Positions 1-64,000 of a stretch of DNA of 64,000 bases are shown one piece after another; positions within the stretch are counted from its first letter, which is position 1; each line of letters opens with the position of its first letter. Below the pieces are notes generated by a model that worked only from the letters and a program-made list of their open reading frames with translations, had not been told where the DNA came from and made no database searches. The stretch lies in contig DASXVS010000080.1 in assembly GCA_036504095.1 (NCBI GenBank), positions 124,001-188,000 of the forward strand. The letters are read 5' to 3'. The position numbers and the translations under genes are program-made. This DNA comes from Armatimonadota bacterium (lineage in GTDB: Bacteria > Armatimonadota > DTGP01 > JAKQQT01).

Positions 1-130
1 TGGAAAGGTCATCCAGCACACGCACACGCCTGCCCATCCCGCGAAGCGTGTGGACGATGTGCGAACCGATAAACCCGGCGCCGCCGGTTACCAGGAACAG
101 CGGATTTCCCGCGAACTCGAGATCGTTCAT
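1..130 (-). CDS. NAD-dependent epimerase/dehydratase, N-terminal fragment
   Basis: Only the first 43 codons lie in the window; the gene runs off the left edge. The ATG is at 130-128, preceded by a GGGAG ribosome-binding site about 8 bases upstream. The N-terminus reads into a Rossmann dinucleotide-binding loop, TGGAGFIGSH, at about residues 15-24, followed by a second strand ending in LDDLS. That loop is typical of extended short-chain dehydrogenases such as GalE, RmlB and UDP-glucuronate epimerases, which bind NAD(P) and modify nucleotide sugars. The substrate cannot be told from this fragment. It is divergent from the tRNA-Ser gene. Confidence 0.85.
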   Translation of the reverse strand, partial: MNDLEFAGNPLFLVTGGAGFIGSHIVHTLRGMGRRVRVLDDLS

Positions 131-412
131 TTGAAAACTCCCATCGTTAGCCCGACACTGCTCTGCGCATCCATGGACATACTAGCGAACGCGCCCCCAT
201 CGGGAGGCGCCGCGCGGAATCTGATGACTGAGGCGCGCCTTCCGAATCCATCGACGGTCCAGGACGTTTCGATTCGCCGGCCGCGCCGCCATCGTTCCCT
301 TCGGCATTGACTGGGGGCGACTTAACCCAACCTCAGTGACGGAATCCCCCCGCATGGCACTCCATCATCGTTCACCCCGTTGGGAAGCATCGCGCTGAGG
401 CAGGGCCTCGCC
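131..412. other. intergenic stretch upstream of the epimerase fragment
   Basis: About 280 bases with no convincing gene. The left end must hold the leader of the leftward epimerase gene; its GGGAG ribosome-binding site is visible but no convincing -35/-10 pair. The remainder shows no repeat, RNA gene or good coding signal up to the tRNA-Ser promoter. Confidence 0.5.
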
Positions 413-441
413 TTGACGCAATCGCTCTGGTGGGATACCAT
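413..441 (+). promoter_or_regulatory. sigma70-type promoter of tRNA-Ser
   Basis: TTGACG (413-418) and TACCAT (436-441) are separated by exactly 17 bases and lie about 10 bases before the 5' end of the tRNA, the expected spacing for a short tRNA leader. Confidence 0.6.
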
Positions 442-451
442 GTGGGCGTAG

Positions 452-538
<87 letters not shown>

Positions 539-552
539 TCGACGCCGGTATG

Positions 553-615
553 CGTGGAAGCCGGGGGATGAGCGCGCGGCCAGAAAGGCCGCCGTCTCAT
601 CTCCCGGCTTCCACG
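553..615. terminator. long hairpin downstream of tRNA-Ser
   Basis: A 20-base arm at 553-572 is complementary to 596-615 with a single mismatch. The loop contains a further GGCC-agaaa-GGCC hairpin. It begins 14 bases after the tRNA CCA end, so it could end or protect the tRNA transcript. There is no clear U-tract, so the terminator call is tentative. Confidence 0.5.
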
Positions 616-795
616 TTTCGGACCTCCTCTGCCTGCATCCCAGGCGCCGGCGATCCGACGCTCAGGCCGCACCCTCACCCACGCCCAGGAAATGATCCTC
701 CCCGGGGCTCAATGCCGTGAAACCGGGGCGCCGCCTCCTGCGTACAGTCCTCCGAAGCAAGAAGATTCTAGGTCCCAATTATGCCCGGAGGTTTT

Positions 796-981
796 ATGAT
801 GGAAGTTTCCAGTGTCTACGTGTCCCGGATACCCGCTCCCCGCGCCGTTGCCAGCGCCCGTCCTGCTGCACGCAGGTACGGCCGGTCGCTTGGCGATTGG
901 CTAAGCTGGGGTGCGCTGATTGTCTTGCCAGTAACATCGCTGCTGGCCGCTGTCTCCCTCCTTGGCCAGGCGACCCGGTAA
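796..981 (+). CDS. small single-pass membrane protein, unknown function
   Basis: A 61-residue open frame starts with tandem ATG codons (796 and 799) behind a clear GGAGG at 787-791, which favours 799. The N-terminal half is basic and rich in Arg and Ala (about residues 10-35). The C-terminal half carries one hydrophobic stretch, roughly WGALIVLP through AAVSLLG, that would span a membrane. No family is recognised. The good ribosome-binding site and coherent topology argue that it is real; its short length keeps confidence moderate. Confidence 0.45.
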   Translation: MMEVSSVYVSRIPAPRAVASARPAARRYGRSLGDWLSWGALIVLPVTSLLAAVSLLGQATR

Positions 982-988
982 GACAATG

Positions 989-1090
989 GGTGTCAGGTAA
1001 CAGGTGTCAGGTCTCGGGCGTAGGGGGCGGAGCAGAGATTCCGCCCACTACCCGCCGATCCAGAATCTGGCACCTGACACCCGGCGCCCG
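989..1090. repeat. GTGTCAGGT-family inverted repeat
   Basis: Two direct copies of GGTGTCAGGT (989-998 and 1003-1012) face an inverted copy, ACCTGACACC (1072-1081), across about 60 bases. The inverted arm continues into CGGCGCCCG, echoing CTCGGGCG on the left. The element sits immediately upstream of the rpmH promoter. The same word family recurs at 59333-59362. Confidence 0.7.
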
Positions 1091-1104
1091 CGGAGAACCC
1101 GCAG

Positions 1105-1133
1105 TTGACACCCCAAGACCGCGCGTATATACT
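1105..1133 (+). promoter_or_regulatory. near-consensus sigma70 promoter of the rpmH cluster
   Basis: TTGACA at 1105-1110 and TATACT at 1128-1133 are separated by exactly 17 bases. This is the strongest promoter match noticed in the window. Transcription would begin near 1140, giving rpmH a leader of about 98 bases that contains two small hairpins. Confidence 0.85.
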
Positions 1134-1181
1134 GTTAAAGGCCTTTTGGTATCCTGTAACACACAGGGGCGGCGTCCTTCC

Positions 1182-1203
1182 GGGCGATGCGCCCTTTCTT
1201 TTT
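1182..1203 (+). terminator. attenuator-like hairpin in the rpmH leader
   Basis: GGGCG (1182-1186) and CGCCC (1190-1194) form a GC-only stem around a 3-base ATG loop, followed directly by TTTCTTTTT (1195-1203). This has the form of a small intrinsic terminator, placed after the promoter and before the rpmH ribosome-binding site, so it may attenuate the ribosomal protein operon. A weaker CCTGT/ACAGG hairpin precedes it near 1153-1167. Confidence 0.5.
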
Positions 1204-1237
1204 CGCTGCGTGCGCGCGGCCAGTAGAGGTTTATTGT

Positions 1238-1396
1238 ATGAAACGAACATATCAGCCGAATCGGCGGCACCGCAAGACCACCCACGGCTTCCTCGTGCGC
1301 ATGGCTACTTCCGATGGCCGCAACGTGCTCAAACGCCGCCGCGCGAAGGGGCGCTGGAAGCTGTCCGTGAGCGTTGGCAAGGCTCTCAAGTACTAG
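1238..1396 (+). CDS. rpmH: 50S ribosomal protein L34
   Basis: The 52-residue product starts [13 protein letters not shown] and ends VGKALKY. It is a small, extremely basic protein with the typical L34 signature and slightly longer than the usual 44-50 residues. L34 is a structural protein of the large ribosomal subunit. The ATG is preceded by AGAGGT at 1225-1230. It is the first gene of the conserved rpmH-rnpA-yidD-yidC-jag group. In many bacteria dnaA lies just upstream, divergent from rpmH, but here that position is taken by a tRNA and a small membrane protein. Confidence 0.98.
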
Positions 1397-1411
1397 CTTC
1401 GGAGGGTGCCG

Positions 1412-1759
1412 GTGCTCGCTCGTGAGAGACGACTTCGGGCCGGCCGCGACTGGGATGCGCTGTTTCGCGGCGGATTTGGCGTGGGCGGCCCGCTTCTGTC
1501 ACTGCGCGTTCTGGCAACGCCGGGACGACGGCGCGCGGGCGTCAGCGTTGGCAAGAAGGTGGGCGGCGCTGTCACACGCAACCTGGTGAAGCGGCGGATA
1601 CGCGCGCTTCTGCTCGAAGTGTGGGACCAGCTGCCCCAGGCTGATATCGGCGTGCTCGTGAGGGCCCCGGCGGCCGCAGCCGAATTCGCCGATCTGCAGT
1701 CTGCTCTGTCGGAACTCGCGGGCCGGGCCGCCGGCAAGATCGAGGGGGGCGGGCGGTGA
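1412..1759 (+). CDS. rnpA: ribonuclease P protein component
   Basis: RnpA is the protein cofactor of RNase P and helps the catalytic RNA bind and mature the 5' ends of tRNAs. The 115-residue product has the family hallmark RNLVKRRIR near residues 53-61, preceded by a [12 protein letters not shown] segment, and is basic throughout. A GTG at 1412 was chosen because the GGAGG at 1401-1405 lies 6 bases upstream; the GTG at 1406 directly abuts that site and is unlikely. The stop overlaps the yidD start in a GTGA arrangement, indicating coupled translation. Confidence 0.95.
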
Positions 1760-1992
1760 CACACGCTCCACACCACCCATCATGGGGACAGCGTGCCGCT
1801 CTCTGGACAATTCGGCGATATCAGGCGGTTTCCCGTTTTACGCCGCCCACGTGCAGGTTCACACCCACTTGCAGCGAATATACGCTCATTGCGGTCGAGC
1901 GTTACGGAGTGCCCCGGGGCATCTGGATGGGCATCCGCCGCATTAGCCGCTGCCACCCCTTTCACGCTGGCGGCCACGACCCGGTACCATAA
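1756..1992 (+). CDS. yidD: membrane protein insertion efficiency factor YidD
   Basis: A 78-residue protein of the YidD family, which assists YidC in inserting proteins into the inner membrane. The family motifs are visible: [14 protein letters not shown], in which the cysteines are characteristic, and [16 protein letters not shown] at the C-terminus. The start is a GTG overlapping the rnpA stop by two bases. The next gene in the cluster is yidC, its functional partner. Confidence 0.95.
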
Positions 1993-2018
1993 GGAGAATG
2001 ATGGGCGACGAACGGTGA
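1991..2018 (+). promoter_or_regulatory. strong ribosome-binding site and possible 6-codon leader ORF before yidC
   Basis: AAGGAGA (1991-1997), overlapping the yidD stop, directly abuts ATGATG at 1998. That frame encodes only MMGDER before a TGA at 2016-2018. The downstream text GAATGATGAATG belongs to the GAACGATGAA word family seen elsewhere. No ribosome-binding site is visible before the likely yidC start at 2104, so yidC translation may depend on reinitiation. Confidence 0.4.
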
Positions 2019-2103
2019 ATGATGAATGCCGGGCGCGGGATCTAAGGCGATCCCTACGCTTCCGGCCAGTGATCAGTCAACGGTTGTCATCCATCCCCAG
2101 AAT

Positions 2104-3774
2104 ATGCAAGTTCGCAAGTTATCCGGCCGATGGCCGGTCCTGTTCCTCGCAGGCGCATTAGCTCTGCTTTCCGCAGGGTGCAATCGCGTTTCCACCGAGA
2201 CGGCGACGGCCGAGTTCGCCAAGGCCGAGCAGGCAAAGGCGAACGGTCAGTACACCGACGCGCTGAAATCCTATCAGACGGCGGCAAACGGCACCGTGGC
2301 CCAGCCCGGCCGGCCCCCGATACCGACCGAGCAGCTGCAGGCCGATCTCGCTGAGTTCGCATTGGCGCAGGCGCAGCGTGAGGTCAAGGCCGCCGACGCG
2401 CTTGTGGCGCAGGGCCGCTCTCAGCCGGATTACAGCCGGGCGGAGCCGTTTTCCACGGCCGCCATCACGGCGTTCACCGCCCTGGCCCAGGCGCATTCCA
2501 CGAAGACGATCAACGTTTCGCCCACGGACACACTCAAAGTCACCGACTGGCTGGGCTTCTCGACGCAGCCCAAGGCGGGCAGTCCGCTGGATGTCGCCGC
2601 CAGGATGGCCCCTGGGACGAAACTGCCCGCGATCGCTCCCGTGAGCCCCGCCGAGGCGCTGGCATCCCTCAACGCCGGCAAACAGGCGGAACAGCGCGGA
2701 GACGCGGCCGCCGCGCTCGACGATTACGCTCGGGCCGCTCCGGTCGATTTCGCGGACCAGCCACAGGCGCTGGCAAACACCGGCAGGCTGGCTCTCGCCG
2801 CCAAACGGTACGACCTCGCCCTGCAGGCGCTGAAAACGCTCGTTGAGAAATACCCGGAGCGGCAAGTCAGCACCGGCGCCGTGGACGAACGCGTCGTGAA
2901 GGACTGGATCGGAACGCCGGCGGATCACAAGGGCGATTTCCTCGCCGCCGAGGCATTGGCCGACCAGATCAACAGGGGCAAGATCGCGTATAAAACGATG
3001 GACGCCCTCGTAGCCCTCACGGGGCGCAACCCCTGGTATTCGGCTGCGCTGGCCCTGCTGATTTTCACCGTAGTCATCAAGGTCGCGATGACTCCGCTGA
3101 CGAACATCCAGTTCAACTCGACGCGCAAAATGACGGCGATCCAGCCGAAGATGAAGGCGCTGCAGGAACAATGCAAGGACAAGCCCGAGGAACTGAATAA
3201 GCGGATGATGGCGCTCTACAAGGAAGAAGGCGTCAATCCCGTGGGCTGCGGCGCGACGATGCTGATCCAGTTCCCAATCCTCATCGCGTTGTACTCGGTC
3301 ATCCGCCTCTACAACTTCCAGTTCCGCGACGCATACTTCCTCTGGGTCAACCCGCACACGGCATCTCTGGCGCCCGGGATCATCGGTGCGAACCTTGCAC
3401 AGCCGGACATGATTCTGCTGGGACTCTATGCGGTGAGCATGTTCCTCAGCCAGAAGCTGACGGTGATGCCCGCGCAGGATGAACAGCAGCGCCAGCAGCA
3501 GATGATGATGGCGTATATGATGCCCATCATGTTCCTGTTTGTGCTGAAGACATTCCCTTCCGCGTTTGTGCTGTACTGGCTGCTCTTCAACTTCTTCACG
3601 ACGTGGCAGCAGTGGCACCTTCTGAAGAAGAACCCGATTCCCGTGGCATCCCCGGTGACGTCATCCGGCTCCCCGGGCAGCAATGGGACAAGCCAGACGG
3701 CCAGGCCGCAGAGGTCGCCCGAAGACGCTCCCAAACCCGGGCCGAAGCAGACGCCGCCCAAGCGGAAGAAATGA
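2104..3774 (+). CDS. yidC: membrane protein insertase YidC with an N-terminal lipoprotein/TPR-like region
   Basis: YidC/Oxa1 proteins insert and fold inner-membrane proteins. The C-terminal half (about residues 305-510) is a clear Oxa1 core: a first segment SAALALLIFTVVIKVAMTPL, the cytosolic hairpin with NSTRKMTAIQPKM holding the conserved groove arginine, then four more hydrophobic segments. The N-terminus is a lipoprotein signal ending LLSAGC with Cys at residue 26. It is followed by about 230 residues of TPR-like helical repeats (AEFAKAEQAKANGQYTDALK; AGKQAEQRGDAAAALDDYA; RLALAAKRYDLALQALK) in place of the usual beta-sandwich P1 domain. The C-terminus is Pro/Lys rich. Start 2104 gives a good lipoprotein signal; an in-frame ATG at 2026 would add 26 residues. 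Confidence 0.93.
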   Translation: MQVRKLSGRWPVLFLAGALALLSAGCNRVSTETATAEFAKAEQAKANGQYTDALKSYQTAANGTVAQPGRPPIPTEQLQADLAEFALAQAQREVKAADALVAQGRSQPDYSRAEPFSTAAITAFTALAQAHSTKTINVSPTDTLKVTDWLGFSTQPKAGSPLDVAARMAPGTKLPAIAPVSPAEALASLNAGKQAEQRGDAAAALDDYARAAPVDFADQPQALANTGRLALAAKRYDLALQALKTLVEKYPERQVSTGAVDERVVKDWIGTPADHKGDFLAAEALADQINRGKIAYKTMDALVALTGRNPWYSAALALLIFTVVIKVAMTPLTNIQFNSTRKMTAIQPKMKALQEQCKDKPEELNKRMMALYKEEGVNPVGCGATMLIQFPILIALYSVIRLYNFQFRDAYFLWVNPHTASLAPGIIGANLAQPDMILLGLYAVSMFLSQKLTVMPAQDEQQRQQQMMMAYMMPIMFLFVLKTFPSAFVLYWLLFNFFTTWQQWHLLKKNPIPVASPVTSSGSPGSNGTSQTARPQRSPEDAPKPGPKQTPPKRKK

Positions 3775-3811
3775 TCCTGCACGCATGGCGCTAAGCGCCG
3801 GAGGTAAACCG

Positions 3812-4297
3812 ATGACCGAAACCGAAACCCAGGATGGCCCGGCCGTTAACGCCGGCGAAACCGCTGTCAATATTGCGCAAAAGCTCCTAGATACGGGCCA
3901 CCTCGACGCCAAAGCCATCCTCGTGAGCCAGGATGAGGACTCCGTCGAGCTCGTTCTGGAAGGCCCGGACGCCCCAGCGTTGATCGGCAAGCAGGGCGCG
4001 ACGCTCAACGCGCTGCAATATCTTGTGGGCCTGATGCTGGCGCGCGAGATCCATCAGCGGCTGCGCGTGACGGTGGACGCTGAGAGTTACCGCGCCCGCC
4101 GCGCGGAAACGTTGATCAAAATGGCCAAGGACCTCGCCGCCCAGGTACGCGAGCACAACCAGGAGGCCGTGATGGACCCGCTGAACGCCGCCGAGCGCCG
4201 GATCGTCCATACGGCGCTCGTGGAAGAGCCGGGCATCAGCACGTACTCCGAGGGAGAGGACCCCGATCGCCGCGTGGTCATTTCTCCAAAGGCGTAG
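3812..4297 (+). CDS. jag: RNA-binding protein Jag/KhpB (KH and R3H domains)
   Basis: Jag/KhpB is a cytoplasmic RNA-binding protein usually encoded directly after yidC. Of the 161 residues, the middle holds a KH domain with the nucleic-acid loop IGKQGATLNALQYL. The C-terminus is an R3H-type domain with MDPLNAAERRIVHTAL. The ATG at 3812 has an ideal GGAGGT at 3800-3805, six bases upstream. The protein lacks the long N-terminal Jag_N domain of many homologues and begins with an acidic, Thr-rich stretch. Confidence 0.95.
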   Translation: MTETETQDGPAVNAGETAVNIAQKLLDTGHLDAKAILVSQDEDSVELVLEGPDAPALIGKQGATLNALQYLVGLMLAREIHQRLRVTVDAESYRARRAETLIKMAKDLAAQVREHNQEAVMDPLNAAERRIVHTALVEEPGISTYSEGEDPDRRVVISPKA

Positions 4298-4339
4298 GCG
4301 ATTGCGAACTGGCTGGATGACCCGGCAGGCAGCTGTCAT

Positions 4340-4394
4340 CCTGAGCACAGCGAAGGATCTCGACTTTACGTTGGGATCCTTCGCTGCGCTCAGG
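4340..4394. repeat. inverted repeat of the CCTGAGCACAGCGAAGGATC type
   Basis: A 20-base arm (4340-4359) is mirrored at 4375-4394 with two mismatches and a 15-base loop. It lies between jag and the yabN-like gene, which point the same way. It could act as a hairpin terminator or processing site; no U-tract follows. Confidence 0.75.
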
Positions 4395-4438
4395 AGATCA
4401 TCTTCGCCAGGTATGAAAGTACGGCGAGGCTGGCCTGA

Positions 4439-5896
4439 ATGGAGAGCACATTGGAACCCCGTGAGATAACCATCCTTGGTCTCGGGCCCGGCGCTCTGAA
4501 CGCGATGAGCGTGGGCGCCTACCGCGCCATCCAGCAGGCCGGGCGCGTGCTTGTCCGAACCGCGCGGCACCCCGCCGTGGACGAACTCCGCGCCGAAGGC
4601 ATCGTTGTTGACTCCCTGGACCACCTCTACGATGGCGCCGCCGACTTCGAGGAGGTCTATGAAGCAGTCGTTGAAGCCGTTCTGACGCGGGCTCAGGCCG
4701 AAACCGGTCTCCTCTATGCGGTGCCCGGCCACCCGCTTTTCGGCGAGCGGACGGTCTCGCTCTTGATGGCGCGAGCGGACGCCATGGGATTGTCGATCCG
4801 TTTGCTCCCCTCCCCGAGTTTCGTGGACGCAGTGCTTGAGGGCGCGCGGGAGACGGCGGACACAGACCTCATCGTCCTTGACGCGCATTGCCTCGATACG
4901 AGCAAACTGGACGCGGCGATCCCGACGGTGGTCTACCAGGTCCACGACCAGGCGACGGCGTCCGAAGCCAAACTCGTTCTCATGGAGCGCTACCCCGACG
5001 AGCATGCGATTCTGATCGTTCGCGAAGGCCGCCCGGCCGTGGCGGTTCCGCTATGGCAGATGGATCGCCACGAATTCGACCACCTCACCAGCGTTTATCT
5101 TCCCCCTGTTCCGGACGACCTGCGCAAACCGACCTGGGACGACCTCGTGCGCGTTATCTCCCGCCTGCGGGCGCCCGGCGGCTGCCCCTGGGACATGGAA
5201 CAGACGCACGAGAGCCTCAAGCGCAACATGCTGGAAGAAGCCTACGAGGTGGTTGAGGCCATCGAGCACGACGACCCCGGCAAACTCGAGGAGGAACTGG
5301 GCGATCTGATGATGCAGCCCATCCTCCACTCCGTGATCGCGCGCGAGGATGGCTTCTTCACGATCGACGATGTGATCGCCGGCATCACCACCAAACTCAT
5401 CCGCCGCCACCCCCATGTATTCGGCTCGCTGGACGTCGAGGACTCCGCCGAGGTTCTCCGCAACTGGGAGGCGATCAAGAGCGCGGAACCCGCCAACGCG
5501 CACCGCACGTCGGCTGTGGATGGGGTCCCGCACACCATGCCCGCCCTGATGCGCGCCATGGACATCAGCAGGAAAGCGGTAAAGGTCGGCTTTGAGTGGC
5601 CCGACGCCGAGGCCGTTCTGGACAAGGTGCAGGAGGAAATCGAAGAACTCCGCGCCGAGCTCAAGGCGAACGACACGGCCCGGGCGACCGACGAACTGGG
5701 CGACCTGCTTTTCGCGCTGGTGAACGTCGCCCGATGGCTCAAGATCGATCCCGAGGAAGCCCTGCGCACGATGGTGGACCGTTTCATCGGCCGTTTCCGG
5801 GCGATGGAAGCGATGGCCACCGCGGACAAGCGCGAACTCAAATCCCTCTCCCCCGAGGAGTGGGATACCTATTGGGAACTGGCCAAAGCCCTCTGA
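4439..5896 (+). CDS. YabN-like fusion: tetrapyrrole-methylase-like domain plus MazG nucleotide pyrophosphohydrolase
   Basis: The first ~215 residues resemble a SAM-dependent tetrapyrrole methylase, with LGLGPG near residue 14 and VPGHPLFGE near residue 95. The rest is a MazG pyrophosphohydrolase, which hydrolyses (d)NTPs to monophosphates and is thought to clean nucleotide pools. The first MazG unit has GGCPWDMEQTHESL and the metal-binding helix EEAYEVVEAI...EELGDLMMQ. The second has KVGFEWPD, EEIEELRAEL and DELGDLLFALVNVARWL. This is the B. subtilis YabN architecture at about its usual length of ~485 residues. An in-frame TTG at 4451 has GGAG (4441-4444) six bases upstream and may be the true start. 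Confidence 0.93.
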   Translation: MESTLEPREITILGLGPGALNAMSVGAYRAIQQAGRVLVRTARHPAVDELRAEGIVVDSLDHLYDGAADFEEVYEAVVEAVLTRAQAETGLLYAVPGHPLFGERTVSLLMARADAMGLSIRLLPSPSFVDAVLEGARETADTDLIVLDAHCLDTSKLDAAIPTVVYQVHDQATASEAKLVLMERYPDEHAILIVREGRPAVAVPLWQMDRHEFDHLTSVYLPPVPDDLRKPTWDDLVRVISRLRAPGGCPWDMEQTHESLKRNMLEEAYEVVEAIEHDDPGKLEEELGDLMMQPILHSVIAREDGFFTIDDVIAGITTKLIRRHPHVFGSLDVEDSAEVLRNWEAIKSAEPANAHRTSAVDGVPHTMPALMRAMDISRKAVKVGFEWPDAEAVLDKVQEEIEELRAELKANDTARATDELGDLLFALVNVARWLKIDPEEALRTMVDRFIGRFRAMEAMATADKRELKSLSPEEWDTYWELAKAL

Positions 5897-6262
5897 CTAA
5901 GAGGCGGCACCCGCGTCCATCTGTCCATCAAGGTACTCCTTCAGGACCTGCGCGTGGTTGTAGACGGGGTCTTTCGCCGCGTACAGCAACGTGAGCGTGC
6001 CTTCCCGGGCGAACCGGAGAAGACGCTCGACCGCATCTCGGTTCGCCTGGAGCTCCGCAAAGTACCCCGCCCGGAACGCCACCCAGTGCTCCGGATCGTG
6101 GCTGAATGCCTTTCGCAAGTCCGGGCTGGGCGCAATTTCACGGTCCCAGTCGTCAAGCGCCGCCGTTTCCCGGGACACACCGCGCGGCCACAGCCGGTCG
6201 ATGAGGATTCGCACGCCGTCGTCCGGCGCGGGCGATTCATAGATCCGTTTCAGTTTTACCAT
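5897..6262 (-). CDS. DUF488 family protein (YeaO-like)
   Basis: The 121-residue product has the DUF488/YeaO layout: VKLKRIYESP, ILIDRLWPRGVSRE, a central WDREIAPSPDLRKAFSHDPEHW and a C-terminal LLYAAKDPVYNHAQVL. The family is widespread and small; its biochemical function is not established. It is the last gene of a leftward group and ends immediately beside the rightward yabN-like gene (tail to tail, no gap). A repeat hairpin separates it from the hydrolase gene upstream. Confidence 0.9.
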   Translation of the reverse strand: MVKLKRIYESPAPDDGVRILIDRLWPRGVSRETAALDDWDREIAPSPDLRKAFSHDPEHWVAFRAGYFAELQANRDAVERLLRFAREGTLTLLYAAKDPVYNHAQVLKEYLDGQMDAGAAS

Positions 6263-6304
6263 TTGCTCTGCCTCGATTGCACGTATCCTGGGGCGTCCTC
6301 AAAT

Positions 6305-6359
6305 GGATGAGTTAATGAGTTAACGTGAGCACCGTGTCTGCGGGCTCGTTGACTCATCC
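6305..6359. repeat. GATGAGTTAATGAGTTAACG-type inverted repeat
   Basis: The left arm (6305-6325) contains GATGAGTTAATGAGTTAACG, with GAGT units repeated. The right arm CGTTGACTCATCC (6347-6359) pairs with it after loss of one unit. It lies between two leftward genes, after the hydrolase stop and before DUF488. Confidence 0.6.
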
Positions 6360-6385
6360 GCCCATTGACTTGATACTTCACCAGT

Positions 6386-7297
6386 TTACCGCGAAACGGC
6401 TTTTCCAACGGCGGAGTGGAGAAACCGCAGCACCCGCTTCCGATATTCCACGGTGCATTCCCCGTAGGACCGAATGTGACCGGACGCCCCGGTAATCCAC
6501 AATTCCCGGGGTCCGTTCACCGCCGCAAAAATCCTCTCGCTGTCCCTCATGGGTATCAGACGGTCGTTCCGGCTGTGGATGAGGAACAAGGGCCGGCCCC
6601 CAAGGCGCCTCGCGGAATCAAGCGGAGAGGCATCGCTCAGGTGTTCCCTCAGAATGATCTCGCCCAGCCAGGCCGCGTAGCCCCCGCAGAGCCTGCCGAA
6701 CGGGCCGCCTCCGAAGCGCCGCACCGTCTGCACGTCGAGCGATGTGTAGGGGCTGTCGGCGATCACAGCGACGATCCGCTTGTCCGCGGCCGCGGCCATG
6801 ATGCAGGCCGCCGCGCCCATGGACCAGCCCATCGCCGTGATCGGCCTGTCGGAGCGTTTCGCCGCGTAGTCGACGGCGCCCTCCAGATCGCGGGGCTCGC
6901 GCAGGCCGATGGTACTCATCCCGCCGCCGCTCTTGCCGAGCCGCCGAAAATCGAACGCCAGCACATTGAAACCGGCTTTGTGAAGGAACGGGATCACCGG
7001 AAACACGTCGCGGCGGTCGGCGGGATATCCATGGCACAGGATCACCGTGCCGACGGGTGTGTTTGCCGGCGCCCACCACCCGGAAAGCGTGAAACCGTCG
7101 CGCGACGGAAACGAAACGTCCTCAAAGGCAATGCCATCGTCCCCCGGATTCGCACTCATGGCGAATCGCGCAGGGTGAAGCGCCTGCCAGACGATGAGGC
7201 TTACACCTCCAACCGTGACAGAACAGAACCCCGCGATGGCATACTGCAGCCACACCAGTATGCGCCTCCGTTTCGGTTTCGCGTTCATCGATTTCAT
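6386..7297 (-). CDS. membrane-anchored alpha/beta hydrolase
   Basis: The 303-residue product has a basic N-terminus and one hydrophobic segment (LQYAIAGFCSVTVGGVSLIVW), so it is probably anchored or secreted. It then has an alpha/beta hydrolase core: oxyanion-region ILCHGYPADRRD, nucleophile elbow GWSMGAAA, acid HSRNDRLIP and histidine SGHIRSY. Such proteins hydrolyse esters or amides; the substrate is not predictable. It resembles the YqkD/FrsA-like peptidase or esterase group in layout. It follows the propeller-like gene by 74 bases and probably shares its transcript. Confidence 0.88.
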   Translation of the reverse strand: MKSMNAKPKRRRILVWLQYAIAGFCSVTVGGVSLIVWQALHPARFAMSANPGDDGIAFEDVSFPSRDGFTLSGWWAPANTPVGTVILCHGYPADRRDVFPVIPFLHKAGFNVLAFDFRRLGKSGGGMSTIGLREPRDLEGAVDYAAKRSDRPITAMGWSMGAAACIMAAAADKRIVAVIADSPYTSLDVQTVRRFGGGPFGRLCGGYAAWLGEIILREHLSDASPLDSARRLGGRPLFLIHSRNDRLIPMRDSERIFAAVNGPRELWITGASGHIRSYGECTVEYRKRVLRFLHSAVGKAVSR

Positions 7298-7371
7298 TGT
7301 AAGGGAGACAGAGCCCTCGGAGACAGTGACTTAGGTACCAGAGTTGAATCTGTCACAGTCCCGCCGTTTCG

Positions 7372-8472
7372 TCATTGCCTCCCGCCTGACGGGGCCGGCG
7401 GCAGTGACGGCCGCGGTGCGCGTTGAAGATCGCGCAGGAAAGCGATGCCGTCCGCCACATAGACCACGGCATCGGACTGCCGGGGTGTGTCGGGCTTGCC
7501 CGCGTCGGGGTGCAGCAGGAACACGTCCCTGCCACCGCAGTCCAGCCACAACGGGTGTGCTTCAAAGACGCGGCCACCATCTTTGACGGACACCACACTC
7601 TCGATGAAGTTGAACGGCGTGACGGGCGGTGCATTTTCCACCCTGTCCACGGAGTCCGCCGGCAGGCTATCGACCGGGGTGGCCGTCTCTCGACCCGTGT
7701 CAATCGCCAGCCAGGAAGTGCTCTTTCCCTTCTGAAAGTCGCTGCCGGGCCCGAAAACCCTCATGTAGAATGTCGCGCCGTCCGCGGACCACTTCGGGTT
7801 GAAATCGGACGCGTCCGCGGGAATCGGTATCGGGGCGCCGATGGTATCCTGGCGGATGATTCGAATCGATTCCGTAGACTCGCCTCCATCGCAGAGCAGG
7901 GCGATGGGAAGGCGGGGCGAGAGTTCGATGTGGGTGGATGGGCCTCCGAGAATGGTTCTCCGCTCCACGGCGGTGCCAAGCCTTGGATCCAACTGCAGAA
8001 GGTGAAACACGAGCCGTTTATGCGGCGGGTCGTTTCCTGTTCTTACCTGTTCAAGCGCCCATACGGCGACAAGCGCCGTGTCCGATCCGGGAAGCCAGCA
8101 AATCTGCCTCAACGTTGCCTCTTCCCAGGGCGAAGTCCATGAGACGGCAGATCGATGGGTGCGGCGGCTCCACATAACAACGCTCAGGGGCGCGAACCCC
8201 GGTGGGGGCACGTTTATGTTGCTGTGCGCGGCTGCCGCTTCCGCCTGCCTGCGGGCGCCTTCGGGTGTCGTCATCGTCAGAAGCACATGTCGACCGCTTT
8301 GGGAAAACTGCGCGGCGAGAACGTGCGGCCCCGCCACATATGACGCCGAACCGGGAGTATAGACGAATGGCGGCAGCGTTGCCGGTTTCAACTCAGGCTC
8401 GGCCGAAAAGGCGCCGGCCGCCGCCAGGAGAACACTGACTGCAACAGAACCGAACTTTATCGCGCTTCTCAT
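7372..8472 (-). CDS. secreted protein with propeller-like repeats, unknown function
   Basis: The 366-residue product begins with a Sec signal peptide (VAVSVLLAAAGAFSA). The mature part has alternating strands with TolB/WD40-like phrases such as FSQSGRHVLLTM, SPRLPIALLCDGG and FNPKWSADGATFYMRVFG, suggesting a small beta-propeller. No catalytic motif is seen. The C-terminus is Pro/Arg rich. It lies 37 bases after the glycoside hydrolase gene, so the two are probably co-transcribed and may act on the same extracellular substrate. Confidence 0.7.
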   Translation of the reverse strand: MRSAIKFGSVAVSVLLAAAGAFSAEPELKPATLPPFVYTPGSASYVAGPHVLAAQFSQSGRHVLLTMTTPEGARRQAEAAAAHSNINVPPPGFAPLSVVMWSRRTHRSAVSWTSPWEEATLRQICWLPGSDTALVAVWALEQVRTGNDPPHKRLVFHLLQLDPRLGTAVERRTILGGPSTHIELSPRLPIALLCDGGESTESIRIIRQDTIGAPIPIPADASDFNPKWSADGATFYMRVFGPGSDFQKGKSTSWLAIDTGRETATPVDSLPADSVDRVENAPPVTPFNFIESVVSVKDGGRVFEAHPLWLDCGGRDVFLLHPDAGKPDTPRQSDAVVYVADGIAFLRDLQRAPRPSLPPAPSGGRQ

Positions 8473-8509
8473 CGTTTCCCCACCCTCTCACTCGATGGTG
8501 CGTTCATAA

Positions 8510-10873
8510 TCACGTCCTGGTCGGCGCCGGTCCCGGCGTTCCCAGGCTCCATTCCATCCATTTCGACGGATCGTCACCTGTGCCGATGCCGGGGGTCCAT
8601 TCCAGCCAGCCCCGTCGTCCGAAGCCGTCATTGTCGTTGACCATGAAGTCCATCAGGAACCGCTGCCCGGGCAGGGGCTTCAACGGCGCCAGGTCCGACC
8701 ACGGGACGCGGACGTCGTACGTCGTTTCCGTGCCGCGCCGCCGCACGTCGAGGGTGCCGAGCCATCCGCCCGGCCCCGCGTACCGGAACGCTTTGGGGCC
8801 GTCCGGTGTGAGCGCAAAGCCGAATGCATGGCGCACCGCCGCTTTGGACCCATCGGCTTGTAAGCTCACCTGGACGCTGTCTTCCTGCCAGATATCGCGC
8901 CCGCGCTGAGTCTGATGGAAAACGTTGTCCGCGACGATGAAGCGCATCCACAGGCCGGATTCGTCATATTGGAATTGCGCCACAACGCTCAGGTCCTTTG
9001 GCGACCAAGGCATGATACCCGCGTTGTGTTCGGCGGTGGCCATCGTCCATTTCGGGGTGAGCGCCCAAAGCTGGTCATAGATTGGGGCCTCGCGCTCCCC
9101 GAACGGGATGACCGTGGACGGCGTACCGGCGAGGGATATGCGCCACCGGCGGGCCGCGCCCCCCTGCGTCACGACACACCCGAGGGCCGGCCCTGCCTTC
9201 GAGACCGGCAGGCTAACGCGCCGGCGCTCGCCGGGCGCGAGGACGACCTGCACATGCCCTTGCGATGCCGTGAGCTTTACGGTGGCTTCCCGCGAGCTCT
9301 GGTTGCGTAGATCGACAGACACGGTGCGATGATCCCCGTCCGAGAGGAATTGGAACGGCTTGACCACTACCGGTGCGATGCCCTTGATGGCGGCGGCACG
9401 GAGCCTTTCCCGCAGCCACGCGGCAGGCTTCCCCGGCGCGACGACATAAACGGGCCAGTCGTTCAGCGGGATTCGGCCGGATTGAGCGTTCCCCATCAGG
9501 TCGTACCATATGGCGCCGCGGATGGGTTCCAGGGAGCCGCGCTGCTTGTCCGCCCAGAGCACGGCCGTTGTGCCACCCCTGGCGGTGAACAAAATCGCCT
9601 TCACGGCCGCCCCCAGATTGGCCCGGCCGGCGGGTTTCAGGCCCTGAAGCCGGGCGACCATTGCCGCGTAAGCAGCGTACGAGATCCTCGGTGTGCAGTC
9701 ACGGTTGATCACGCCAAACCACGGGATCTGTCCGCCCGGGCCTTCATCGCCGTCGTTACGAAAGTTATACCAGAAGACGCGCTGCATGCCCGCATCGAGC
9801 GCCATCGCGTACGCGCGCACGAGATCCTGCGCCTGCCGAACCTGTTGCTCGCGATCGCTCGTGGAGTCCCAGCCCACTTCGCTCACCCAGAGGTTGCGCT
9901 TGAGCCCGCGCGCTGCGTACTCCTTGACCGTCTCGCGCATCTGCCGATCCATGTCGGCGTCGTCCGGGCTGCGCGGCGGGCAGTAGTAGTGCGGCGTGAG
10001 GCCGTCGAACGACTTGCCGGCGACCCTTAAGGCCTTGGCGTCCCACTCCTTTCCGACGTTGGAAAAGTGGACGATGGCCCTGGGGTCCTCTCTCTTGATC
10101 GCCTGGTAGCCCGCCTTCAGGAGGTTTCCGAACTGCTCCGGCGTTCCCGTCCAGAAGGTCGCGGGCTCATTCCACACTTCCCAGTGCCGGATCCCCCACC
10201 CATCCTTCCAGCCGCGCAGACGGGCGAGTTCACCTCCAGGCTTATACCGCCGAACGCAGCGCCGGCAGTATTCCGCATACGCCGCGACCGCTTCGGGACT
10301 GTGCGCGACCAGCGATTCGGAGCGCTCCGGGCGGTCCTTGACATACTTCCCCCAGTAGCAGAGAAGCCCGAGCGGTTCGATGCCGAAGTCGTGCTGGATG
10401 CCCACCCCGGCGTCGCAATTTCCCCAGGTCCAATTGCCCGGTTGGGGCTCGACGAGGTCCCAGTTCAACTCGTCGCGGCTGGAGACGGCGCCCATTCGGA
10501 CGAGCAGTGCGGCGCACCGCTTCTGGTCCTGGGGCGAGTAGCGCATGCTGAAATAGGCGCCCATCCCGAACGCGGAGCGGTTCGCCGCGGCGGACCGCAC
10601 GTCCGGCGCCACCGCATAGAACACCGACGGCCGCCCGGCCGTGGCAACCCGGTACGCTCCAAATCGCGAGGTCGGCAGAGCGCCGCCTGGCCGGCCGGAT
10701 GCGACGGTCTTGCCTTCGGCGTCGGTCACTGTCCAGGCGGCGCCGGCCCATCTGACCTTCTGGTCCCGCCGGAAGACAGCCTCGGTGTACGGTTTGCCGC
10801 CCGTGTTCAGGAACGGCAGCGGCGCCGCCCAGGCCGTTGAGGCCACAAGGGTCAATGCTATGAGAATGCGCAA
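8510..10873 (-). CDS. secreted glycoside hydrolase, clan GH-A (GH39-like) with a CBM9-like C-terminal domain
   Basis: The 787-residue product has a signal peptide (LIALTLVASTAWA). The catalytic TIM barrel is indicated by HWEVWNEPATFW, whose Glu would be the acid/base, and LWVSEVGWDSTSD, whose Glu would be the nucleophile. The arrangement fits retaining clan GH-A enzymes such as beta-xylosidases (GH39). The last ~180 residues (from about YDQLWAL, through FIVADNVFHQTQRGRDIWQEDSVQV, to MDFMVNDNDGFGRRGWLEW) read as a CBM9-like sugar-binding domain. It is the first gene of a leftward group. Substrate specificity is inferred only at the level of plant-type or other polysaccharide. Confidence 0.85.
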   Translation of the reverse strand: MRILIALTLVASTAWAAPLPFLNTGGKPYTEAVFRRDQKVRWAGAAWTVTDAEGKTVASGRPGGALPTSRFGAYRVATAGRPSVFYAVAPDVRSAAANRSAFGMGAYFSMRYSPQDQKRCAALLVRMGAVSSRDELNWDLVEPQPGNWTWGNCDAGVGIQHDFGIEPLGLLCYWGKYVKDRPERSESLVAHSPEAVAAYAEYCRRCVRRYKPGGELARLRGWKDGWGIRHWEVWNEPATFWTGTPEQFGNLLKAGYQAIKREDPRAIVHFSNVGKEWDAKALRVAGKSFDGLTPHYYCPPRSPDDADMDRQMRETVKEYAARGLKRNLWVSEVGWDSTSDREQQVRQAQDLVRAYAMALDAGMQRVFWYNFRNDGDEGPGGQIPWFGVINRDCTPRISYAAYAAMVARLQGLKPAGRANLGAAVKAILFTARGGTTAVLWADKQRGSLEPIRGAIWYDLMGNAQSGRIPLNDWPVYVVAPGKPAAWLRERLRAAAIKGIAPVVVKPFQFLSDGDHRTVSVDLRNQSSREATVKLTASQGHVQVVLAPGERRRVSLPVSKAGPALGCVVTQGGAARRWRISLAGTPSTVIPFGEREAPIYDQLWALTPKWTMATAEHNAGIMPWSPKDLSVVAQFQYDESGLWMRFIVADNVFHQTQRGRDIWQEDSVQVSLQADGSKAAVRHAFGFALTPDGPKAFRYAGPGGWLGTLDVRRRGTETTYDVRVPWSDLAPLKPLPGQRFLMDFMVNDNDGFGRRGWLEWTPGIGTGDDPSKWMEWSLGTPGPAPTRT

Positions 10874-10985
10874 TATGGTCCTCCAACGGGTCCGGATGGC
10901 TTACTTTATGGCGCAATCGGCCCCTATGCGCAAACCACGCCACCCGGCAGGGGCACACCCGTAAGTGGTCGCTATCCGGCGGGAG

Positions 10986-10994
10986 TGGTATAAT
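10986..10994 (+). promoter_or_regulatory. extended -10 promoter
   Basis: TGGTATAAT is a perfect extended -10 element; no matching -35 is seen, which extended -10 promoters do not require. Transcription would start near 11001, about 95 bases before the large secreted protein gene. The identical 9-mer lies before the toxin-antitoxin pair. Confidence 0.65.
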
Positions 10995-11095
10995 TGGCTT
11001 CAATGGCGCGAGCCCTCGCGTCCGGCGAGGTTTGTAGCGTCCATTCCCGGGGCCCCCGACAGGCCCCCCGTCGTAATGCGTAAGGGAGACGACTC

Positions 11096-14000
11096 ATGCT
11101 TCAGCGCTTCTTCCACCGACTGGGCACTCTCGCCGTTCTGCTTCCCCTGGCAGCACTCGCGGCCCACGCCGCCGTTTCGGTTACCGAGGTGAGCGTAACC
11201 GGAACAGGCGCTCCGTACGACATTTCGTACGTTTTGAACACCAACGCCACCGCCGGAACGATCGACATCCTTAATTCCGGCAACACGGTGGTCAAGACCA
11301 TCACCCTCGCAAGCGGCGCCCTCAGTCAGGGCATCCATTTCGTGACATGGGACGGCAAGGGCTCCGGTGGCGTATTGGCCCCGGCGGGCCAGTACACGGC
11401 CCGCATCAGTGCAACGGCCGGCGCCGTGGCCGCGGGAGGGCAGCTCCTCTGGGGCCCGTACACAATCTCCACCGGCACCAACGTTCCGGTCTGGTACCAC
11501 ATGACGGTCAACAAGAACCCCGCCAGTCCGTATTATGGACGCGTGTATGTTGCCGACTACGCGAACGACCGGGTACTGGGCTACTCCTCGGACGGCACCC
11601 TGGAGGTCAACATCAACACGGTTTCCAGGCCGCTCAACGAGTTTTCGTCCGGTACGCGTGACGTTCAGGTCGGCAAGGATGACCGCCTCTACATCTACCA
11701 CGAAGACAACCCGGCGCCGGGCACCGGCATCTGCTCCGTGAAGCAGGATGGCACCGACTATCGCGAGGAATTCGCGACGGACATCTATCCCCAGCAAATG
11801 GCGATGACGGATAACGGCACGGCCAAACGGTTCTACTTCTCCATGGGTTACGCCACGTCGCTCACCGGCGCCGGCGTTCGATACCAGACTTCCGCGGACA
11901 CCACAACCACTGTGCTCCTCGCGGACCCGTCCGGCGCGGCCGGCGGCTCCTGCAACGGGATCGCCGTGCTGGACAGCTACAATGACCCGGTCGGACACGC
12001 TAACAGCGTCACGATCTTCGTGCGCACGAATTCCGCCTCTACGGGCAGTCCCGGGCTGAGCACGGTCGTCCGTTGGGATGGCGACAACGCGGATCCGCTG
12101 AACGTGTTTTCCTGGACCAAAACGTGGACATCGACCGCCCTCCCCGGAATCGGCTACACGGGAACCGGCGTTGAGATCGGCCCCGATGGAAACGTGTGGA
12201 CTTCACTTTCCAACGCCGACAGCTCGGTCCGAGGGTACTACAAACTCGACAAGGCGACCGGCGCGCTGCTGGCCAGGATAAACCCGGTTCCCGAAAAGCC
12301 GCGCAACCTGGCCGTTGACGCGAAGGGCAACGTCGCTGCCGCCCTCCTGCCGAATGCCGAGAACAGCGTTCGCGGACGGGATGTCGCGATGTTCGCGCCC
12401 GAGGACAGCGGCAGCACCGACACAATCACATCCGGCGCTTTCGCTGGGAGCGGCGCCATCGCAACCCCGGTCAAGATCACGGCCGGCCCAACCGTCGTAG
12501 CGGCCAGCACCAGCGCCACGATAGGCTGGACAACCGACGTCAACTCATCCACGGCTCTGCTTTACGGGAATTCCCCGACGGCGCTGATCAATCGCGTAAG
12601 CGGTACAAATGGCGTGACGGCGCACTCCGTCGCCATTTCCGGGCTGACGACGGGGAACACGTACTACTACCAGGTCCGGTCCGCCGCATCCGGGTATAGT
12701 ACGGCCTACTCGGACGTCTTGGCCTTCGTCGCTAAGAACCCCGCGCCCGTCATCTCAAGCCTTGCCGTCACCGCCACCCAGACAACCGCTTCGATCACCT
12801 GGAACACGGACAAAGCGACCGACTCCGCGGTGAGCTATGGGACCAGCCCGAACGCGCTGACACAAAACGCCGCCGGTACGGCAAACACTCTGTCCCATTC
12901 CGTATTCATTTCGGGGCTTACGCCCGGGACGACCTACTATTTCGTGGCCCAGTCCGGCTCAGCCACGATCGCCACGGCGACAACGCCGGAGTCGTTCTTC
13001 GCCACACTCACAGCGGGCGGTCTCAAGGTCCGCACGCTCAGTGCGTTCGGGGACTTCCAGTATGGGTGGATGGATGACGTCTTTCTTGCCGCCAACGGCG
13101 TGACCCTCAACAAGAAGGCGGCGCCTAACGGAGTGGATGATGCGGGCGTGCCCGACCTTCCTCTCCCGCGGCACAACAACGCGGTATGCGCGTACGGCGG
13201 CTACCTGTACTGTCTCGGCGGGCGGGGCGCCTCGACGAGCAACACGGTCTTCTTCGCCCCAATCAACGCGGACGGTACCGTCGGGGCGTGGCAGCAGACC
13301 ACACCGCTCACGGATGAGCGATACTTCACCATGCACGCCGCCTTCGGCTACAACGGCTACATTTATGTCGTCGCCGGCGCCGCCATCGACGCGAGCGAAG
13401 TGTTCGCCACCCAGACAACCACTCTGTTCGCGGCCCAGAACCCGTTGGACGGCACTCTGGGACCGTGGAGCGTGGCCGGGACATTCTCCGGGCCGACACC
13501 CCCCGAACGCGCTTACGGGGCCGTCGGCGTCTATAACGGCCGCGTATACTATGTTGGAGGACGCGACACTGCCTCGGTCATCTACCCGACGATCTACGAG
13601 GCGGATATCAAGCCGGACGGCACGTTCGCGCCGTGGACGGTTGCCGCCAACTCGCTGCCGGCCGTCGCCATGCAGCAAGGCCTGACGATTCACAACGGCC
13701 GGATCTACGACTGGGGTGGCACTTCCGACGGCACGACGTATAACACAGACCAGCAGATCAGCGTTATCGGAGCGGGCGGTGAGCCAGGCCCGTGGGCGGC
13801 GTCCGGCAATCCTCCACTTGAAGGAAGATTCGCCTTCGCCGGCGGGATTACGCACGGTTATGCTCTCGAGATCGGCGGTTCCCTCATCGCCGCCCGCACC
13901 GATCGAATCAGCGCGGCCGAAATCATGGCGGACCAGTCGTTCGGCGATTTCACCGACGTCACCGCAACCTACAGCACGGGCAACCCGCTTCGCGATATGG

Positions 14001-14584
14001 ATGGCGCCGCATGGCAGGACCGCTATTACGTGGCCGGCGGTCGTTCATCCGATACGATCAATCCGACGGTGAACCCGTCCGCCAACACCCTCGCCGCCGC
14101 GATCACATTCGCTCCGTCCAGCACCTACGTGGCTAACGGACGGTATGAATCGCCCATCATCGACCTCGGCGTCGCCGAAGCGCTTCAGAGCCTCGCCGTG
14201 ACTGCCACGGGCAGTGGGGTTACGCTCAGCATACGAACCGCCGGCGCGAACGGTACATTCGGCACATGGGCGGCAGCATCCGGCCTGTCCCAGACGTTCA
14301 CCGGGGTGACCGCGCGCTACGTTCAGTTCGCGCTGGCCCTTAGCTCCACCGGCGCCACAGCGCCGACGGTCACCAGCGTGGCCCTGACCTATGGGACCGC
14401 TTCTGTGCCGTTCACCACTGACGACGTGAAGAAGGCGCTGCGCATCGCGGCCGGCCTGGATTCCGCCGTTGCCGCGGACATGGCCCGACTGGACATCGTG
14501 ACGGGGAATGGAACGACCGGAGCAGACGGCCTGATCACCGTGACAGACGCCACCGCCATCGATCGCCGAATCAACGGCAAGTAG
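11096..14584 (+). CDS. large secreted multidomain protein: FlgD-like Ig, propeller, FN3-like pair, Kelch-like repeats, dockerin-like C-terminus
   Basis: The 1162-residue protein starts with a signal peptide (LAVLLPLAALAAHA). Domains in order: a FlgD-like Ig unit (about 28-125; ITLASGALSQGIHFVTWDGK); an NHL-like propeller (about 126-450; GRVYVADYANDRVLGYSSDG); two FN3/phosphatase-type sandwiches (about 459-640; GLTTGNTYYYQVRS and GLTPGTTYYFVAQS); Kelch-like repeats (about 645-1000; YGGYLYCLGGRG, YNGYIYVVAGA, YNGRVYYVGGRD); a sugar-binding-like sandwich (about 1015-1105). The last ~55 residues are dockerin-like (DVKKALRIAAGL...DATAIDRRI). It is probably a surface or exported adhesive or recognition protein; no catalytic site is seen. 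Confidence 0.85.
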   Translation: MLQRFFHRLGTLAVLLPLAALAAHAAVSVTEVSVTGTGAPYDISYVLNTNATAGTIDILNSGNTVVKTITLASGALSQGIHFVTWDGKGSGGVLAPAGQYTARISATAGAVAAGGQLLWGPYTISTGTNVPVWYHMTVNKNPASPYYGRVYVADYANDRVLGYSSDGTLEVNINTVSRPLNEFSSGTRDVQVGKDDRLYIYHEDNPAPGTGICSVKQDGTDYREEFATDIYPQQMAMTDNGTAKRFYFSMGYATSLTGAGVRYQTSADTTTTVLLADPSGAAGGSCNGIAVLDSYNDPVGHANSVTIFVRTNSASTGSPGLSTVVRWDGDNADPLNVFSWTKTWTSTALPGIGYTGTGVEIGPDGNVWTSLSNADSSVRGYYKLDKATGALLARINPVPEKPRNLAVDAKGNVAAALLPNAENSVRGRDVAMFAPEDSGSTDTITSGAFAGSGAIATPVKITAGPTVVAASTSATIGWTTDVNSSTALLYGNSPTALINRVSGTNGVTAHSVAISGLTTGNTYYYQVRSAASGYSTAYSDVLAFVAKNPAPVISSLAVTATQTTASITWNTDKATDSAVSYGTSPNALTQNAAGTANTLSHSVFISGLTPGTTYYFVAQSGSATIATATTPESFFATLTAGGLKVRTLSAFGDFQYGWMDDVFLAANGVTLNKKAAPNGVDDAGVPDLPLPRHNNAVCAYGGYLYCLGGRGASTSNTVFFAPINADGTVGAWQQTTPLTDERYFTMHAAFGYNGYIYVVAGAAIDASEVFATQTTTLFAAQNPLDGTLGPWSVAGTFSGPTPPERAYGAVGVYNGRVYYVGGRDTASVIYPTIYEADIKPDGTFAPWTVAANSLPAVAMQQGLTIHNGRIYDWGGTSDGTTYNTDQQISVIGAGGEPGPWAASGNPPLEGRFAFAGGITHGYALEIGGSLIAARTDRISAAEIMADQSFGDFTDVTATYSTGNPLRDMDGAAWQDRYYVAGGRSSDTINPTVNPSANTLAAAITFAPSSTYVANGRYESPIIDLGVAEALQSLAVTATGSGVTLSIRTAGANGTFGTWAAASGLSQTFTGVTARYVQFALALSSTGATAPTVTSVALTYGTASVPFTTDDVKKALRIAAGLDSAVAADMARLDIVTGNGTTGADGLITVTDATAIDRRINGK

Positions 14585-14605
14585 GCGGAAACGTTGAACG
14601 TTGAA

Positions 14606-14646
14606 CGATGAATGCCCGGACCGAGGCCTGGTCCGGGCATTCATCG
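14606..14646. terminator. perfect 17-bp hairpin after the large secreted gene
   Basis: CGATGAATGCCCGGACC (14606-14622) pairs perfectly with 14630-14646 around a 7-base loop, 22 bases after the stop codon. The left arm starts inside a GAACGTTGAACGATGAATG repeat run (14592-14613). TTTTT follows about 20 bases further on. Confidence 0.7.
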
Positions 14647-14771
14647 GTTACCGGCTGGCCTGGAGCTTTTTCCTGATTGCTGCCGTCCAGGCTCATGGCA
14701 GCCATTCTCGCGCCCGCGTGACATCGCGCTCTGCCACATGGCGGGCAGACATGGCATGCCGATAATGGTAG

Positions 14772-15296
14772 CCCCACCCGTCTGGTGGTCGCAGTGAAAC
14801 CGGCGCCCGAAACAGCGCCCCGTCAACCAAGACCCGCCGGCTCAATGGCGAACCGGCGCACCCTTCTTCGAGTAACGACCTGTCTCTCTTTGAGAGAGCG
14901 GGAGATTCGCACGATGCGACCCCACCGGGATTAAAGGATGCCACCGGTTTCCAGGGCAACATCTCGGTCGATCCCCAGTTCGTGAACAGAAACGGCGACT
15001 TCCGCCTGGCCGCCACCTCGCCGCTCATCGACGCGGGGAACGACGCCTATGTCCTGAACGACCACCCGGACCTGGACCGCCATCCCCGCGTGCAGGGAGC
15101 GCGCGTGGACATCGGGGCGTACGAGTTCGGCGGCAGCGCCATCACAATGGGCGATGTTACGGGAGCGCTGCGTATCTGGGGCGGGCTCTCCGCCGCCACT
15201 CCGGACCTGGTCGCCCGGCTGAATGTGGCAGCTGGCAACGGCGTGGACCTGCAAGACGCCATGCGGCTGGCGAGGAAAGCCGCCGGGCTGAACTGA
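14772..15296 (+). pseudogene. remnant of a beta-helix protein with a dockerin-like C-terminus
   Basis: The frame is open from a TAG at 14769 to the TGA at 15294-15296, but the first likely start codon is a GTG at 14982 in mid-domain. Upstream residues read GNISVDPQFVNRNGDFRLAA, SPLIDAGNDA and VDIGAYEF. These phrases typically close a right-handed parallel beta-helix domain, as in the intact gene at 39868-42447. They are followed by DVTGALRIWGGL and VDLQDAMRLARKAAGLN, the dockerin-like tail. Signal peptide, helix turns and start are missing, so I read this as a 5'-deleted gene. A short expressed C-terminal peptide from 14982 cannot be excluded. Confidence 0.65.
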
Positions 15297-15363
15297 ACGC
15301 TGAAGCAGGAACGATGAACGATGAACTCCAGACTCCCGAGTTCATCGTTCAGGCTTCAGCGTT
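15296..15363. terminator. GAACGATGAAC-family inverted repeat between convergent genes
   Basis: AACGCTGAAGC (15296-15306) pairs with GCTTCAGCGTT (15353-15363), and inside it GAACGATGAACT pairs with AGTTCATCGTTC (15339-15350). The arms take in the last base of one stop codon and all of the other (the pilin stop at 15356-15358). It probably works as a bidirectional terminator. Confidence 0.65.
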
Positions 15364-16057
15364 TCCTCGGGTTGTTGTCGAGGCGCCACCAGCGGTCCAT
15401 GTCCACGCTGTAGGATTGCCACCAGGGGGGCGTGGCGCGGGCGGCGTGGCCATCCACATAGAGCACGTTCCACGCAGGCGGGTCGTTCCTGTCGCGCCTG
15501 GAGGGATCGCGCGGCTTGTTCAGGTTATGCCACATGAAGTGCGCGTCAGCCAGGAGGGCGATTTCGGTGGGATAGCGCACCGCCGCCGTGGCGATCGGGG
15601 CTATCTTGCCGGCGCCGGGATCCCAGACCATCAGCAGATTGTAGTTATAGGACTGGCCGCACACAGCGAAACAGCTTGGTTTGTAATCGATCAGAGGCTG
15701 TGTGAACGCATCGTTCCACCAGCGGAACCCGACGTCGGCCGGGCATCGCCAGATACTGTCCAGCGTTCGATCCCCCATCACGCTGTGAAGGAAAGGGGTC
15801 TTAGCGTTGGGCAGATGGCGCACATCCCCCCAGTAGGTATCGACGCCCACGGGTAGATGGTCGTCATTGTCCGCTGCATAACCGTCCAGGGCCACGCCCA
15901 GTTGCCGCAGATTCGAGAGGCACGCGGAATTACGGGACCGCCACTGGGCTTTCGCCAGCGTCGGGAACAGGATGGCCGCCAGTATCGCGATGATGGCGAC
16001 GACCACCAGCAGTTCGATCAGCGTGAATGCCGCAATCCGCCCCGTTCGGGAGCGCAT
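15356..16057 (-). CDS. type II secretion/type IV-like pseudopilin (DUF1559-type, H-X9-DG)
   Basis: The 233-residue product starts with a prepilin leader and hydrophobic helix: basic MRSRTGRIA, then A/FTLIELLVVVAIIAILAAILFP with the conserved Glu5. The residue before the cleavage site is Ala rather than the usual Gly. A globular part follows, with CLSNLRQLGVALDGYAADNDDHLP near the start and NVLYVDGHAA near the end, the form seen in the large DUF1559 families of Planctomycetota and Armatimonadota. Such proteins are processed by a prepilin peptidase and assembled in a pseudopilus. No other secretion gene is adjacent. Confidence 0.92.
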   Translation of the reverse strand: MRSRTGRIAAFTLIELLVVVAIIAILAAILFPTLAKAQWRSRNSACLSNLRQLGVALDGYAADNDDHLPVGVDTYWGDVRHLPNAKTPFLHSVMGDRTLDSIWRCPADVGFRWWNDAFTQPLIDYKPSCFAVCGQSYNYNLLMVWDPGAGKIAPIATAAVRYPTEIALLADAHFMWHNLNKPRDPSRRDRNDPPAWNVLYVDGHAARATPPWWQSYSVDMDRWWRLDNNPRKR

Positions 16058-16131
16058 ATCGTTCCCCCAGCCATTGGACGGTTCCGCCGGCCGAATCCTT
16101 CAATAAGCGGCCACGGCGTTCATCGCACCGC

Positions 16132-16575
16132 TTACGGCTTTGACGATTCCACCGGCAGGATGCTCACCACCGTTCCGGGTGTGAGAAGCGGGTGAAACGT
16201 ACGCGTGACGGCGCGATCATCGTCCCGGAAGACCCCCAGGCGCGCCGGCGTTGACGGCGGCGCCGGATCGGTGGGCGCCAGCGGCGTCAGCAGAGCGAAC
16301 GGCGTACCCGGCGATTTCCCTGGCGGCACCAGTACCACAATGGGGGGCAGGTTCGAAGACGGAACCTTCGGCGTTGGCAGCACCAAAGACAGGCCCGGCA
16401 CAACGCCCGGTGGCGCCGGCACGATGGTGGGGCGGACTGCGGTTCCGGGAACCTTCTGGTAAGTTAGGCCGAGCGCACCGGTCGGCGCACTCGGCGTCGC
16501 GAGGACCATGCGTGTCGATTCGCCGCGCGCAGCCACAGGCAGCAGTGCCGCAATTAGAAATACGTATCTGATCAT
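16132..16575 (-). CDS. proline-rich secreted protein with imperfect internal repeats
   Basis: The 147-residue product has a signal peptide (IRYVFLIAALLPVAARG), and GGAGG lies about 9 bases before the ATG at 16575. The mature chain alternates Pro-rich phrases of related form, such as VLATPSAPTGA, VPAPPGVVPG, VLPTPKVPSS, VLVPPGKSPG and LLTPLAPTDP. This gives a repeating pattern of a short hydrophobic strand then Pro-Gly or Pro-Ser turns. The C-terminal ~40 residues are different (FRDDDRAVTRTFHPLLTPGTVVSIL). No family is recognised. An extended surface or periplasm-spanning linker is possible but unproven. Confidence 0.7.
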   Translation of the reverse strand: MIRYVFLIAALLPVAARGESTRMVLATPSAPTGALGLTYQKVPGTAVRPTIVPAPPGVVPGLSLVLPTPKVPSSNLPPIVVLVPPGKSPGTPFALLTPLAPTDPAPPSTPARLGVFRDDDRAVTRTFHPLLTPGTVVSILPVESSKP

Positions 16576-16608
16576 ATTCGGCCTCCAAGGGGATGTTACC
16601 ACGCAACG

Positions 16609-16637
16609 TTTCACATATGCCAGCGGCGGTCTAGTAT
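16609..16637 (+). promoter_or_regulatory. candidate promoter of the pyrimidine phosphorylase gene
   Basis: TTTCAC (16609-16614) and TAGTAT (16632-16637) are 17 bases apart. An overlapping TTCACA/TATAGA pair with 19-base spacing is the alternative. The leader downstream holds GGGCGATGCGCCC (16661-16673), identical to the rpmH leader hairpin. Confidence 0.45.
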
Positions 16638-16698
16638 AGAGTCTGACAGTCACAAACGCGTGGGCGATGCGCCCTGTTCCCGGGTGCAGGATACGAAA

Positions 16699-18009
16699 AT
16701 GAGTTTTCTCCACTTGATTGAAGCGAAGCGCGACGGCAAGGCCTTCTCGCGCGAAATGATGGACGAGGCCGTCTCGGCATTCAATCCGGGCGCGACGGTT
16801 CCGGATTATCAGTTGGGGGCCTTCCTCATGGCCCTCTTCCTCAAGGGCATGACGCCGGAGGAAGTGCCGCTGCTCTCGTTCGCACTCCGCGATTCTGGCA
16901 CAGTCCTCACGTTCCCGGACGACCCGCGTCCAGTGGTGGACAAGCACTCAACGGGCGGAGTCGGCGACAAGGTCACGCTGCCTCTCGTTCCGCTTCTTGC
17001 CTGCCTCGGCTTCCGAGTGCCTATGGTCTCAGGGCGCGGACTCGGAATCACCGGAGGGACTCTGGACAAACTGGAATCGATCCCCGGCTTCAACGTTACG
17101 ATGAACGCCGCCCGGATCGTGGAGGTCGTCCAGGACGTCGGCGGGGTGATTTGCGGCGAGACTGGCGAACTGGCGCCCGCGGATGACGTCATGTACGCCC
17201 TGCGGGACGTCACGGGCACCGTGGACAGCATCCCGGTTACCACGGCTTCCATCCTCTCCAAGAAGCTTGCGGAAGGGCTGGATGCGCTCGTGCTGGACGC
17301 CAAGTTCGGAGCGGCGGCAATGACCAGGGACGCTGAGCAGGCCGAGGTGCTGGCGCAGGCCATGGTGGACCTGGGCAACGCGTGCGGCGTGAAGACCCGC
17401 GCGCTGATGACCTCGATGGACGCGCCGCTGGGAAGGTCCGCCGGAAACTGGGTAGAGGTGGTGGAAGCGGTCGCGTGTCTCGAGAACCGTGGGCCGGACG
17501 ACCTGCGTGATGTGGTCGTGGAATGCGCGGCCAGCCTGCTCGTGCAGACCGGCGTGGAAGAGGATCTGGCTCTCGCGCGACCCCGGGCGCTGACGTGTTT
17601 CGCTTCCGGCGCCCCGAGGGCGAAGTGGGATCAGATCATCGCGGCCCACGGCGCGGATGTGGGTGCGATGAATCATAAGCTGGAGCATCCGGTAACCGCT
17701 CCGTACACCCTGGAGGTCCAAGCGGACCGTTCAGGCTACATCTCATCGGTCGATGCCCGTCGGATAGGCGAGATTGTGCGCGACCTCGGTGCAGGCCGCT
17801 TCACGAAGGACGACGCTCTGGATTACGACGTGGGCGTTGACCGGTTGATGAAGCCCGGCGAACCCGTTCGGCCCGGCGACATTCTAGCGCGAGTACACGC
17901 CAGGACGGAAGAACAAGGCGCCGGAGGCGCGGGCCGACTCAAGGAGGCGTTCACGTTCTCCGATGAGCCGCCCCAGCCAAGCCCCCTGATTCTCAAGACC
18001 ATCACTTGA
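16699..18009 (+). CDS. pdp: pyrimidine-nucleoside (thymidine) phosphorylase
   Basis: This cytoplasmic enzyme reversibly phosphorolyses thymidine or uridine to the base and (deoxy)ribose 1-phosphate in nucleoside salvage. The 436-residue length matches the family. Visible motifs: the phosphate-binding segment DKHSTGGVGDKVTL, the family signature SGRGLGITGGTLDKLESIPG, TVDSIPVTTASILSKKLAEG and VLDAKFG. The C-terminal domain carries DVGVDRLMKPGEPVRPGD. Without a search I cannot separate Pdp from DeoA; the DKHSTGGVGDK form suits Pdp. Confidence 0.95.
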   Translation: MSFLHLIEAKRDGKAFSREMMDEAVSAFNPGATVPDYQLGAFLMALFLKGMTPEEVPLLSFALRDSGTVLTFPDDPRPVVDKHSTGGVGDKVTLPLVPLLACLGFRVPMVSGRGLGITGGTLDKLESIPGFNVTMNAARIVEVVQDVGGVICGETGELAPADDVMYALRDVTGTVDSIPVTTASILSKKLAEGLDALVLDAKFGAAAMTRDAEQAEVLAQAMVDLGNACGVKTRALMTSMDAPLGRSAGNWVEVVEAVACLENRGPDDLRDVVVECAASLLVQTGVEEDLALARPRALTCFASGAPRAKWDQIIAAHGADVGAMNHKLEHPVTAPYTLEVQADRSGYISSVDARRIGEIVRDLGAGRFTKDDALDYDVGVDRLMKPGEPVRPGDILARVHARTEEQGAGGAGRLKEAFTFSDEPPQPSPLILKTIT

Positions 18010-18019
18010 CCCGGTTGGT

Positions 18020-18051
18020 GGTTCGGGGCGCCCGCGTGAGCGCCCCAAACC
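18020..18051. terminator. hairpin after the phosphorylase gene
   Basis: GGTTCGGGGCGC (18020-18031) pairs with GCGCCCCAAACC (18040-18051), one mismatch, 8-base loop. It lies 11 bases past the phosphorylase stop and 35 bases before the convergent gene's end, so it can serve both directions. No U-tract. Confidence 0.6.
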
Positions 18052-18085
18052 GCATTGACTGTCTGGCCCTACCTAGATCGTCCGC

Positions 18086-19858
18086 TCAAGGGTTGGGGTC
18101 GAGGCCCGCGACTTTTCGCGCGACGTGAACCGCGTCCTCCAGGTCCGCCACCCGCCCCGTCGCGTCATAGTCGATGTCGTATCGGACGATATCCTCTACG
18201 GTTGCGTTGTTGAATCCGGCGGCTATGCGAAGCGCCGCAACAATGTCCGGCACCGTGTATGGGAGATCCACGGCGGTGACGGTGACGTTGTCCACCAGGA
18301 GGTCCGACGCGGCGCCCGTGGCGGGCGGAATCTCGATCAAGGCAACATCAAAGGGTTTGGCGGATGCGAAAGCCAGCCAGCCCATGGGCATCGTGCCGCC
18401 AATATACGCCCCGTGATTCGACGCCGAGCCCACAGGCGTCGTTGAAGTGCTCCCGCTATAGCCTGTGACCCTGATAGTGGTGGGCGTTTCCGTCTGATTG
18501 AAGTCCGCCGTGGCGTAATTGAAGGAGATCATCGTGAGCGGGCGCGAGAAATGGATTTCCAGAGCGGGGTTGTAGACGCTCCCCGGGTCCAGGTAATTGC
18601 CGTAGAAGAGCGGGAGGCGCCAGTGCGTTGTCGCATCGCTCTGAACCGAAAAACCGCCCGCGCCGGGGGTCGGCGAACTGAAGTCCGCCTTCAGGCCGCG
18701 GGACGTCTGGCTGAACGGCGTGGACGCCTGTTGCGCGTACAGGAGCGGGTCGCCTGTGTCGAAGTCGTATGTTACGCTCCTGGTATTGAGCGCGAAATTC
18801 GCCACAAGGGGCGCGTCGGCGCTGACGCTGAAGGTGTAGGCGGGCGCCTGACTGACCGGCGCGCCGTAGAGCGTCCAGCCCGTGAAGTTGAAGCCCGGGT
18901 TGGCCAGGGCGGTGACGGTTGCGCTCGATCCGCTGTTGTACACGCCATCACCGGCCGTTGCGCCGCCGTAGCCGGGTGAGGCGCTGGTGGTGACCGTGTA
19001 TGCAGGGACAAAGTTGGCGACGAGCGCGCGATCGCCGGCTGCCGGGAACGAATAGGGGACGAAAGTACTCACTTGGACCCCGTTTTCGGTCCAGTTCGAG
19101 AAGCCGAAACCGGCGTTTGCGGTCGCCTGGAGCGAGACCGTGGATCCGGCAGGGTAGGCCCCCGCGCCCGTTACCGAGCCCGCCCCCGACGGAGATGCGC
19201 TCGCCGAGATCGTGTAGGTCATCGCGTCGGAGGTGATCAGCGTAAAGGCGACGTCTCCGGGAACGTTCGACATCCGCCGATTGCCACCTCCGGCCGTGCC
19301 GCCGGTGATCACCTGGAAATGAGTGCCGTCGCTGCCGCTTGGCGCGGGCGTGCCGGTGGCGATCCCCCAACCGTTGGGGTACACGTGCTGGAACGCCTCG
19401 ATCTGAATCCAGTATTTGACGCCGCCAACAGCCTGGAATGGCGCCGGAAGGACGAATTTGTAGTCGTACATCGCCGTTCCGCCGAAAACGCCGGCGTACG
19501 TCGCCCCGGCATCGCCTCCGGCCAGATACTGCACCAGAGCGGGAGCGACCGCATCCGGCTCATTCACACCGGCGTACGACGACGTGGGGTAGATGCTGAT
19601 CTGGAAATCGACCACCGGCTGAGGGCCCCACAGCCCGTTCAGCGTATCGCCGCCGCGCCAGTCGATTTCCGTAATGGCATGGCTGCCCGGCAGCACGAAG
19701 CTATCGTAGACCCAGAAATCGCCGTCCATACCGTCAGGGGCGAGAAACGAGCAGGGAATCAGTCCCCCACCCGGGTTCGGCGCTTGCTGGAACAAGACCG
19801 CCGCATGGGCGCTCAGGCACCAGAGGGCTACAACAACCATGGCACGCAGTTTCTTCAT
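18086..19858 (-). CDS. secreted protein with two bacterial-repeat (InlB-type) domains and dockerin-like C-terminus
   Basis: The 590-residue product has a signal peptide (MVVVALWCLSAHA). The N-terminal ~180 residues form a beta-rich domain (DFWVYDSFVLPGSHAITEIDW). Two ~75-residue repeats follow, each of the form YTI(S)ASASP..GAG, G.Y.AGS.V.(L)QA.ANPGF.F.NWT..G, VANF, like the extracellular bacterial-repeat domains of Gram-positive and Armatimonadota surface proteins. A beta-sandwich follows (FDTGDPLLYAQQ through DLLVDNVTVTAV). The last ~55 residues are dockerin-like (ALRIAAGF, then DLEDAVHVARKVAGLDPNP). No catalytic site is seen; probably an exported binding protein. Confidence 0.82.
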   Translation of the reverse strand: MKKLRAMVVVALWCLSAHAAVLFQQAPNPGGGLIPCSFLAPDGMDGDFWVYDSFVLPGSHAITEIDWRGGDTLNGLWGPQPVVDFQISIYPTSSYAGVNEPDAVAPALVQYLAGGDAGATYAGVFGGTAMYDYKFVLPAPFQAVGGVKYWIQIEAFQHVYPNGWGIATGTPAPSGSDGTHFQVITGGTAGGGNRRMSNVPGDVAFTLITSDAMTYTISASASPSGAGSVTGAGAYPAGSTVSLQATANAGFGFSNWTENGVQVSTFVPYSFPAAGDRALVANFVPAYTVTTSASPGYGGATAGDGVYNSGSSATVTALANPGFNFTGWTLYGAPVSQAPAYTFSVSADAPLVANFALNTRSVTYDFDTGDPLLYAQQASTPFSQTSRGLKADFSSPTPGAGGFSVQSDATTHWRLPLFYGNYLDPGSVYNPALEIHFSRPLTMISFNYATADFNQTETPTTIRVTGYSGSTSTTPVGSASNHGAYIGGTMPMGWLAFASAKPFDVALIEIPPATGAASDLLVDNVTVTAVDLPYTVPDIVAALRIAAGFNNATVEDIVRYDIDYDATGRVADLEDAVHVARKVAGLDPNP

Positions 19859-20156
19859 TGAGACTCTCCCTCATCGATGCAGCTTTCAACGCACAAAGCC
19901 GCGCGGCCCGGCGCTGTTTTCGCACCGGGCGCGGATGGCGAATCGAATTATCTATCGTATGTGAATCGACCGCAGTCAGGGAACTGGTCGTCCATGGCGC
20001 GGCCGTCGGGTTAGTCTCGGCTGCACTGGAAGTGCCCGCGGATATTGGCCAATTTTAGATTGGAGGCCGCACTTCCGGCCACACGAATGCCGGCGATTGT
20101 CCCGGCTCACTCTGAACGCGGCTTCGTGGCCCGGATCGATGGGTAAACATACGGTT
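19859..20156. other. divergent intergenic region
   Basis: About 300 bases between the leftward secreted-protein gene and the rightward YjbR-like gene. The leftward GGGAGAG ribosome-binding site is clear. I see no strong promoter pair, only an AT-rich patch near 19948-19960, and no repeat or RNA gene. Confidence 0.5.
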
Positions 20157-20561
20157 ATGGCAACACAAGACGATGTCCGGCGGATCTGCGCAAGCCTTCC
20201 CGGGGCAACGGAAGGTCAGGGACGTTTCGGCTTCTCGGTGGAGGTCAAAGGCAGGGCGAAGGGCTTCGTCTGGTCGTGGGCGGAACGCGTGCAGCCCAGG
20301 ATGGCCCGCGTTCCGAATGACGGTGTGCTCGCAGTACTCGTCCCCGACCTTACGACCAAGGAGATCATCCTGAGCCTGGATTCCGACGCGTTCTTCACGG
20401 AGCCACACTACAACGGCTTCCCGGCCGTTCTGGTGCGGCTTGAAGCGATTGCGCCCGAGGAACTCGAGGGCCTGCTCATCGACGCCTGGCGCTGCAAGGC
20501 CCCACCCACACTGGTCAGGCAGTACGACGAAGTCCGAAGCATCGCCTCGTCAGACCCGTAG
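20157..20561 (+). CDS. MmcQ/YjbR family protein
   Basis: The 134-residue product fits the MmcQ/YjbR family of CyaY-like fold proteins, sometimes described as DNA-binding. It starts MATQDDVRRICASLPGATEG, the usual YjbR opening. A central strand pair follows (GRFGFSVEVKGRAKGFVWSW), then ILSLDSDAFFTEPHYNGFPAVLVRLEAIAPEEL and a C-terminal ..LIDAWRCKAPPTLVRQYD helix. The ATG at 20157 was chosen over the longer frame because it gives the canonical N-terminus. Molecular role is uncertain. Confidence 0.88.
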   Translation: MATQDDVRRICASLPGATEGQGRFGFSVEVKGRAKGFVWSWAERVQPRMARVPNDGVLAVLVPDLTTKEIILSLDSDAFFTEPHYNGFPAVLVRLEAIAPEELEGLLIDAWRCKAPPTLVRQYDEVRSIASSDP

Positions 20562-20613
20562 ACCTAGCGGGCGCGTTAGGTCGCTTAGCTACCCGGGCGC
20601 GGCGGCGATCTGT

Positions 20614-20952
20614 CTATCGGCCGGTGAGCTGGTCCAGTTCGGAGAGGATCGACGAGAGCGCTTCATCGGTTACGGCTCCGATCCTTCTGAGAAACCGAGA
20701 ACGGTCCAGTGCGCGAGTCTGGAATACCATCGCGACGGACGGTAAGTTGAGACCATTTGAAAGTGTCGGCTCCACGCGGACGCTGGCAGGGAAGCGAAGA
20801 GCAGCGAGTTGGGAAGTCAGGAGTACAATCAACACCAGCGGTGAGCCTTGCCCATAGGCGGTGTCCTGAATCACAACAGCCGGGCGCTCGCCCGATTGTT
20901 CCCTGCCACCTGAGAACGGCAGGGCGACCATCCAGACGTCGCCCCTCTGCAC
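20614..20952 (-). CDS. mazF: MazF/PemK family mRNA interferase toxin
   Basis: MazF toxins cut mRNA at short sequences and slow growth when their antitoxin is lost. The 112-residue product shows the fold's landmarks: QRGDVWMVALPF with the conserved RGD-like start, RPAVVIQDTAYG, a central LIVLLTSQL...VRVEP and AMVFQTRALDRSRF, ending in EALSSILSELDQL. Start is GTG, placed directly after the antitoxin stop (TAA at 20955-20953, GTG at 20952), so translation is coupled. It is convergent with the YjbR-like gene. Confidence 0.93.
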   Translation of the reverse strand: MQRGDVWMVALPFSGGREQSGERPAVVIQDTAYGQGSPLVLIVLLTSQLAALRFPASVRVEPTLSNGLNLPSVAMVFQTRALDRSRFLRRIGAVTDEALSSILSELDQLTGR

Positions 20953-21165
20953 TTAACGAGCCTCCAGCGAGGACTCAAAGAACAAGAGATCTGCGTCCGA
21001 AGCGCGCTCGAGCGCATCGAACTCGTCCTTGAGGTCATCGGGGATTGGCGGGAAATGGGCGCGCAACGCGTCCAGCAATAAGGAATCTGGTGTTCCGCCC
21101 GACTTGCGTGCAACTCCGCTCACGAATTCGGCGATGTCATCCGGTATGGTGAGAGTCATACTCAT
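20953..21165 (-). CDS. antitoxin of the MazF-type pair
   Basis: The 70-residue acidic protein sits directly upstream of the toxin with no gap, the usual order for such pairs. The N-terminus MSMTLTIPDDIAEFV looks like a ribbon-helix-helix DNA-binding strand and helix. The C-terminal half (PIPDDLKDEFDALERASDADLLFFESSLEAR) is acidic and likely wraps the toxin. The ATG at 21165 has GGGGG about 6-8 bases upstream. Antitoxins normally repress their own operon; the candidate promoter lies at 21224-21232. Confidence 0.85.
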   Translation of the reverse strand: MSMTLTIPDDIAEFVSGVARKSGGTPDSLLLDALRAHFPPIPDDLKDEFDALERASDADLLFFESSLEAR

Positions 21166-21223
21166 GTTGCCCCCCTGCGGGATTGCGCCTGGCACTCAGG
21201 CTCCCGCTTAGCCTCCTGCGCTG

Positions 21224-21232
21224 ATTATACCA
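21224..21232 (-). promoter_or_regulatory. extended -10 promoter of the toxin-antitoxin operon
   Basis: Read leftward, TGGTATAAT is a perfect extended -10. It begins 3 bases past the uvrA stop, so any -35 contact falls inside uvrA. An imperfect inverted repeat AGGCT/AGCCT sits in the leader (about 21198-21214) and could be an operator. Confidence 0.6.
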
Positions 21233-21234
21233 CG

Positions 21235-24084
<2,850 letters not shown>

Positions 24085-24229
24085 GTGAGTTCCCCCCGAG
24101 CCATGTTACACCGGTGGGCAACGGATGGTTGCCCCGAACAAGTGTACGGTAATTCTAGCACGCCGGGGCTCCGGCGGGAAATCGCCTCGCCGTCTTGACA
24201 AACGGAGGCCCAGGCCCGGTCAGCCCTGC

Positions 24230-24259
24230 TTGCCCGCCAGATGCCGTCTGTGGTAAGAT
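24230..24259 (+). promoter_or_regulatory. candidate promoter of the S74-domain gene
   Basis: TTGCCC (24230-24235) and TAAGAT (24254-24259) are 18 bases apart, and TGG precedes TAAGAT, giving an extended -10. It lies about 95 bases before the start codon. Confidence 0.45.
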
Positions 24260-24351
24260 TTCGGTCAGATGCCGCGAACGCCGTGCCGGTCCGTGGTACG
24301 CCGGGACGACCTCATCGCGACCCGTCTGGGCGCTGCAACAAGGAGATCCTG

Positions 24352-25932
24352 ATGAAACATCCGCCTTTTCTCGTGGTTCTGTCCCTGACGCTGAGCATGG
24401 CGATAGAGCCGCCCGCCGGAGCGATACCCACTTCGATTCCGATTCAGGCCGTGGTCCAGAACGCCGCGGGAGTTCCCGTCAACGGAACGCGTTCCGTCAC
24501 GTTTCTGCTCTACGAAGGTCAGAACGATATCGCCCCGTTCTGGTCGGAAACACAGACGCTGGATATCCAGAAAGGACAGCTCACGACGATGCTGGGGAAG
24601 GTCACGCCCATGGCCCTTCCGCTCACGGGGAGTGCCTTCCTCGGAATCCGCATCGGGACCGACCCCGAGATGACGCCGCGGCTGCCTATGGGCGCCGCGC
24701 CCTTTGCCCTCGCCCTACCAAACGTCTTCACCACCGCCCAGGGGGACATCGGAATCGGCAATATCCATCCGATCTATGCCCTGGATATCCGGGATGAGCA
24801 GGCAGTTACGCGCCTGACGTCCACCAACACGATGCAGGGCTCGATCATCGAGTTGCGCAACGAATCGGACAACATCCAGGAGACGGTGGGCGCCATCAAT
24901 TTTGTGAACCATTTCGGCACGTACGCCGGGCAGGTGGCATATGTTGAGGACATGGCGAACGCCACGCTCAACTTCAAAGTTGCCGGCGCAGAGCGTATGA
25001 CCGTTGGTCCGAACAGGATGAACCTGACCGCGGTTCACCCGAACGGCTTCTCGATCGAGATGGAGAACGATGGCCCGCCACCGATCACTCGGATCGGCTC
25101 GCTTGGCTTCTGGCAGAAGGGGACGAAACATGGCGAAATCGCGTATCCGTTAGCCGGGAAGGTCAATGACGGCATGGCGTTCACGGCCGGAACGACGGAA
25201 CGGGCCCGGCTCACTCAGGCAGGCCTGCTTGGGCTGGGCACCGCGGACCCGCAATATGCACTCGACGTCGTTTCCCCCGGCCAGGGCGTCGTCCGCCTCC
25301 AGAGCCAGAACGCCGGGTACGGCTCGACGCTTGAACTCCGCAATAACACGCCAACGCAATCAATGGTCGGAGCTGTGAATTTTGTTTCGAAGGACGGCTC
25401 GTACGCGGGCCAGATCGGCTACTCAACCTCCAACGCCATGTCGTTGCGTACGAACAGCACGGACCGGGTCTGGATTGACAGCGAGGGCAGGGTGGGCATC
25501 GGATTGGCCGTCCCCGCATATCCGCTGGACGTTCAGGGCGATATCAACGCGCGCGGTTCGGTCCGCGCCAATGGCGTTTCTCTCACTTCCGACGCAACGT
25601 ACAAGGCGAACGTCCGGGAAATCCCGGACGGGCTGAAGACTGTGCTGGGCCTCAGGGGCGTACTGTTCGAATGGAACCGGGCCGCATTCCCTTCCCAGGG
25701 CTTTCCGGAAGGGACAAAGGTCGGTCTCATCGCCCAGGAGGTGGAGCGGGTCCTGCCGCAGGTGGTTCAGACCGATGAGACCGGCCACAGATCGGTAGAG
25801 TACCAGAACATCATCCCGGTCCTGGTTGAGGCGATCAAATCGCAGCAAAGGGAGATAGGTGATAGGGACGCGCGGATCAGGGCACTGGAGGATCGCATGG
25901 CGCGACTGGAGCGCACCGTGGCCGAGCGATAG
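24352..25932 (+). CDS. secreted tail-fibre-like protein with C-terminal S74 intramolecular chaperone domain
   Basis: The 526-residue protein has a signal peptide (FLVVLSLTLSMAIEPPAGA) and AGGAGA before the ATG. An N-terminal ~100-residue domain (VVQNAAGVPVNGTRSVTFLLYEG) is followed by fibre repeats of the type GIGNIHPIYALDI, GLGTADPQYALDV and GIGLAVPAYPLDVQGDINARGSVRANG, common in phage tail fibres. The last ~125 residues match the S74 chaperone: SDATYKANVREIPDGLKTV with the Ser/Lys expected for self-cleavage, VGLIAQEVERVLPQVV, VEYQNIIPVLVEAIK and a terminal coiled coil (IRALEDRMARLERTV). S74 domains promote trimerisation then cut themselves off. No phage genes are nearby, so this looks like a cellular surface fibre. 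Confidence 0.88.
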   Translation: MKHPPFLVVLSLTLSMAIEPPAGAIPTSIPIQAVVQNAAGVPVNGTRSVTFLLYEGQNDIAPFWSETQTLDIQKGQLTTMLGKVTPMALPLTGSAFLGIRIGTDPEMTPRLPMGAAPFALALPNVFTTAQGDIGIGNIHPIYALDIRDEQAVTRLTSTNTMQGSIIELRNESDNIQETVGAINFVNHFGTYAGQVAYVEDMANATLNFKVAGAERMTVGPNRMNLTAVHPNGFSIEMENDGPPPITRIGSLGFWQKGTKHGEIAYPLAGKVNDGMAFTAGTTERARLTQAGLLGLGTADPQYALDVVSPGQGVVRLQSQNAGYGSTLELRNNTPTQSMVGAVNFVSKDGSYAGQIGYSTSNAMSLRTNSTDRVWIDSEGRVGIGLAVPAYPLDVQGDINARGSVRANGVSLTSDATYKANVREIPDGLKTVLGLRGVLFEWNRAAFPSQGFPEGTKVGLIAQEVERVLPQVVQTDETGHRSVEYQNIIPVLVEAIKSQQREIGDRDARIRALEDRMARLERTVAER

Positions 25933-26055
25933 CGGGCAGGCTCTTGACCTGACCCGGCGGGAAAATCGGTACCTATGGCCCATGCGCTCCCACGGAACTC
26001 CGTGCACACTGAAGGATGGGATATTCCCAGAATCCATCGGGAGGAGCGTCGCTCA

Positions 26056-26658
26056 ATGTCGGCAAATCGGTCTCGATTAGTCAGGGCGCTGATCACCTTA
26101 GGATTGGGCGCCACGCTTTGCTCGTCGGCTAGCGCCGACATGGGCGTTCCCATGCTCGCCCTCGTCTGGCCGGCATCCTGGCTGCTGCTCATTCCGGTCG
26201 TTTTTCTGGAGGCGTGGGTGGCCACGCGGGTTTTAGCGGTCCAGTACCGCGAGGGCGTCCGGTTGGCAACGGCAGCCAACCTGTTCTCCACTATCCTCGG
26301 AATACCAGTTACGTGGGTGATACTGCTGGTCTTGGGCGGACTGCTCGGCCCGGCTCTCGGGACGGATCCACATGGCCAGATGGCGCGCGCCGCTGCAAGC
26401 GTACTGTCCTGCCCTTGGGTTTTCCCGGACGATCCGGATCGTGGATGGCAGGGCTGGATGGTCATCGTTGCCGCCATGATCCTATGCATGCCGTTTTGCC
26501 TTATGTCGGTCGCCGTCGAAGCAAGTGTTGTCAGGAAAGGCGTTTCGCTTGCCCTGCTCCCGGGTGTCAGGCGCTGGGCGTGGCAGGCGAATCTGCTCTC
26601 GTACGGCCTCATCGAGGTCTGGCTGGGAGTCCTGCTGGTTCTGGCGCTGAGGAAGTGA
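26056..26658 (+). CDS. multi-pass membrane protein, unknown function
   Basis: The 200-residue product has a signal-like first segment (VRALITLGLGATLCSSASA). Four or so hydrophobic helices follow: MLALVWPASWLLLIPVVFLEAWVA, FSTILGIPVTWVILLVLGGLLG, WMVIVAAMILCMPFCLMSVAVEA and LLSYGLIEVWLGVLLVLAL. A basic stretch (LLPGVRRWAWQANL) precedes the last helix. No conserved family is recognised. GGAGG lies about 12 bases before the ATG at 26056, slightly far. It follows the S74 gene by 120 bases. Confidence 0.75.
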   Translation: MSANRSRLVRALITLGLGATLCSSASADMGVPMLALVWPASWLLLIPVVFLEAWVATRVLAVQYREGVRLATAANLFSTILGIPVTWVILLVLGGLLGPALGTDPHGQMARAAASVLSCPWVFPDDPDRGWQGWMVIVAAMILCMPFCLMSVAVEASVVRKGVSLALLPGVRRWAWQANLLSYGLIEVWLGVLLVLALRK

Positions 26659-26754
26659 AGGGTTTTTCCGCCCGCTGCGTCAAACTTCATGTTGGCACGG
26701 TACCGAACCGAGGACGAAGTCTCTCACGTCTACCTCATACGAAAGGGCTCGAAG

Positions 26755-28047
26755 ATGAACCGATGCAAGACCCTCCTGGCCTCCGCTCTGTTGCTGACAG
26801 CCTGCTCCCAGCCCGTCCACGCAGACGTACAGGCGTGGGAAATCACCATAGAGAAGGGCAATGCGTCCCTCCGCCAGAACCACATTGCCGAGGCCGAAAA
26901 GCTCTTCAGGCTGGCGCTGAAGCAGGCCGAAGCCACCAAAGACCCGATGAGCATAGCGGTGACCGCGAACAACGTCGGCGAAGTGCTGTATCGCCAGAAG
27001 CACTATGCTCAGGCGGAGCCGTTCTACAGGCGGTCGCTTCAACTCAAGGAGAAAGCGCTTGGTAAGGATGACCGCGCGCTCGCTTCGGTCCTTGGGGCGC
27101 TGGCCGATACCCTGGCGGGAGAAGGTAAGAAAACCGAAGCCGGGCAATTGCGGTCCAGGGCCTCCGCGCTGCTTGGACCCAAGCCGACACTGAGTCAAGA
27201 GCAGAAAGATAAATGGCAGTCACTGAGCGATGCCGGCAAGAAGGCTGTCCTTGGCAATAACCTCGCGGAGGCAGACCGCCTTCACACGGCGGCGCTCGCG
27301 ATAGTCGACAAGGCGGACCCAAACGGCTTACGACGCGCGGTTAGCCTGCAGTGTCTCGGCGAAATCGCGCTGAAGCGGAAGGACTACGCGGTCGCGGAAC
27401 GCCTTCTGACTCAGGCTCTGGACCTCAAGCTGCGAATACCCGACTCGAAATCCACCGCGGCCATCACCATGGGGCATCTGGCCGGCTTGTATTATTCCAC
27501 CGGGAAGGTCGAAAAATGCATCGAGTACCAGAAGAACGCTATCTGGCTTTTCGAGGATAGTGAGGGCAAGGAAGCCAAGAACACGGTAATCGCACTGGAG
27601 AACCTGGCGGTGACGTATCAGGACCTGAAGCGCGCCGCGGATGAAGAGCCGCTGCTCAAGCGTCTTCTGGCGATCACCGAAAAACAGAAAGGCATGAATT
27701 CTGTTGAAGCGGCGGATCGTCGGACGATGCTCGCGGCGATACTCGTGGATCAGGGCAAACTGACGGAGGCATTCCCGCTTCTGACTGAATCGGTCTCCGC
27801 CTACGATGCTCTGCACTCCAAGGCGAGTCAGCATACCGCACGCGCGCTCGACCTGCTTGCTCTGTGCTATGCCCGGAAGGCCGATTGGGAAAGCGCTCTG
27901 CCCGCAATGCGCCGCGCCGTGGTCGATTACGAAACGGTGTACGGCAAGGACGATCCGCAGGCAAGAGGCGCAAATGACGACCTGAAGCGGATGGAGGCGG
28001 ACGCCAAACTCCCGCCCCCACCGATATCTGCGAAACCCAAGCAGTGA
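26755..28047 (+). CDS. TPR-repeat lipoprotein
   Basis: The 430-residue product begins with a lipoprotein signal, LLASALLLTAC, with Cys at about residue 17. The rest is tetratricopeptide repeats of the 42-residue kinesin-light-chain type. Examples: AEKLFRLALKQAEATKDP, YAQAEPFYRRSLQLKEKALGKDD, YAVAERLLTQALDLKLRI, DEEPLLKRLLAITEKQKG and WESALPAMRRAVVDYETVYGKDDPQA. Such repeats bind protein partners; this one would act at the periplasmic face of a membrane. The C-terminus is Pro/Lys rich. It is unrelated in sequence layout to the TPR region fused to YidC. Confidence 0.85.
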   Translation: MNRCKTLLASALLLTACSQPVHADVQAWEITIEKGNASLRQNHIAEAEKLFRLALKQAEATKDPMSIAVTANNVGEVLYRQKHYAQAEPFYRRSLQLKEKALGKDDRALASVLGALADTLAGEGKKTEAGQLRSRASALLGPKPTLSQEQKDKWQSLSDAGKKAVLGNNLAEADRLHTAALAIVDKADPNGLRRAVSLQCLGEIALKRKDYAVAERLLTQALDLKLRIPDSKSTAAITMGHLAGLYYSTGKVEKCIEYQKNAIWLFEDSEGKEAKNTVIALENLAVTYQDLKRAADEEPLLKRLLAITEKQKGMNSVEAADRRTMLAAILVDQGKLTEAFPLLTESVSAYDALHSKASQHTARALDLLALCYARKADWESALPAMRRAVVDYETVYGKDDPQARGANDDLKRMEADAKLPPPPISAKPKQ

Positions 28048-28051
28048 CCGT

Positions 28052-28234
28052 TTGCGAAACGCCGACCCGACGATCCCGGGCTGGATGTGGATTACGCCGC
28101 TGGACAAAGCGCGCGAAGGCGAGCGGGGCGACCGGCCGCGTATTCGCGAGATCGTCGAGGCAGCGGTGCGCAGCGAACGGACTCCAGCGTTCAACCACAA
28201 GTCCGGCCACCCGAAGAGCCGGCGACATCACTGA
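28052..28234 (+). CDS. possible small protein or gene remnant
   Basis: A 60-codon frame opens with TTG at 28052, five bases after the TPR gene stop. It reads RNADPTIPGWMWITPLDKAR, then a basic Arg/Glu-rich helix and a terminal HKSGHPKSRRHH. No ribosome-binding site is evident. The composition looks protein-like, but no family is recognised. It may be the end of a decayed gene. Confidence 0.25.
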   Translation: MRNADPTIPGWMWITPLDKAREGERGDRPRIREIVEAAVRSERTPAFNHKSGHPKSRRHH

Positions 28235-28265
28235 GAGCCAAGCAGCCCTCAGATAGGAGCGTAAC

Positions 28266-29486
28266 GTGTCACTCCACCGAACCCGCCTCTTGCTCTATTC
28301 AGCAGCGGTAGTCGTACTGGCGCTTGCTTACCCTGCCTTCGCTCGCGAAAGCCCCTTCCCCATTCGCGGCATCAAGGGGCTGTGGTGGGACGGCTTCGCC
28401 AAGTACGATCAGGCGCTTCCGTGGATTGCCAAGCACAACATGAACTTCCTCATGTTCTGCTACACGTCGTTCCCCGCCAGCGGCACGGAATGGCGCGCCG
28501 ACTATACGCCGGAGCAGATAGCCCATTTCCGCGAGATGGCCAAGCAGGCGAAGAAGCTCAAGGTTGGCCTCTGCCTGTCCTTCAACCCCGGCATCTGGAG
28601 CAAGCCGCCGCTCTCCTATTGCTCCGAGTCGGACTACCAGTACGCGCTCCGAAAGGTCAAGACGACCCACGCGACCGGCATCCGCTGGTTCGCTCTCTGT
28701 CTCGATGACATCAACCGCGAACTACTGCCGGAAGACGTCCAGCGATACGGAACCCTCCAGACGGCGCAGGTGCACTTCGTGAACCGCCTTTGGGGCGATA
28801 TGAAGCGCCTGAAACCGGAGGTGCACCTCATCTTCTGTCCCAGCGCGTACACGAGCGCCGACGCCACAGCCCACCCGGAATACACGAAGGCTGTCGGCGA
28901 GGGCATCGACCCGGACGTGATGCTGTTCTGGACCGGACCCGAGGTATGCTCCGCGACCATCACCGCGAACGATGCGTGGCAGACGGCCAGGTTGTACCAT
29001 CGCAGGCCGTTCGTGTGGGACAACTACCCGGTCAACGATATGTTCCCCTGGAGACCGCTGCTGGCGCCGGTGAAGGGGCGCTCGGCGGACCTGAGCGGTT
29101 GGGTGAGCGGGTATATCGGCAACCCGATGAAACAATGGAGTATCAGCCGCATCCCGCTGGCCACACTGGCGGCGTATTTTCGCGATCCGAAGCACTACAA
29201 CCCGCAAAAGGCTATCGCGGCATCTATCGCCGAGTTTCCGGTCAATCAGCGTCCGGCGATCCGCCTCCTGGTGGCGACCTACGGTTCGTCATTCTGGGGC
29301 GACAGGTCCTTCCCGCCAAAACCGGTCGCGAACACGGTTCTGGAGGCAAAGAGCGTTCTGCCGCAGTATGAGCGCCTGAAGCAACTGCTGACCAAAGACC
29401 CGAAACTGGTGGAAATATGGGCGGACGTCCAGCCGACCGTGGACGCAGACATCGCCTCCCTGCGGAAGACCGCCGGTCAACGGTGA
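28266..29486 (+). CDS. GH84-like beta-N-acetylglucosaminidase, secreted
   Basis: The 406-residue product has a signal peptide (LLLYSAAVVVLALAYPAFA) and a GTG start with GGAG six bases upstream. The single domain resembles the GH84 (NagJ/O-GlcNAcase) TIM barrel. It has IRGIKGLWWDGF at the start, the catalytic Asp pair in WFALCLDDIN, then LIFCPSAYTS, VMLFWTGPEVCSATITANDA, PFVWDNYPVNDM and SGYIGNPMKQWSISRIPLATLAAYF, a run of motifs in GH84 order. GH84 enzymes use substrate-assisted catalysis to remove terminal N-acetylglucosamine from glycans. This fits with the alpha-mannosidases and NamZ elsewhere in the window. Confidence 0.88.
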   Translation: MSLHRTRLLLYSAAVVVLALAYPAFARESPFPIRGIKGLWWDGFAKYDQALPWIAKHNMNFLMFCYTSFPASGTEWRADYTPEQIAHFREMAKQAKKLKVGLCLSFNPGIWSKPPLSYCSESDYQYALRKVKTTHATGIRWFALCLDDINRELLPEDVQRYGTLQTAQVHFVNRLWGDMKRLKPEVHLIFCPSAYTSADATAHPEYTKAVGEGIDPDVMLFWTGPEVCSATITANDAWQTARLYHRRPFVWDNYPVNDMFPWRPLLAPVKGRSADLSGWVSGYIGNPMKQWSISRIPLATLAAYFRDPKHYNPQKAIAASIAEFPVNQRPAIRLLVATYGSSFWGDRSFPPKPVANTVLEAKSVLPQYERLKQLLTKDPKLVEIWADVQPTVDADIASLRKTAGQR

Positions 29487-29541
29487 CCTTCAACAAGCTA
29501 CAAGAAGGTGTGCTCTACAGGACTGGCTATTGTCCGACGGG

Positions 29542-31278
29542 CTAGTTGTACACCCAGATGCGGACGCGGACCAGGATGGGCTCAAACGTCTCTACGGACT
29601 CACGGGTTACGCTGATCGTGCTCGTCGTCAGATCGTGCCAGTATGCTCCCCAGGCGACGTTCTTGTTCTGGTTCGGGTCCCAGACTATGCTGTCGGCCGT
29701 GTCCTGATTGGTGATTCCCCCGTCTGGCTTCTTGAGAAGCAATTCAACCACGTAATGGTTAACGTCGCCGCCGATGTTGTGGATGTACTGGAGTGTCGTC
29801 GCGGCCTGCTGCGCGAACCAGCCCGTGTCGTAGGCAGGCCGAGGGAAGGGACTGCCACCGGCGGGGCCGATATTGCCGAGCATGGCACCCGTCACGGTCA
29901 GATTGCCGGATACCGAAGCGTCGCCCCGCACGTCCAGTTTGGCCGTCGGCGCGGGAGCGCCGATCCCCACTCTGCCATCGCCTAGGTAGAGATCGCCCCA
30001 GATGCTCGTCGCGCGGTCATATGCCTGTACATAGCCCCTGTTCAGCGTCGGGCTGTAACCGAGTTCCAGGCCCTTGCCGGTCGTCGGCCACGTAGCCCCC
30101 TCGACGCGCATCAGGTCGGAGACTTCCAGTTTCGCTCCCGGACTGGTTACCCCGATTCCGATCCGGCCGTTGTTCTTGATGGTCAGCACCGCGTGGGAGA
30201 TGTCGGGCTGGGTATCGTTCGCGGCGGAGTTCTGCAGGAAGTGGAAATCGCCGCGGTTCCACGTATCGGCCAGTGAGTACATCAGGGCGCCCTTGGTCCG
30301 GTTCATCAACAGGCCGTTAGTCCCGTCACCGCCCACCGAGAACTTGATGCCGACTCCCGAGTTGTTGATGCTCGAGTTCGGATTGTCGAGCTTCAACGCG
30401 CCGGCCAGGCCCCCCTGATTCTGGAGCACGTAAAGCCTGTGGTTGGCGTACTCTAGGCCGATGCCGACGTTGCCCTGATTCAACACGGATACATAGCCGT
30501 CGAAGTATCCCGCGTGCCCATGGGTGCTCTTCCCGTAGATGCCGGGGCCATCGGTACTCTCACCGCGCACTCCGGTTCCCGTCGTGCTGAATCCGGATAC
30601 CCCGTACCCCACTCCGCTCGAGCCGCTGACACCACCGTTCGAATCCGCCAGCGCCGCCGTGTTGAACGAATCCTGCTGCCACGCACGGACGGCCTGGCCG
30701 CTCTTGCTGGCGGCGTATACCCCCATGCCGGCTCCTGTGTTCTCGCCCATCACTCCCGCAAAGCTCGCGTTCGAGCTCTCACCGCGGATGCCGTAGTTGG
30801 CGCCGGAATTTGCCACATTGAAAGCCGGGGCGGACGGCGACGGCACGGTCTTCGAGAACGGAAGTGCCAGGTCGGCCGCTCTCATGGCGAACGGCGATGA
30901 TGTCAGCTTCGTCCTTGGCAGAAGTGTATCCGCACCGACCCTCACCTCGAGCCAGATGTCCGGGGACGACAGCGTTGCGGATGAAACCGGCGGAGTGGGC
31001 GACGCGCCAAGGACGACGGCGAACACGCCTCTCTGGACGCCCACGTTCATCGCCCCGGAGTCCCAGAGCGCTGTCCCTCCGGTCTCCATGCTGAAGAGTC
31101 TGAACTGCATCGCGTTCGAGCCGTCCGGAAGGGGCTTCCCGGCCGAGTTGGTGACGTAACCCTGATACGTGAACGTGCTGGGCACGCCTTGCGCCCCCGC
31201 GCGCCCGGCGGCCGACACGGCGATGCCCGCAACAAGAGAGATGCCCAGAGGGAATACCGACCAGTGCAGATGTTTCAC
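29542..31278 (-). CDS. secreted tail-fibre-like repeat protein without an S74 domain
   Basis: The 578-residue protein starts with GTG behind GGAGGAG and has a signal peptide (GISLVAGIAVSAAGRAGA). Its N-terminal domain (FTYQGYVTNSAGKPLPDGSNA, then FAVVLGASP, WLEVRVGADTLLPRTKLTSSPFAMRAA) parallels that of the S74 protein at 24352-25932. The middle is Gly/Ser-rich fibre repeats (YGIRGESSNASFAGVMGENT, YGVSGFSTTGTGVRGEST, GPGIYGKSTHGHAGYF), then GIGVTSPGAKLEV and GIGAPAPTAKLDVRGDASVSGNLTVTG. The C-terminus is a unique beta-rich domain ending VRIWVYN, where the S74 protein has its chaperone. Probably a trimeric surface fibre. Confidence 0.82.
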   Translation of the reverse strand: MKHLHWSVFPLGISLVAGIAVSAAGRAGAQGVPSTFTYQGYVTNSAGKPLPDGSNAMQFRLFSMETGGTALWDSGAMNVGVQRGVFAVVLGASPTPPVSSATLSSPDIWLEVRVGADTLLPRTKLTSSPFAMRAADLALPFSKTVPSPSAPAFNVANSGANYGIRGESSNASFAGVMGENTGAGMGVYAASKSGQAVRAWQQDSFNTAALADSNGGVSGSSGVGYGVSGFSTTGTGVRGESTDGPGIYGKSTHGHAGYFDGYVSVLNQGNVGIGLEYANHRLYVLQNQGGLAGALKLDNPNSSINNSGVGIKFSVGGDGTNGLLMNRTKGALMYSLADTWNRGDFHFLQNSAANDTQPDISHAVLTIKNNGRIGIGVTSPGAKLEVSDLMRVEGATWPTTGKGLELGYSPTLNRGYVQAYDRATSIWGDLYLGDGRVGIGAPAPTAKLDVRGDASVSGNLTVTGAMLGNIGPAGGSPFPRPAYDTGWFAQQAATTLQYIHNIGGDVNHYVVELLLKKPDGGITNQDTADSIVWDPNQNKNVAWGAYWHDLTTSTISVTRESVETFEPILVRVRIWVYN

Positions 31279-31574
31279 GTCAGTCTCCTCCTACCAACCG
31301 ACAGCCCGGTCGTTCAAATCTCCGCCCGGCGGGAGGGTCCGTGAAGCGGAATCTGCGACTGCGTGCGGATGGCGGCGCGTGAAACACGCCTCACGCCCTT
31401 CACCGGCGAGATTCCGACTCCCGGCGCAAAAGGGGCGGTGGTTTGTCCTGTGGCGTCCCCGGCACAGGGGATGCGCGGACCGGAAACGGCAGGCGGCGTT
31501 GAAGCTCGGTCCGTGTCCAGGCGAAAGTCTAGCACGGCCGCTATCAGGTGGGCCACATGTCCTTCGCAGGCAGC
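31279..31574. other. intergenic region between two leftward genes
   Basis: About 296 bases holding the GGAGGAG ribosome-binding site of the tail-fibre-like gene at its left end. I see no convincing gene or strong promoter match. An 80-codon leftward frame here lacks a ribosome-binding site and recognisable features. Confidence 0.5.
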
Positions 31575-32414
31575 CTAGGCCACCCGGTTTGTGAGGGTTC
31601 CCAAGCCGTCGATCTCACACTCCACGACATCGCCCGGCTGGAGGAATACAGGCGGATCGCGGAATACCCCCACCCCGCCGGGCGTGCCGGTGAAGATGAG
31701 GTCGCCGGGCTCCAGCGTGATGCCGGAGGAGAGGTTCTCGATGAGCGTCGGCACGTCGAACACCAGGTTGCTGGTGTTGCTGTCCTGCCGCAGTTCGCCG
31801 TTTACCCGGCAGCGGATGCCCAGTTTGCCCGAGTCGGGGACCTCGTTTCGTGTGACAAGATACGGCCCGGTCGGAGCAAAGGTATCGTAGGACTTTCCGC
31901 GCACCCACTGGCCGTCCCGTTTCTGGACCTCGCGCGCGGTGACGTCGTTGCCGACCATGTACCCCGCCACGTAGTCCAGGGCGTCCGCCTTCGCGACTCT
32001 CCGGGCGCGTTTGCCGATGACAACCACCAGTTCGGCCTCGTAGTCCAGTTTCGTCACGTCGTCGGGCCGTACGATATCATCGCCGCACGCGATGAGGCAC
32101 GACGGGAATTTAGCGAACAGGATGGGGCGTTCCGGGAGGGGTTGGTTCTGCTCGCGGCAGTGGTCCGCGTAGTTCTGGCCGATGCAGAGTATCTTGCCCA
32201 CGCGCGGCAGCGGTGGCAACAGTTTGAGGCCGGACACCTCGGGCCCGTGCCCCGGGAAGGCCTCGGCCGCGCGCCGGACGTGGTCCATCGCGTCCGGCGT
32301 CTGAATCAGGTCGAGGATGGAATGCACGAGGTGGCCGGAGAGGTCCAGGACGTGTCCATCTTTGACCAATCCGGGCGTCGGGGTACCGTGAGTGTCATAC
32401 GTAATAAGTTTCAT
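31575..32414 (-). CDS. fumarylacetoacetate hydrolase family protein
   Basis: FAH-family enzymes use a divalent metal to hydrolyse, decarboxylate or isomerise small acylpyruvate-type acids in aromatic or sugar-acid breakdown. The 279-residue product has the family core: KILCIGQNYADHCREQ, PILFAKFPSCL, the metal-binding DYEAELVVVIGKRAR, MVGNDVTAREVQ, then SYDTFAPTGPYLV, LSSGITLEPGDLIFTGTPGGVG and VVECEIDGLGTLTN. The exact substrate is not predictable. The ATG at 32414 has no visible ribosome-binding site because a GGGTTT-type repeat begins right upstream. Confidence 0.93.
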   Translation of the reverse strand: MKLITYDTHGTPTPGLVKDGHVLDLSGHLVHSILDLIQTPDAMDHVRRAAEAFPGHGPEVSGLKLLPPLPRVGKILCIGQNYADHCREQNQPLPERPILFAKFPSCLIACGDDIVRPDDVTKLDYEAELVVVIGKRARRVAKADALDYVAGYMVGNDVTAREVQKRDGQWVRGKSYDTFAPTGPYLVTRNEVPDSGKLGIRCRVNGELRQDSNTSNLVFDVPTLIENLSSGITLEPGDLIFTGTPGGVGVFRDPPVFLQPGDVVECEIDGLGTLTNRVA

Positions 32415-32490
32415 AGGGTTTGGGGTCCAGGGTTTAGGGTCTAGGATTTTTGAGCCGGGCCTTTACCCTAGACCCCAAACCCCATACCCT
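32414..32490. repeat. GGGTTTGGGGTC-type inverted repeat in a divergent leader
   Basis: The left arm (about 32415-32445) consists of GGGTTTGGGGTCCAGGGTTT and GGGTCTAGG units. The right arm (32466-32490) carries the complement, CCTAGACCCCAAACCCCATACCC. It occupies the region between the divergent FAH-family and S9 peptidase genes and touches the FAH start codon, so it cannot simply be a terminator. Confidence 0.75.
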
Positions 32491-32549
32491 TCCACTGCTA
32501 TAGTGGATTCGAGCCCCACACAAGGGGCAAATGCCTTGGAGAAACCACT

Positions 32550-34544
32550 ATGCCGAAGCCTGTGAGCGCGGACGATGTCCTCAAGATTCGCACCGTACTC
32601 GATCCCCAGATGTCGCCGGACGGACGGCGCGTCGCCTTCGTCGTGAAGCGCACCGACCAAACAAGGAACAAGTACTTCACGAACGTATGGCTCAGCGGAA
32701 CCGCCGCGCGTACGGCTAAGCAGTTCACCAGCGGCGACCAGCACGATTCCAGCCCTCGATGGTCTCCGGATGGCTCACGCCTGCTGTTCATCAGCGATCG
32801 TCATGACGAACTATCGCAATTGTACCTCATCAGCGTGGACGGCGGCGAGGCCGCCTGCCTGACCGATCTGCCGGCGGGCGCCATCGCTGATGTGTCGTGG
32901 GCTCCGGACGGCAGGAAGGCGTCGTTTACGTTCACGCCATCGGACGAGCGCGATACCAAAGCGGCGGCCGAGACCCGCAAAAAGGATAACAGGTCCACGC
33001 CTCCACGGGAGATCACGGCCCTCAGGTTTCGCGAGGAGGGCTCGGGGTTCCTGCCCTCCGTGAAGCCGCATATCTGGGTGGTGGATATCGCCGGCGGCAA
33101 GGCGAAGGCATTGACCGACAGCGCAAACGGCGAATCGGGGGCGGTCTGGTCGCCGGACGGCAGGTGGATCGCCTTCACGGCCAACCGGACGCCCGATCCC
33201 GATCTTCAGCCTGGCTATGACGACATCTTCGTCATCCCCGCCGATGGCGGCGCGGAGCGGAAGATCGACACGCCCGCAGGCCCGCTGGGCAGCCTGGCAT
33301 GGTCGCCCGACGGCAAACGAATCGCCTACTTCGGCCACGAGTATCCGGACGACAACTGGGGTTGCCGCGATCAACGCCTCTGGAGCGTGCCGTTGGACGG
33401 CGGACCGGCCGTTTGCCACACCGCCGGCCTCGATCGGCCCGTCGGCGACCTCACGCTTGCGGACACTCATTCCTTCGGCGCGGGATACGCCGGCCCCATC
33501 TGGCACGGCGACAACCTGCTGTTCATCGCGTCGGAGCACGGCCGCGCGCACTTGTATGAAGTGGACACCACGACGGATGAGGCCGAAATCGCGGTAGGCG
33601 GCGATTGCGTCGTCATGGCTGTCACCGGCGACACGACCGGCGACAACCTCGCGATGGCCATCGGCACACACCTGGCGCCCGCGGAGATATTCGTCCGGGA
33701 GTCCGAGTGTGAACCGGTGCGGGTATCCGCTCTGAACGACCGTCTGGTGAAAGCGCTGGATGTCCAGGCGCCCGAGGAGTTCTGGGTTGATAACGGTGAA
33801 GGCGGCAAGACTAACGGCTGGATCATCAAACCGCCGGGCTTTGACGCCTCGCGCAAGTACGCGATGGTGCTGGAAATCCATGGCGGCCCGCACAGCCAGT
33901 ACGGCCTGTCGTTCTTCCACGAGGCTCAGTGGCTGGCCGCGCAGGGCTTCGTGGTCGTATTCGCCAATCCCAGGGGCAGCAAAGGCTACGGTGAAGACTG
34001 GCTGCTGGCGCTGCGCGGGCGCTGGGGCGACCCGGATTTTGTGGACCTTATGGCCGTCGTTGACCACGTCGTCTCGCTTGGGTACGTGGATGAGAAACGC
34101 ATGGCCGTCACCGGCGGCAGCTATGGCGGGTTCATGACGGCGTGGGTCGTCGGGCACACGGACCGGTTCGCCTGCGCCATCTCGGACCGGGGAGTGTACA
34201 GCATCGTGAGCTTCGGCGGCACGTGCGACTTCCCGATGGACGAAAAGTATTTCGGCGGCAACCCATGGGAGTGGGCGGACAGCCTGCGAAACCACTCACC
34301 GATTACTTACGCGCCCAACGTGACCACGCCGCTTATGATTCTCCACAGCGAGGGCGACCTCCGGTGTCCCATCGAGCAGGCGGACCAGTACTTCGCCGCG
34401 CTCCGCAAGATGGGCAAGACCGTGAAATACCTGCGGTTCCCCGGGGAAAGCAACCACGGGCTGAGCCGCGGCGGCCCGCCGGACCTTCGGCTGGCCCGGC
34501 TGAACGCCAACCTGGCGTGGTTCAAGCAATGGCTGAAGCCGTAG
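32550..34544 (+). CDS. S9 family (prolyl oligopeptidase-type) serine peptidase
   Basis: The 664-residue protein has an N-terminal seven-bladed propeller built from TolB-like phrases (LDPQMSPDGRRVAFVV, SSPRWSPDGSRLLFIS, GAVWSPDGRWIAFT, LGSLAWSPDGKRIAYFG). A C-terminal alpha/beta hydrolase domain follows, with nucleophile GGSYGGFMTAW, acid SEGDLRCPIEQA and histidine ESNHGLSRGG. These are the hallmarks of acylaminoacyl-peptidase or oligopeptidase enzymes, which trim short peptides. No signal peptide is visible (starts MPKPVSADDVLKIRTV), so it is cytoplasmic. GGAG lies about 12 bases upstream. Confidence 0.95.
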   Translation: MPKPVSADDVLKIRTVLDPQMSPDGRRVAFVVKRTDQTRNKYFTNVWLSGTAARTAKQFTSGDQHDSSPRWSPDGSRLLFISDRHDELSQLYLISVDGGEAACLTDLPAGAIADVSWAPDGRKASFTFTPSDERDTKAAAETRKKDNRSTPPREITALRFREEGSGFLPSVKPHIWVVDIAGGKAKALTDSANGESGAVWSPDGRWIAFTANRTPDPDLQPGYDDIFVIPADGGAERKIDTPAGPLGSLAWSPDGKRIAYFGHEYPDDNWGCRDQRLWSVPLDGGPAVCHTAGLDRPVGDLTLADTHSFGAGYAGPIWHGDNLLFIASEHGRAHLYEVDTTTDEAEIAVGGDCVVMAVTGDTTGDNLAMAIGTHLAPAEIFVRESECEPVRVSALNDRLVKALDVQAPEEFWVDNGEGGKTNGWIIKPPGFDASRKYAMVLEIHGGPHSQYGLSFFHEAQWLAAQGFVVVFANPRGSKGYGEDWLLALRGRWGDPDFVDLMAVVDHVVSLGYVDEKRMAVTGGSYGGFMTAWVVGHTDRFACAISDRGVYSIVSFGGTCDFPMDEKYFGGNPWEWADSLRNHSPITYAPNVTTPLMILHSEGDLRCPIEQADQYFAALRKMGKTVKYLRFPGESNHGLSRGGPPDLRLARLNANLAWFKQWLKP

Positions 34545-34556
34545 ACCGCGGAATCA

Positions 34557-34639
34557 CCACGGAGGGACGGAGGTCACGGAGGTGCACGGAGGTTATCGAA
34601 TTTCCTCTGTGAACCTCCGTGTCCTCCGTCCCTCCGTGG
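34557..34639. repeat. CACGGAGGGACGGAGG-type inverted repeat
   Basis: CCACGGAGGGACGGAGG plus TCACGGAGG (34557-34582) is matched by the inverted arm at 34614-34639 in 25 of 26 positions, with a 31-base loop. It begins 12 bases after the S9 peptidase stop and ends 20 bases before the PAP2 start. Confidence 0.85.
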
Positions 34640-34659
34640 CCGGATCAGAACCAATCATT

Positions 34660-35427
34660 ATGAAGAGTACCTGGCTGTCAATCTGGCTCACCTTGGCGTT
34701 TCTGGCGGCGTTCACGCTCGCCGCGGTGTACACGCCGGAAACGTCCGCTACCCGGGCGCATCACCGGAGCGTCGCCCTGGCATGGCAGCAAAAACAGGAT
34801 GAGAAGGCCAGGCGGGACGGCCTGGCCGTTCCCCAGCCTCTACCGAAGGGCACGGTCCGTTGGGCGGCCTCGGGCTGGGCGCAGCGCCTGGACGGGTGGG
34901 ACCGCCGGACGTTCCAGGCGATCAACGAGGCGTGGGACAATCGGTTCTTCGACTCGGCGATGCCGGGCATAACGAGCCTCGGCAACGGCGGCGTACAGGC
35001 GGCCGGACTGCTCGCGCTGTGGCTCTGGGGGCGCAAGCGCAAACGGGCGGACTGGATGCGAACCGCGATCCTGTCGGTCAGCGGTTTGCTCTTGAGTGTG
35101 GTCGCGCCTCAGATCAAGCTCATCCTGCCTCGATTCCGTCCGCCGTCCCTGATCCCGTATGACATCGTACTGCTCGTTCACCCGCTCTACGGGGGCTCGT
35201 TTCCGAGCGGGCACACCATGTCTTCGTTCGCCATCGCGACGGTCATCGGCATGCGGCACCGCTGGGCGGCGGCGCCGGCGTTCGCCATAGCGGCGATCAT
35301 CGGGCTCAGCCGGATCAGCGTGGGTGTGCACTGGCCGCTGGATGTCCTCGGCGGGGCCATCATCGGCGTGCTGCTGGGCTTTGCGGTGGTCCGGTGGGAC
35401 AGCAGAAGGGGGAGGGAGACGAAATGA
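34660..35427 (+). CDS. PAP2 superfamily membrane phosphatase
   Basis: The 255-residue protein has an N-terminal membrane segment (WLSIWLTLAFLAAFTLAAVYT), a hydrophilic linker, then several helices carrying the three PAP2 motifs: KLILPRFRPP, FPSGHTMSS and SRISVGVHWPLD. PAP2 enzymes dephosphorylate lipid phosphates such as phosphatidic acid, phosphatidylglycerol phosphate or undecaprenyl pyrophosphate at the outer face of the inner membrane. The substrate here is unknown. The ATG at 34660 gives a sensible first helix. The stop overlaps the start of the next gene (ATGA), so the two are translationally coupled. Confidence 0.92.
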   Translation: MKSTWLSIWLTLAFLAAFTLAAVYTPETSATRAHHRSVALAWQQKQDEKARRDGLAVPQPLPKGTVRWAASGWAQRLDGWDRRTFQAINEAWDNRFFDSAMPGITSLGNGGVQAAGLLALWLWGRKRKRADWMRTAILSVSGLLLSVVAPQIKLILPRFRPPSLIPYDIVLLVHPLYGGSFPSGHTMSSFAIATVIGMRHRWAAAPAFAIAAIIGLSRISVGVHWPLDVLGGAIIGVLLGFAVVRWDSRRGRETK

Positions 35428-36140
35428 CGGTCATGTGTATCGGCGCGCACCCCGATGACGAGATATCGGCCGGCGGCACGCTCATCAAGCATACCCGGGC
35501 AGGAGACCGCGTGGTTGTCGTCACGGTCACGGACGGCGGGATGGGGCACCGTACGCTGCCCGTGCCGGAACTGCTGAAACTCCGACAACGCGAGGCACAG
35601 GCGGCCGCGGAGGTGCTGGGGGCCGAATTGCGGATGCTGGGCTACCCGGATGGCGCCGTTCCGCGCAGCCTCGAACTGGTTCACCACATCGCGCGCATCA
35701 TCCGCCAGGTGAAGCCGGATATCGTGCTGACCCACAGCCGCGAAACACTGCACCCGGACCATAACACGGTCCAGCAGGCCGCTGTGGATGCGGTGTTCGC
35801 CGCGAGCCTGCCGTTGCTGGAACTGGGACACCCCGCGCACAACGTTCCGCTCACACTGTTGTTTGCGCACAGCCTCTACAAGCGGCACGACGTTTACGTG
35901 GACATTCGCGAAAGCATCGAGGCGAAGATTCAGGCCGCGGGCTGCCACGCATCGCAGTACGAGGACTGGCTCACCACGGGCGGATGCGCTATCGACGGCG
36001 GCTGGGAGATGGGATACCAGGACTCATTTCGCATGGAAGCGCGCGTCTTCGGGGGGCACTGCGGTATCGAGTACGCCGAGGCATTCGATTACCTGAGCCC
36101 GCCGGACCCCGTCGCGCTGCCCAAGCTCACGCACGGTTAA
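35424..36140 (+). CDS. PIG-L family N-acetylglucosamine deacetylase-like protein (BshB-like)
   Basis: The 238-residue product has the zinc-binding PIG-L motif AHPDDEISAGG at residues ~7-17 and a downstream histidine motif, ETLHPDHNTV. PIG-L/LmbE-fold enzymes remove acetyl groups from GlcNAc-type compounds, for example in bacillithiol or mycothiol synthesis. The start overlaps the PAP2 stop by four bases, with GGGAGG upstream. The C-terminal HG and stop codon (CACGGTTAA) are part of a perfect 34-bp palindrome. BshB activity is possible but no other bacillithiol gene is present. Confidence 0.9.
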   Translation: MTVMCIGAHPDDEISAGGTLIKHTRAGDRVVVVTVTDGGMGHRTLPVPELLKLRQREAQAAAEVLGAELRMLGYPDGAVPRSLELVHHIARIIRQVKPDIVLTHSRETLHPDHNTVQQAAVDAVFAASLPLLELGHPAHNVPLTLLFAHSLYKRHDVYVDIRESIEAKIQAAGCHASQYEDWLTTGGCAIDGGWEMGYQDSFRMEARVFGGHCGIEYAEAFDYLSPPDPVALPKLTHG

Positions 36141-36204
36141 CCACAAAGGCACAAAGACACGAAGATCGAATCTTCGTGTCTTTGTGCCTTTGTGGTTAAC
36201 CGTG
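36132..36204. terminator. perfect 34-bp palindrome of the CCACAAAGGCACAAAGACACGAAG family
   Basis: Arms 36132-36165 and 36171-36204 are perfectly complementary around a 5-base TCGAA loop. The left arm includes the last two sense codons and stop of the deacetylase gene; the right arm ends exactly where the tRNA-His CCA (leftward) begins at 36205. It would form a very stable bidirectional hairpin between convergent transcripts. Confidence 0.9.
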
Positions 36205-36282
36205 TGGGGCGAGTGATGGGAATCGAACCCACGACCTCCAGGGCCACAACCTGGCACTCTAACCGACTGAGCTACACCCGCC
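36205..36282 (-). tRNA. tRNA-His (anticodon GTG)
   Basis: Read leftward: G-1 at 36282, acceptor GCGGGTG paired with CACTCGC, discriminator C pairing with G-1 (the histidine identity element), and an encoded CCA at 36207-36205. The anticodon stem CCAGG/CCTGG holds loop TTGTGGC with anticodon GTG. The T arm has GTTCGATTC. Its 3' end abuts the palindrome with no gap. Confidence 0.97.
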
Positions 36283-36540
36283 GCGAAAGGCCGCCCCGCC
36301 GGGGCACGCCAATTCATTATAGCAGACGCCCCCGAGTTTGCAAACCACGCCATCCGGCCCGGTCAAACGGGCCCTTTGGCGCGTAACCTCCGCTTCACAT
36401 CCCCGCAATCCCAACTTCATACCGCGGCAATTGAACCTTCACGGGTCTGACACGGACGCGTAATCCCGGCCGATTAGAATCAATTCATCAGACCGTGGTT
36501 CCTCCCAGTGAGGCGCCTTGCTTTCGAAAGGAGATGGCCG

Positions 36541-38178
36541 ATGATGAAGAGACTGACCGATCCGCCGTGCGGCGCGGCGTGTTCCCATGAAGGCGCGGGC
36601 GCAAAACGCGAGTCCGTTGTGAAGCGATTGCGTGACCGGCTCAGCACGCCCGAGGGCATGCGACTGTTCAAAACGCTGGTGGCCGGCAAGGCCATTGCGC
36701 TCTTTCTTCTGTTTGTGGTTTTCGCCGGTGTGAGTTCGCTCCTGGGTTCCGGCGCGCACGCGGCGGACGATCCGCACGCCCCCGCGGCGACCATCAATGC
36801 GGTCAACACGATGTGGACGCTCATCGCGGCGTTCCTGGTGTTCGCCATGCAGATCGGGTTCACGATGCTGGAGGCTGGCTTTTGCCGAAGCCGCGAAACC
36901 GTGAACATCCTGATGGAGTGCATCGCGGACACGTGCCTCTGCGGAATCCTGTTCTGGGCATGGGGCTTCGCATTCATGTTCAGCGCCGGCACCCCGTGGA
37001 TCGGCACGCACTGGTTCTTCCTCAACGGCGCCCCGGATATCTACTTTGCGACAGGCGTCCCGATGCTGGCATTCTGGCTGTTCCAGTTCGCGTTCGCGGA
37101 CTGCGCCTCCACCATTACTTCCGGCGCCATGGCCGGCCGGACCGGTTTCCTGGGTGACCTGGTTTACTCGGTTGGCGTATCCGGATTCATCTACCCAATC
37201 ATCGGCCACTGGGCGTGGGGACCGGACGGCTGGCTGGCCACGATGGGTTCCAAGGGCAACGTTTTCGCCTCGCTGGGCGTTCCGTTTCACGACTTCGCCG
37301 GCAGCACGGTGGTCCATACGATTGGCGGCGTGATGGCGCTGGCGGGCTCCATCGTTCTTGGCCCGCGCCTCGGCCGGATATTCAAGCGCGATGGCGGCGG
37401 CCCGATGCCCGCTCACGACCTGGTGATCGCCGCCATCGGTGGTATGATCCTCTGGTTCGGCTGGTACGGCTTCAACCCCGGCAGCACCCTGAGCGGCATG
37501 GATTTCCAGGGCATCAGCCGGGTTGCCACCAACACGACACTGGCGGCCTGCGCCGGTGGGCTGGTCGCAATGGCTGTTGTCTATCAGCGGACTAAGGTAT
37601 GGGACCTTTCGTTCACGGTCAACGGTTTCCTGGCCGGTCTCGTGGCCATCACGTGTCCGTGCTACTGGGTGAACCCGCTGGGTGCGACGGTTCTCGGCGC
37701 GGTCGCCGGCGTAGTTGTTGTAGCAAGCGTCGAGATGTTCGAGTGGTTCCGATTGGACGACCCGGTTGGCGCGGTGAGCGTCCACGCAGTCTGTGGCATT
37801 TGGGGTACGCTGAGCCTGGGGCTCTTCGCCTGCGGAAAATTCGGCGCCACGGGACCGACCGGCGCCGACAATTCGGCCACGGCGGTCGTTACCGGCCTGT
37901 TCTACGGGGGCGGAGCGCACCAATTGATCGCGCAAATAATCGGGAGCGCCAGTATAACTCTCGCGACTTTCGTATCGGCGTACGTGCTGATGAAGGCTGT
38001 TGACATGCTGGGCATCCTGCGCGTCTCGAAAGAGGGCGAATTGGCCGGCCTGGACAACCACGAGCACGGCGGCCCGGCCTACCCCGAGTACGCGCTGAAC
38101 TCACTCGGCACACACACCGGCCACCCAGCGCCGAACGTGTCCGCCAGCCTGAAGGAGGCTCTCACGCACAACCCCTGA
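36541..38178 (+). CDS. amt: ammonium transporter (Amt family) with an extended N-terminus
   Basis: Amt proteins are trimeric inner-membrane channels that take up ammonium. The 545-residue product has ~60 cytosolic-type residues, then a hydrophobic segment ending AHA, then the Amt core: NTMWTLIAAFLVFAMQIGFTMLEAGFCRSRE, FADCASTITSGAMAGR, DFAGSTVVHTIGGVMAL with the first conserved His, MILWFGWYGFNPGS and VSVHAVCGIWGTLSLG with the second His. AAAGGAGA lies 6-7 bases before the ATG at 36541. The N-terminal extension is longer than usual; a start further downstream is possible. No PII regulator gene is adjacent. Confidence 0.94.
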   Translation: MMKRLTDPPCGAACSHEGAGAKRESVVKRLRDRLSTPEGMRLFKTLVAGKAIALFLLFVVFAGVSSLLGSGAHAADDPHAPAATINAVNTMWTLIAAFLVFAMQIGFTMLEAGFCRSRETVNILMECIADTCLCGILFWAWGFAFMFSAGTPWIGTHWFFLNGAPDIYFATGVPMLAFWLFQFAFADCASTITSGAMAGRTGFLGDLVYSVGVSGFIYPIIGHWAWGPDGWLATMGSKGNVFASLGVPFHDFAGSTVVHTIGGVMALAGSIVLGPRLGRIFKRDGGGPMPAHDLVIAAIGGMILWFGWYGFNPGSTLSGMDFQGISRVATNTTLAACAGGLVAMAVVYQRTKVWDLSFTVNGFLAGLVAITCPCYWVNPLGATVLGAVAGVVVVASVEMFEWFRLDDPVGAVSVHAVCGIWGTLSLGLFACGKFGATGPTGADNSATAVVTGLFYGGGAHQLIAQIIGSASITLATFVSAYVLMKAVDMLGILRVSKEGELAGLDNHEHGGPAYPEYALNSLGTHTGHPAPNVSASLKEALTHNP

Positions 38179-38213
38179 CCCTGGGGGCGGAACCGGGGGT
38201 AAAGAGGGGACGG

Positions 38214-38252
38214 GAAGATGGGGAAACGGAGGTGGACCGTTTCCCCATTTCT
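38214..38252. terminator. hairpin after the ammonium transporter
   Basis: AGATGGGGAAACGG pairs with CCGTTTCCCCATTT around a 7-base loop; the text GGGAAGATGGGGAAACGG resembles the GGAAATGAGGAAATGGGG words at 58480-58496. It lies about 35 bases after the amt stop, and CATTTCTAC follows the stem. It also faces the end of the convergent small gene. Confidence 0.65.
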
Positions 38253-38280
38253 ACGTCATGGCAGGATGAACCGGAGCCAT

Positions 38281-38625
38281 CTACCCAGCAGTTGTCGAGT
38301 CGGTACCGTTAATCGGTCTCAGATGATCAAACCAATGTTGCTTCCATAGTGCGGCTATGGCTCCTTCCATCACAGATAGCGTCGTCTCCGTTACAATGAT
38401 CAGGCCGATCTCACCGAGCCAATGTGGGCCCTGCCTGACATCTGAATTCACCGCTTGGTGCAGCCGTAAAGGGGTAAAGAAGGTCACTGCGTAGCGGAGT
38501 CCATCCGGACAGGCCACTTGTGCGCAACCGCACCAACCCTTTTGCGCTATTTCCCACAGATCTAACTCGTCAATGCTGTCAGCAAACACCAGTCTGGGTT
38601 GTTCTTTATATTCCGCTCTCTCCAT
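38281..38625 (-). CDS. small protein, unknown function
   Basis: The 114-residue product starts at an ATG two bases after the NamZ-like gene stop, so it is the last gene of that leftward group and probably translated by coupling. It reads ERAEYKEQPRLVFADSIDEL, contains a CGC pair in KGWCGCAQVACPDGL, then TFFTPLRLHQAV and a hydrophobic strand GEIGLIIVTETTLSVMEGAIAALWKQHWF, all compatible with a small alpha/beta fold. No family is recognised. A longer frame extending upstream into the NamZ-like gene is less likely. Confidence 0.6.
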   Translation of the reverse strand: MERAEYKEQPRLVFADSIDELDLWEIAQKGWCGCAQVACPDGLRYAVTFFTPLRLHQAVNSDVRQGPHWLGEIGLIIVTETTLSVMEGAIAALWKQHWFDHLRPINGTDSTTAG

Positions 38626-38627
38626 CG

Positions 38628-39854
38628 CTAAGCTACCCTCTTGCGCGGCCCGCCGTACATCAGATACGGCTCGCGCTCTTCGGCCCATTTGGCTTCGTCC
38701 GGCGCAAGGCGCGCGTCGAAATCGGCCGGAGTTGAGTCCGGGCTGTCCACCCATTCGCGCAGGAATGTGCCGCCGGAAAGGAGGTCGATCGCCAGGCGCT
38801 GCGTCTCGTATTCATATTCGAACGTGCGCCAGATCTCGTAGCCCGGGTATTCCAGGCGCACCGCCTTCAGGATGAGCGCCGCGATACGGTACGGCTTGAA
38901 GCGGTCGTGGCGGTACAGGTCGTTGTCCGTGTGGACCATAATCCCGGAGCACATCTGGCCGGCGTGCTTGTGGAAGGTCGGCTCGAAGAAGCATGGCCGC
39001 AGCAGGCACCCTTCCAGCCATTGCGGCGCCAGACCACGCATGCGGCTAAGGATCGCCTCGAAATCGATGTCCGGCGCCCCGGCCAATTCCAGCGGCGTGC
39101 TGGTGCCGCGCCCCTCGGAGAGCGTGGTCCCCTCAAACAGGACCGTGCCGGGGAAACACCGCGCCATGTTCAGGCTGGAGGCGTTCGGGCTCGGGTTGAT
39201 CCACGATCGCTCCATCACCGGCCAGCCGTATCCCGGCGCCGCATCCGGATCGTAGCCCGTCATCGGGACGACTTGCAGGTCAACGTCCAGCCCCTTGAGC
39301 GCGACCCACCACTTCGCGATTTCGCCGTACGTGAGGCCGTGGCGCATCATCAGCGGCCCGGCCCCGACGAAGCTCTCCCACCCCGGTTCCAGGATGGTCC
39401 CTTCCACCGGCCGGCCGGCGGGGTTCGGACGGTCCAGCACCCAGAGGCTCTTCCTGCCCGCGGCACACGCTTCCAACAGGTAGGTAAGCGTTGTGACGAA
39501 CGTGTAGATACGCGTGCCGATATCTTGAACATCGGCCAGAAGGACATCGAACGTGTCCATCATCGCGTCCGTCGGGCGGCGAACCTCGCCGTACAGGCTG
39601 AAAACGGGGATGCCGTATCTGGGATCCGTGTAATGGCCGGACTCGATCATATTGTCCTGTTTGTCGCCGCGCATACCGTGTTGCGGGCCGAACGCGGCGG
39701 ACATGTTCACGTCCGGGCACGCCATCAGCGCGTCCAGCGAGTGTACGCCGTCGCCCGTCACCGAGGCCGGGTGCCCCAGGAGCGCCACGCGTCTTCCCGC
39801 CAGCGGCCTCCGCAGTTCGGGTTCACCCAACAGTTCATCGATTCCAAAGTTCAT
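38628..39854 (-). CDS. DUF1343/NamZ-like exo-beta-N-acetylmuramidase (GH171)
   Basis: NamZ enzymes release terminal N-acetylmuramic acid from peptidoglycan fragments. The 408-residue product has the family layout: LLGHPASVTGDGVHSLDAL, AAFGPQHGMRGDKQDNM, PVFSLYGEVRRPT, FDVLLADVQDIGTRIYTFVTTL, WVLDRPNPAGRP, GLTYGEIAKWW, INPSPNASSLNMARCFPGT and EGRGTSTPLELAGAP. No signal peptide is evident from the ATG at 39854 (MNFGIDELLGEPEL). The gene lies 13 bases after the beta-helix gene and two bases before the small unknown, forming a compact leftward operon. Confidence 0.92.
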   Translation of the reverse strand: MNFGIDELLGEPELRRPLAGRRVALLGHPASVTGDGVHSLDALMACPDVNMSAAFGPQHGMRGDKQDNMIESGHYTDPRYGIPVFSLYGEVRRPTDAMMDTFDVLLADVQDIGTRIYTFVTTLTYLLEACAAGRKSLWVLDRPNPAGRPVEGTILEPGWESFVGAGPLMMRHGLTYGEIAKWWVALKGLDVDLQVVPMTGYDPDAAPGYGWPVMERSWINPSPNASSLNMARCFPGTVLFEGTTLSEGRGTSTPLELAGAPDIDFEAILSRMRGLAPQWLEGCLLRPCFFEPTFHKHAGQMCSGIMVHTDNDLYRHDRFKPYRIAALILKAVRLEYPGYEIWRTFEYEYETQRLAIDLLSGGTFLREWVDSPDSTPADFDARLAPDEAKWAEEREPYLMYGGPRKRVA

Positions 39855-39867
39855 GAGTTCGCTCTCT

Positions 39868-42447
39868 TCACGGATTCGCGTCCGTGCCAAGCGCCTTTCG
39901 GAGCAGACGGACGGCGATGGAAAGGCCCACATGTCCGTTGGCGCCAAACACGCTCAGGCGACTGAACAGCCTCTCCGACGGGGCATTCAGCCCCGCGGCC
40001 ACCCGCAGGGCACTTGCCGCATCAGCAACGGTGTATGAGTTAAGGTAGGCGGATTCGTACGCCCCCAGGTCAACCGCGTAGTTCAGGACCCGCGGCAGTC
40101 CGGCCAAGTCCGTTTCTCCCCGGACCGCAGACAGATCTCCGGCGTCGATACACGGCGAAAGGAGTTGCAGCCGGTAATCGCCCGCTCCGGGATTGGCGAT
40201 CAACGGATCAACCGTAATGTTGGTCCCGGTCAAAGGTCCCTCAGGGCCGAAGTCCGCACCGTTGCCAAAAACGTCGTTGTGGGAGAACGTCGCCGCGTCC
40301 TCATCGCGTGACAGGCCGCCCTGGTTGAGTGCGATGATGTTGTTCGCCAACTGGAGCGTGTTCAGCGACCTGTAGAGGTAGACAGTGCCGTTGATGCCCC
40401 CGAGAATCGGGTTGCTGCCGTCCGGGTGGTGGGTGTTTCCGGCGATCGTGTTGTTGGTGATTAGACCCAGACAGCCGTTACAGTAGATGCCGGCGCCCTG
40501 TGCGAGCAGGAGGTTCACGTTTCCACCGGCGATCGCTTCGTTCCCGCTGATCAGGTTATTCGCAATTATCAGGTTTCCGCTGATGGCGGCGATTCCCCCG
40601 CCCTGTGCGACGGAGGCTGCCCAGAAGTACGGATAGGTCGTGTACGTGTAGGCTGCAACGGTATTGTCACGAATGATGTTATTCGCGATCGTTGCCGATA
40701 CGCTTTCCACGTATATACCCGCGCCCAGAGCCGATGAAGAGTCCTCCTCCGACACGATCAAGTGATTGCCTGAGATGACGTTACGTGTCAGGGTCGCCTT
40801 GTCTCCGAGGCACCGCACCGCCCCGCCGTTAGGTGCGCCCCCAAATCCGTAGGTGCCGCCGCCACGCGTGATGATGAATCCGTCAACCTTGGTCTCGGTC
40901 GCCCCGACCGGAATGGTGACGGCGGTGCCACGGAAACCCGCGTCGATGGTAGTCGGGAGAATGACGCGGTCCACGTAGTTGACAGTCTCAGTGCCGGCGA
41001 ACCCCCCGAGAAGTGCGATGCCGGCCTTCAACGTCACGCGCTCCGGATAGGTGCCTTGCGCGACCCACACCGCCGCGCCCGGCGCCGCCACGCTGACGGC
41101 GGCGCCAATGGACCGTTTTGCTGAAAGCCACGCCGAACCGTCGTTTCGGTCGTCACCATCCACCCGAACGTAAACGCGCGACAGGGTGGGAAGGCCTGTC
41201 GTCGCCGGGGACTCGTAAGAGCCGATATCGACCGCTGGCCCAAGGAGTCGTGGCTGCGCATCGAAATCGGTGTCGCCGGGCTGAACGAAGGCATTGTCAC
41301 CGGCGTCAATTGCGGGAGAGCCGGGCTGGAGGTGGTAGTCCCAAGTGTATCCGTTAGTGGTGTAGCGGTATAAGGGATCGGCGTGGAGGTTTCCATTCAC
41401 CCCGACCGGCGCGCCATCGTCCGGAGCATTGTTATGGAAGAGGTTGCAGCGGACCTGGATATTGTTGGGCGATTGGCCGGAATAGGGATCGCCGATGCTG
41501 ATAGCCCCTCCCTTCGCCGTAGCCAGTGATCCAATCGGCGCGGCCGTGTTGTTGTGGAAGATGTTGTTCGCCACAAGCACGCTGCCCAGTGCATAGAGGC
41601 CTGCCCCTTCCGACCTCCCCTGGCTGGTGCATAGGTTGTCCGCAATGGTGTTGTTGGCGAGCGTAACGAAGCCGCTCCAGACGTAGACGCCTCCCCCCAC
41701 GGCGACCGACATGTCCGGATAGTAAGTCGTGTAGCAAACGGACGCATTGTGGACGATCAGGTTGTCCTTAATGACCGCGCTGCCGTTGGACACGGCGATG
41801 CCGCCGCCGTTTCCGGAATGTACATATCCGCCGGCCACATTATCCGTAATCGTGTTGTGGGTGATGAGGGCAAATGCACTGTAACCCACGTAGATACCGG
41901 CGCCGGACTTGGCCTGGTTGTCCTGGATAACGTTTCCGGTGATGGTCGCCGATCCAGCGCACTGGATACCGCCGTAATCCGATCCGTCCGCGCCATTTCC
42001 GTCGATCAAGTTGTTCGAGATCGTGACGTTGCCGGACCCCACGTAAACACCGGGACTTCCGCCGCTGATATGGAAGCCATCGAGAATCGCGTTGGTCGAA
42101 CCATACAAACCAATGGTGGGGCTGAACCTCGATGTTGCGCGGATGGTGGTGTGGATCTTCCCGTCACGTTGACCGGTGGAGGTCTCGTTCCCGATGAAGC
42201 CTCCATACAGTCGTACGTCCTTCGTTTGGACCGCCAGTTGTTCCGCATACGCCCCGCCGGCCACCCAGACTTCGTCGCCTGGTTTCGCCGAGTCGAGTGC
42301 AGGCTGAACGGCGATGAACGCCGATTGCCACGATATGCCGTCGTGAATGTCACCGGCGGCGGCACTGTTCACGTAGATTATTGCCGCGTGGGCGAGCGTG
42401 GGCAACGCAATCAGCGCTGCGGACAAGACGAGGGTTCTCCAACGCAT
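39868..42447 (-). CDS. secreted double parallel beta-helix protein with dockerin-like C-terminus
   Basis: The 859-residue product has a signal peptide (LVLSAALIALPTLAHA) and CAGGAG before the ATG. It contains two homologous halves of ~400 residues. Each opens with IYVN/VYVRVDGDD...DGSAW/SWQSA, a lid such as GDEVWVAGGAYAEQL or GAAVWVAQGTYPERV and LYGGFIGNET or LLGGFAGTE. Right-handed beta-helix turns follow (ISNNLIDGNGADG, ITGNVIQDN, ITHNTITDN, IANNIIRDN), closing with PGSPAIDAGDNAF..VDIGSYES or LSPCIDAGDLSA..VDLGAYES. The last ~55 residues are dockerin-like (ALRVAAGLNAP, AVRLLRKALGTDANP). The fold resembles pectate-lyase/NosD-type carbohydrate-acting proteins; no catalytic residues are assigned. 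Confidence 0.88.
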   Translation of the reverse strand: MRWRTLVLSAALIALPTLAHAAIIYVNSAAAGDIHDGISWQSAFIAVQPALDSAKPGDEVWVAGGAYAEQLAVQTKDVRLYGGFIGNETSTGQRDGKIHTTIRATSRFSPTIGLYGSTNAILDGFHISGGSPGVYVGSGNVTISNNLIDGNGADGSDYGGIQCAGSATITGNVIQDNQAKSGAGIYVGYSAFALITHNTITDNVAGGYVHSGNGGGIAVSNGSAVIKDNLIVHNASVCYTTYYPDMSVAVGGGVYVWSGFVTLANNTIADNLCTSQGRSEGAGLYALGSVLVANNIFHNNTAAPIGSLATAKGGAISIGDPYSGQSPNNIQVRCNLFHNNAPDDGAPVGVNGNLHADPLYRYTTNGYTWDYHLQPGSPAIDAGDNAFVQPGDTDFDAQPRLLGPAVDIGSYESPATTGLPTLSRVYVRVDGDDRNDGSAWLSAKRSIGAAVSVAAPGAAVWVAQGTYPERVTLKAGIALLGGFAGTETVNYVDRVILPTTIDAGFRGTAVTIPVGATETKVDGFIITRGGGTYGFGGAPNGGAVRCLGDKATLTRNVISGNHLIVSEEDSSSALGAGIYVESVSATIANNIIRDNTVAAYTYTTYPYFWAASVAQGGGIAAISGNLIIANNLISGNEAIAGGNVNLLLAQGAGIYCNGCLGLITNNTIAGNTHHPDGSNPILGGINGTVYLYRSLNTLQLANNIIALNQGGLSRDEDAATFSHNDVFGNGADFGPEGPLTGTNITVDPLIANPGAGDYRLQLLSPCIDAGDLSAVRGETDLAGLPRVLNYAVDLGAYESAYLNSYTVADAASALRVAAGLNAPSERLFSRLSVFGANGHVGLSIAVRLLRKALGTDANP

Positions 42448-42709
42448 GGCACACTCCTGAAGGCAGTTCGGCGGCCCGCCAGGTCCCGCTCGACCTCCGG
42501 CCTCAGTGTGATGTTCGGACAGTCGGAACCATCCGGCCGGAAAAGCAGGGTGAGACCATGTCAGGCTCTTGGGACCATGTTAGATGACGACCGGGCTCAA
42601 ACCCCGTTCCCGTCCTCGACGCGATGCCCCCGCCAATCGCGCATCGGGGGAACGGACCGTTGCCGATCCATTCCCCCGCTGTGCGATTAGCCGGTATGCT
42701 TCGGACTCG

Positions 42710-44467
42710 CTAGTTCAAAGTGATTGGCGACAGTCCCAGAACCGCGGGGGCGATTCCGCTTGTCGTCGTGGTGACCATGAACTGAGCGCTCACAACCTCG
42801 AACATGGAAGTTGCGGCGCCGGCGCTGTTCGGCGTTCCGAAGACCGCCTGCAGGCGGTAGACGCCCGGCCTCCAGTTGATGGTGTTGGTTGTCGGATCGC
42901 CGGGCAGCGTAACCGCTATCTTCTGTCCGGCCTTGACGATCACCGGCATCGTAGGAGTCATCAGCAGACACGGAGCGATCGTCCGCCAGCCGACAACATC
43001 CCGAAATTGCAGGTTAACCACCGTGCAGAACGACCGGTGATCCCACGTCGCCACGTCGATATTCGAGCCATTCGCGATGGTGGCGATAATCGGCTGGCTG
43101 ACCGAATATGAACTCTTGTCCGAAGTGAGGGTTACCGCCGGCGTCGGGGGCGGAACAGCGATCAGGAACGGCATGGAGAATACCGTCTGATCCGGCCCTG
43201 TCGTTTGGCCCGTCGAGTCCACCGGCGCAAAGGTTACCGCTAGGCGATACTGGCCCGTTATCCAGGGCACGTCACGCGCCAACGGAACGGTCCTCGTTTC
43301 GCCCGCTCGCAGAATCGTGGCCATGGGCATCCGGTCCCACGGGCACCCGCTTTCCAGGACCCAGCCGGTCCCGTCAAATCGCTGGAGTTGTACTATGGTG
43401 CACAGCGATTGCTCATCGAAGATGCGAACCGGGGTCGGCCCATTGGCGATGATGGCGTTGATAACGCCGTTGGGCGGATACAGAGGTTTGTCCGACATCA
43501 CCTTCACGAGCGGAACGGGCGGCGGAGGAACGACGACCTTGAACAACGGCGAGATGGCTTTCGTGAAGCCGCCGACACCCGTGCCATCCGGGCCCACGTA
43601 CTGCCAGTCGATCACCATCCGGTAGACGCCCGGCTCCTGTACGAACTCGGGGATGGCGGCTTCCGGCAGGAGGACCTTCAGGACGGTCCCGGCGGGGATC
43701 ACCTTTGGAAGCGGTATGCGCAAGAGCGGACAACCGCCCACCATCTGCCAGTCCGTACCAACCTGGCGCTGCAGTTGAACGATGGTGCAATAGGACTGTT
43801 CGTCGAAAATCTGGATCGCCTGAGAGGTTCTGTTGGCGATGATCGCGATAACAGCCTCGTTCGTGCTGAACTCAAACTTGCCGGGGTCGATCGTGACCAC
43901 GCTCGGCGGCGGCGGAGGTGGTGGCGGTGGTGGAGGCAGCAGGCCAACGAGCCGGCCCTTGTACAGCGGCACGGGGCTCGCGGATTGCTGCTGGAGATCG
44001 GCCTGGAAATTCAACTCCAGCGGTGAGGAGACCTGCCCGTTACCGCCCGTGGTGGTCCCGGATGGCGAGATCAGCCCACCGGTGAGCATCCCTTCAAGGT
44101 GCCCGGGGAGATAACAGCTCTTCGTGGCATCGGGGACGCCGGCGGTGAGGCCGGCCGTGCCGTGCAGGAGTCCCGATATAACAACCGTACCGTCCGGAGC
44201 GACAATCCTCACCGGACCACTGAAGAATCCGATTCCCTTGTCGTCTATATTGAGTAAGAATGACTCGGACACCAGCTTGCTGCCGTCCGGGATCAACTGC
44301 AGCGTCTGGTCACACGCGGGGCTTGACCTGAGGTCAAGTGAGACTGCGGTGGGGACAATCGGGCCGCCGGCATCCTTCGCAAGGATGAGCGGTCCAGAGG
44401 CGGCTCGGGGCTGGGCGATGAACGCCATCGCCAGCGCACCCGCAACCGCCAGGATTCCTCGTTTCAT
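42710..44467 (-). CDS. secreted protein with three Ig-like repeats, each with a CTIVQLQ-type cysteine pair
   Basis: The 585-residue product has a signal peptide (ILAVAGALAMAFIAQPRAAS) and AGGAGGAG before the ATG at 44467. An N-terminal ~170-residue beta domain (VRIVAPDGTVVISGLLHG, SCYLPGHLEGMLTGG) leads to an 11-proline linker. Three repeats of about 115 residues follow. Each has a start like SDKPLYPPNGVINAIIANG, then IFDEQSLCTIVQLQRFDG, a W and a second Cys (ESGCPWDRMP), an AG-rich loop and a closing PGVYRL strand. They resemble the BsuPI-type/Ig-like fold, and the two cysteines probably form a disulphide. Function unknown; surface or envelope binding is likely. Confidence 0.75.
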   Translation of the reverse strand: MKRGILAVAGALAMAFIAQPRAASGPLILAKDAGGPIVPTAVSLDLRSSPACDQTLQLIPDGSKLVSESFLLNIDDKGIGFFSGPVRIVAPDGTVVISGLLHGTAGLTAGVPDATKSCYLPGHLEGMLTGGLISPSGTTTGGNGQVSSPLELNFQADLQQQSASPVPLYKGRLVGLLPPPPPPPPPPPSVVTIDPGKFEFSTNEAVIAIIANRTSQAIQIFDEQSYCTIVQLQRQVGTDWQMVGGCPLLRIPLPKVIPAGTVLKVLLPEAAIPEFVQEPGVYRMVIDWQYVGPDGTGVGGFTKAISPLFKVVVPPPPVPLVKVMSDKPLYPPNGVINAIIANGPTPVRIFDEQSLCTIVQLQRFDGTGWVLESGCPWDRMPMATILRAGETRTVPLARDVPWITGQYRLAVTFAPVDSTGQTTGPDQTVFSMPFLIAVPPPTPAVTLTSDKSSYSVSQPIIATIANGSNIDVATWDHRSFCTVVNLQFRDVVGWRTIAPCLLMTPTMPVIVKAGQKIAVTLPGDPTTNTINWRPGVYRLQAVFGTPNSAGAATSMFEVVSAQFMVTTTTSGIAPAVLGLSPITLN

Positions 44468-44809
44468 GGGTTCTCCTCCTTCTTGATGGAACACCCACTT
44501 CCTGAGCCTCGGCGACCCAGGCAAATCTTAGACGAAGCCGGCTGGAAAATGTTTCGCCGCACAATCGCAGCCGTTCGCCGGGCAGCCGAGCCATGCCAAA
44601 TGTTATTGTACCCGTTCGGCGCCTGCCCCGACCACAGTTCGCCTTTCCGGCCTGGCACGGATATTGGTCCCAGCCGCTTGCCCGCAACGGATTGCTGCGC
44701 CATCATGCATCTGGTTCGTTGCGAACAGGCGGGCAAGAGACCGCCGGGCGACGCGCCCATTGCGATGCGCTCCAACTACCGTTGATGGGCGCTTGAGAGG
44801 AATTCCGGT

Positions 44810-46021
44810 TTGAGACAGATGAAGAGATTGATAGCGTCGCTGGCGGGGCTTGCGATGCTGGCCGGCGGGCAGCCGGCCCACGCCGATGTAACCGCCGATG
44901 CGCTGCTGAAGGTTCTTGTGCGAAAGGGTGTCCTGACCCAGGAAGAGGCCGCCGACGTGAAGGCGGAGGCCGCCCGAGATTCGGAGACCGCCAAGACCTC
45001 CGGAAAAGATCCGACCGCCGCGCTTCAGGCAACCGTGGCGAAGATGCAGAAGACCACGGTCAGTGGTTACGTTCAGTTCCGCGCCGTTTCGCAGAAATAC
45101 GCTCGCCCTTCCACCCAGCTCATGGATCGCCGAGCCCGGGTTTCGGTGAAGAATACGTCGGACGTCGGCCGGCTTACGATCACGCTTGAAGGCTGCCCGA
45201 CAGCCGTGGCCCTGTATGACGGTTACTACGACTGGTTCCTGCGTCCGAACTCGGGCAAGACGCAGGGAGCCACCCTCCGGATGGGGCAGTTCTCCAAGCC
45301 GTTCGGCATGGAAATGGAAACCCCTCCGGCGGACCTCGAGATGCCGGAACTGCCCGTTGGTTGGGGCGTGCTTTTCCCCGGCTATCGTGACGTTGGTTTA
45401 CACGCCTACGCGGGCGTCGACCCCAACACCCGTGTCGACGTCGCGCTCCTGAACGGCAACGGCGCCGGATCCATCAAGTTCGACAATCGCGACAACGATA
45501 ATTACAAGGATGTGCTGCTCCGCGTCCGGCACACTGTTTCGAACGTCGGCGAATTCGCGCTGAGCGGCTATCGCGGCCAAAACACTGACACGACGACGAA
45601 GATTACCGGCGATCGCAATCGCTGGGGAATCGCCGGCGTGTTCCCGAATGTGGTTGGCGGCCAACTGCGTACGGAGTACATCGCCGCCCGTGACCTGACG
45701 GCCAACCTTGGCGCCGGGGCCAAACTCGGTACCGCCGACGCACGCGCCTGGGAGGCGACCTACGTACACCCGGTGGCGCCGAAAACCAAAGTCGCGCTCA
45801 GGTACGACTCCTGGGACCCCGACACCCATAACACGTATCGCTTCGGCGGAGACGGCGAAGTGAACACGGTCGGCCTGGCTGGCATCCAGCAGATCTCAGA
45901 CCAGTTGAAACTGTCCCTCTCGGTGGAACGCCCCCGCATCAGGCGATGGGATTCCACGAGCCAGACGGCTTCGGCCCGGAACGAGGACGTGCTGACCTTC
46001 CAGGGCCAGTACCGGTTCTGA
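44810..46021 (+). CDS. outer-membrane porin, OprP/OprO (phosphate-selective porin) family
   Basis: The 403-residue product has a signal peptide (LIASLAGLAMLAGGQPAHA), then a short helical region (DALLKVLVRKGVLTQEEAADVKAEAAR) typical of this porin group. Beta-barrel strands follow, with LMDRRARVSVKNTS, GATLRMGQFSKPFGMEME, DVGLHAYAGV, LLRVRHTVSNVGEFALSGYRG and TKVALRYDSWDPD, ending in QGQYRF with the C-terminal Phe used by outer-membrane assembly. This is good evidence for a diderm envelope. A TTG at 44810 has GAGAGG nine bases upstream; the ATG at 44819 is a little far from it. The leader contains GGGCGACGCGCCC (44746-44758). Confidence 0.88.
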   Translation: MRQMKRLIASLAGLAMLAGGQPAHADVTADALLKVLVRKGVLTQEEAADVKAEAARDSETAKTSGKDPTAALQATVAKMQKTTVSGYVQFRAVSQKYARPSTQLMDRRARVSVKNTSDVGRLTITLEGCPTAVALYDGYYDWFLRPNSGKTQGATLRMGQFSKPFGMEMETPPADLEMPELPVGWGVLFPGYRDVGLHAYAGVDPNTRVDVALLNGNGAGSIKFDNRDNDNYKDVLLRVRHTVSNVGEFALSGYRGQNTDTTTKITGDRNRWGIAGVFPNVVGGQLRTEYIAARDLTANLGAGAKLGTADARAWEATYVHPVAPKTKVALRYDSWDPDTHNTYRFGGDGEVNTVGLAGIQQISDQLKLSLSVERPRIRRWDSTSQTASARNEDVLTFQGQYRF

Positions 46022-46029
46022 CGGACAAC

Positions 46030-46087
46030 GCGGCGCAATGGGTCAGTGAGCCAGGCCGACATTTGAACATTGACCCATTGGCCGCCG
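46030..46087. repeat. CAATGGGTCA-type inverted repeat
   Basis: GCGGCGCAATGGGTCAGTG (46030-46048) pairs with CATTGACCCATTGGCCGCC (46069-46087) with a few mismatches. It begins 8 bases after the porin stop and ends about 14 bases before the ribosome-binding site of the next gene. Confidence 0.65.
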
Positions 46088-46110
46088 GAGCGATGCCCGG
46101 GGGAGGAAAA

Positions 46111-47094
46111 ATGAAGCTGCTACGGCTGGTTACGTGGAGAATTCGACCACTGCTCCTGTTGGCGGGCGCGGCTCTGGCCACCCCGGCCCGCGCTGATGAT
46201 CCGCGAACGGTTCGCGTTGGTTACGCCCCGAGCATCACCGATGCGGTCGGCATCGTCGGCTTCTCCCCTCAGAAGCGTTCGTACTATAAAGCCTTTCCCG
46301 GCGTAACGTTCAACAACCGGTTGTTCCTCGCCGGCCCTGCCGTCATCGAGGCCATGCGAAGGGACGAAATCGACATGGCTTTCGTCGATGGTGGCGCGGC
46401 GATTTCCGCCTTCGCGCGCTCGCCTGATATCGTCGTTCTGACCGGCACCACAGCAGGCGGCACGATCCTGGTTGGACGGAAGGGCGTAGCCATCACCGCC
46501 GCCGCCGGCCTTCAGGGCAGGAAAGTCGCCGTTCCCGAGATCGGCTGCACCCAGGATACGCTGCTTCGCTTTCTCCTGGCCCTGAACGGCCTCCGCGCCG
46601 AAGATAAAGGCGGCAAGGTGGCGGTGATGGCCATAGACAACCCCGAGCTTCCGGGCCTGTTTCTTCAGAAGAAGATCGACGCCGCCTGCGTGCCTGAACC
46701 GTGGGGTTCGTATCTCGTGAAGGAGGCCGGCGCAACCGTCATACTGGGCTCCGGGCAGATGTTTAATGAGGGCGAATACCCCGCAACCGTTCTCGTGGCG
46801 CGCAAGGCGTTTGCCGATGCCAACCCTCGCTTCACCCGGAAGTTTCGCGATGTGACGAGGCGGATTACGCTCGTCATCAGCAGTCAGAAGATGAACTACG
46901 CACCGCTCCTGAAATCGGAGATGAAACGCCTCAGCGGTCGCACAATGACGGACGCTTCCATCACAAGCGGGCTGAAGCGCTGCCGGTTCACGACCACGGC
47001 GAACGCGCATGACATGGCGGTCTTCGCCAAGTTGGTAGACGTCGCGGGATATATGCCCCCCGGCGCCAAACTCGACGGGATTATGCTGCAGTAA
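46111..47094 (+). CDS. ABC transporter substrate-binding protein, SsuA/NMT1 type
   Basis: The 327-residue product has a signal peptide (LLLLAGAALATPARA) and a GGAGG close to the ATG. The mature sequence, with VRVGYAPSITDAVGIVGF, VIEAMRRDEIDMAFVDGGAA, ILVGRKGVAITAAAGLQGRKVAVPEIGCTQDTLLRFLL, KKIDAACVPEPWGSYLVKEAG and EYPATVLVARKAF, fits periplasmic proteins that bind alkanesulfonates, nitrate or thiamine precursors. No permease or ATPase gene is beside it; its neighbour is the porin, suggesting a shared uptake role. Ligand unknown. Confidence 0.88.
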   Translation: MKLLRLVTWRIRPLLLLAGAALATPARADDPRTVRVGYAPSITDAVGIVGFSPQKRSYYKAFPGVTFNNRLFLAGPAVIEAMRRDEIDMAFVDGGAAISAFARSPDIVVLTGTTAGGTILVGRKGVAITAAAGLQGRKVAVPEIGCTQDTLLRFLLALNGLRAEDKGGKVAVMAIDNPELPGLFLQKKIDAACVPEPWGSYLVKEAGATVILGSGQMFNEGEYPATVLVARKAFADANPRFTRKFRDVTRRITLVISSQKMNYAPLLKSEMKRLSGRTMTDASITSGLKRCRFTTTANAHDMAVFAKLVDVAGYMPPGAKLDGIMLQ

Positions 47095-47265
47095 GCCGCT
47101 TCATGTCCGCTCCTCTGGTAACTGGGCGCCTGCCGGGATTGAAGCAAGTGCCGGATTCGGCACTCCGTAAGCCGTTCGGAACCGACCTGCCGGGTGGTCA
47201 ACCGGTATAAACCTATAATGCCGATGGCAGCGTCACCACGACCATCTCCGCTGGCTGCTGGAGAC

Positions 47266-47577
47266 TTAGGCCTCCAGCCGCCAGATACAGGTCCAGACAT
47301 CACCCGAGGCCAGCTGAAGCGCTTCAGCGCTTACCCAAGTGTCCGCGCCGAACCATCGCACGAACTCCTCGGTGACGATTCGCCAGACATCGTCCTCCGA
47401 GGCCATCTCGCGCATACGTGCCACGATCGACTCCGCCTCAGGCGCGTATTCGTCAGCCGGCGCGCCCATTTCGATGAGCCCAACCGGGTCGCGGAGTCGC
47501 AATATGTCATTCACTGCGAAAAGCAGGTCGGCGTAATCGGCCTTCGAGCGGCGCTTTGCGGCCTGTGATTCCATCAT
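47266..47577 (-). CDS. small DUF1871-like protein
   Basis: The 103-residue product begins with tandem ATG codons (47577, 47574). Its core is VNDILRLRDPVGLIEMGAPADEYAPEAESIVARMREMASEDDVWRIV then EEFVRWFG. The DP(I/V)GL..G.P.DEY.PE pattern is typical of small DUF1871-type proteins of unknown role. It ends just before a possibly unconnected non-coding gap and is oriented the same way as dnaN, about 45 bases downstream of it, so it may be read from the dnaN transcript. Confidence 0.75.
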   Translation of the reverse strand: MMESQAAKRRSKADYADLLFAVNDILRLRDPVGLIEMGAPADEYAPEAESIVARMREMASEDDVWRIVTEEFVRWFGADTWVSAEALQLASGDVWTCIWRLEA

Positions 47578-47622
47578 GCGGTCGCGAATCCTTTGCGGAC
47601 GAATGGACTGCTGGCCGCGCTT

Positions 47623-48723
47623 CTACACGATCTGCATTGGCATGATCACGTAGATGTAGTCGGTGCCATCCACGGGGCGGACGAGGCCGGGGTTGAGGCT
47701 GCCGGTCAGCTCGAAGCGCACGCCTTCTCCGGGCAGGACGTTCAGTACGTCCAGTAGGTACTTGGCGTTGAAGGCGATCTCGATGTCGTCGCCCTCGCGC
47801 ATCACTTCCACGTCCTCGCGGGCGCGACCGACGCCGCCGGCGTCTGCCGAGACGATGACTTTCTCGCCGTCGGTCTTCAGGATGATGCGGTTGCTGGCTT
47901 CTTTGGCGACGATGTAGGCGCGGCGGGCGCTGGCAGCGAGGTCTGCGGTCTGCATAGTGATGCTCTTGTCCGTGCTGCTGGGTATGACGCGCTCGAAGTT
48001 CGGGAACTGTCCCTCGATGAGGCGGCTCACCAGGACGGTGTTGTCCACCTGGAATTGCGCCTGGTTCTTGCCGAGGCGGATAACAACGTCCGCTTCCTCG
48101 TCTGACGGCAGAATCCGCGCGAGTTCGTTGAGGGCGCGGGAGGGGATGATCGCACCGGCCTCTATATCAAGCCCCTCCACCTTCAGGTTGCGGACCGCGA
48201 GGCGGTGGCCGTCGGTGGCCGCCATCGTCACGGCGCCGTCCTTGATGGTGAGGTTGATCCCGGTCATAATGGCCCGCGCCTCGTCCGGGGACGCCGCGAA
48301 GACCACCTGGGTGATCATCGATTTGAGCGCGCCCACTTTCAGGGTGACCTGGGTCTCGTCGCCAACCTCGGGCAGAACCGGATATTCCTCGGCCGGCAGT
48401 CCCACCAGGTCGAAACTGCTGCGGTCGCAGGCCAGCACCACATTGCCCGGCGAATCGGCGGAGAACTGGACGTGGCTGTCCGGCAGGGCGTTTACGATGT
48501 CGGTAAGGATCTTGGACGAAACGGTGAACGCGCCTTCGTCCTGTACCTGGGCGGGGATGTGCCGGCGGATGCCGATCTCCAGATCGTAGCCGGTAATCTC
48601 CAGCCCGCCCGGCTCCGTCTTGATGAGTAGATTCATCAGGATCGGCAAGGTGGATTTGCCCGTCACGCGGCTGGCGGCCGCCAGTCCCTCGTGCAGGTCC
48701 CGCTTGGTACACATGGCCTTCAT
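47623..48723 (-). CDS. dnaN: DNA polymerase III beta subunit (sliding clamp)
   Basis: DnaN forms the ring that holds DNA polymerase III on its template. The 366-residue product has the three-domain clamp layout. It starts KAMCTKRDLHEGLAAASRVTG, with KSTLPILMNLLI, SSFDLVGLPAEEYPVLPEV, TGINLTIKDGAVTMAATDGHRLAVR, FPNFERVIPSS and the C-terminal YLLDVLNVLPGEGVRFEL..DGTDYIYVIMPMQIV. GGAGAG precedes the ATG. It is not next to dnaA, recF or gyrB here; neighbours are a DUF1871-like gene and alpha-mannosidases. Confidence 0.97.
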   Translation of the reverse strand: MKAMCTKRDLHEGLAAASRVTGKSTLPILMNLLIKTEPGGLEITGYDLEIGIRRHIPAQVQDEGAFTVSSKILTDIVNALPDSHVQFSADSPGNVVLACDRSSFDLVGLPAEEYPVLPEVGDETQVTLKVGALKSMITQVVFAASPDEARAIMTGINLTIKDGAVTMAATDGHRLAVRNLKVEGLDIEAGAIIPSRALNELARILPSDEEADVVIRLGKNQAQFQVDNTVLVSRLIEGQFPNFERVIPSSTDKSITMQTADLAASARRAYIVAKEASNRIILKTDGEKVIVSADAGGVGRAREDVEVMREGDDIEIAFNAKYLLDVLNVLPGEGVRFELTGSLNPGLVRPVDGTDYIYVIMPMQIV

Positions 48724-48764
48724 CGCTGTCTCTCCAGTGGTATAGGTTTCGGGTTTACGTTTGT

Positions 48765-48793
48765 ATTATGGCGCGTTGGCGCGGGGATGTCAC
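48765..48793 (-). promoter_or_regulatory. promoter of dnaN
   Basis: Read leftward, GTGACA (48793-48788) and CATAAT (48770-48765) are exactly 17 bases apart. Transcription would start near 48757, giving a leader of about 35 bases. Confidence 0.6.
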
Positions 48794-48804
48794 GCACACA
48801 AAGC

Positions 48805-48833
48805 GAAGTCCCCGCGTGGACGGCGGGGACTTC
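48805..48833 (-). terminator. terminator between the mannosidase operon and dnaN
   Basis: GAAGTCCCCGC (48805-48815) and GCGGGGACTTC (48823-48833) form a perfect 11-bp stem with a 7-base loop. Read leftward it is followed by GCTTTGTGTG. It sits just upstream of the dnaN -35 element, insulating dnaN from the genes before it. Confidence 0.65.
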
Positions 48834-49084
48834 AAGTGCCGCGCGATTGCGCTGAAATGTTTGGCGGCGCGGGAGGTGGCTCTTACCTCCACTGAATGCC
48901 GGGAGACGCTCTTTTTAGCGGCAGGGTGCTGGGTGGCTCCCCCACACAAGAACAGACCAACTGACCAACATTGCGCCGCCAACCTCTACTCATTTTGGCA
49001 GAACTCAGCCGGATAATGAGCATACAAGCACAAAACCGCGGCGCCCCAGCGCAAGAGTGCCCCCCATTAACACCTTGCGTCCGG
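48834..49084. other. intergenic region beyond the mannosidase stop
   Basis: About 250 bases without a convincing gene. Short inverted words occur (GGAGGTggctcttACCTCC near 48870-48890) and TTTTT follows at 48912. I looked for DnaA boxes of the TTATCCACA type and saw none. Confidence 0.45.
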
Positions 49085-52000
49085 TCAACGGGCGCGCAGC
49101 ACCAGGTTTCGTATCTCGAAGCGGCGCAGGTCGGCAGTGGCGCTTGAGCCCGACTGCCGGCTCCCGAGCGGGTCTTCGATGAAGTTCACCCATTGCGTTG
49201 ACGTAAAGTCGGCGTCCGATCCCACGGTGGCCTTTCCCGCCTTCCCATCGGCCTCGTAGAGGCGGACGAGGATGCCTTTCGGATCGTCCTCCGCGCGTTT
49301 GAGCACGGTTGCCACGACGCCTTCGCCATCGACCTTCAGGAACGACTTCTGAAGCGGAAACCGCCCCGAGGCGCTTGGCGCCACGGTGGCTGAAACGAAG
49401 GGCTGGTTGAATTCATAGCCCCGTTTCACCTGCTCGGCGCCATACGCGCCGGCGTGCGTCACCAGTGCCGCCTGAACGAAGTGGGCGCGCATATCCGAGG
49501 TGGAATCCAGACGGTTGGGCGTACGGATCAGGGACAGCCGAAGGGTGTTTCCCGTCGCCGAATAGCCGTGTTTGCAGTCGTTCAGGAGGGTTATACCGCC
49601 CTCCGCTGAACTGAGATCCCCTGATTTCAGCACCGCCGCCTCCCGTCCGTCGCTGGGGTGTTCCTCAGTGGCGAATGGAATCTCATAGCGGAAGACGGGG
49701 TCGGACCCGGCCACGTCGCAAGCCAGTTTGAGGAACGGGGTTGACGCCTCGTGGGTCCCCTCCTCCTGCCAATCAATCCACATCGGCAATTCGACCTGCT
49801 CGGATCCTGCATTCAGCACGATGTGCTGGATAATCGTGGAGTGGCGGTATTGCCGCGTCACCTCCACAAGGCAGCGCGCGTGATCGCTCGTCAGAACCTT
49901 CACGGTCGCCGGGCCATCCAGGACCTCGTGCGCGGTGTATTTGCCCACGACCCACGCATCGCCGCTCGGATCCTCATACCAGACTTCGAACCGGTTCGCC
50001 GCACCGCCGGGGGCCAGTGTCTCCCGGTTGTACGGCAGATCCTTGAGGCTGGTGATCAGCCCGTTATCCTTCCGAATCACGACGCTGCGGAGGCCGTTAT
50101 CCAGAGTGAGGGTCTCCGCTTCATCCTTGACCTGAACGATCCCGCAGTTGGAGGCTGACGGGTTGAGCGGACGGATTTCATAAACGCTGTAGCCGAACCC
50201 TGGCACGTTGTGCGCGATAAACGACGCCATCGGTTCGCCGGACGGGTTGTCGCGGCGCTCTCCTGTCTGGAGTGAGATCAGGGAAAGCGCCCCGGCCGGC
50301 GACACAGCGACCCATTCGCCCCGTACAGGACGCGGCCACGGAAACCGCACCTCACCGCTGTGCTGCCACCCGAGCGGGTTGAACGCCATCACGGCCAGAT
50401 CGCTGTCGGGCGGACACGTGGCGAGACTGGCGAGGAATCGAACCGAAGCCCCGGCGATATTACGGCTCTCCGCGACGATCGCGGACAGTTGCTCGACGCT
50501 TTGCCGATACACCTGATGCGTGCCGCTTCCCGGGAGCGAGTCGTGATGCTGGTTGAAAGTGATGCCCCACCAGGCTTCGTCGAAACGGTCCTTCAGGTAG
50601 GGCTGCCCGAAGAGGCCCGCGATGGAAGCCGCCGTTTCGGCGGTGGCTGTTGCGTTCTCGGCGTCGCGGTTCAGGCGCTTCATTTCGGAATGTGTGGTGT
50701 AGCAGCCGTCGATGCGGGGGTCCAGCGATGTCTTCACAACCGGAAGCGCCGTCAGATCCTGCTTCCGCTCCGCGTCGAAGAAAGCCTGCGCCGTGGAATA
50801 CTCCACGGTTGGATAGTACGGCGTCTTCTTCCACGTCTCCGCGATATTCAGTTGCTCACGCGTCGGTCCGCCGCCGTGGTTTCCCACGCCATAAACCCAC
50901 ATGATGTCGGTGGTTCCGGTCGCCTGCTTCCACGGGACCAATTCGTCGAGGATCTTGCCGCTGAGGTTGGAGTCATACCACGAGCCGGATGCGATCTCAT
51001 CGAACGTCAGAGCGCGGGTGCCGTCCGGACCCTCCCACCAGAAGAACGGTTTGCCCTGACCGCCTCGTCCGAAGTAGTAGTTTTCGATGCCGCCCATTTT
51101 GAGCATCTGGGGCATGCTCCACGTGTGACCGAACGTATCCGGTTCGAACCCGACGGTCGCGGTCTTGCCGAACCACTTCCGGAAATATCGCTGTGCCAGC
51201 AGGAAATTGCGGGCGTGGCTCTCCTCCGAAATCATCCACGTATCGCCTTCCGATACGCGCCCTCCCACGATGTCCCACTGGCCGGACTTCACCTTTTGCT
51301 GCATCCGCTTGAACACGTCGGGATAGTGCTCCTGCACGATGCGGTACAGGCTGCTGCTGCTCTGCGAATATTTGAAACCCGGAAACTCGTCCATGAACCG
51401 GACGGCCTGCGAGAACGTCTTGTTGCAGACGTCGTAGATCTCGGGCCACTCCCACTGCCACGCGGGGTCGATATGTCCGTGGCCTACCAGGTGGCCCGTG
51501 AAGCGCTTCATCAGCGGACGCGTGCGGGCGAGGCTCGCCTTGGCCCTGGCCAGGCGGGCGTTGACGCCATCAGGGCTCAACGGCGATCCGGTCTCGATCT
51601 CGTCGATCGCCCCCCTCGCCTCGTCGATCGGTTGCTTGAATTTCGCGCCGTCCGGTGTAAGCGCGGCGAGAGAGGCCACCAATTGGATATCGTGCGCTAC
51701 TTCACGCGCCTGGCCCTCGCGGTCATACGCGGCCACCTGATCGGCGACGACAGCCTTGATATCCGCCTCCGGCGTGATGAGCGAGCGCTCGACCGGACGG
51801 ACGACGACTTTCTGGCTATATCCGGAGATGCCTTGAATCCCTGCTCCGACGGGAAGCGCGCCACTCTGATAGACCCACGTCCACGTCCCGTCCGCGTGGT
51901 GAACACCGACGCTCCCCGCGAAAAAGGCGTATGGCCCCGGTTCGTCACCCTCAAACACGATGCTCCATTTGGTGGTTGTGCACCCGGCGACACTGTCGAG

Positions 52001-52345
52001 CGGAAACACCCTGTGACGCCACTGGCCGCGCGCCGGAGTGATGACCGTCTTGGGATGAAGGTCAAACCCGTTCTGATCCGTGATCTTCCGGTCCCGGAGC
52101 GGCAGGCCCTGGTCCAGTTCGGCATCCACACCGCCGCTTATCTCCGCCGAGTCGGGACTGATGAAGAGGTCATACTCGAGGCGGTCTCCGGCTGCGAAGG
52201 TGACGCGCTGGTTCGACAGGTTGTAATACACCATCGAAGCGCCGCCTTTGGCGAGTTCGGTTCCCGCCATCATCATAACGGTGTCCGCGGACGCGGCAGT
52301 GCCAGACACCAGAGCCATCACTACCAGTGGGATCACGATGCGCAT
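49085..52345 (-). CDS. secreted GH38 alpha-mannosidase (copy 2, downstream)
   Basis: GH38 enzymes are retaining, zinc-dependent alpha-mannosidases that trim mannose from glycans. The 1086-residue protein has a signal peptide (PLVVMALVSGTAASA), then a ~250-residue beta-rich N-terminal region. The GH38 catalytic domain has the zinc ligands in VGHGHIDPAWQWEWPE and the nucleophile Asp in GFEPDTFGHTWSMPQ. Further motifs are WWEGPDGTRALTFDE, GVGNHGGGPTREQL and FNQHHDSLPGSGTHQVY. C-terminal sandwich domains follow. It ends in FEIRNLVLRAR, aligning with the end of its neighbour. It is the second gene of a tandem pair, separated from copy 1 by 55 bases. Confidence 0.95.
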   Translation of the reverse strand: MRIVIPLVVMALVSGTAASADTVMMMAGTELAKGGASMVYYNLSNQRVTFAAGDRLEYDLFISPDSAEISGGVDAELDQGLPLRDRKITDQNGFDLHPKTVITPARGQWRHRVFPLDSVAGCTTTKWSIVFEGDEPGPYAFFAGSVGVHHADGTWTWVYQSGALPVGAGIQGISGYSQKVVVRPVERSLITPEADIKAVVADQVAAYDREGQAREVAHDIQLVASLAALTPDGAKFKQPIDEARGAIDEIETGSPLSPDGVNARLARAKASLARTRPLMKRFTGHLVGHGHIDPAWQWEWPEIYDVCNKTFSQAVRFMDEFPGFKYSQSSSSLYRIVQEHYPDVFKRMQQKVKSGQWDIVGGRVSEGDTWMISEESHARNFLLAQRYFRKWFGKTATVGFEPDTFGHTWSMPQMLKMGGIENYYFGRGGQGKPFFWWEGPDGTRALTFDEIASGSWYDSNLSGKILDELVPWKQATGTTDIMWVYGVGNHGGGPTREQLNIAETWKKTPYYPTVEYSTAQAFFDAERKQDLTALPVVKTSLDPRIDGCYTTHSEMKRLNRDAENATATAETAASIAGLFGQPYLKDRFDEAWWGITFNQHHDSLPGSGTHQVYRQSVEQLSAIVAESRNIAGASVRFLASLATCPPDSDLAVMAFNPLGWQHSGEVRFPWPRPVRGEWVAVSPAGALSLISLQTGERRDNPSGEPMASFIAHNVPGFGYSVYEIRPLNPSASNCGIVQVKDEAETLTLDNGLRSVVIRKDNGLITSLKDLPYNRETLAPGGAANRFEVWYEDPSGDAWVVGKYTAHEVLDGPATVKVLTSDHARCLVEVTRQYRHSTIIQHIVLNAGSEQVELPMWIDWQEEGTHEASTPFLKLACDVAGSDPVFRYEIPFATEEHPSDGREAAVLKSGDLSSAEGGITLLNDCKHGYSATGNTLRLSLIRTPNRLDSTSDMRAHFVQAALVTHAGAYGAEQVKRGYEFNQPFVSATVAPSASGRFPLQKSFLKVDGEGVVATVLKRAEDDPKGILVRLYEADGKAGKATVGSDADFTSTQWVNFIEDPLGSRQSGSSATADLRRFEIRNLVLRAR

Positions 52346-52359
52346 GAGAGCGGTCTCCC

Positions 52360-52381
52360 GGGGCGAGGCATGCCTCGCCCC
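52360..52381. repeat. perfect 22-bp palindrome GGGGCGAGGCA/TGCCTCGCCCC
   Basis: A perfect palindrome with no loop lies in the 55-base gap between the two mannosidase genes. It may form a hairpin that sets relative expression of the two genes, or be one more member of the intergenic repeat set. Confidence 0.85.
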
Positions 52382-52400
52382 TTACGGTATCAACCGGGTG

Positions 52401-55400
52401 CTACTTGGTCTTCGCAACCTTGGCGGGCCTGGCGGCCGGTCTGGCAGCCACTGGTTTGTCGCGATAAAGCAGCAGGTTGCGGATCTCGTATTTATGCAGG
52501 TTGACGTTGGTTACGGCTGATGTGCTGATGCCGGACAACGGATTCTCCACGAAATTCACCCATTGCGTGGCCGCGAGAGTCGTATCCGAGGAGACCGTGA
52601 CCGGGGACTGGTTGCCGCTCGCTTCGTAGAAACGGACGAGCATCGCCTTCGGATCGTCTTCCGAGCGCTTGAGCACCGTGGAAACGACGTTGTCGCCCAC
52701 AACGAGCACGAACGATTTCTCCAGAGGCAGGGCGCCGTTGGAGGACGGCGGCACGCGGGCGCCGACAAACTCCTGGTTGAACTCGAACCCGCGCTTGACC
52801 TGCGCCGCTCCGTACGCGCCCGTGTGCGGGAAGAGGGCGAGGTTGATGAAGTGCTCGCGCTGGTCCGCCATCGCGTCGGGTTCGTAACTGGCCCGGAGCA
52901 GCGAGACCCGAAGTGAGTTTCCTTCGGCGGTGTGGCCGCTCTTGGAGTCGTTGACAAGCGTGATCCCGCCTTCGGCGTTGCTCAGGTCCGCCGATTTCAA
53001 TGCGACGCACTCTTCGCCGTTGGCGGGGCGTTGTATCGTGGCGAAGGGAATCTCATACGAGGCCTTCAGACCGTCACCGGCCACGTCGCACGCCATCTTG
53101 AGCAGCGGCGCGGGGTCCTTGCCGTTGCCGAATTCCTGCCAGTCGACCCAGATGGGCGTTTCCACCTGATCCGCGCCGGCCCGCAGGACGACGTGCTGTG
53201 TAATGCGGCTCTTGCCGTAGTCGCGGCTGATCTCGATAATCACAGCGCCGGGACCGTTGTTCAGGACCTTGACCTGGGCGTCGCCGTCAAGCGCTTTGTG
53301 GCCGGCATACGCGCCAAGCTGCCAGGCGCTCATCCCGCCGGGCTTCTCTTCCCATATCTCCAGCCGGTTGCCCGCCCCGCCGGCCGCGATCATCTCGCGC
53401 TTCGCGTTACTGTCATACACGCTGGTGATGAGGCCATTGCGCTTGTTGACTGTGACTTTGAGGCTGGCGTTTTCAATGACGTAGGCATCTACACCGCTCT
53501 GGTTGAGGGTTACCGCGTCGAGAAGCCTGTCGCTCCCCGATACGCGCCGCATCCCGAATACCCGATATCCGAAGCCCGGGACGTCTCTGGCCTCGAAGAC
53601 GGCCATCGGCTCACCGGACGGGTTGTCCGGGCGCAGGCCGCGCAGGATGGTCACCGGGACCGTCGAGCCGTCCGGGGCGGTGGCGACCCACTGGTCGGCG
53701 TCGGGCTGGTACGGCCACGGCGCCTTCACGATGCCTGAGTGCTTCCAGCCAAGCCCGTTGAAGGCGACGACGTTGTAGTCCGCTCCCTCAGACCGCTTCA
53801 TGAATGTGGCAAGGTACCTGACTGAGTCACCGGCGATGTTCCTGCTGCTGGCGACAATTGCGCTAAGCTGTTCGCGGCTCTTCACATAGGACTCGTGGAT
53901 GGCGCTTCCGGGCAGGGTGTCGTGGTGGTGGTTGAAGCAGATGCCTTCCCAGTTTTCATTGAAAGTGCGCTGCGGATAGGGCTGGCCGAAGAGATTGGCG
54001 ATTGTGGCGGCCGATTCGGCAGTGGCGGTGGCGTTCTCGGCATCGCGGTTAAGGCGTTTGAGGTCGCTGTGCGTTGTGTAGCATCCGTTGAATACGGGGT
54101 TCAGTTCGTCCGCGATGGTCGGGACCTTGCTCAGGTCACCCTTCTTGATCGCGTCGAAGAATTTGGTGGCTGTCGAGAACTTGACGTTGGGATAGAACGG
54201 CGCCTTCTGCCATTTGCGGCCTTCCTGAATCTGTTCCCGCGTGACACCGCCGCCGTGGTCTCCCACTCCGTAGATCCACAGGATCGAATTTGTGCCCGTC
54301 TTGTCATACCATGGGAACACTTCGTTCAGAGTGCTCTGAGTGAGGTTTCCCCCATACCACGAACCGGAAGCGGGTTCGTCAAACGCCAGAACCTTCGTCC
54401 CGTCCGGGCCTTCCCACCAGAAGAGCGGTTTGTCCTTGCCTCCGCGGCAGAAGTAGTAGGTGTCACACCCGCCCATCTTGATGATTTCGGGCATGCTCCA
54501 TGTATGGCCGAACGTATCCGGTTCCCAGCCCACGGTCGCGGTCTTGCCGAACGCGTCCTTGAAATAGCGCTGGCCGAGGAGGAAATGGCGTGCGTGGCTC
54601 TCCTCGCTGATCATGTTCGTGTCGCCTTCGCACACGCGTCCTCCAACAACGTCCCAGGTCCCCGCCTTGACCTTCTGCTGGATGCGTTTGAACACGTCCG
54701 GGTAGTAATCCTGCGTGGCCTTATAGAGCGCACTACTGCTTTGGCTGTATCCGAACCCGGGGAACTCGTCCATGAGGTTCGAGATTGTGTTGAACGTCGC
54801 GCGGCACACCTCGTAGGACTCCGGCCATTCCCAGAGCCACTGAAAATCGATGTGGCTATGGCCGACCAGATAGCCGGTGAAGGCCTGCATCAGCGGGTGC
54901 GTATGCCCGAGTTGTTCCCGGCCGGAAGTCAGGAGGGAGTTCATCTCCTCGGCGCTCATGTCATGGCTGGATTTGACCTTGTCCAGTGCCTGGCGGGCCG
55001 CCGTGATGTATTTCGCGTAACCGGCGGCGTCCGGCGCTGATTTGGCGAATTTCTCAACGTATTCGACGTCGTTCTGGAACTGCGTGATGTCGGAATCGCG
55101 CCTGAACGCGGCCATCTGGTCCGCCACGACCTTATCGATGTTGCCGGCCGCAACCCAATCGCGATTTACCGCGCGAAGGACGATTTCGCGGCTGTATCCT
55201 ACGTTGCTGATGTCGCCCGCGGGCGCCGGCGCAGGGCCACCGTTGTACGCCCAATCCCAGGTGCCGTCCGCGTGCCGGATGCCGTAGGCGCCGACAAATA
55301 TGACATATGGTCCCGGCTTGTCGCCTTCAAAGGCGATGGTCCAGGTGCGAACAGTCATACCCTCGAGTGAATCCAGTTTGATGACGCGATGATACCATTT

Positions 55401-55748
55401 GTCCTTAGCCTGATCGACCACCTGCTCCGGATGAATCCGCACTCCGTTCTGGTCCGGGATTTTCCTGTCGCGCAGCCCGATCGTTCCGTCCGCCCACTCC
55501 AGATCGGCGCCGCCGTTGATTTCGGTGGAGCTATGCGGGATGAAGAGGTCGTACTGCAGGGTGTCGCCTTTGCGAAGGGTGACGCTCTTGTGAGAGACCG
55601 GGTAATAAAGATAGAAATTGCCGCCGGTTGATACGTTATTGCCGGCCATCATCAACACGGTCTGCGCGGCGAGGGAGACCGGGGGTTGGTAGGCGGCCAG
55701 GCAAGCGCTCGCCGTCGCTGCCAACACGGTAAGGAGGGGCCATTTCAT
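52401..55748 (-). CDS. secreted GH38 alpha-mannosidase (copy 1, upstream)
   Basis: The 1115-residue paralogue of the downstream gene shares the same architecture. It has a signal peptide (TVLAATASACLAAYQPPVSLAAQ), a beta-rich N-terminal region beginning TVLMMAGNNVSTGGNFYLYY, and the catalytic domain with zinc motif VGHSHIDFQWLWEWPE, nucleophile motif GWEPDTFGHTWSMPE, WWEGPDGTKVLAFDE, GVGDHGGGVTREQI and FNHHHDTLPGSAIHE. Metal and nucleophile residues are conserved. The aglycone-side PAWQW of the other copy is FQWLW here, suggesting different specificity. It adds an Ala/Pro/Lys tail (VAARPAARPAKVAKTK). ATG 55748 with AAGGAA upstream was preferred to GTG 55751. Confidence 0.95.
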   Translation of the reverse strand: MKWPLLTVLAATASACLAAYQPPVSLAAQTVLMMAGNNVSTGGNFYLYYPVSHKSVTLRKGDTLQYDLFIPHSSTEINGGADLEWADGTIGLRDRKIPDQNGVRIHPEQVVDQAKDKWYHRVIKLDSLEGMTVRTWTIAFEGDKPGPYVIFVGAYGIRHADGTWDWAYNGGPAPAPAGDISNVGYSREIVLRAVNRDWVAAGNIDKVVADQMAAFRRDSDITQFQNDVEYVEKFAKSAPDAAGYAKYITAARQALDKVKSSHDMSAEEMNSLLTSGREQLGHTHPLMQAFTGYLVGHSHIDFQWLWEWPESYEVCRATFNTISNLMDEFPGFGYSQSSSALYKATQDYYPDVFKRIQQKVKAGTWDVVGGRVCEGDTNMISEESHARHFLLGQRYFKDAFGKTATVGWEPDTFGHTWSMPEIIKMGGCDTYYFCRGGKDKPLFWWEGPDGTKVLAFDEPASGSWYGGNLTQSTLNEVFPWYDKTGTNSILWIYGVGDHGGGVTREQIQEGRKWQKAPFYPNVKFSTATKFFDAIKKGDLSKVPTIADELNPVFNGCYTTHSDLKRLNRDAENATATAESAATIANLFGQPYPQRTFNENWEGICFNHHHDTLPGSAIHESYVKSREQLSAIVASSRNIAGDSVRYLATFMKRSEGADYNVVAFNGLGWKHSGIVKAPWPYQPDADQWVATAPDGSTVPVTILRGLRPDNPSGEPMAVFEARDVPGFGYRVFGMRRVSGSDRLLDAVTLNQSGVDAYVIENASLKVTVNKRNGLITSVYDSNAKREMIAAGGAGNRLEIWEEKPGGMSAWQLGAYAGHKALDGDAQVKVLNNGPGAVIIEISRDYGKSRITQHVVLRAGADQVETPIWVDWQEFGNGKDPAPLLKMACDVAGDGLKASYEIPFATIQRPANGEECVALKSADLSNAEGGITLVNDSKSGHTAEGNSLRVSLLRASYEPDAMADQREHFINLALFPHTGAYGAAQVKRGFEFNQEFVGARVPPSSNGALPLEKSFVLVVGDNVVSTVLKRSEDDPKAMLVRFYEASGNQSPVTVSSDTTLAATQWVNFVENPLSGISTSAVTNVNLHKYEIRNLLLYRDKPVAARPAARPAKVAKTK

Positions 55749-55923
55749 CACGGTGGGGTTCCTTTCAAGCTAACTGCGGGCGCATCTCTGAAATCGGCGC
55801 TATTACTCGAAAGGATAGCGGCGATTGGCGACGTTGGAAAGTGTGAGGCGCGGACGATTGACAGGTGCGCCGATTGAAGGCGGCCACACCTGGCGCTGCG
55901 CCGTATCTGGTGTAACGAATAAA

Positions 55924-55989
55924 GGGGCCGGGCCTCCCGTCAGGAGGGCCCGGCCCGATTGTGCGCGCTCAATCGCGTGGAGAGCGCAC
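55924..55989 (-). terminator. double hairpin terminator after the RlpA-like gene
   Basis: Read leftward, GTGCGCTCTCC...GAGCGCGCAC (55989-55961) is followed by a very GC-rich stem GGGCCGGGCCCTCC/GGAGGCCCGGCCC (55956-55925) and CTTTATT. The second has the form of an intrinsic terminator. Confidence 0.75.
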
Positions 55990-55993
55990 GGGG

Positions 55994-56434
55994 TTAGCGG
56001 CTGTGGTTCGAACGGGCAAGGACTTCCACCTTCACCCTTCCACGGCCGGCGCCGCGCAGGCCGATGTTGCGTGCCAGCGCCTCTGAACAATCGATGATGC
56101 GGCTGCGCACGAAGGGACCGCGGTCGTTGACGCGGGCCTCTGCGCTGCGTCCCGTGCGCAGGAACGTCACGCGGACGCGTGTACCGAATGGCAGGTGCCT
56201 GCTTGCAATGGTGCTGCGGCTACGGCTCATCGGTTCACCCGATGCCGTGCGTCGACCATAAAAGCCGGGACCGTACCAGGAGGCATTGCCCACCAGCGTT
56301 CTGACCACGCCAGGTCTGCCGGCAGACGTTGCTTGAGGGTGGGGTGTCATTGTCTGCGAAGCGCCGGGGTGCGCTGCATTGGCGGCCGCTACAAGCGCGG
56401 ATACCAGACCGGCTGCTGCTCTGGACAAAGGCAA
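55994..56434 (-). CDS. rlpA: RlpA-like septal-ring lytic transglycosylase family protein
   Basis: RlpA-type proteins carry a double-psi beta-barrel, and some cleave naked glycan strands of peptidoglycan. The motif series is GNASWYGPGFYGRRTASGEPM, TIASRHLPFGTRVRVTFLRTGRSAEARVNDRGPFV, RIIDCSEALARNIGL. The usual Asp-X-Ser near the end is Asp-Cys-Ser. I place the start at a TTG (56434), which gives a clean signal peptide PLSRAAAGLVSALVAAANA with AAGGAG 10 bases upstream. The frame is open to 56758, so a GTG at 56455 or ATG at 56611 is possible. There is no SPOR domain. Confidence 0.85.
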   Translation of the reverse strand: MPLSRAAAGLVSALVAAANAAHPGASQTMTPHPQATSAGRPGVVRTLVGNASWYGPGFYGRRTASGEPMSRSRSTIASRHLPFGTRVRVTFLRTGRSAEARVNDRGPFVRSRIIDCSEALARNIGLRGAGRGRVKVEVLARSNHSR

Positions 56435-56691
56435 ATGCCCACGTCTCCTTTCCACCCCTGATGGGCGACTGGGCGCCACTGACGGCGCGCACCGGGGCGT
56501 ACCGATGCTCTTAGCATGTTGAGGCGTTTCGCCCTCGAAGTCCAGTTCCGGACTGCCTGCAAGGTGCCATTTAGTGGCTCGCCGCGTTCCCGCGCACGCC
56601 ACCTTCCGCATACACCCGCGGTGCCGCCGGGGTTCCTCAAGCGCGAGCAGAACGGCGAAATCGTTGATGGGCCAAAATGCCGGTGACGGCA

Positions 56692-56697
56692 TATACT
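56692..56697 (+). promoter_or_regulatory. possible -10 element of the gamma-glutamyltransferase gene
   Basis: TATACT lies 33 bases before the start codon in the divergent gap; no clear -35 partner at 16-18 bases. Confidence 0.3.
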
Positions 56698-56729
56698 GAC
56701 AATCGAGCGCGTTGGAGGCGCACAAGCTA

Positions 56730-58460
56730 ATGCCCTGGGAATTTACGTGCCGGCCCATCCTGCGTGGGCGAAGAGGAATGGTAACGGCGGGCCATTACCT
56801 GGCCGCAATGGCCGGGTTCTCCATCCTTGCCGACGGCGGAAACGCGATTGACGCCGCCGTTGCGGCGGGCCTGGTCGAGAGCCTCGTCGAACCCCATCAG
56901 AACGGCCTTGGCGGCGAGAATCCGATGATCATCTGGCCGGCCGCCGCCGCATCCCCGGTCGTGCTGAGTGGGCAAGGCTGGGCGCCTACGGCGGCCACGC
57001 TGGACGCATTCCATTCGCTCGGCGTAACATCGATCCCCGGGGACGGCTACCTCGCCGCCTGCGTCCCCGCCGCGGTTTCGACGTACATCACGGCGCTCAT
57101 CGAGTTTGGTACGAGATCTCTGGCGCAGGCGGCCGCCCCGGCGCTGCACTACGCGCGGCACGGATTCGCGGTTACGGGCGGCCTGGCGGAGAACATAACC
57201 GGAATGCTTGCCCGCTTCACCGGAGAATGGCCAACCTCCGCCGCCACCTATCTACGCGACGGTTCTGCCCCCGCCATCGGCGACACGTTCACGAACACCG
57301 CGTGGGCGGACACGCTCGACGCTCTGATCCGGGCCGAGTCCGGGTGCGGTGGTAAGCGCGTATGCGGCCTTCACAAGGCCCACGATTGCTTCTATCGGGG
57401 TGAAGTGGCCGATCGGATCGGCGCCGCCCTGGACTCCGCAGAGAGCATGGACGCTTCAGGCGCCGTCCACCGACCGCTGCTGTGCGTGACGGATTTCGCC
57501 GCGTATGAAACCCGTATCGAGGAGCCGGTCACCCTCGATTTCCACGGCGCCCGCGTGTTCAAATGCGACGCCTGGAGTCAGGGCCCCGTCTTTCTCCAAC
57601 AGCTGGCGCTCCTGCTGGGATACGACCTCGCGGCGTTGGGCCACAACTCCGCGGACTATCTGCACACCATCATTGAATGCGCGAAACTGGCGTTCGCGGA
57701 CCGGGAGCGCTTCTACGGCGACCCGCTCTTCTCGGAAGTGCCGATGGAAACACTTCTAAGCGAGGACTATAACGAGCGGCAACGGGTGTTTATCGACCCC
57801 GAGGCCGCCATCCGCGTTCCGCTGTGGGACACAACGCCCGGTCCCCCGCTGTCGCCCGTCCGCGGGCCAAAGCCGCTCGGCGGAGACACAACGCACGTCG
57901 ATGCCGCGGACGCCGACGGCAACATGGTCTCCCTCACGCCATCCGGCGGGTGGCTGCAGAGTTCGCCAGCCCTGAAAGGGCTGGGCTTCCCGCTCGGCAC
58001 GCGGGCCCAGATGTTCCAGCTTGTGTCGGGACATCCCAACGCGGTGGAACCTCGAAAACGGCCGCGCACCACACTTACACCGTCGATGGCCGCGTTGCCC
58101 GATGGCCGCCGCCTTGCGTTCGGGACCCCAGGCGGTGATGGACAGGACCAGTGGACGCTGCAGTTCCTGCTCAACCATCTGCTCTTCGGAATGGACCTTC
58201 AGGCCGCGCTCGAGGCGCCGACCGTCCACACGCGCCACTTCCCGTCCAGCTTCTATCCGCACGAGGCGCTGACAGGCACGATGGTGGCCGAGAGCCGGAT
58301 TCCTCCCGATGTGCGAAAAGCGCTTCGAAAGAAGGGGCACGACGTCATGACGGTCGGCCCGTGGGAAAACGGCCGCGCCACGGCCATCAGCTGGGACGCC
58401 GGTTCCCTCGCCGCCGGAGCCTCGCCCCGCCACGAAACCGCCTACGCCGCGGGCTGGTGA
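56730..58460 (+). CDS. gamma-glutamyltransferase family protein
   Basis: These Ntn-hydrolases transfer or hydrolyse gamma-glutamyl groups, as in glutathione breakdown, after self-cleavage before a catalytic Thr. The 576-residue product has GGNAIDAAVAAGLVESLVEP, HQNGLGGENPMII, PGDGYLAACVPAA, WSQGPVFLQQLALL, ADRERFYGDP and the cleavage/nucleophile region LGGDTTHVDAADADGNMVSLTPS, then GTPGGDGQDQWTLQFL. There is no signal peptide (starts MPWEFTCRPILRGRRGM), unlike the periplasmic E. coli enzyme. The ATG at 56730 has GGAGG 11 bases upstream. Related acylases share this fold, so the true substrate is uncertain. Confidence 0.93.
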   Translation: MPWEFTCRPILRGRRGMVTAGHYLAAMAGFSILADGGNAIDAAVAAGLVESLVEPHQNGLGGENPMIIWPAAAASPVVLSGQGWAPTAATLDAFHSLGVTSIPGDGYLAACVPAAVSTYITALIEFGTRSLAQAAAPALHYARHGFAVTGGLAENITGMLARFTGEWPTSAATYLRDGSAPAIGDTFTNTAWADTLDALIRAESGCGGKRVCGLHKAHDCFYRGEVADRIGAALDSAESMDASGAVHRPLLCVTDFAAYETRIEEPVTLDFHGARVFKCDAWSQGPVFLQQLALLLGYDLAALGHNSADYLHTIIECAKLAFADRERFYGDPLFSEVPMETLLSEDYNERQRVFIDPEAAIRVPLWDTTPGPPLSPVRGPKPLGGDTTHVDAADADGNMVSLTPSGGWLQSSPALKGLGFPLGTRAQMFQLVSGHPNAVEPRKRPRTTLTPSMAALPDGRRLAFGTPGGDGQDQWTLQFLLNHLLFGMDLQAALEAPTVHTRHFPSSFYPHEALTGTMVAESRIPPDVRKALRKKGHDVMTVGPWENGRATAISWDAGSLAAGASPRHETAYAAGW

Positions 58461-58469
58461 CCAAAGCAG

Positions 58470-58524
58470 ACGGACATGCGGAAATGAGGAAATGGGGCAA
58501 TGATGCCAATCCAGCCATTTCCTC
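58470..58524. repeat. GGAAATGAGGAAATGGGG-type inverted repeat
   Basis: GAGGAAATGG (58486-58495) is mirrored by CCATTTCCTC (58515-58524), with extra GGAAATG words on the left and GTTTGCTCATC on the right. It lies between the gamma-glutamyltransferase and TIGR02757 genes. Confidence 0.6.
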
Positions 58525-58568
58525 GTTTGCTCATCACCTTCTCGTCGGAGGGCTACAATGAACGGAGT

Positions 58569-59351
58569 ATGGACTTCTCCGACATCGAGCAGGCTTACTC
58601 CGACGCGCCATGGGACCTCTGGATCGAGAAAGACCCCGTCTCCTTCGTGCGCCGGTTCGACGATCCGCGCGATCAGGAGATCGCCGGCCTGATCGCCGCG
58701 TCGCTCGCCTATGGACGCATCGGTTCCATCCTGCCCTCCGTGGAGCGGGTTCTGGCGGCGATGGACTGGCAGCCCTGGCGTTTCGTCACGGGATGCGACC
58801 CCGAGTGCGAGGCGCAGCGTTTCGATGACTGCACGCACCGCTTTCACACGCCGCGTTCGGTGGTTGTTACACTGGCGGTGGTTCGACGCGCGCTGGAGCA
58901 CCACGGCAGCCTGCACGCGTTGTTTCTGAGCGGTTATTCAGAGGCCGATAGCGACGTGCGTCCAGGGTTGACCGCGTTCGTCAACGAACTGCGCGGTTTC
59001 GCGCACGACCTGGATGGCGCCGGTTCCTACGGGCTGCGGCACTTTCTGGCATCGCCGGCTGACGGCTCCGCGTGCAAGCGGCTGAACCTGTACCTGCGTT
59101 GGATGGTCCGCAACGAATCGCCCGACGTTGGGGCGTGGCCGGGAATAAGCCCCGCCAAACTGTTGATCCCGGTTGACGTCCACGTCGCCCGCATCGCGAA
59201 ATGTCTCGGCTGGACCACGAGGTTATCCGCCGATATGCGGATGTCTCTTGAGATAACGGACGTCCTGCGCCGCCTGGATCCGGCAGACCCGATTCGCTTC
59301 GATTTTGTGCTCAGCCACCTCGGCATGGACGGCCTGGCACCCGGCACCTGA
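58569..59351 (+). CDS. TIGR02757 (DUF2400) family protein
   Basis: The 260-residue product follows the TIGR02757 pattern: DPVSFVRRFDDPRDQEIAGLIAASLAYGRIGSILPSVERVL, then HRFHTP, GSYGLRHFLASPADGSACKRLNLYLRWMVR, ISPAKLLIPVDVHVARIAKCLGW and RRLDPADPIRFDFVLSHLGM. The GRI..I and KRLNLYLRWMVR parts recall helix-hairpin-helix DNA glycosylases, so a nucleic-acid role is suspected, but the function is not established. The stop codon and last residues (LAPGT) lie in a GGCACCTGATACCTGACACC repeat. The next gene begins 19 bases later. Confidence 0.9.
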   Translation: MDFSDIEQAYSDAPWDLWIEKDPVSFVRRFDDPRDQEIAGLIAASLAYGRIGSILPSVERVLAAMDWQPWRFVTGCDPECEAQRFDDCTHRFHTPRSVVVTLAVVRRALEHHGSLHALFLSGYSEADSDVRPGLTAFVNELRGFAHDLDGAGSYGLRHFLASPADGSACKRLNLYLRWMVRNESPDVGAWPGISPAKLLIPVDVHVARIAKCLGWTTRLSADMRMSLEITDVLRRLDPADPIRFDFVLSHLGMDGLAPGT

Positions 59352-59362
59352 TACCTGACACC
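59333..59362. repeat. GGCACCTGATACCTGACACC repeat overlapping a stop codon
   Basis: CTGGCACCCGGCACCTGATACCTGACACC is the same word family as 989-1081 (in reverse complement GGTGTCAGGTATCAGGTGCC). Its left part encodes the final APGT and TGA of the preceding gene. Confidence 0.6.
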
Positions 59363-59370
59363 GAACCCCG

Positions 59371-62300
59371 ATGATCAAGCTCCTTTCGATACAAGCGAAC
59401 AACTTCAAGCAACTCCAGGACGTCAGCCTCCGGTTCCCCGCCGTGGGGAGCGTACTCATTGAGGGGCGCAACGAAGCCGGCAAGAGCACTCTGTTCGAGG
59501 CCGTGTTCTTCGCTCTGTTCGGCAAGACGCTGCTGTCCGGCACGACGGTCGAGGACCTGGTCGGTTATCAGGCGACCGAGGGTATCGTCATTCTGGAGAT
59601 CGCATCGCCGGGCGGGCGCTTCCTGATCCAGCGCAAGGTGAAGCGGTCGAAGACGCGTGCCACCGCCGAAGCGCGCCTGAAGGTATACAACCCGGACGGT
59701 ACCGAAGGCGAGGAGATTCGCGGGTCATCGGCGGTCAACGACCGCCTTCAGCAGGAACTGAAACTGGATTCCGATGCATTCCTGAACTCCTGTTTCGTGG
59801 AGCAGAAGAAATTGGAGAAGCTGGAGGGCATGACGGCGGCGGACCGCGAGAAGAGCCTCATGCGCCTCCTGAATATGGACCGCATGCTGGATGACGAGCG
59901 AAGCCTGAGGATTACCATCGACGACAGCCGCCGCCTCCAGCGCCTCGAACAGCGGGTGAAACTGGCGGAGGTGATGGCGGAGATCCCCGGCGTTCAGAGG
60001 CGGGGCCGCGAGTGCAAGATGGCGCTGGACATCATCGCCATCAAGGACAATCTCGCTGCGATCAACAAGTGCGACGCCGCGATCGTTGATGCGCAGACAC
60101 GAATCGCCGCCCTCGAAGTGCCCATCAAGGAGCTGGAGGAGCGCGTACGCCGGCTCGAATCGGTGCGGGCCGCGGTCTCCGCTGCCGAGATCATCGGCGT
60201 GCGGCTGGGCGCCATTGAGCAGCAGGCAAGGGACATCGATCGCCTGCGCACTCAGCTCGCCGAAATGGACCGCACCGCGACCGAGGAATTGCCCGCGCTC
60301 CGCGCCAACATGGCGATACTTGGCAGGCTCCGCGGCCGATGGTCGCGCCTGATTGCTCTGGATGCGGAGGCCGGTCGGGCTAAAGCCGACGCCGAAGCCC
60401 TGAAGCGCCGAATCGCCGAGGTCGAGGCCGCGACAAAGGCCGTCTCGGAGATGGAATCGCGCGTCCAAGTTGAACGGGAGCGCATCACCGCGCTGGAGGC
60501 CGAAGAGCGCGAACTGGCGATCGCCGAACGCGCCGCCAACGTGAGGCAGGCGCTTGAGGACTGGCTTGCGGCGGTTTCCGCGCGGGACGGGGTGCAGACG
60601 ATTTCGGCGCAGGCTGCGGAGGCACATACCAATGCAGACGTTACCGAAAGGAGACTTCAGGACGCTGGTCTCGCTGCGGACCTCGCGCGAAGGTCGGTCG
60701 TATCGGCAGAGCGACGTTCCGTGGTTCCTGTGATTTGCGCTGCCATTCTGGCCTGGTTTGCCACCAAGAACCCAGTTCCGCCTGGGCTGTCGTGGGTGAT
60801 GTATGGGTTCTCGGTTGTCTTGGTTCTCATCGGGCTTGCCCTCTATCTGGATCGACGCAGACGTGTCGCCGCACTTCATCGAACACGCCAAGAGGAAACG
60901 GCAGCAGCCGAAGCCCTGCGGGAGGCGCAGAACGCTTACGTTCGGCTCGAGGGGCAGATGGAGAACGCGAGGGCAACTTCCGGGGCGGCGGCGGGGCGTC
61001 TGGAGCAGGCTGTTACCAGGCTGGAGGCCCTGGAAGAGCCCACTCCTTCTTCTTCCGCGGAAGCCGACGCCCGGCTGGATTCGCTGCCCGGGGTTGGTGG
61101 CGATCTCGGCTCCGAGCGCCTTTCGGTCGTTCGCCGCGACCTCGGGCAGGCTCAAGGCGCGATCGAGGAGCAGCTCAAGGCGATCTCGGCCCGGCAGGCG
61201 GAGCTGGCAGCGTCCAACGTTGCCATCTTGAAAGCGACGATGGATCGGCTTGAGACGTGGGTGACCCGCGTGCGCGAAGCGATCATCGCGCCGTGGGCGG
61301 ACGCGGCGCGAGAGCGGGGCGCCGAACTACGCGTCGATCCTCAGGACGACCTCTCGGCCAATCGTGAGGCGACCGCCCTGGCCGAGGCCGGTCTCGCTGA
61401 AAGAATACGCCTCATGGAGCGCAACCTCTCCGAACGTCCCGCCATGGAGCGACGCATTTCACTGATCGAACTCGGTATCGCGAAAGAGCGGGACGAACTG
61501 CTGGCCGCCTGGCCGCCGGTCGCGGCCGTTCACACCGACGCGACGGTTCCTGAGACCGCGGAAACCGCCGGCACCCTTCGGACAGAATTGGCAGACGAGC
61601 TGGACTCGCTCGACGAGGCGGCCACGCGCGCCGAACTCAAATTGCGGCGTGAGGAGCGAAACGCCGCCGAAAATGACCGGACCGTTGCCCAGCGCGAGTC
61701 CGCGTCCGCCGGAATCGAGCTTCGCCGCCGTGCCGACGCGTTGAAATACCCGCCCGACGCACCGCTCACCGCCGGGAATCTCGCCGAGGCGCTGCCCGGA
61801 TGGGACGAGGCCGACCCGGCCGATCGCGCCGCCCTGGACGCCGAATTCGAGGAACTGAAAGAGCTTAACGCCGGCCTGATGGCGCGCCGCGCGGACTTGG
61901 CGTCGGCCCTTGGGCTCGACCCTTCCAAAGAGCGAATGGACCCCGCAGTGGAGCGCGCTCAGCGCGACGACATGGCTCGCGACCAGGCGGTCCGGGAGAA
62001 GGCTATCGCCATCCTGCGAAACGCCCGCGAGCGCATCATGGGCAAAGTGCTACCCTACACGATAGAGCACATGCGCCGCATCCTGCCCGCCCTCACGATG
62101 GAGCGCTACCACGACGCCAAGCTGACTCCCGACTACAAGATCGAGGTCTGGGATGAGCGGGCAAGCATGTGGAAATCGAAGAACATCTTCAGCGGCGGCA
62201 CGCGCGACCAGTTCAGCCTGGCGCTCCGCCTGGCGTTCGCGGTGGCAACGTTGCCCCAGGAAAGGGGCGCCGCTCCCGGGTTCATCTTCCTGGACGAACC

Positions 62301-62523
62301 GCTGAGTTCATTCGACGCCGAACGCTCCGAGGCCCTGATGTACCTGCTGACGAAGGGCGAGATAGCCGAAACGTTCGACCAGATACTGGTCATCTCGCAT
62401 AGCCAGGCGATCGCCGCGGACGAGTTTCAATACCGCCTGAAGATGAACGAAGGGCGGGTGGAGGACGCGCCGGAAGAGATGCGCCCGCTTGCCGCCCAGA
62501 TGGAACTGGCAGCGGAAGGTTGA
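59371..62523 (+). CDS. SMC/SbcC (YhaN)-like ATPase with two transmembrane segments in the coiled-coil region
   Basis: The 1050-residue protein has split ABC-ATPase halves as in Rad50/SbcC. The N-terminus has LLSIQANNFKQLQ, Walker A IEGRNEAGKSTLFEAVFFALFG and a Q-loop region with CFVEQKKLEKL. The C-terminus has signature FSGGTRDQFSLALRLAFA and Walker B FIFLDEPLSSFDAE with a switch HSQAIAADE. The middle is Glu/Arg/Ala-rich coiled coil. At about residues 451-465 and 475-495, where a zinc hook (CxxC) would be in Rad50, there are two hydrophobic segments (VVPVICAAILAW; WVMYGFSVVLVLIGLALYL) followed by DRRRR. This would put the coiled-coil tip in the membrane, as in YhaN-type proteins. A nuclease partner is not encoded nearby. 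Confidence 0.88.
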   Translation: MIKLLSIQANNFKQLQDVSLRFPAVGSVLIEGRNEAGKSTLFEAVFFALFGKTLLSGTTVEDLVGYQATEGIVILEIASPGGRFLIQRKVKRSKTRATAEARLKVYNPDGTEGEEIRGSSAVNDRLQQELKLDSDAFLNSCFVEQKKLEKLEGMTAADREKSLMRLLNMDRMLDDERSLRITIDDSRRLQRLEQRVKLAEVMAEIPGVQRRGRECKMALDIIAIKDNLAAINKCDAAIVDAQTRIAALEVPIKELEERVRRLESVRAAVSAAEIIGVRLGAIEQQARDIDRLRTQLAEMDRTATEELPALRANMAILGRLRGRWSRLIALDAEAGRAKADAEALKRRIAEVEAATKAVSEMESRVQVERERITALEAEERELAIAERAANVRQALEDWLAAVSARDGVQTISAQAAEAHTNADVTERRLQDAGLAADLARRSVVSAERRSVVPVICAAILAWFATKNPVPPGLSWVMYGFSVVLVLIGLALYLDRRRRVAALHRTRQEETAAAEALREAQNAYVRLEGQMENARATSGAAAGRLEQAVTRLEALEEPTPSSSAEADARLDSLPGVGGDLGSERLSVVRRDLGQAQGAIEEQLKAISARQAELAASNVAILKATMDRLETWVTRVREAIIAPWADAARERGAELRVDPQDDLSANREATALAEAGLAERIRLMERNLSERPAMERRISLIELGIAKERDELLAAWPPVAAVHTDATVPETAETAGTLRTELADELDSLDEAATRAELKLRREERNAAENDRTVAQRESASAGIELRRRADALKYPPDAPLTAGNLAEALPGWDEADPADRAALDAEFEELKELNAGLMARRADLASALGLDPSKERMDPAVERAQRDDMARDQAVREKAIAILRNARERIMGKVLPYTIEHMRRILPALTMERYHDAKLTPDYKIEVWDERASMWKSKNIFSGGTRDQFSLALRLAFAVATLPQERGAAPGFIFLDEPLSSFDAERSEALMYLLTKGEIAETFDQILVISHSQAIAADEFQYRLKMNEGRVEDAPEEMRPLAAQMELAAEG

Positions 62524-62536
62524 ATGCCGTGCCCAG

Positions 62537-62586
62537 CCCACCGACTGAAGTCGGCGGCTGATTGGAGCCAAGTCGGCGGACGCCAA
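62537..62586. repeat. ACCGACTGAAGTCGGCGG-type repeat
   Basis: CCGACTGAAGTCGG (62541-62554) is a small palindrome; AAGTCGGCGG recurs at 62570-62579 beside TTGGAGCCAAG. It lies in the 103-base gap between the ATPase gene and the next gene. Confidence 0.55.
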
Positions 62587-62626
62587 CGGGGCGCGGCGCT
62601 GACGATTCATAGAAAGGTGTGAGACG

Positions 62627-63049
62627 ATGCAGATCAAATCGCATTCATCGGTCGCAAGACCGGACACTGCGGCACAGGACGCGGCGCGATACGGCATGCG
62701 CCTGGCCGAAATCGGCGAACACCTGGCTTCCATCCCCGGCGAGGAGATCGCCCGCGCGCGCGTGCTGCTGGCGCAGGCTGGAAACGCGGCGGAGGAGGCA
62801 TCGCGCCTGATGCAGGGGGTGAAACCGCAGAAACTGCGGCTTCACGTGAACGTCGCCAACCAACCCGAGATCCTCTCCGAAGCGGCCCGGTTCCTGCTGG
62901 AAAAGAACGCCGGCGACTCGCCGGTTACGCTGCACCGCGGAGTGGGCCAGCAGAACCTGCCGTTCGGCGTGCAGCCAAGCGCCCGACTCGTGTCTCAGCT
63001 CAGAGCCCTTCTGGGCGACGATGCCGTTTGGACCGAAGTACGGAAGTGA
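62627..63049 (+). CDS. protein with a domain resembling the C-terminus of DNA polymerase III alpha (DnaE)
   Basis: The 140-residue product has a ~65-residue helical N-terminus (YGMRLAEIGEHLASIPGEEIARARVLLAQAG). An alpha/beta segment follows: LRLHVNVANQPEILSEAARFLLEKNAGDSPVTLH, GVQPSARLVSQLRALLGDDAVW. The order strand - L..L..LL..N.GDSPV.LH - V..S..L...L..LLG...VW matches the last ~75 residues of many DnaE polymerases, where it helps bind the rest of the replisome. No polymerase domain is present. It follows the SMC-like ATPase in the same direction, with AAAGGTG before the ATG, suggesting a joint DNA-related role. Confidence 0.65.
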   Translation: MQIKSHSSVARPDTAAQDAARYGMRLAEIGEHLASIPGEEIARARVLLAQAGNAAEEASRLMQGVKPQKLRLHVNVANQPEILSEAARFLLEKNAGDSPVTLHRGVGQQNLPFGVQPSARLVSQLRALLGDDAVWTEVRK

Positions 63050-63077
63050 GCGATGAACGAGGAACGATGAGCGATGA
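63049..63077. repeat. GAACGATGA-family repeat supplying a ribosome-binding site and start
   Basis: GAGCGATGAACGAGGAACGATGAGCGATGACC fills the whole gap between the DnaE-like and GNAT genes. Its GAGGAA unit is placed as the ribosome-binding site, and one of its GATG units is the GNAT start codon. Confidence 0.6.
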
Positions 63078-63577
63078 CCGTTCGGACCGCCGAGCATTCA
63101 GATTTGCCGGCTATCCTGGCCATTTACAATGAGTCCGGCGTCGGGACAACGGCATCGGCCGACCTCGAACCGATCACATTGGAACAGAGGACGGCCTGGT
63201 TTGACGAGCACATCGCCGGAGGATATCCGGTCCTCGTCGCCGAGGACGACAATGGCCGCGTGGTCGGCTGGGCGTCGCTGAGCGCCTACCATCGCAAACC
63301 CGGCTACCGCCTCACGGCCGAGGATTCCGTGTATGTGGCGCCGGATCGACTGGGCAAGGGCATCGGCGCCCTGTTGCTGCCACGTTTGATTGAAGCCGGC
63401 CGCGCGGCGGGTTTCCACACTATCGTTGCCGTGATCGGCGGAACGAACGAAGCCAGCGTCCGCCTGCACGAACGCAACGGCTTCAAACACGCCGGCACTA
63501 TCCGGGACGCGGTCCGCAAGTTCGACCGCTGGCAGGACATCGTCTACATGCAACTCGTCTTGAACGATGAAGTCTGA
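63074..63577 (+). CDS. GNAT acetyltransferase, phosphinothricin/methionine-sulfoximine acetyltransferase-like
   Basis: The 167-residue product matches the Pat/MddA-like GNAT group: VRTAEHSDLPAILAIYNESGVGTTASADLEPITLEQRTAWF, GRVVGWASLSAYHRKPGYRLTAEDSVYVAPDRLGKGIGALLLPRLIEAGRAAGFHTIVAVIGGTNEASVRLHERNGFKHAG (RLGKGIG is the acetyl-CoA loop). Such enzymes acetylate the amino group of methionine sulfoximine or related amino-acid analogues and often have housekeeping roles. The N-terminal start and C-terminal NDEV codons overlap GAACGATGAA repeats. Confidence 0.93.
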   Translation: MTVRTAEHSDLPAILAIYNESGVGTTASADLEPITLEQRTAWFDEHIAGGYPVLVAEDDNGRVVGWASLSAYHRKPGYRLTAEDSVYVAPDRLGKGIGALLLPRLIEAGRAAGFHTIVAVIGGTNEASVRLHERNGFKHAGTIRDAVRKFDRWQDIVYMQLVLNDEV

Positions 63578-63668
63578 GCGATGAACGATGAACGACCGAA
63601 TGTAGCGCGGGCGCCTCGCCCGCATCGGGCATTCATCGATCCCTTAGTGTCTTTGTGCCTTTGTGGTC
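63577..63668. repeat. composite of three intergenic repeat families
   Basis: Between convergent genes, in order: GAGCGATGAACGATGAACGA (63577-63597), TGTAGCGCGGGCGCCTCGCCCGC with a GCGGGCG/CGCCCGC hairpin (63600-63622), GGGCATTCATCGAT, which mirrors GATGAATGCCC words elsewhere (63627-63641), and AGTGTCTTTGTGCCTTTGTGGT (63646-63667), the family of the 36132-36204 palindrome. Confidence 0.75.
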
Positions 63669-64000
63669 TACTGGAGCGTATCACATCGGTCCAGGCGCCA
63701 CTCGTAAAGCAGCCACGCCTTCGACAGGTCGAAACCGTGGCGATTGAGCGCCTTCACGGCCTCCGCGCGGATCTGCTTCCTCGGATACCGGCTGCTCACA
63801 TGGAACAGAACCAGGTTCCCGGCGCACGCCGCCTGCGCTGTTGAGATCGCCTCGTCCAACGTGCTGTGGACGTACTGCTCACGGTCTTCCGCGTTGATGA
63901 ACGTGGCCTCGTGCAACAGGATGTCCGCGTCCGCGAACGGCGAAACTTCCATCGGCACGCAATCGCCGAGATAGGCAAGCAGGCGGTGGTCGTACTGCTC
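63668..64000 (-). CDS. rnz: ribonuclease Z, C-terminal part
   Basis: The last 110 codons of a metallo-beta-lactamase-fold protein that continues past the right edge. The visible motifs LAYLGDCVP, DADILLHEATF, EQYVHSTLDEAISTAQAACAGNLVLFHVSSRY are those of RNase Z, which cuts the 3' trailer of tRNA precursors; in HEATF and HSTLDEA the His/Asp ligands and catalytic residues are kept. The TAG stop (63670-63668) is joined directly to a CCACAAAGGCACAAAGACAC repeat. Confidence 0.9.
   Translation of the reverse strand, partial: EQYDHRLLAYLGDCVPMEVSPFADADILLHEATFINAEDREQYVHSTLDEAISTAQAACAGNLVLFHVSSRYPRKQIRAEAVKALNRHGFDLSKAWLLYEWRLDRCDTLQ

Follow-up and report, generated by a model that had tools for sequence, protein, structure and literature searches.

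A helical, TPR-type extracytoplasmic domain on the YidC insertase of Armatimonadota

The YidC insertase encoded in a 64,000-nucleotide stretch of the genome of an Armatimonadota bacterium (the window) carries, between Cys26 and an ordinary Oxa1 core, about 270 residues (27-300) that are helical and of TPR type. By computation, this protein is the only one of its kind in the genome, its helical region consists of what we take to be two tandem copies of a module, the second with a TPR fold, and no P1 domain (the beta-sandwich found at this position in E. coli) is detectable in it; regions of the same kind appear, from sequence comparison, in YidC proteins throughout most of the phylum. Nearly all bacteria depend on YidC, and the role of its periplasmic domain is debated, E. 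coli tolerating large P1 deletions. A phylum with an unrelated protein-binding fold at the P1 position is a natural domain swap; beside the two arrangements known from textbooks, it is a third way in which the extracytoplasmic part of YidC is built.

The yidC locus and its Oxa1 core

The gene (2104-3774, + strand; 556 aa) lies in the standard arrangement rpmH-rnpA-yidD-yidC-khpB. This cluster starts on the + strand with a frame at 1238-1396 that we take, from its sequence, to be rpmH (bL34), and it continues on the same strand with rnpA (RNase P protein; 1406-1759; PF00825, E=1.9e-21) and yidD (insertion efficiency factor; 1756-1992; PF01809, E=7.7e-27); khpB/jag, for a KH-R3H RNA-binding protein, follows yidC at 3812-4297, also on the + strand (PF01424, E=2.1e-18; PF13083, E=1.1e-11). 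For yidC, the start at 2104 is better than the ATG at 2026, which would put 26 extra residues ahead of the signal peptide. Antisense to the gene runs a 486-codon open frame (2158-3618, - strand) that most likely is no gene and just mirrors the GC-rich coding strand. A fusion artefact or pseudogene was rejected as an explanation of yidC, the frame having no internal stop and relatives sharing the architecture; a second YidC paralogue was likewise rejected, profile search of the whole 4.7-Mb genome (98.6% complete) having given a single YidC/Oxa1 protein, that of 2104-3774.

The clear Oxa1 core reported in the initial annotation is borne out by two profiles that match above their cut-offs: PF02096 at residues 316-506 (E=2.4e-46; 158.2 bits, cut-off 35) and TIGR03592 at residues 314-506 (E=4.4e-49; 167.1 bits, cut-off 84.3). 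By the profiles and the model, the core (3043-3621, + strand) has five transmembrane helices and a groove residue, Lys326, at whose site 102 of 115 armatimonad relatives have K or R. The model superposes on the YidCs of Bacillus halodurans (3wo7; Z 16.7, 206 residues, 3.6 A) and E. coli (6al2; Z 16.6, 195 residues, 2.8 A), and the YidC of the nearest named relative, an Armatimonadetes MAG (L054), is 44% identical to residues 204-506. Behind the core comes a basic cytoplasmic tail of 50 residues ending in PPKRKK (3622-3771, + strand), with no TPR and no predicted structure, model confidence there being low. Read from its core, the product appears to be the cell's sole housekeeping insertase.

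Signal peptide and membrane anchor

The coding sequence begins with a lipoprotein-type signal peptide that ends at Cys26 (2104-2181, + strand). The N-terminus of the protein, MQVRKLSGRWPVLFLAGALALLSAGC, contains the lipobox LLSAGC (residues 21-26, with Ser at position -3) and matches PROSITE pattern PS51257. The aligned cysteine is conserved in a YidC of the same family (L013, VSGC) and in one of the same class (L054, ASGC), and the genome encodes LspA plus two Lgt matches, which makes the lipidation of Cys26 predicted from the sequence plausible; the lipobox, as originally proposed, can stand. The presence of BamA in the genome makes a diderm cell probable and, with it, a periplasmic location of the N-terminal domain of YidC.

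The initial annotation had described the type as lipoprotein-anchored, which is apt for the window YidC and for its relatives L013 and L054 but not universal in the phylum: among the 134 YidCs that we extracted from Armatimonadota, about 37 have lipidated-type N-termini by the pattern test, signal and anchor classes drawn from such simple rules being approximate. The lipidated type is found in every sampled member of nine families; the other YidCs resemble cleaved-signal or TM-anchored forms, which makes three anchor kinds across the phylum. With the anchor varying in this way, the lipid appears to be a lineage-specific option and the helical domain the constant feature of armatimonad YidC.

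The helical TPR-type region

In the AlphaFold model of the full-length protein, residues 31-306 form helices only, with no strand of three residues or more. This model was built from 22 sequences, only two of which cover the N-terminus, and its confidence in the helices lies mostly between 65 and 89, with values under 50 at residues 132-160 and 168-177; a model of residues 27-310 alone has the same helices at a low mean pLDDT of 52. Two TPR motifs (residues 182-252; 2647-2859, + strand) superpose on the designed and consensus TPRs 6vfh and 2fo7 at rmsd 2.3-2.7 A over about 70 residues, with 25-26% identity. The Z-scores of these superpositions, around 9, lie in a range where helical repeats can match through a common arrangement, and the case for TPR therefore rests on sequence evidence together with the fold.

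Within the window YidC alone, no Pfam TPR family exceeds its cut-off, and TPR_16 matches weakly (E=0.005; 17.7 bits, cut-off 32.7). Relatives do pass, L018 with TPR_16 (34.2 against 32.7) and L019 with TPR_14 (25.8 against 23.5), and in single Pfam scans of 115 armatimonad N-termini the TPR families alone recur. A pooled profile of the same 115 N-termini has as its best sequence match among solved structures the TPR domain of CpoB (6g5s, E=1.9e-7). Foldseek matches outside YidC are mainly TPR proteins, none of them at E<0.001, and for the low-confidence N-terminal model they include BamD. An 8-position TPR consensus count gave no separation (best 6/8, equalled or bettered by 87 of 1000 shuffles) and was set aside as evidence.

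The region had been described as about 230 residues of TPR-like helices, and its helical, TPR-type character is confirmed; its length is instead about 270 residues (27-300), in two modules of which the second alone is confidently TPR. The wording "TPR-like" is justified by the AlphaFold model, the superposition, the relatives that pass Pfam cut-offs and the CpoB match, the protein's own Pfam match being insufficient alone. Structure prediction thus returned all helices and no P1-like beta fold for the N-terminal region, and the profile search for repeats found its support in the pooled profile and in L018 and L019. The TPR module is joined to the membrane core, in the AlphaFold model, by a long linker helix (residues 273-306; 2920-3021, + strand) that contains a conserved YK-x-MD-x-LV motif, with Tyr296 and Val303 each present in 109 of 115 alignment rows.

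Two modules from a tandem duplication

Alignment to the module of L013 divides the region into module A (residues 27-178; 2182-2637, + strand), a diverged first copy, and module B (residues 179-272; 2638-2919, + strand), orthologous to the single module of the relatives. The model places the helices of module A at residues 31-46, 50-61, 75-102, 114-131 and 143-149, and those of module B at 182-197, 201-211, 220-232, 236-249 and 262-269. Both L013 and L054 have one module, about 125-140 residues from Cys to core, which aligns to window residues 179-296. Over that span, used here to test module B, the score against the L013 module is 176 (reached by 0/1000 shuffles); residues 27-178, aligned end to end with the same module, score 71, against a shuffled mean of 21.8 (sd 7.5; 0/1000). 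Compared directly, modules A and B have weak similarity, 18 of 2000 shuffles scoring as high, and their helix order matches in the model. Because of the comparison through L013 as an intermediate, and because of the matching helix order, we take the N-terminal region as two tandem copies of which the first is strongly diverged, the direct A-B similarity being suggestive. The helical, TPR fold of module B is well supported; module A, as modelled, appears TPR-like, the confident TPR pair being confined to residues 182-252 of module B.

Absence of the P1 domain

The P1 profile PF14849 (YidC_periplas) has no match in the window YidC or in the rest of its genome, and it detects no P1 in the regular YidC of any of the 151 Armatimonadota genomes surveyed; as a positive control, it matches 9 of 10 YidCs from other phyla in the same scan. 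The control from Thermotoga maritima gives no match, though its solved YidC (5y83) has a larger N-terminal region, and a PF14849 negative is therefore not decisive alone. A hidden P1 beta-domain in residues 27-300 was rejected on the combination of no PF14849 match, despite working controls, and models without strands. Since several control genomes of other lineages are also without a PF14849 match, being without P1 is no rarity as such; the statement that the TPR region stands in place of P1 is accurate as a comparison with Gram-negative YidC, and not necessarily as history.

Among the 151 genomes, a full PF14849 match occurs in G124 alone, on a second YidC (L032/L193, G124:C251). This is an ordinary P1-type YidC (E=4.9e-22) beside the armatimonad-type L146 and, in an assembly with 3% contamination, is either a contaminant or a transferred copy. 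Seven other PF14849 matches are weak, cover part of the profile and fall in other reading frames distant from yidC.

Occurrence across the phylum

Fragments aside, every armatimonad YidC extracted has about 130-300 extracytoplasmic residues at its N-terminus. At a threshold of E<1e-3, leave-family-out profiles, from which the linker motif was excluded, recognise the N-terminus in 96 of 131 proteins; counted by family, 30 of 36 are recognised. Of 393 shuffled decoys, none did better than 0.018 in any run. For the window protein such a profile gives 0.063 over the whole two-module region and 4e-4 over module B alone. Mean column identity in the alignment of these N-termini is 8%. Against sampled loci from other phyla, the profile of armatimonad N-termini gives no notable match, the best E being 0.036. 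To judge by the profiles, YidC appears to bear related helical domains in most of the phylum, and conservation of the fusion there is borne out by the 30 families in which the helical domain is recognised.

The profile of the other families does not recognise the N-termini of family f13 (15 proteins sampled: L023, L028, L168, L170, L173, L175-L177, L179, L180, L185, L186, L188-L190), which are about 170-200 residues long, lie behind a TM anchor and are either very diverged or another domain. N-termini of about 290-300 residues in families f10, f20, f26 and f29 (L009, L011, L050-L053, L113, L115, L118, L119, L121, L123, L128, L140), have an apparent extra small beta (OB-like) stretch (LRGKLVEVSGLY...VTGTIE) preceding the TPR part, for which no Pfam name was found in the three proteins scanned.

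Comparison with known systems

E. coli YidC (PF14849 + PF02096) and the window protein share the Oxa1 core and its basic groove residue, a large N-terminal domain that lies outside the cytoplasm and adjoins the signal or anchor segment, and a diderm cell with SecDF; in E. coli that domain is a beta-sandwich and TM1 is kept, whereas in the armatimonad protein it is helical and of TPR type, behind a lipidated-looking N-terminus. With the Gram-positive YidCs (SpoIIIJ/YqjG, S. mutans YidC1/2) the protein shares a cleavable lipoprotein-type signal, itself a prediction in S. mutans (PMC8595059), and the five-helix core, but those proteins are without a large extracytoplasmic domain, where the window YidC has some 270 residues between the predicted lipidated Cys and the core. 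In the literature, the one fusion of TPR to an Oxa1-family protein that we came upon is at the C-terminus of the mitochondrial Oxa2 of plants and green algae, and a 2009 survey of Oxa proteins found TPR in no other Oxa lineage (PMC2706819). The TPR of Oxa2 is C-terminal and mitochondrial and that of the window YidC N-terminal (residues 27-300) and extracytoplasmic; with opposite ends and different compartments, the two are likely independent fusions.

YfgM likewise provides a TPR scaffold in the periplasm at the translocon, tethered to the inner membrane (PMC9643414), but it does so as a protein of its own whose TM anchor is not cleaved; in the window YidC the TPR lies within the insertase. 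No common ancestry is claimed. CpoB (YbgF), whose TPR domain the phylum profile matches, is a soluble periplasmic cell-division coordinator and has no insertase core. In a literature search covering papers open without subscription, we found no published description of an extracytoplasmic TPR domain on a bacterial YidC.

Possible roles of the TPR-type domain

By analogy with known translocon components, we lean towards the hypothesis that the TPR-type domain serves as a scaffold on which partners dock where the Sec-YidC holotranslocon opens to the periplasm, and that it replaces the contacts of P1 there. The YidC core would insert membrane proteins by the usual groove mechanism, and the domain, tethered to the membrane twice (by lipidated Cys26 at its start and by helix 273-306 leading into the core), would bind SecDF and/or chaperones of the SurA/PpiD type instead of making the P1 contacts, in a way comparable to the separate TPR protein YfgM binding PpiD; the module duplication in this species would then provide a longer scaffold. 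The genome encodes SecDF as one 906-residue frame and two SurA_N_3 chaperone candidates, and a search of it for YfgM-type (TPR_21) proteins gave no strong match and one marginal one. In E. coli, P1 contacts SecF/SecD and may bind emerging or inserting chains, and large P1 deletions are tolerated (PMC7618853), which means that the role being replaced may itself be dispensable. The TPR domain of YfgM binds PpiD at the Sec translocon (SecYEG; PMC9643414). TPR folds serve many roles, which weighs against assigning docking. If the domain does bind SecDF or a PpiD-type chaperone, this would suggest that docking, and not a specific fold, is what the periplasmic domain of YidC provides. A broader and decidedly speculative idea is that the TPR scaffold on the phylum's YidC unites jobs that in E. 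coli belong to P1, to YfgM and possibly to a link with outer-membrane assembly, individual lineages modifying it through a lipid or a helix anchor and through duplication of the module.

Three other readings of the domain are less probable. That the domain itself binds nascent or inserting clients, the insertase thus having its own chaperone or holdase built in on the periplasmic side, we consider unlikely: E. coli P1 has been proposed to contact inserting chains (PMC7618853), and the long helix joining domain to core would, in the model, position the domain above the exit site, but substrate crosslinks to YfgM, a similar periplasmic TPR protein, were sought and not found (PMC9643414). The present computations do not discriminate between client binding and docking. 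CpoB as the top solved-structure sequence match of the pooled profile, BamD as one of the Foldseek matches to the N-terminal model and BamA in the genome would together agree with a link from YidC to outer-membrane or cell-wall assembly, the domain acting in a CpoB- or BamD-like manner to bridge to complexes of BAM or Tol-Pal type. We hold this very unlikely, as CpoB and BamD are well-known periplasmic TPR proteins whose match may reflect nothing beyond their fold, confidence in the N-terminal model is low, and the yidC neighbourhood is the usual cluster, without bam or tol genes.

The low column identity, the variation in length (about 130 to 300 residues) and the three anchor kinds across the phylum would be expected if the N-terminus were a spacer or helical stalk, under loose constraint and binding nothing in particular, and so would the survival of E. 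coli YidC with large P1 deletions (PMC7618853). Yet leave-family-out profiles still detect homology in 30 of 36 families, the sequence has stayed of TPR type, and the module was retained after its duplication, a conservation of fold unexpected for a pure spacer, which leaves this explanation quite improbable.

Other genes in the window

Directly past khpB, on the + strand (4439-5896), lies a fused tetrapyrrole methylase-MazG gene with two MazG stretches (YabN-like). Further along, on the - strand (49085-55751), two GH38 alpha-mannosidase genes adjoin each other, apparently as a tandem pair; each encodes about 1,100 residues.

Follow-up and report, generated by a model that had tools for sequence, protein, structure and literature searches.

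The perfect palindrome at positions 36132 to 36204 of the window (the whole 64,000-nt stretch of Armatimonadota DNA that was analyzed) probably belongs, as a form without a gene, to a dispersed family of hairpin elements whose two arms are kept alike by copying from one to the other. In this family, the arms are placed as an inverted pair directly behind the ends of genes, and longer forms built in the same way enclose a GxxExxY gene coding for a predicted PD-(D/E)XK nuclease. Copying between the arms would occur, probably during replication, while they are paired as a hairpin or cruciform. In some copies, that of the window included, their identity continues 5 to 16 bp beyond the repeat boundary into neighboring sequence, which may have been copied as well. 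For the window, CACGG would have been copied from the end of a deacetylase gene to the side of tRNA-His, or the reverse.

A dispersed repeat within the palindrome

The sequence-only reading had described a perfect palindrome of two 34-nt arms and a 5-nt loop that contains the last codons of a deacetylase gene and reaches exactly to tRNA-His, and this description of the locus holds. The same sequence can be written as two 35-nt arms, 100% complementary (36132 to 36166 on the forward strand and 36170 to 36204 on the reverse strand), around a 3-nt loop (36167 to 36169). Inside the left arm lie the last codons and stop, CAC GGT TAA, of a PIG-L family deacetylase gene (PF02585; 35424 to 36140, forward strand, within an open reading frame at 35394 to 36140), and the last base of the right arm is the one before the encoded CCA of the tRNA-His (GTG) gene (36205 to 36281, reverse strand). 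There is no spacer between this CCA (window position 36205) and the hairpin, and maturation of the tRNA 3' end may be affected. A chance origin of the palindrome is excluded, its RNA fold reaching -74.2 kcal/mol compared with -24.3 (SD 3.3) for shuffled sequences (z of -15). Apart from the tRNA, an Rfam scan of the palindrome returned only miRNA families, all below gathering scores, as any perfect hairpin gives such matches.

About 25 to 28 bp of each window arm belong to a genome-wide repeat. Its 25-nt core (36140 to 36164, forward strand, and 36172 to 36196, reverse strand) recurs as 40 arms at no more than 3 mismatches in this 4.68-Mb genome, 18 forward and 22 reverse, with none for the reversed-pattern control. 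The window holds 3 of the 40, the third being an arm with 1 mismatch at 63643 to 63667 on the reverse strand (L017), for which no partner was found within the limits applied. When the window and 28 other loci of the same genome were examined for pairing, 24 of the 29 carried an inverted pair and 5 a lone arm within those limits. Each arm is built from two to four tandem units of about 8 nt, that of the window reading CACAAAGG-CACAAAGA-CACGAAG, and the copies vary in shape, some being compact like that of the window and others having arms 50 to 80 bp apart, with an inner palindrome in several of them. In L015, L022, L026, L028, and L035, which are long or single-arm forms, a second inner repeat (GATGAATG / CATTCATC) lies between or beside the outer arms as a nested palindrome. 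A search of the literature with the arm strings, most subscription papers being outside its reach, found no paper that contains them.

Beyond this genome, the distribution over the phylum is patchy. A 24-nt degenerate arm pattern matched in 18 of 291 phylum genomes, against 0 or 1 control matches per strand and genome, and five of the 18 have 36 to 140 arms each. At the syntenic locus of genome G001, the deacetylase is 59% identical, tRNA-His lies farther downstream, and such a palindrome is absent; the divergence is too great for this locus to serve as an empty site. A deacetylase search of genome contigs gave one distant locus, which was left unused.

Outer stems and the placement of copies

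The arms of the window remain complementary past the family boundary, beyond which the outer 5 to 8 bp lie. The outer 8 nt are CACGGTTA (36132 to 36139, forward strand), overlapping the final codons and the stop of the deacetylase gene, and TAACCGTG (36197 to 36204, reverse strand), immediately 3' of tRNA-His. The arm end reads TTAACCAC, and the TAA of the deacetylase falls within this end of the element itself. Extensions of 8 nt occur in 2 of the 24 paired copies of this genome (the window and L027), and the mean extension is 1.23 vs 0.74, a value as high being reached in 0.75% of re-pairings, with two copies counted twice.

A larger sample is provided by genome G019, in which 67 loci were read from 140 arms and, after one duplicate element was dropped, 53 different paired copies were analyzed. 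Beyond the CCAC boundary, complementary flanks of at least 5 nt were present in 27 of the 53 copies (re-paired mean, 4.9; maximum, 15 in 10,000 trials) and of at least 8 nt in 8 copies (re-paired mean, 0.44; maximum, 4 in 10,000 trials), the longest being 16 nt. The in-register inverted identity of the flanks was likewise raised, at 5.4 vs 2.95. The arms here end in WATNAACCAC, and as the information of the shared consensus fades near position -10, a longer family consensus was ruled out as the full explanation for the outer stem. When flanks were re-paired solely among copies sharing an end triplet, the 8 copies with at least 8 nt still exceeded the mean of 1.63 and the maximum of 6. Extension length showed no correlation with arm mismatches in this genome (rho -0.05, P = 0.72). 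Arm repair and extension therefore need not be a single event, and the result counts against one in which arm plus flank are copied together, as such an event predicts a correlation.

It could alternatively be proposed that the element inserts at the center of a short palindrome that was already present, in which case the outer stem would be the target rather than a copy and the palindrome at this site would have been CACGGTTAACCGTG. Removal of the element from the window does leave CACGGTTA/TAACCGTG, which is palindromic in itself, several G019 copies behave alike, and another hairpin is often found at the corresponding sites of sister genomes. This explanation nevertheless requires perfect palindromes to be struck at their exact center, and the extensions vary in length between 0 and 16 nt and end abruptly, the match rate just beyond the first mismatch being 0.29 compared with a background of 0.26. 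We regard it as rather unlikely, although it is the strongest of the alternatives. Under copying between arms, the direction at the window may be suggested by the deacetylase ends, which read ..LKLLKG (GGG TAA) in G001 and ..PKLTHG (GGT TAA) in the window: from this one distant relative, the GGTTAA side would seem to be native and the tRNA-His side the likelier copy.

The family is located at gene ends. By rough gene calls, 22 of the 24 paired copies lie outside predicted genes, compared with 8 of 92 control positions, usually about 20 bp or less past a stop codon, and the neighboring genes are in tandem (9 ++ and 7 --) or convergent (6) and never divergent (0). As these calls omitted tRNA genes, the window was counted as ++ and is in truth convergent with tRNA-His. 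An association with tRNA-His only was ruled out, with copies adjoining RNase P RNA (L013), tmRNA (L023), and tRNA-Pro (L015). Such a placement, with no copy between divergent genes, together with a highly stable RNA fold and a simple scan that is terminator-like on both strands, would be expected of an ordinary selected hairpin that acts as a two-way terminator or RNA stabilizer and has no mobile origin. The full stem, however, is not followed by a real U-tract, and selection for termination leaves unexplained why the same sequence stands at unrelated sites and, patchily, in distant genomes. A non-mobile origin is thus unlikely in our estimate; terminator function and mobility are not mutually exclusive.

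Inverted arms around GxxExxY genes

GxxExxY genes often lie near repeats of this kind, and this was the starting point for a test of their flanks. Inspection of the 11 PF13366 matches in this genome and four relatives revealed inverted arms at most of them. The wider set, made up of the best-scoring PF13366 loci plus chosen sister genomes, comprised 76 loci and yielded 74 genes flanked on either side by 200 bp or more; L156, L159, L167, and L169, each too near a contig end, and the fragment L154 were omitted from the arm test. In this test, which takes the best local alignment between the 300 bp upstream and the reverse complement of the 300 bp downstream, a score of at least 30 was reached by 64 of 74 GxxExxY genes, compared with 1 of 136 control windows displaced by 1000 bp and 180 of 5398 pairings across loci. 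At a score of at least 36, these counts were 59 of 74, 0 of 136, and 88 of 5398, respectively. Ten of the 74 genes are without inverted arms at the lower threshold. Plasmid records of Bacteroides, Bernardetia, Gemmatirosa, and Sphingomonas, in three named phyla, carry arms scoring at least 36 (4 of 8 plasmid GxxExxY genes), one shifted-window control of the Gemmatirosa record also reaching 43; those of Treponema, Prevotella, Persicobacter, and one of the Fusobacteria have none at this threshold.

The arm units, such as CACAGAGR, CGCAGATG, ACAGGATG, and CGCAAAGR, vary among genomes and agree inside one element. In genome G044, the gene-bearing element L146 has an arm that reads CCACAGAGACACGGAGGCACAGAG, the commonest among the hairpin arms listed for that genome. 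Both GxxExxY elements of the window's own genome have CACGGAG-type arms, unlike the CACAAAG type of the window, which speaks against the proposed kinship; the CACAAAG type is found at the GxxExxY element of G001. To the left of the gene in L186 (G275:C99, about 6490 to 6700), the left arm region with its GCAAGGCACACCT tail stands in several tandem copies. With no GxxExxY gene between its arms and a loop of 3 nt, the window copy is called a gene-less relative on the likeness of its arms only.

Two proteins of this genome are members of TIGR04256, with clear membership in TIGR04256 / PF13366 (PDDEXK_3), a family whose literature includes PMC8934634. In an alignment of 49 sequences, G19, E22, Y25, D62, K74, Q86, Y90, and N103 are invariant and E72 nearly so (at least 90%), and the catalytic D and E-x-K of the PD-(D/E)XK core are present as D62, E72, and K74. 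The pattern of D, ExK, and QxxxY is reminiscent of RecB/Cas4-like nucleases. The predicted structure has a pLDDT of 95.8, and its structural matches are weak, with SSO0001, lambda exonuclease, and LHK-Exo, all nucleases of this fold, at the top and a best E value of 7e-3. From motif and model, GxxExxY is predicted to be a small PD-(D/E)XK nuclease.

At five gene-bearing sites, the same intergenic gap was read in sister genomes, and at three of the sites it holds a gene-less hairpin; at one of these three, the gene-bearing L186 and the gene-less L237 have arms of one type. The fourth site has an insert of about 357 bp with a different perfect palindrome, and the fifth has an unrelated stretch of about 593 bp; none of the five is empty, and neither transposition nor excision was seen. 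Such sharing of gaps could mean that the gene has been lost from the loop, or that elements arrived independently at a favored place. In a separate observation, L147 / L149 and L179 / L206 are GxxExxY elements that occupy one gene gap in two species with genes that are not closest partners, which suggests repeated arrival or replacement at a single site. Because the GxxExxY gene lies within longer members of this build, the short forms resemble miniature, non-autonomous elements, and they may be derived from the long ones.

Gene-bearing relatives also allow changes in the two arms to be compared, copying having been predicted to match substitutions in one arm with those in the other. Gap-free arm columns were counted over six ortholog pairs (GxxExxY partner rank 1, or 2 for L191/L197); 15 changed alike in both arms, a class favored by the choice of arms for within-element likeness through local alignment, 28 changed in a single arm, and 4 were arm specific, the remainder being 1 crossed, 8 other, and otherwise invariant. 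The concerted columns come from four of the pairs (L181/L183, L165/L187, L176/L184, and L148/L151), and L191/L197 and L203/L207 have none, so that the prediction is borne out in part of the sample. Two further pairs, L147/L149 and L179/L206, were excluded for their partner ranks of 8 and 6 and would add 4 and 8 concerted columns.

Concerted change, together with a perfect match of 35 bp that includes coding sequence, could also be taken to favor a single local event, in which hairpin-templated synthesis at the window locus produced the whole second arm (36170 to 36204) from the first, as had originally been suggested. The core, however, has about 40 copies in the genome, most of them in inverted pairs. 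Its pairing therefore predates the window locus, no copying at this locus is needed to account for it, and a one-off duplication is ruled out for the core. We consider a single local event improbable: for most of the palindrome (25 to 28 bp, the dispersed inverted repeat) the suggestion falls away, and for the outer 8 nt it survives in part.

Returning to a hairpin element with arms kept alike by copying, we tentatively propose a role for its partner gene. GxxExxY might be the enzyme of a widespread bacterial class of hairpin elements, a counterpart of REPIN/RAYT based on a PD-(D/E)XK nuclease, that acts on hairpins or cruciforms with arms of tandem units and spreads or maintains them behind genes; the repair that follows would re-copy arm from arm, sometimes into host sequence, conceivably by template switching. 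No paper linking the GxxExxY family with inverted arms was found in the part of the literature that was searched, most subscription literature lying outside it, and an earlier notice is possible. Inverted arms at most of the tested genes give a testable context to a family with almost no literature among the papers searched and supply a partner gene for a palindromic repeat class of patchily distributed genomes, and site-specific outer stems could allow hairpin-templated copying to be studied in natural genomes.

Comparison with known palindromic elements

REPIN arms carry a GTAG-type tetranucleotide; at the arms described here it is absent, the ends being WATNAACCAC in G019 and TTAACCAC in the window. 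PMC3116915 describes REPINs as hairpin-forming, extragenic inverted doublets, and the present elements resemble the REPIN/RAYT system in their short inverted arms, in their extragenic dispersal, and in an enzyme gene tied to the repeat. That the palindrome is itself a REPIN of a RAYT (Y1 transposase) system is very improbable, despite this likeness and the 7 Y1 matches in the genome, and such an identity was ruled out because the Y1 loci lack these arms as flanks: all 7 own-genome loci are flanked by other palindromes and none by these arms, and a survey of 30 Y1 loci in five genomes found two with such arms in the neighborhood, a matching arm about 1.5 kb off at the first and CACAGAG-type arms on both sides of the second (L255). 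The arms here are instead tandem 8-nt units, unassociated with the Y1 transposase genes of the same genome, and the associated gene codes for a PD-(D/E)XK family protein. The seven Y1-transposase-like loci (L253, L257, L261, L265, L268, L271, and L274), with flanks such as ACCACCGACTGAAGTCGGTGGC, look like a separate REPIN/RAYT system. L255 (G019:C24:416747-417109) belongs to a group of five similar, high-scoring Y1 genes in G019; the other four do not lie between such arms, and L255 looks like an insertion sequence that came to rest within a hairpin element.

A gene-less form with inverted ends that occurs alongside a gene-bearing form recalls MITEs with terminal inverted repeats. Unlike MITEs of DDE transposons, the 53 G019 copies show no target-site duplication (the longest direct repeat of the flanks has a mean of 3.94, as in re-paired flanks, 3.94), and no DDE transposase was seen in the elements read. 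Mitochondrial hairpin elements are palindromic and reportedly considered selfish but are organellar, unlike the window element. Template-switch mutation at quasipalindromes has been shown in yeast mutation assays (PMC3820800), whereas here it would be inferred from the comparison of repeats in bacterial genomes. The window copy resembles the GxxExxY inverted-arm elements in having inverted arms made of tandem units, each about 8 nt, but has no enclosed gene. That longer relatives of the repeat enclose a gene for a predicted nuclease points to a little-studied class of bacterial hairpin element.
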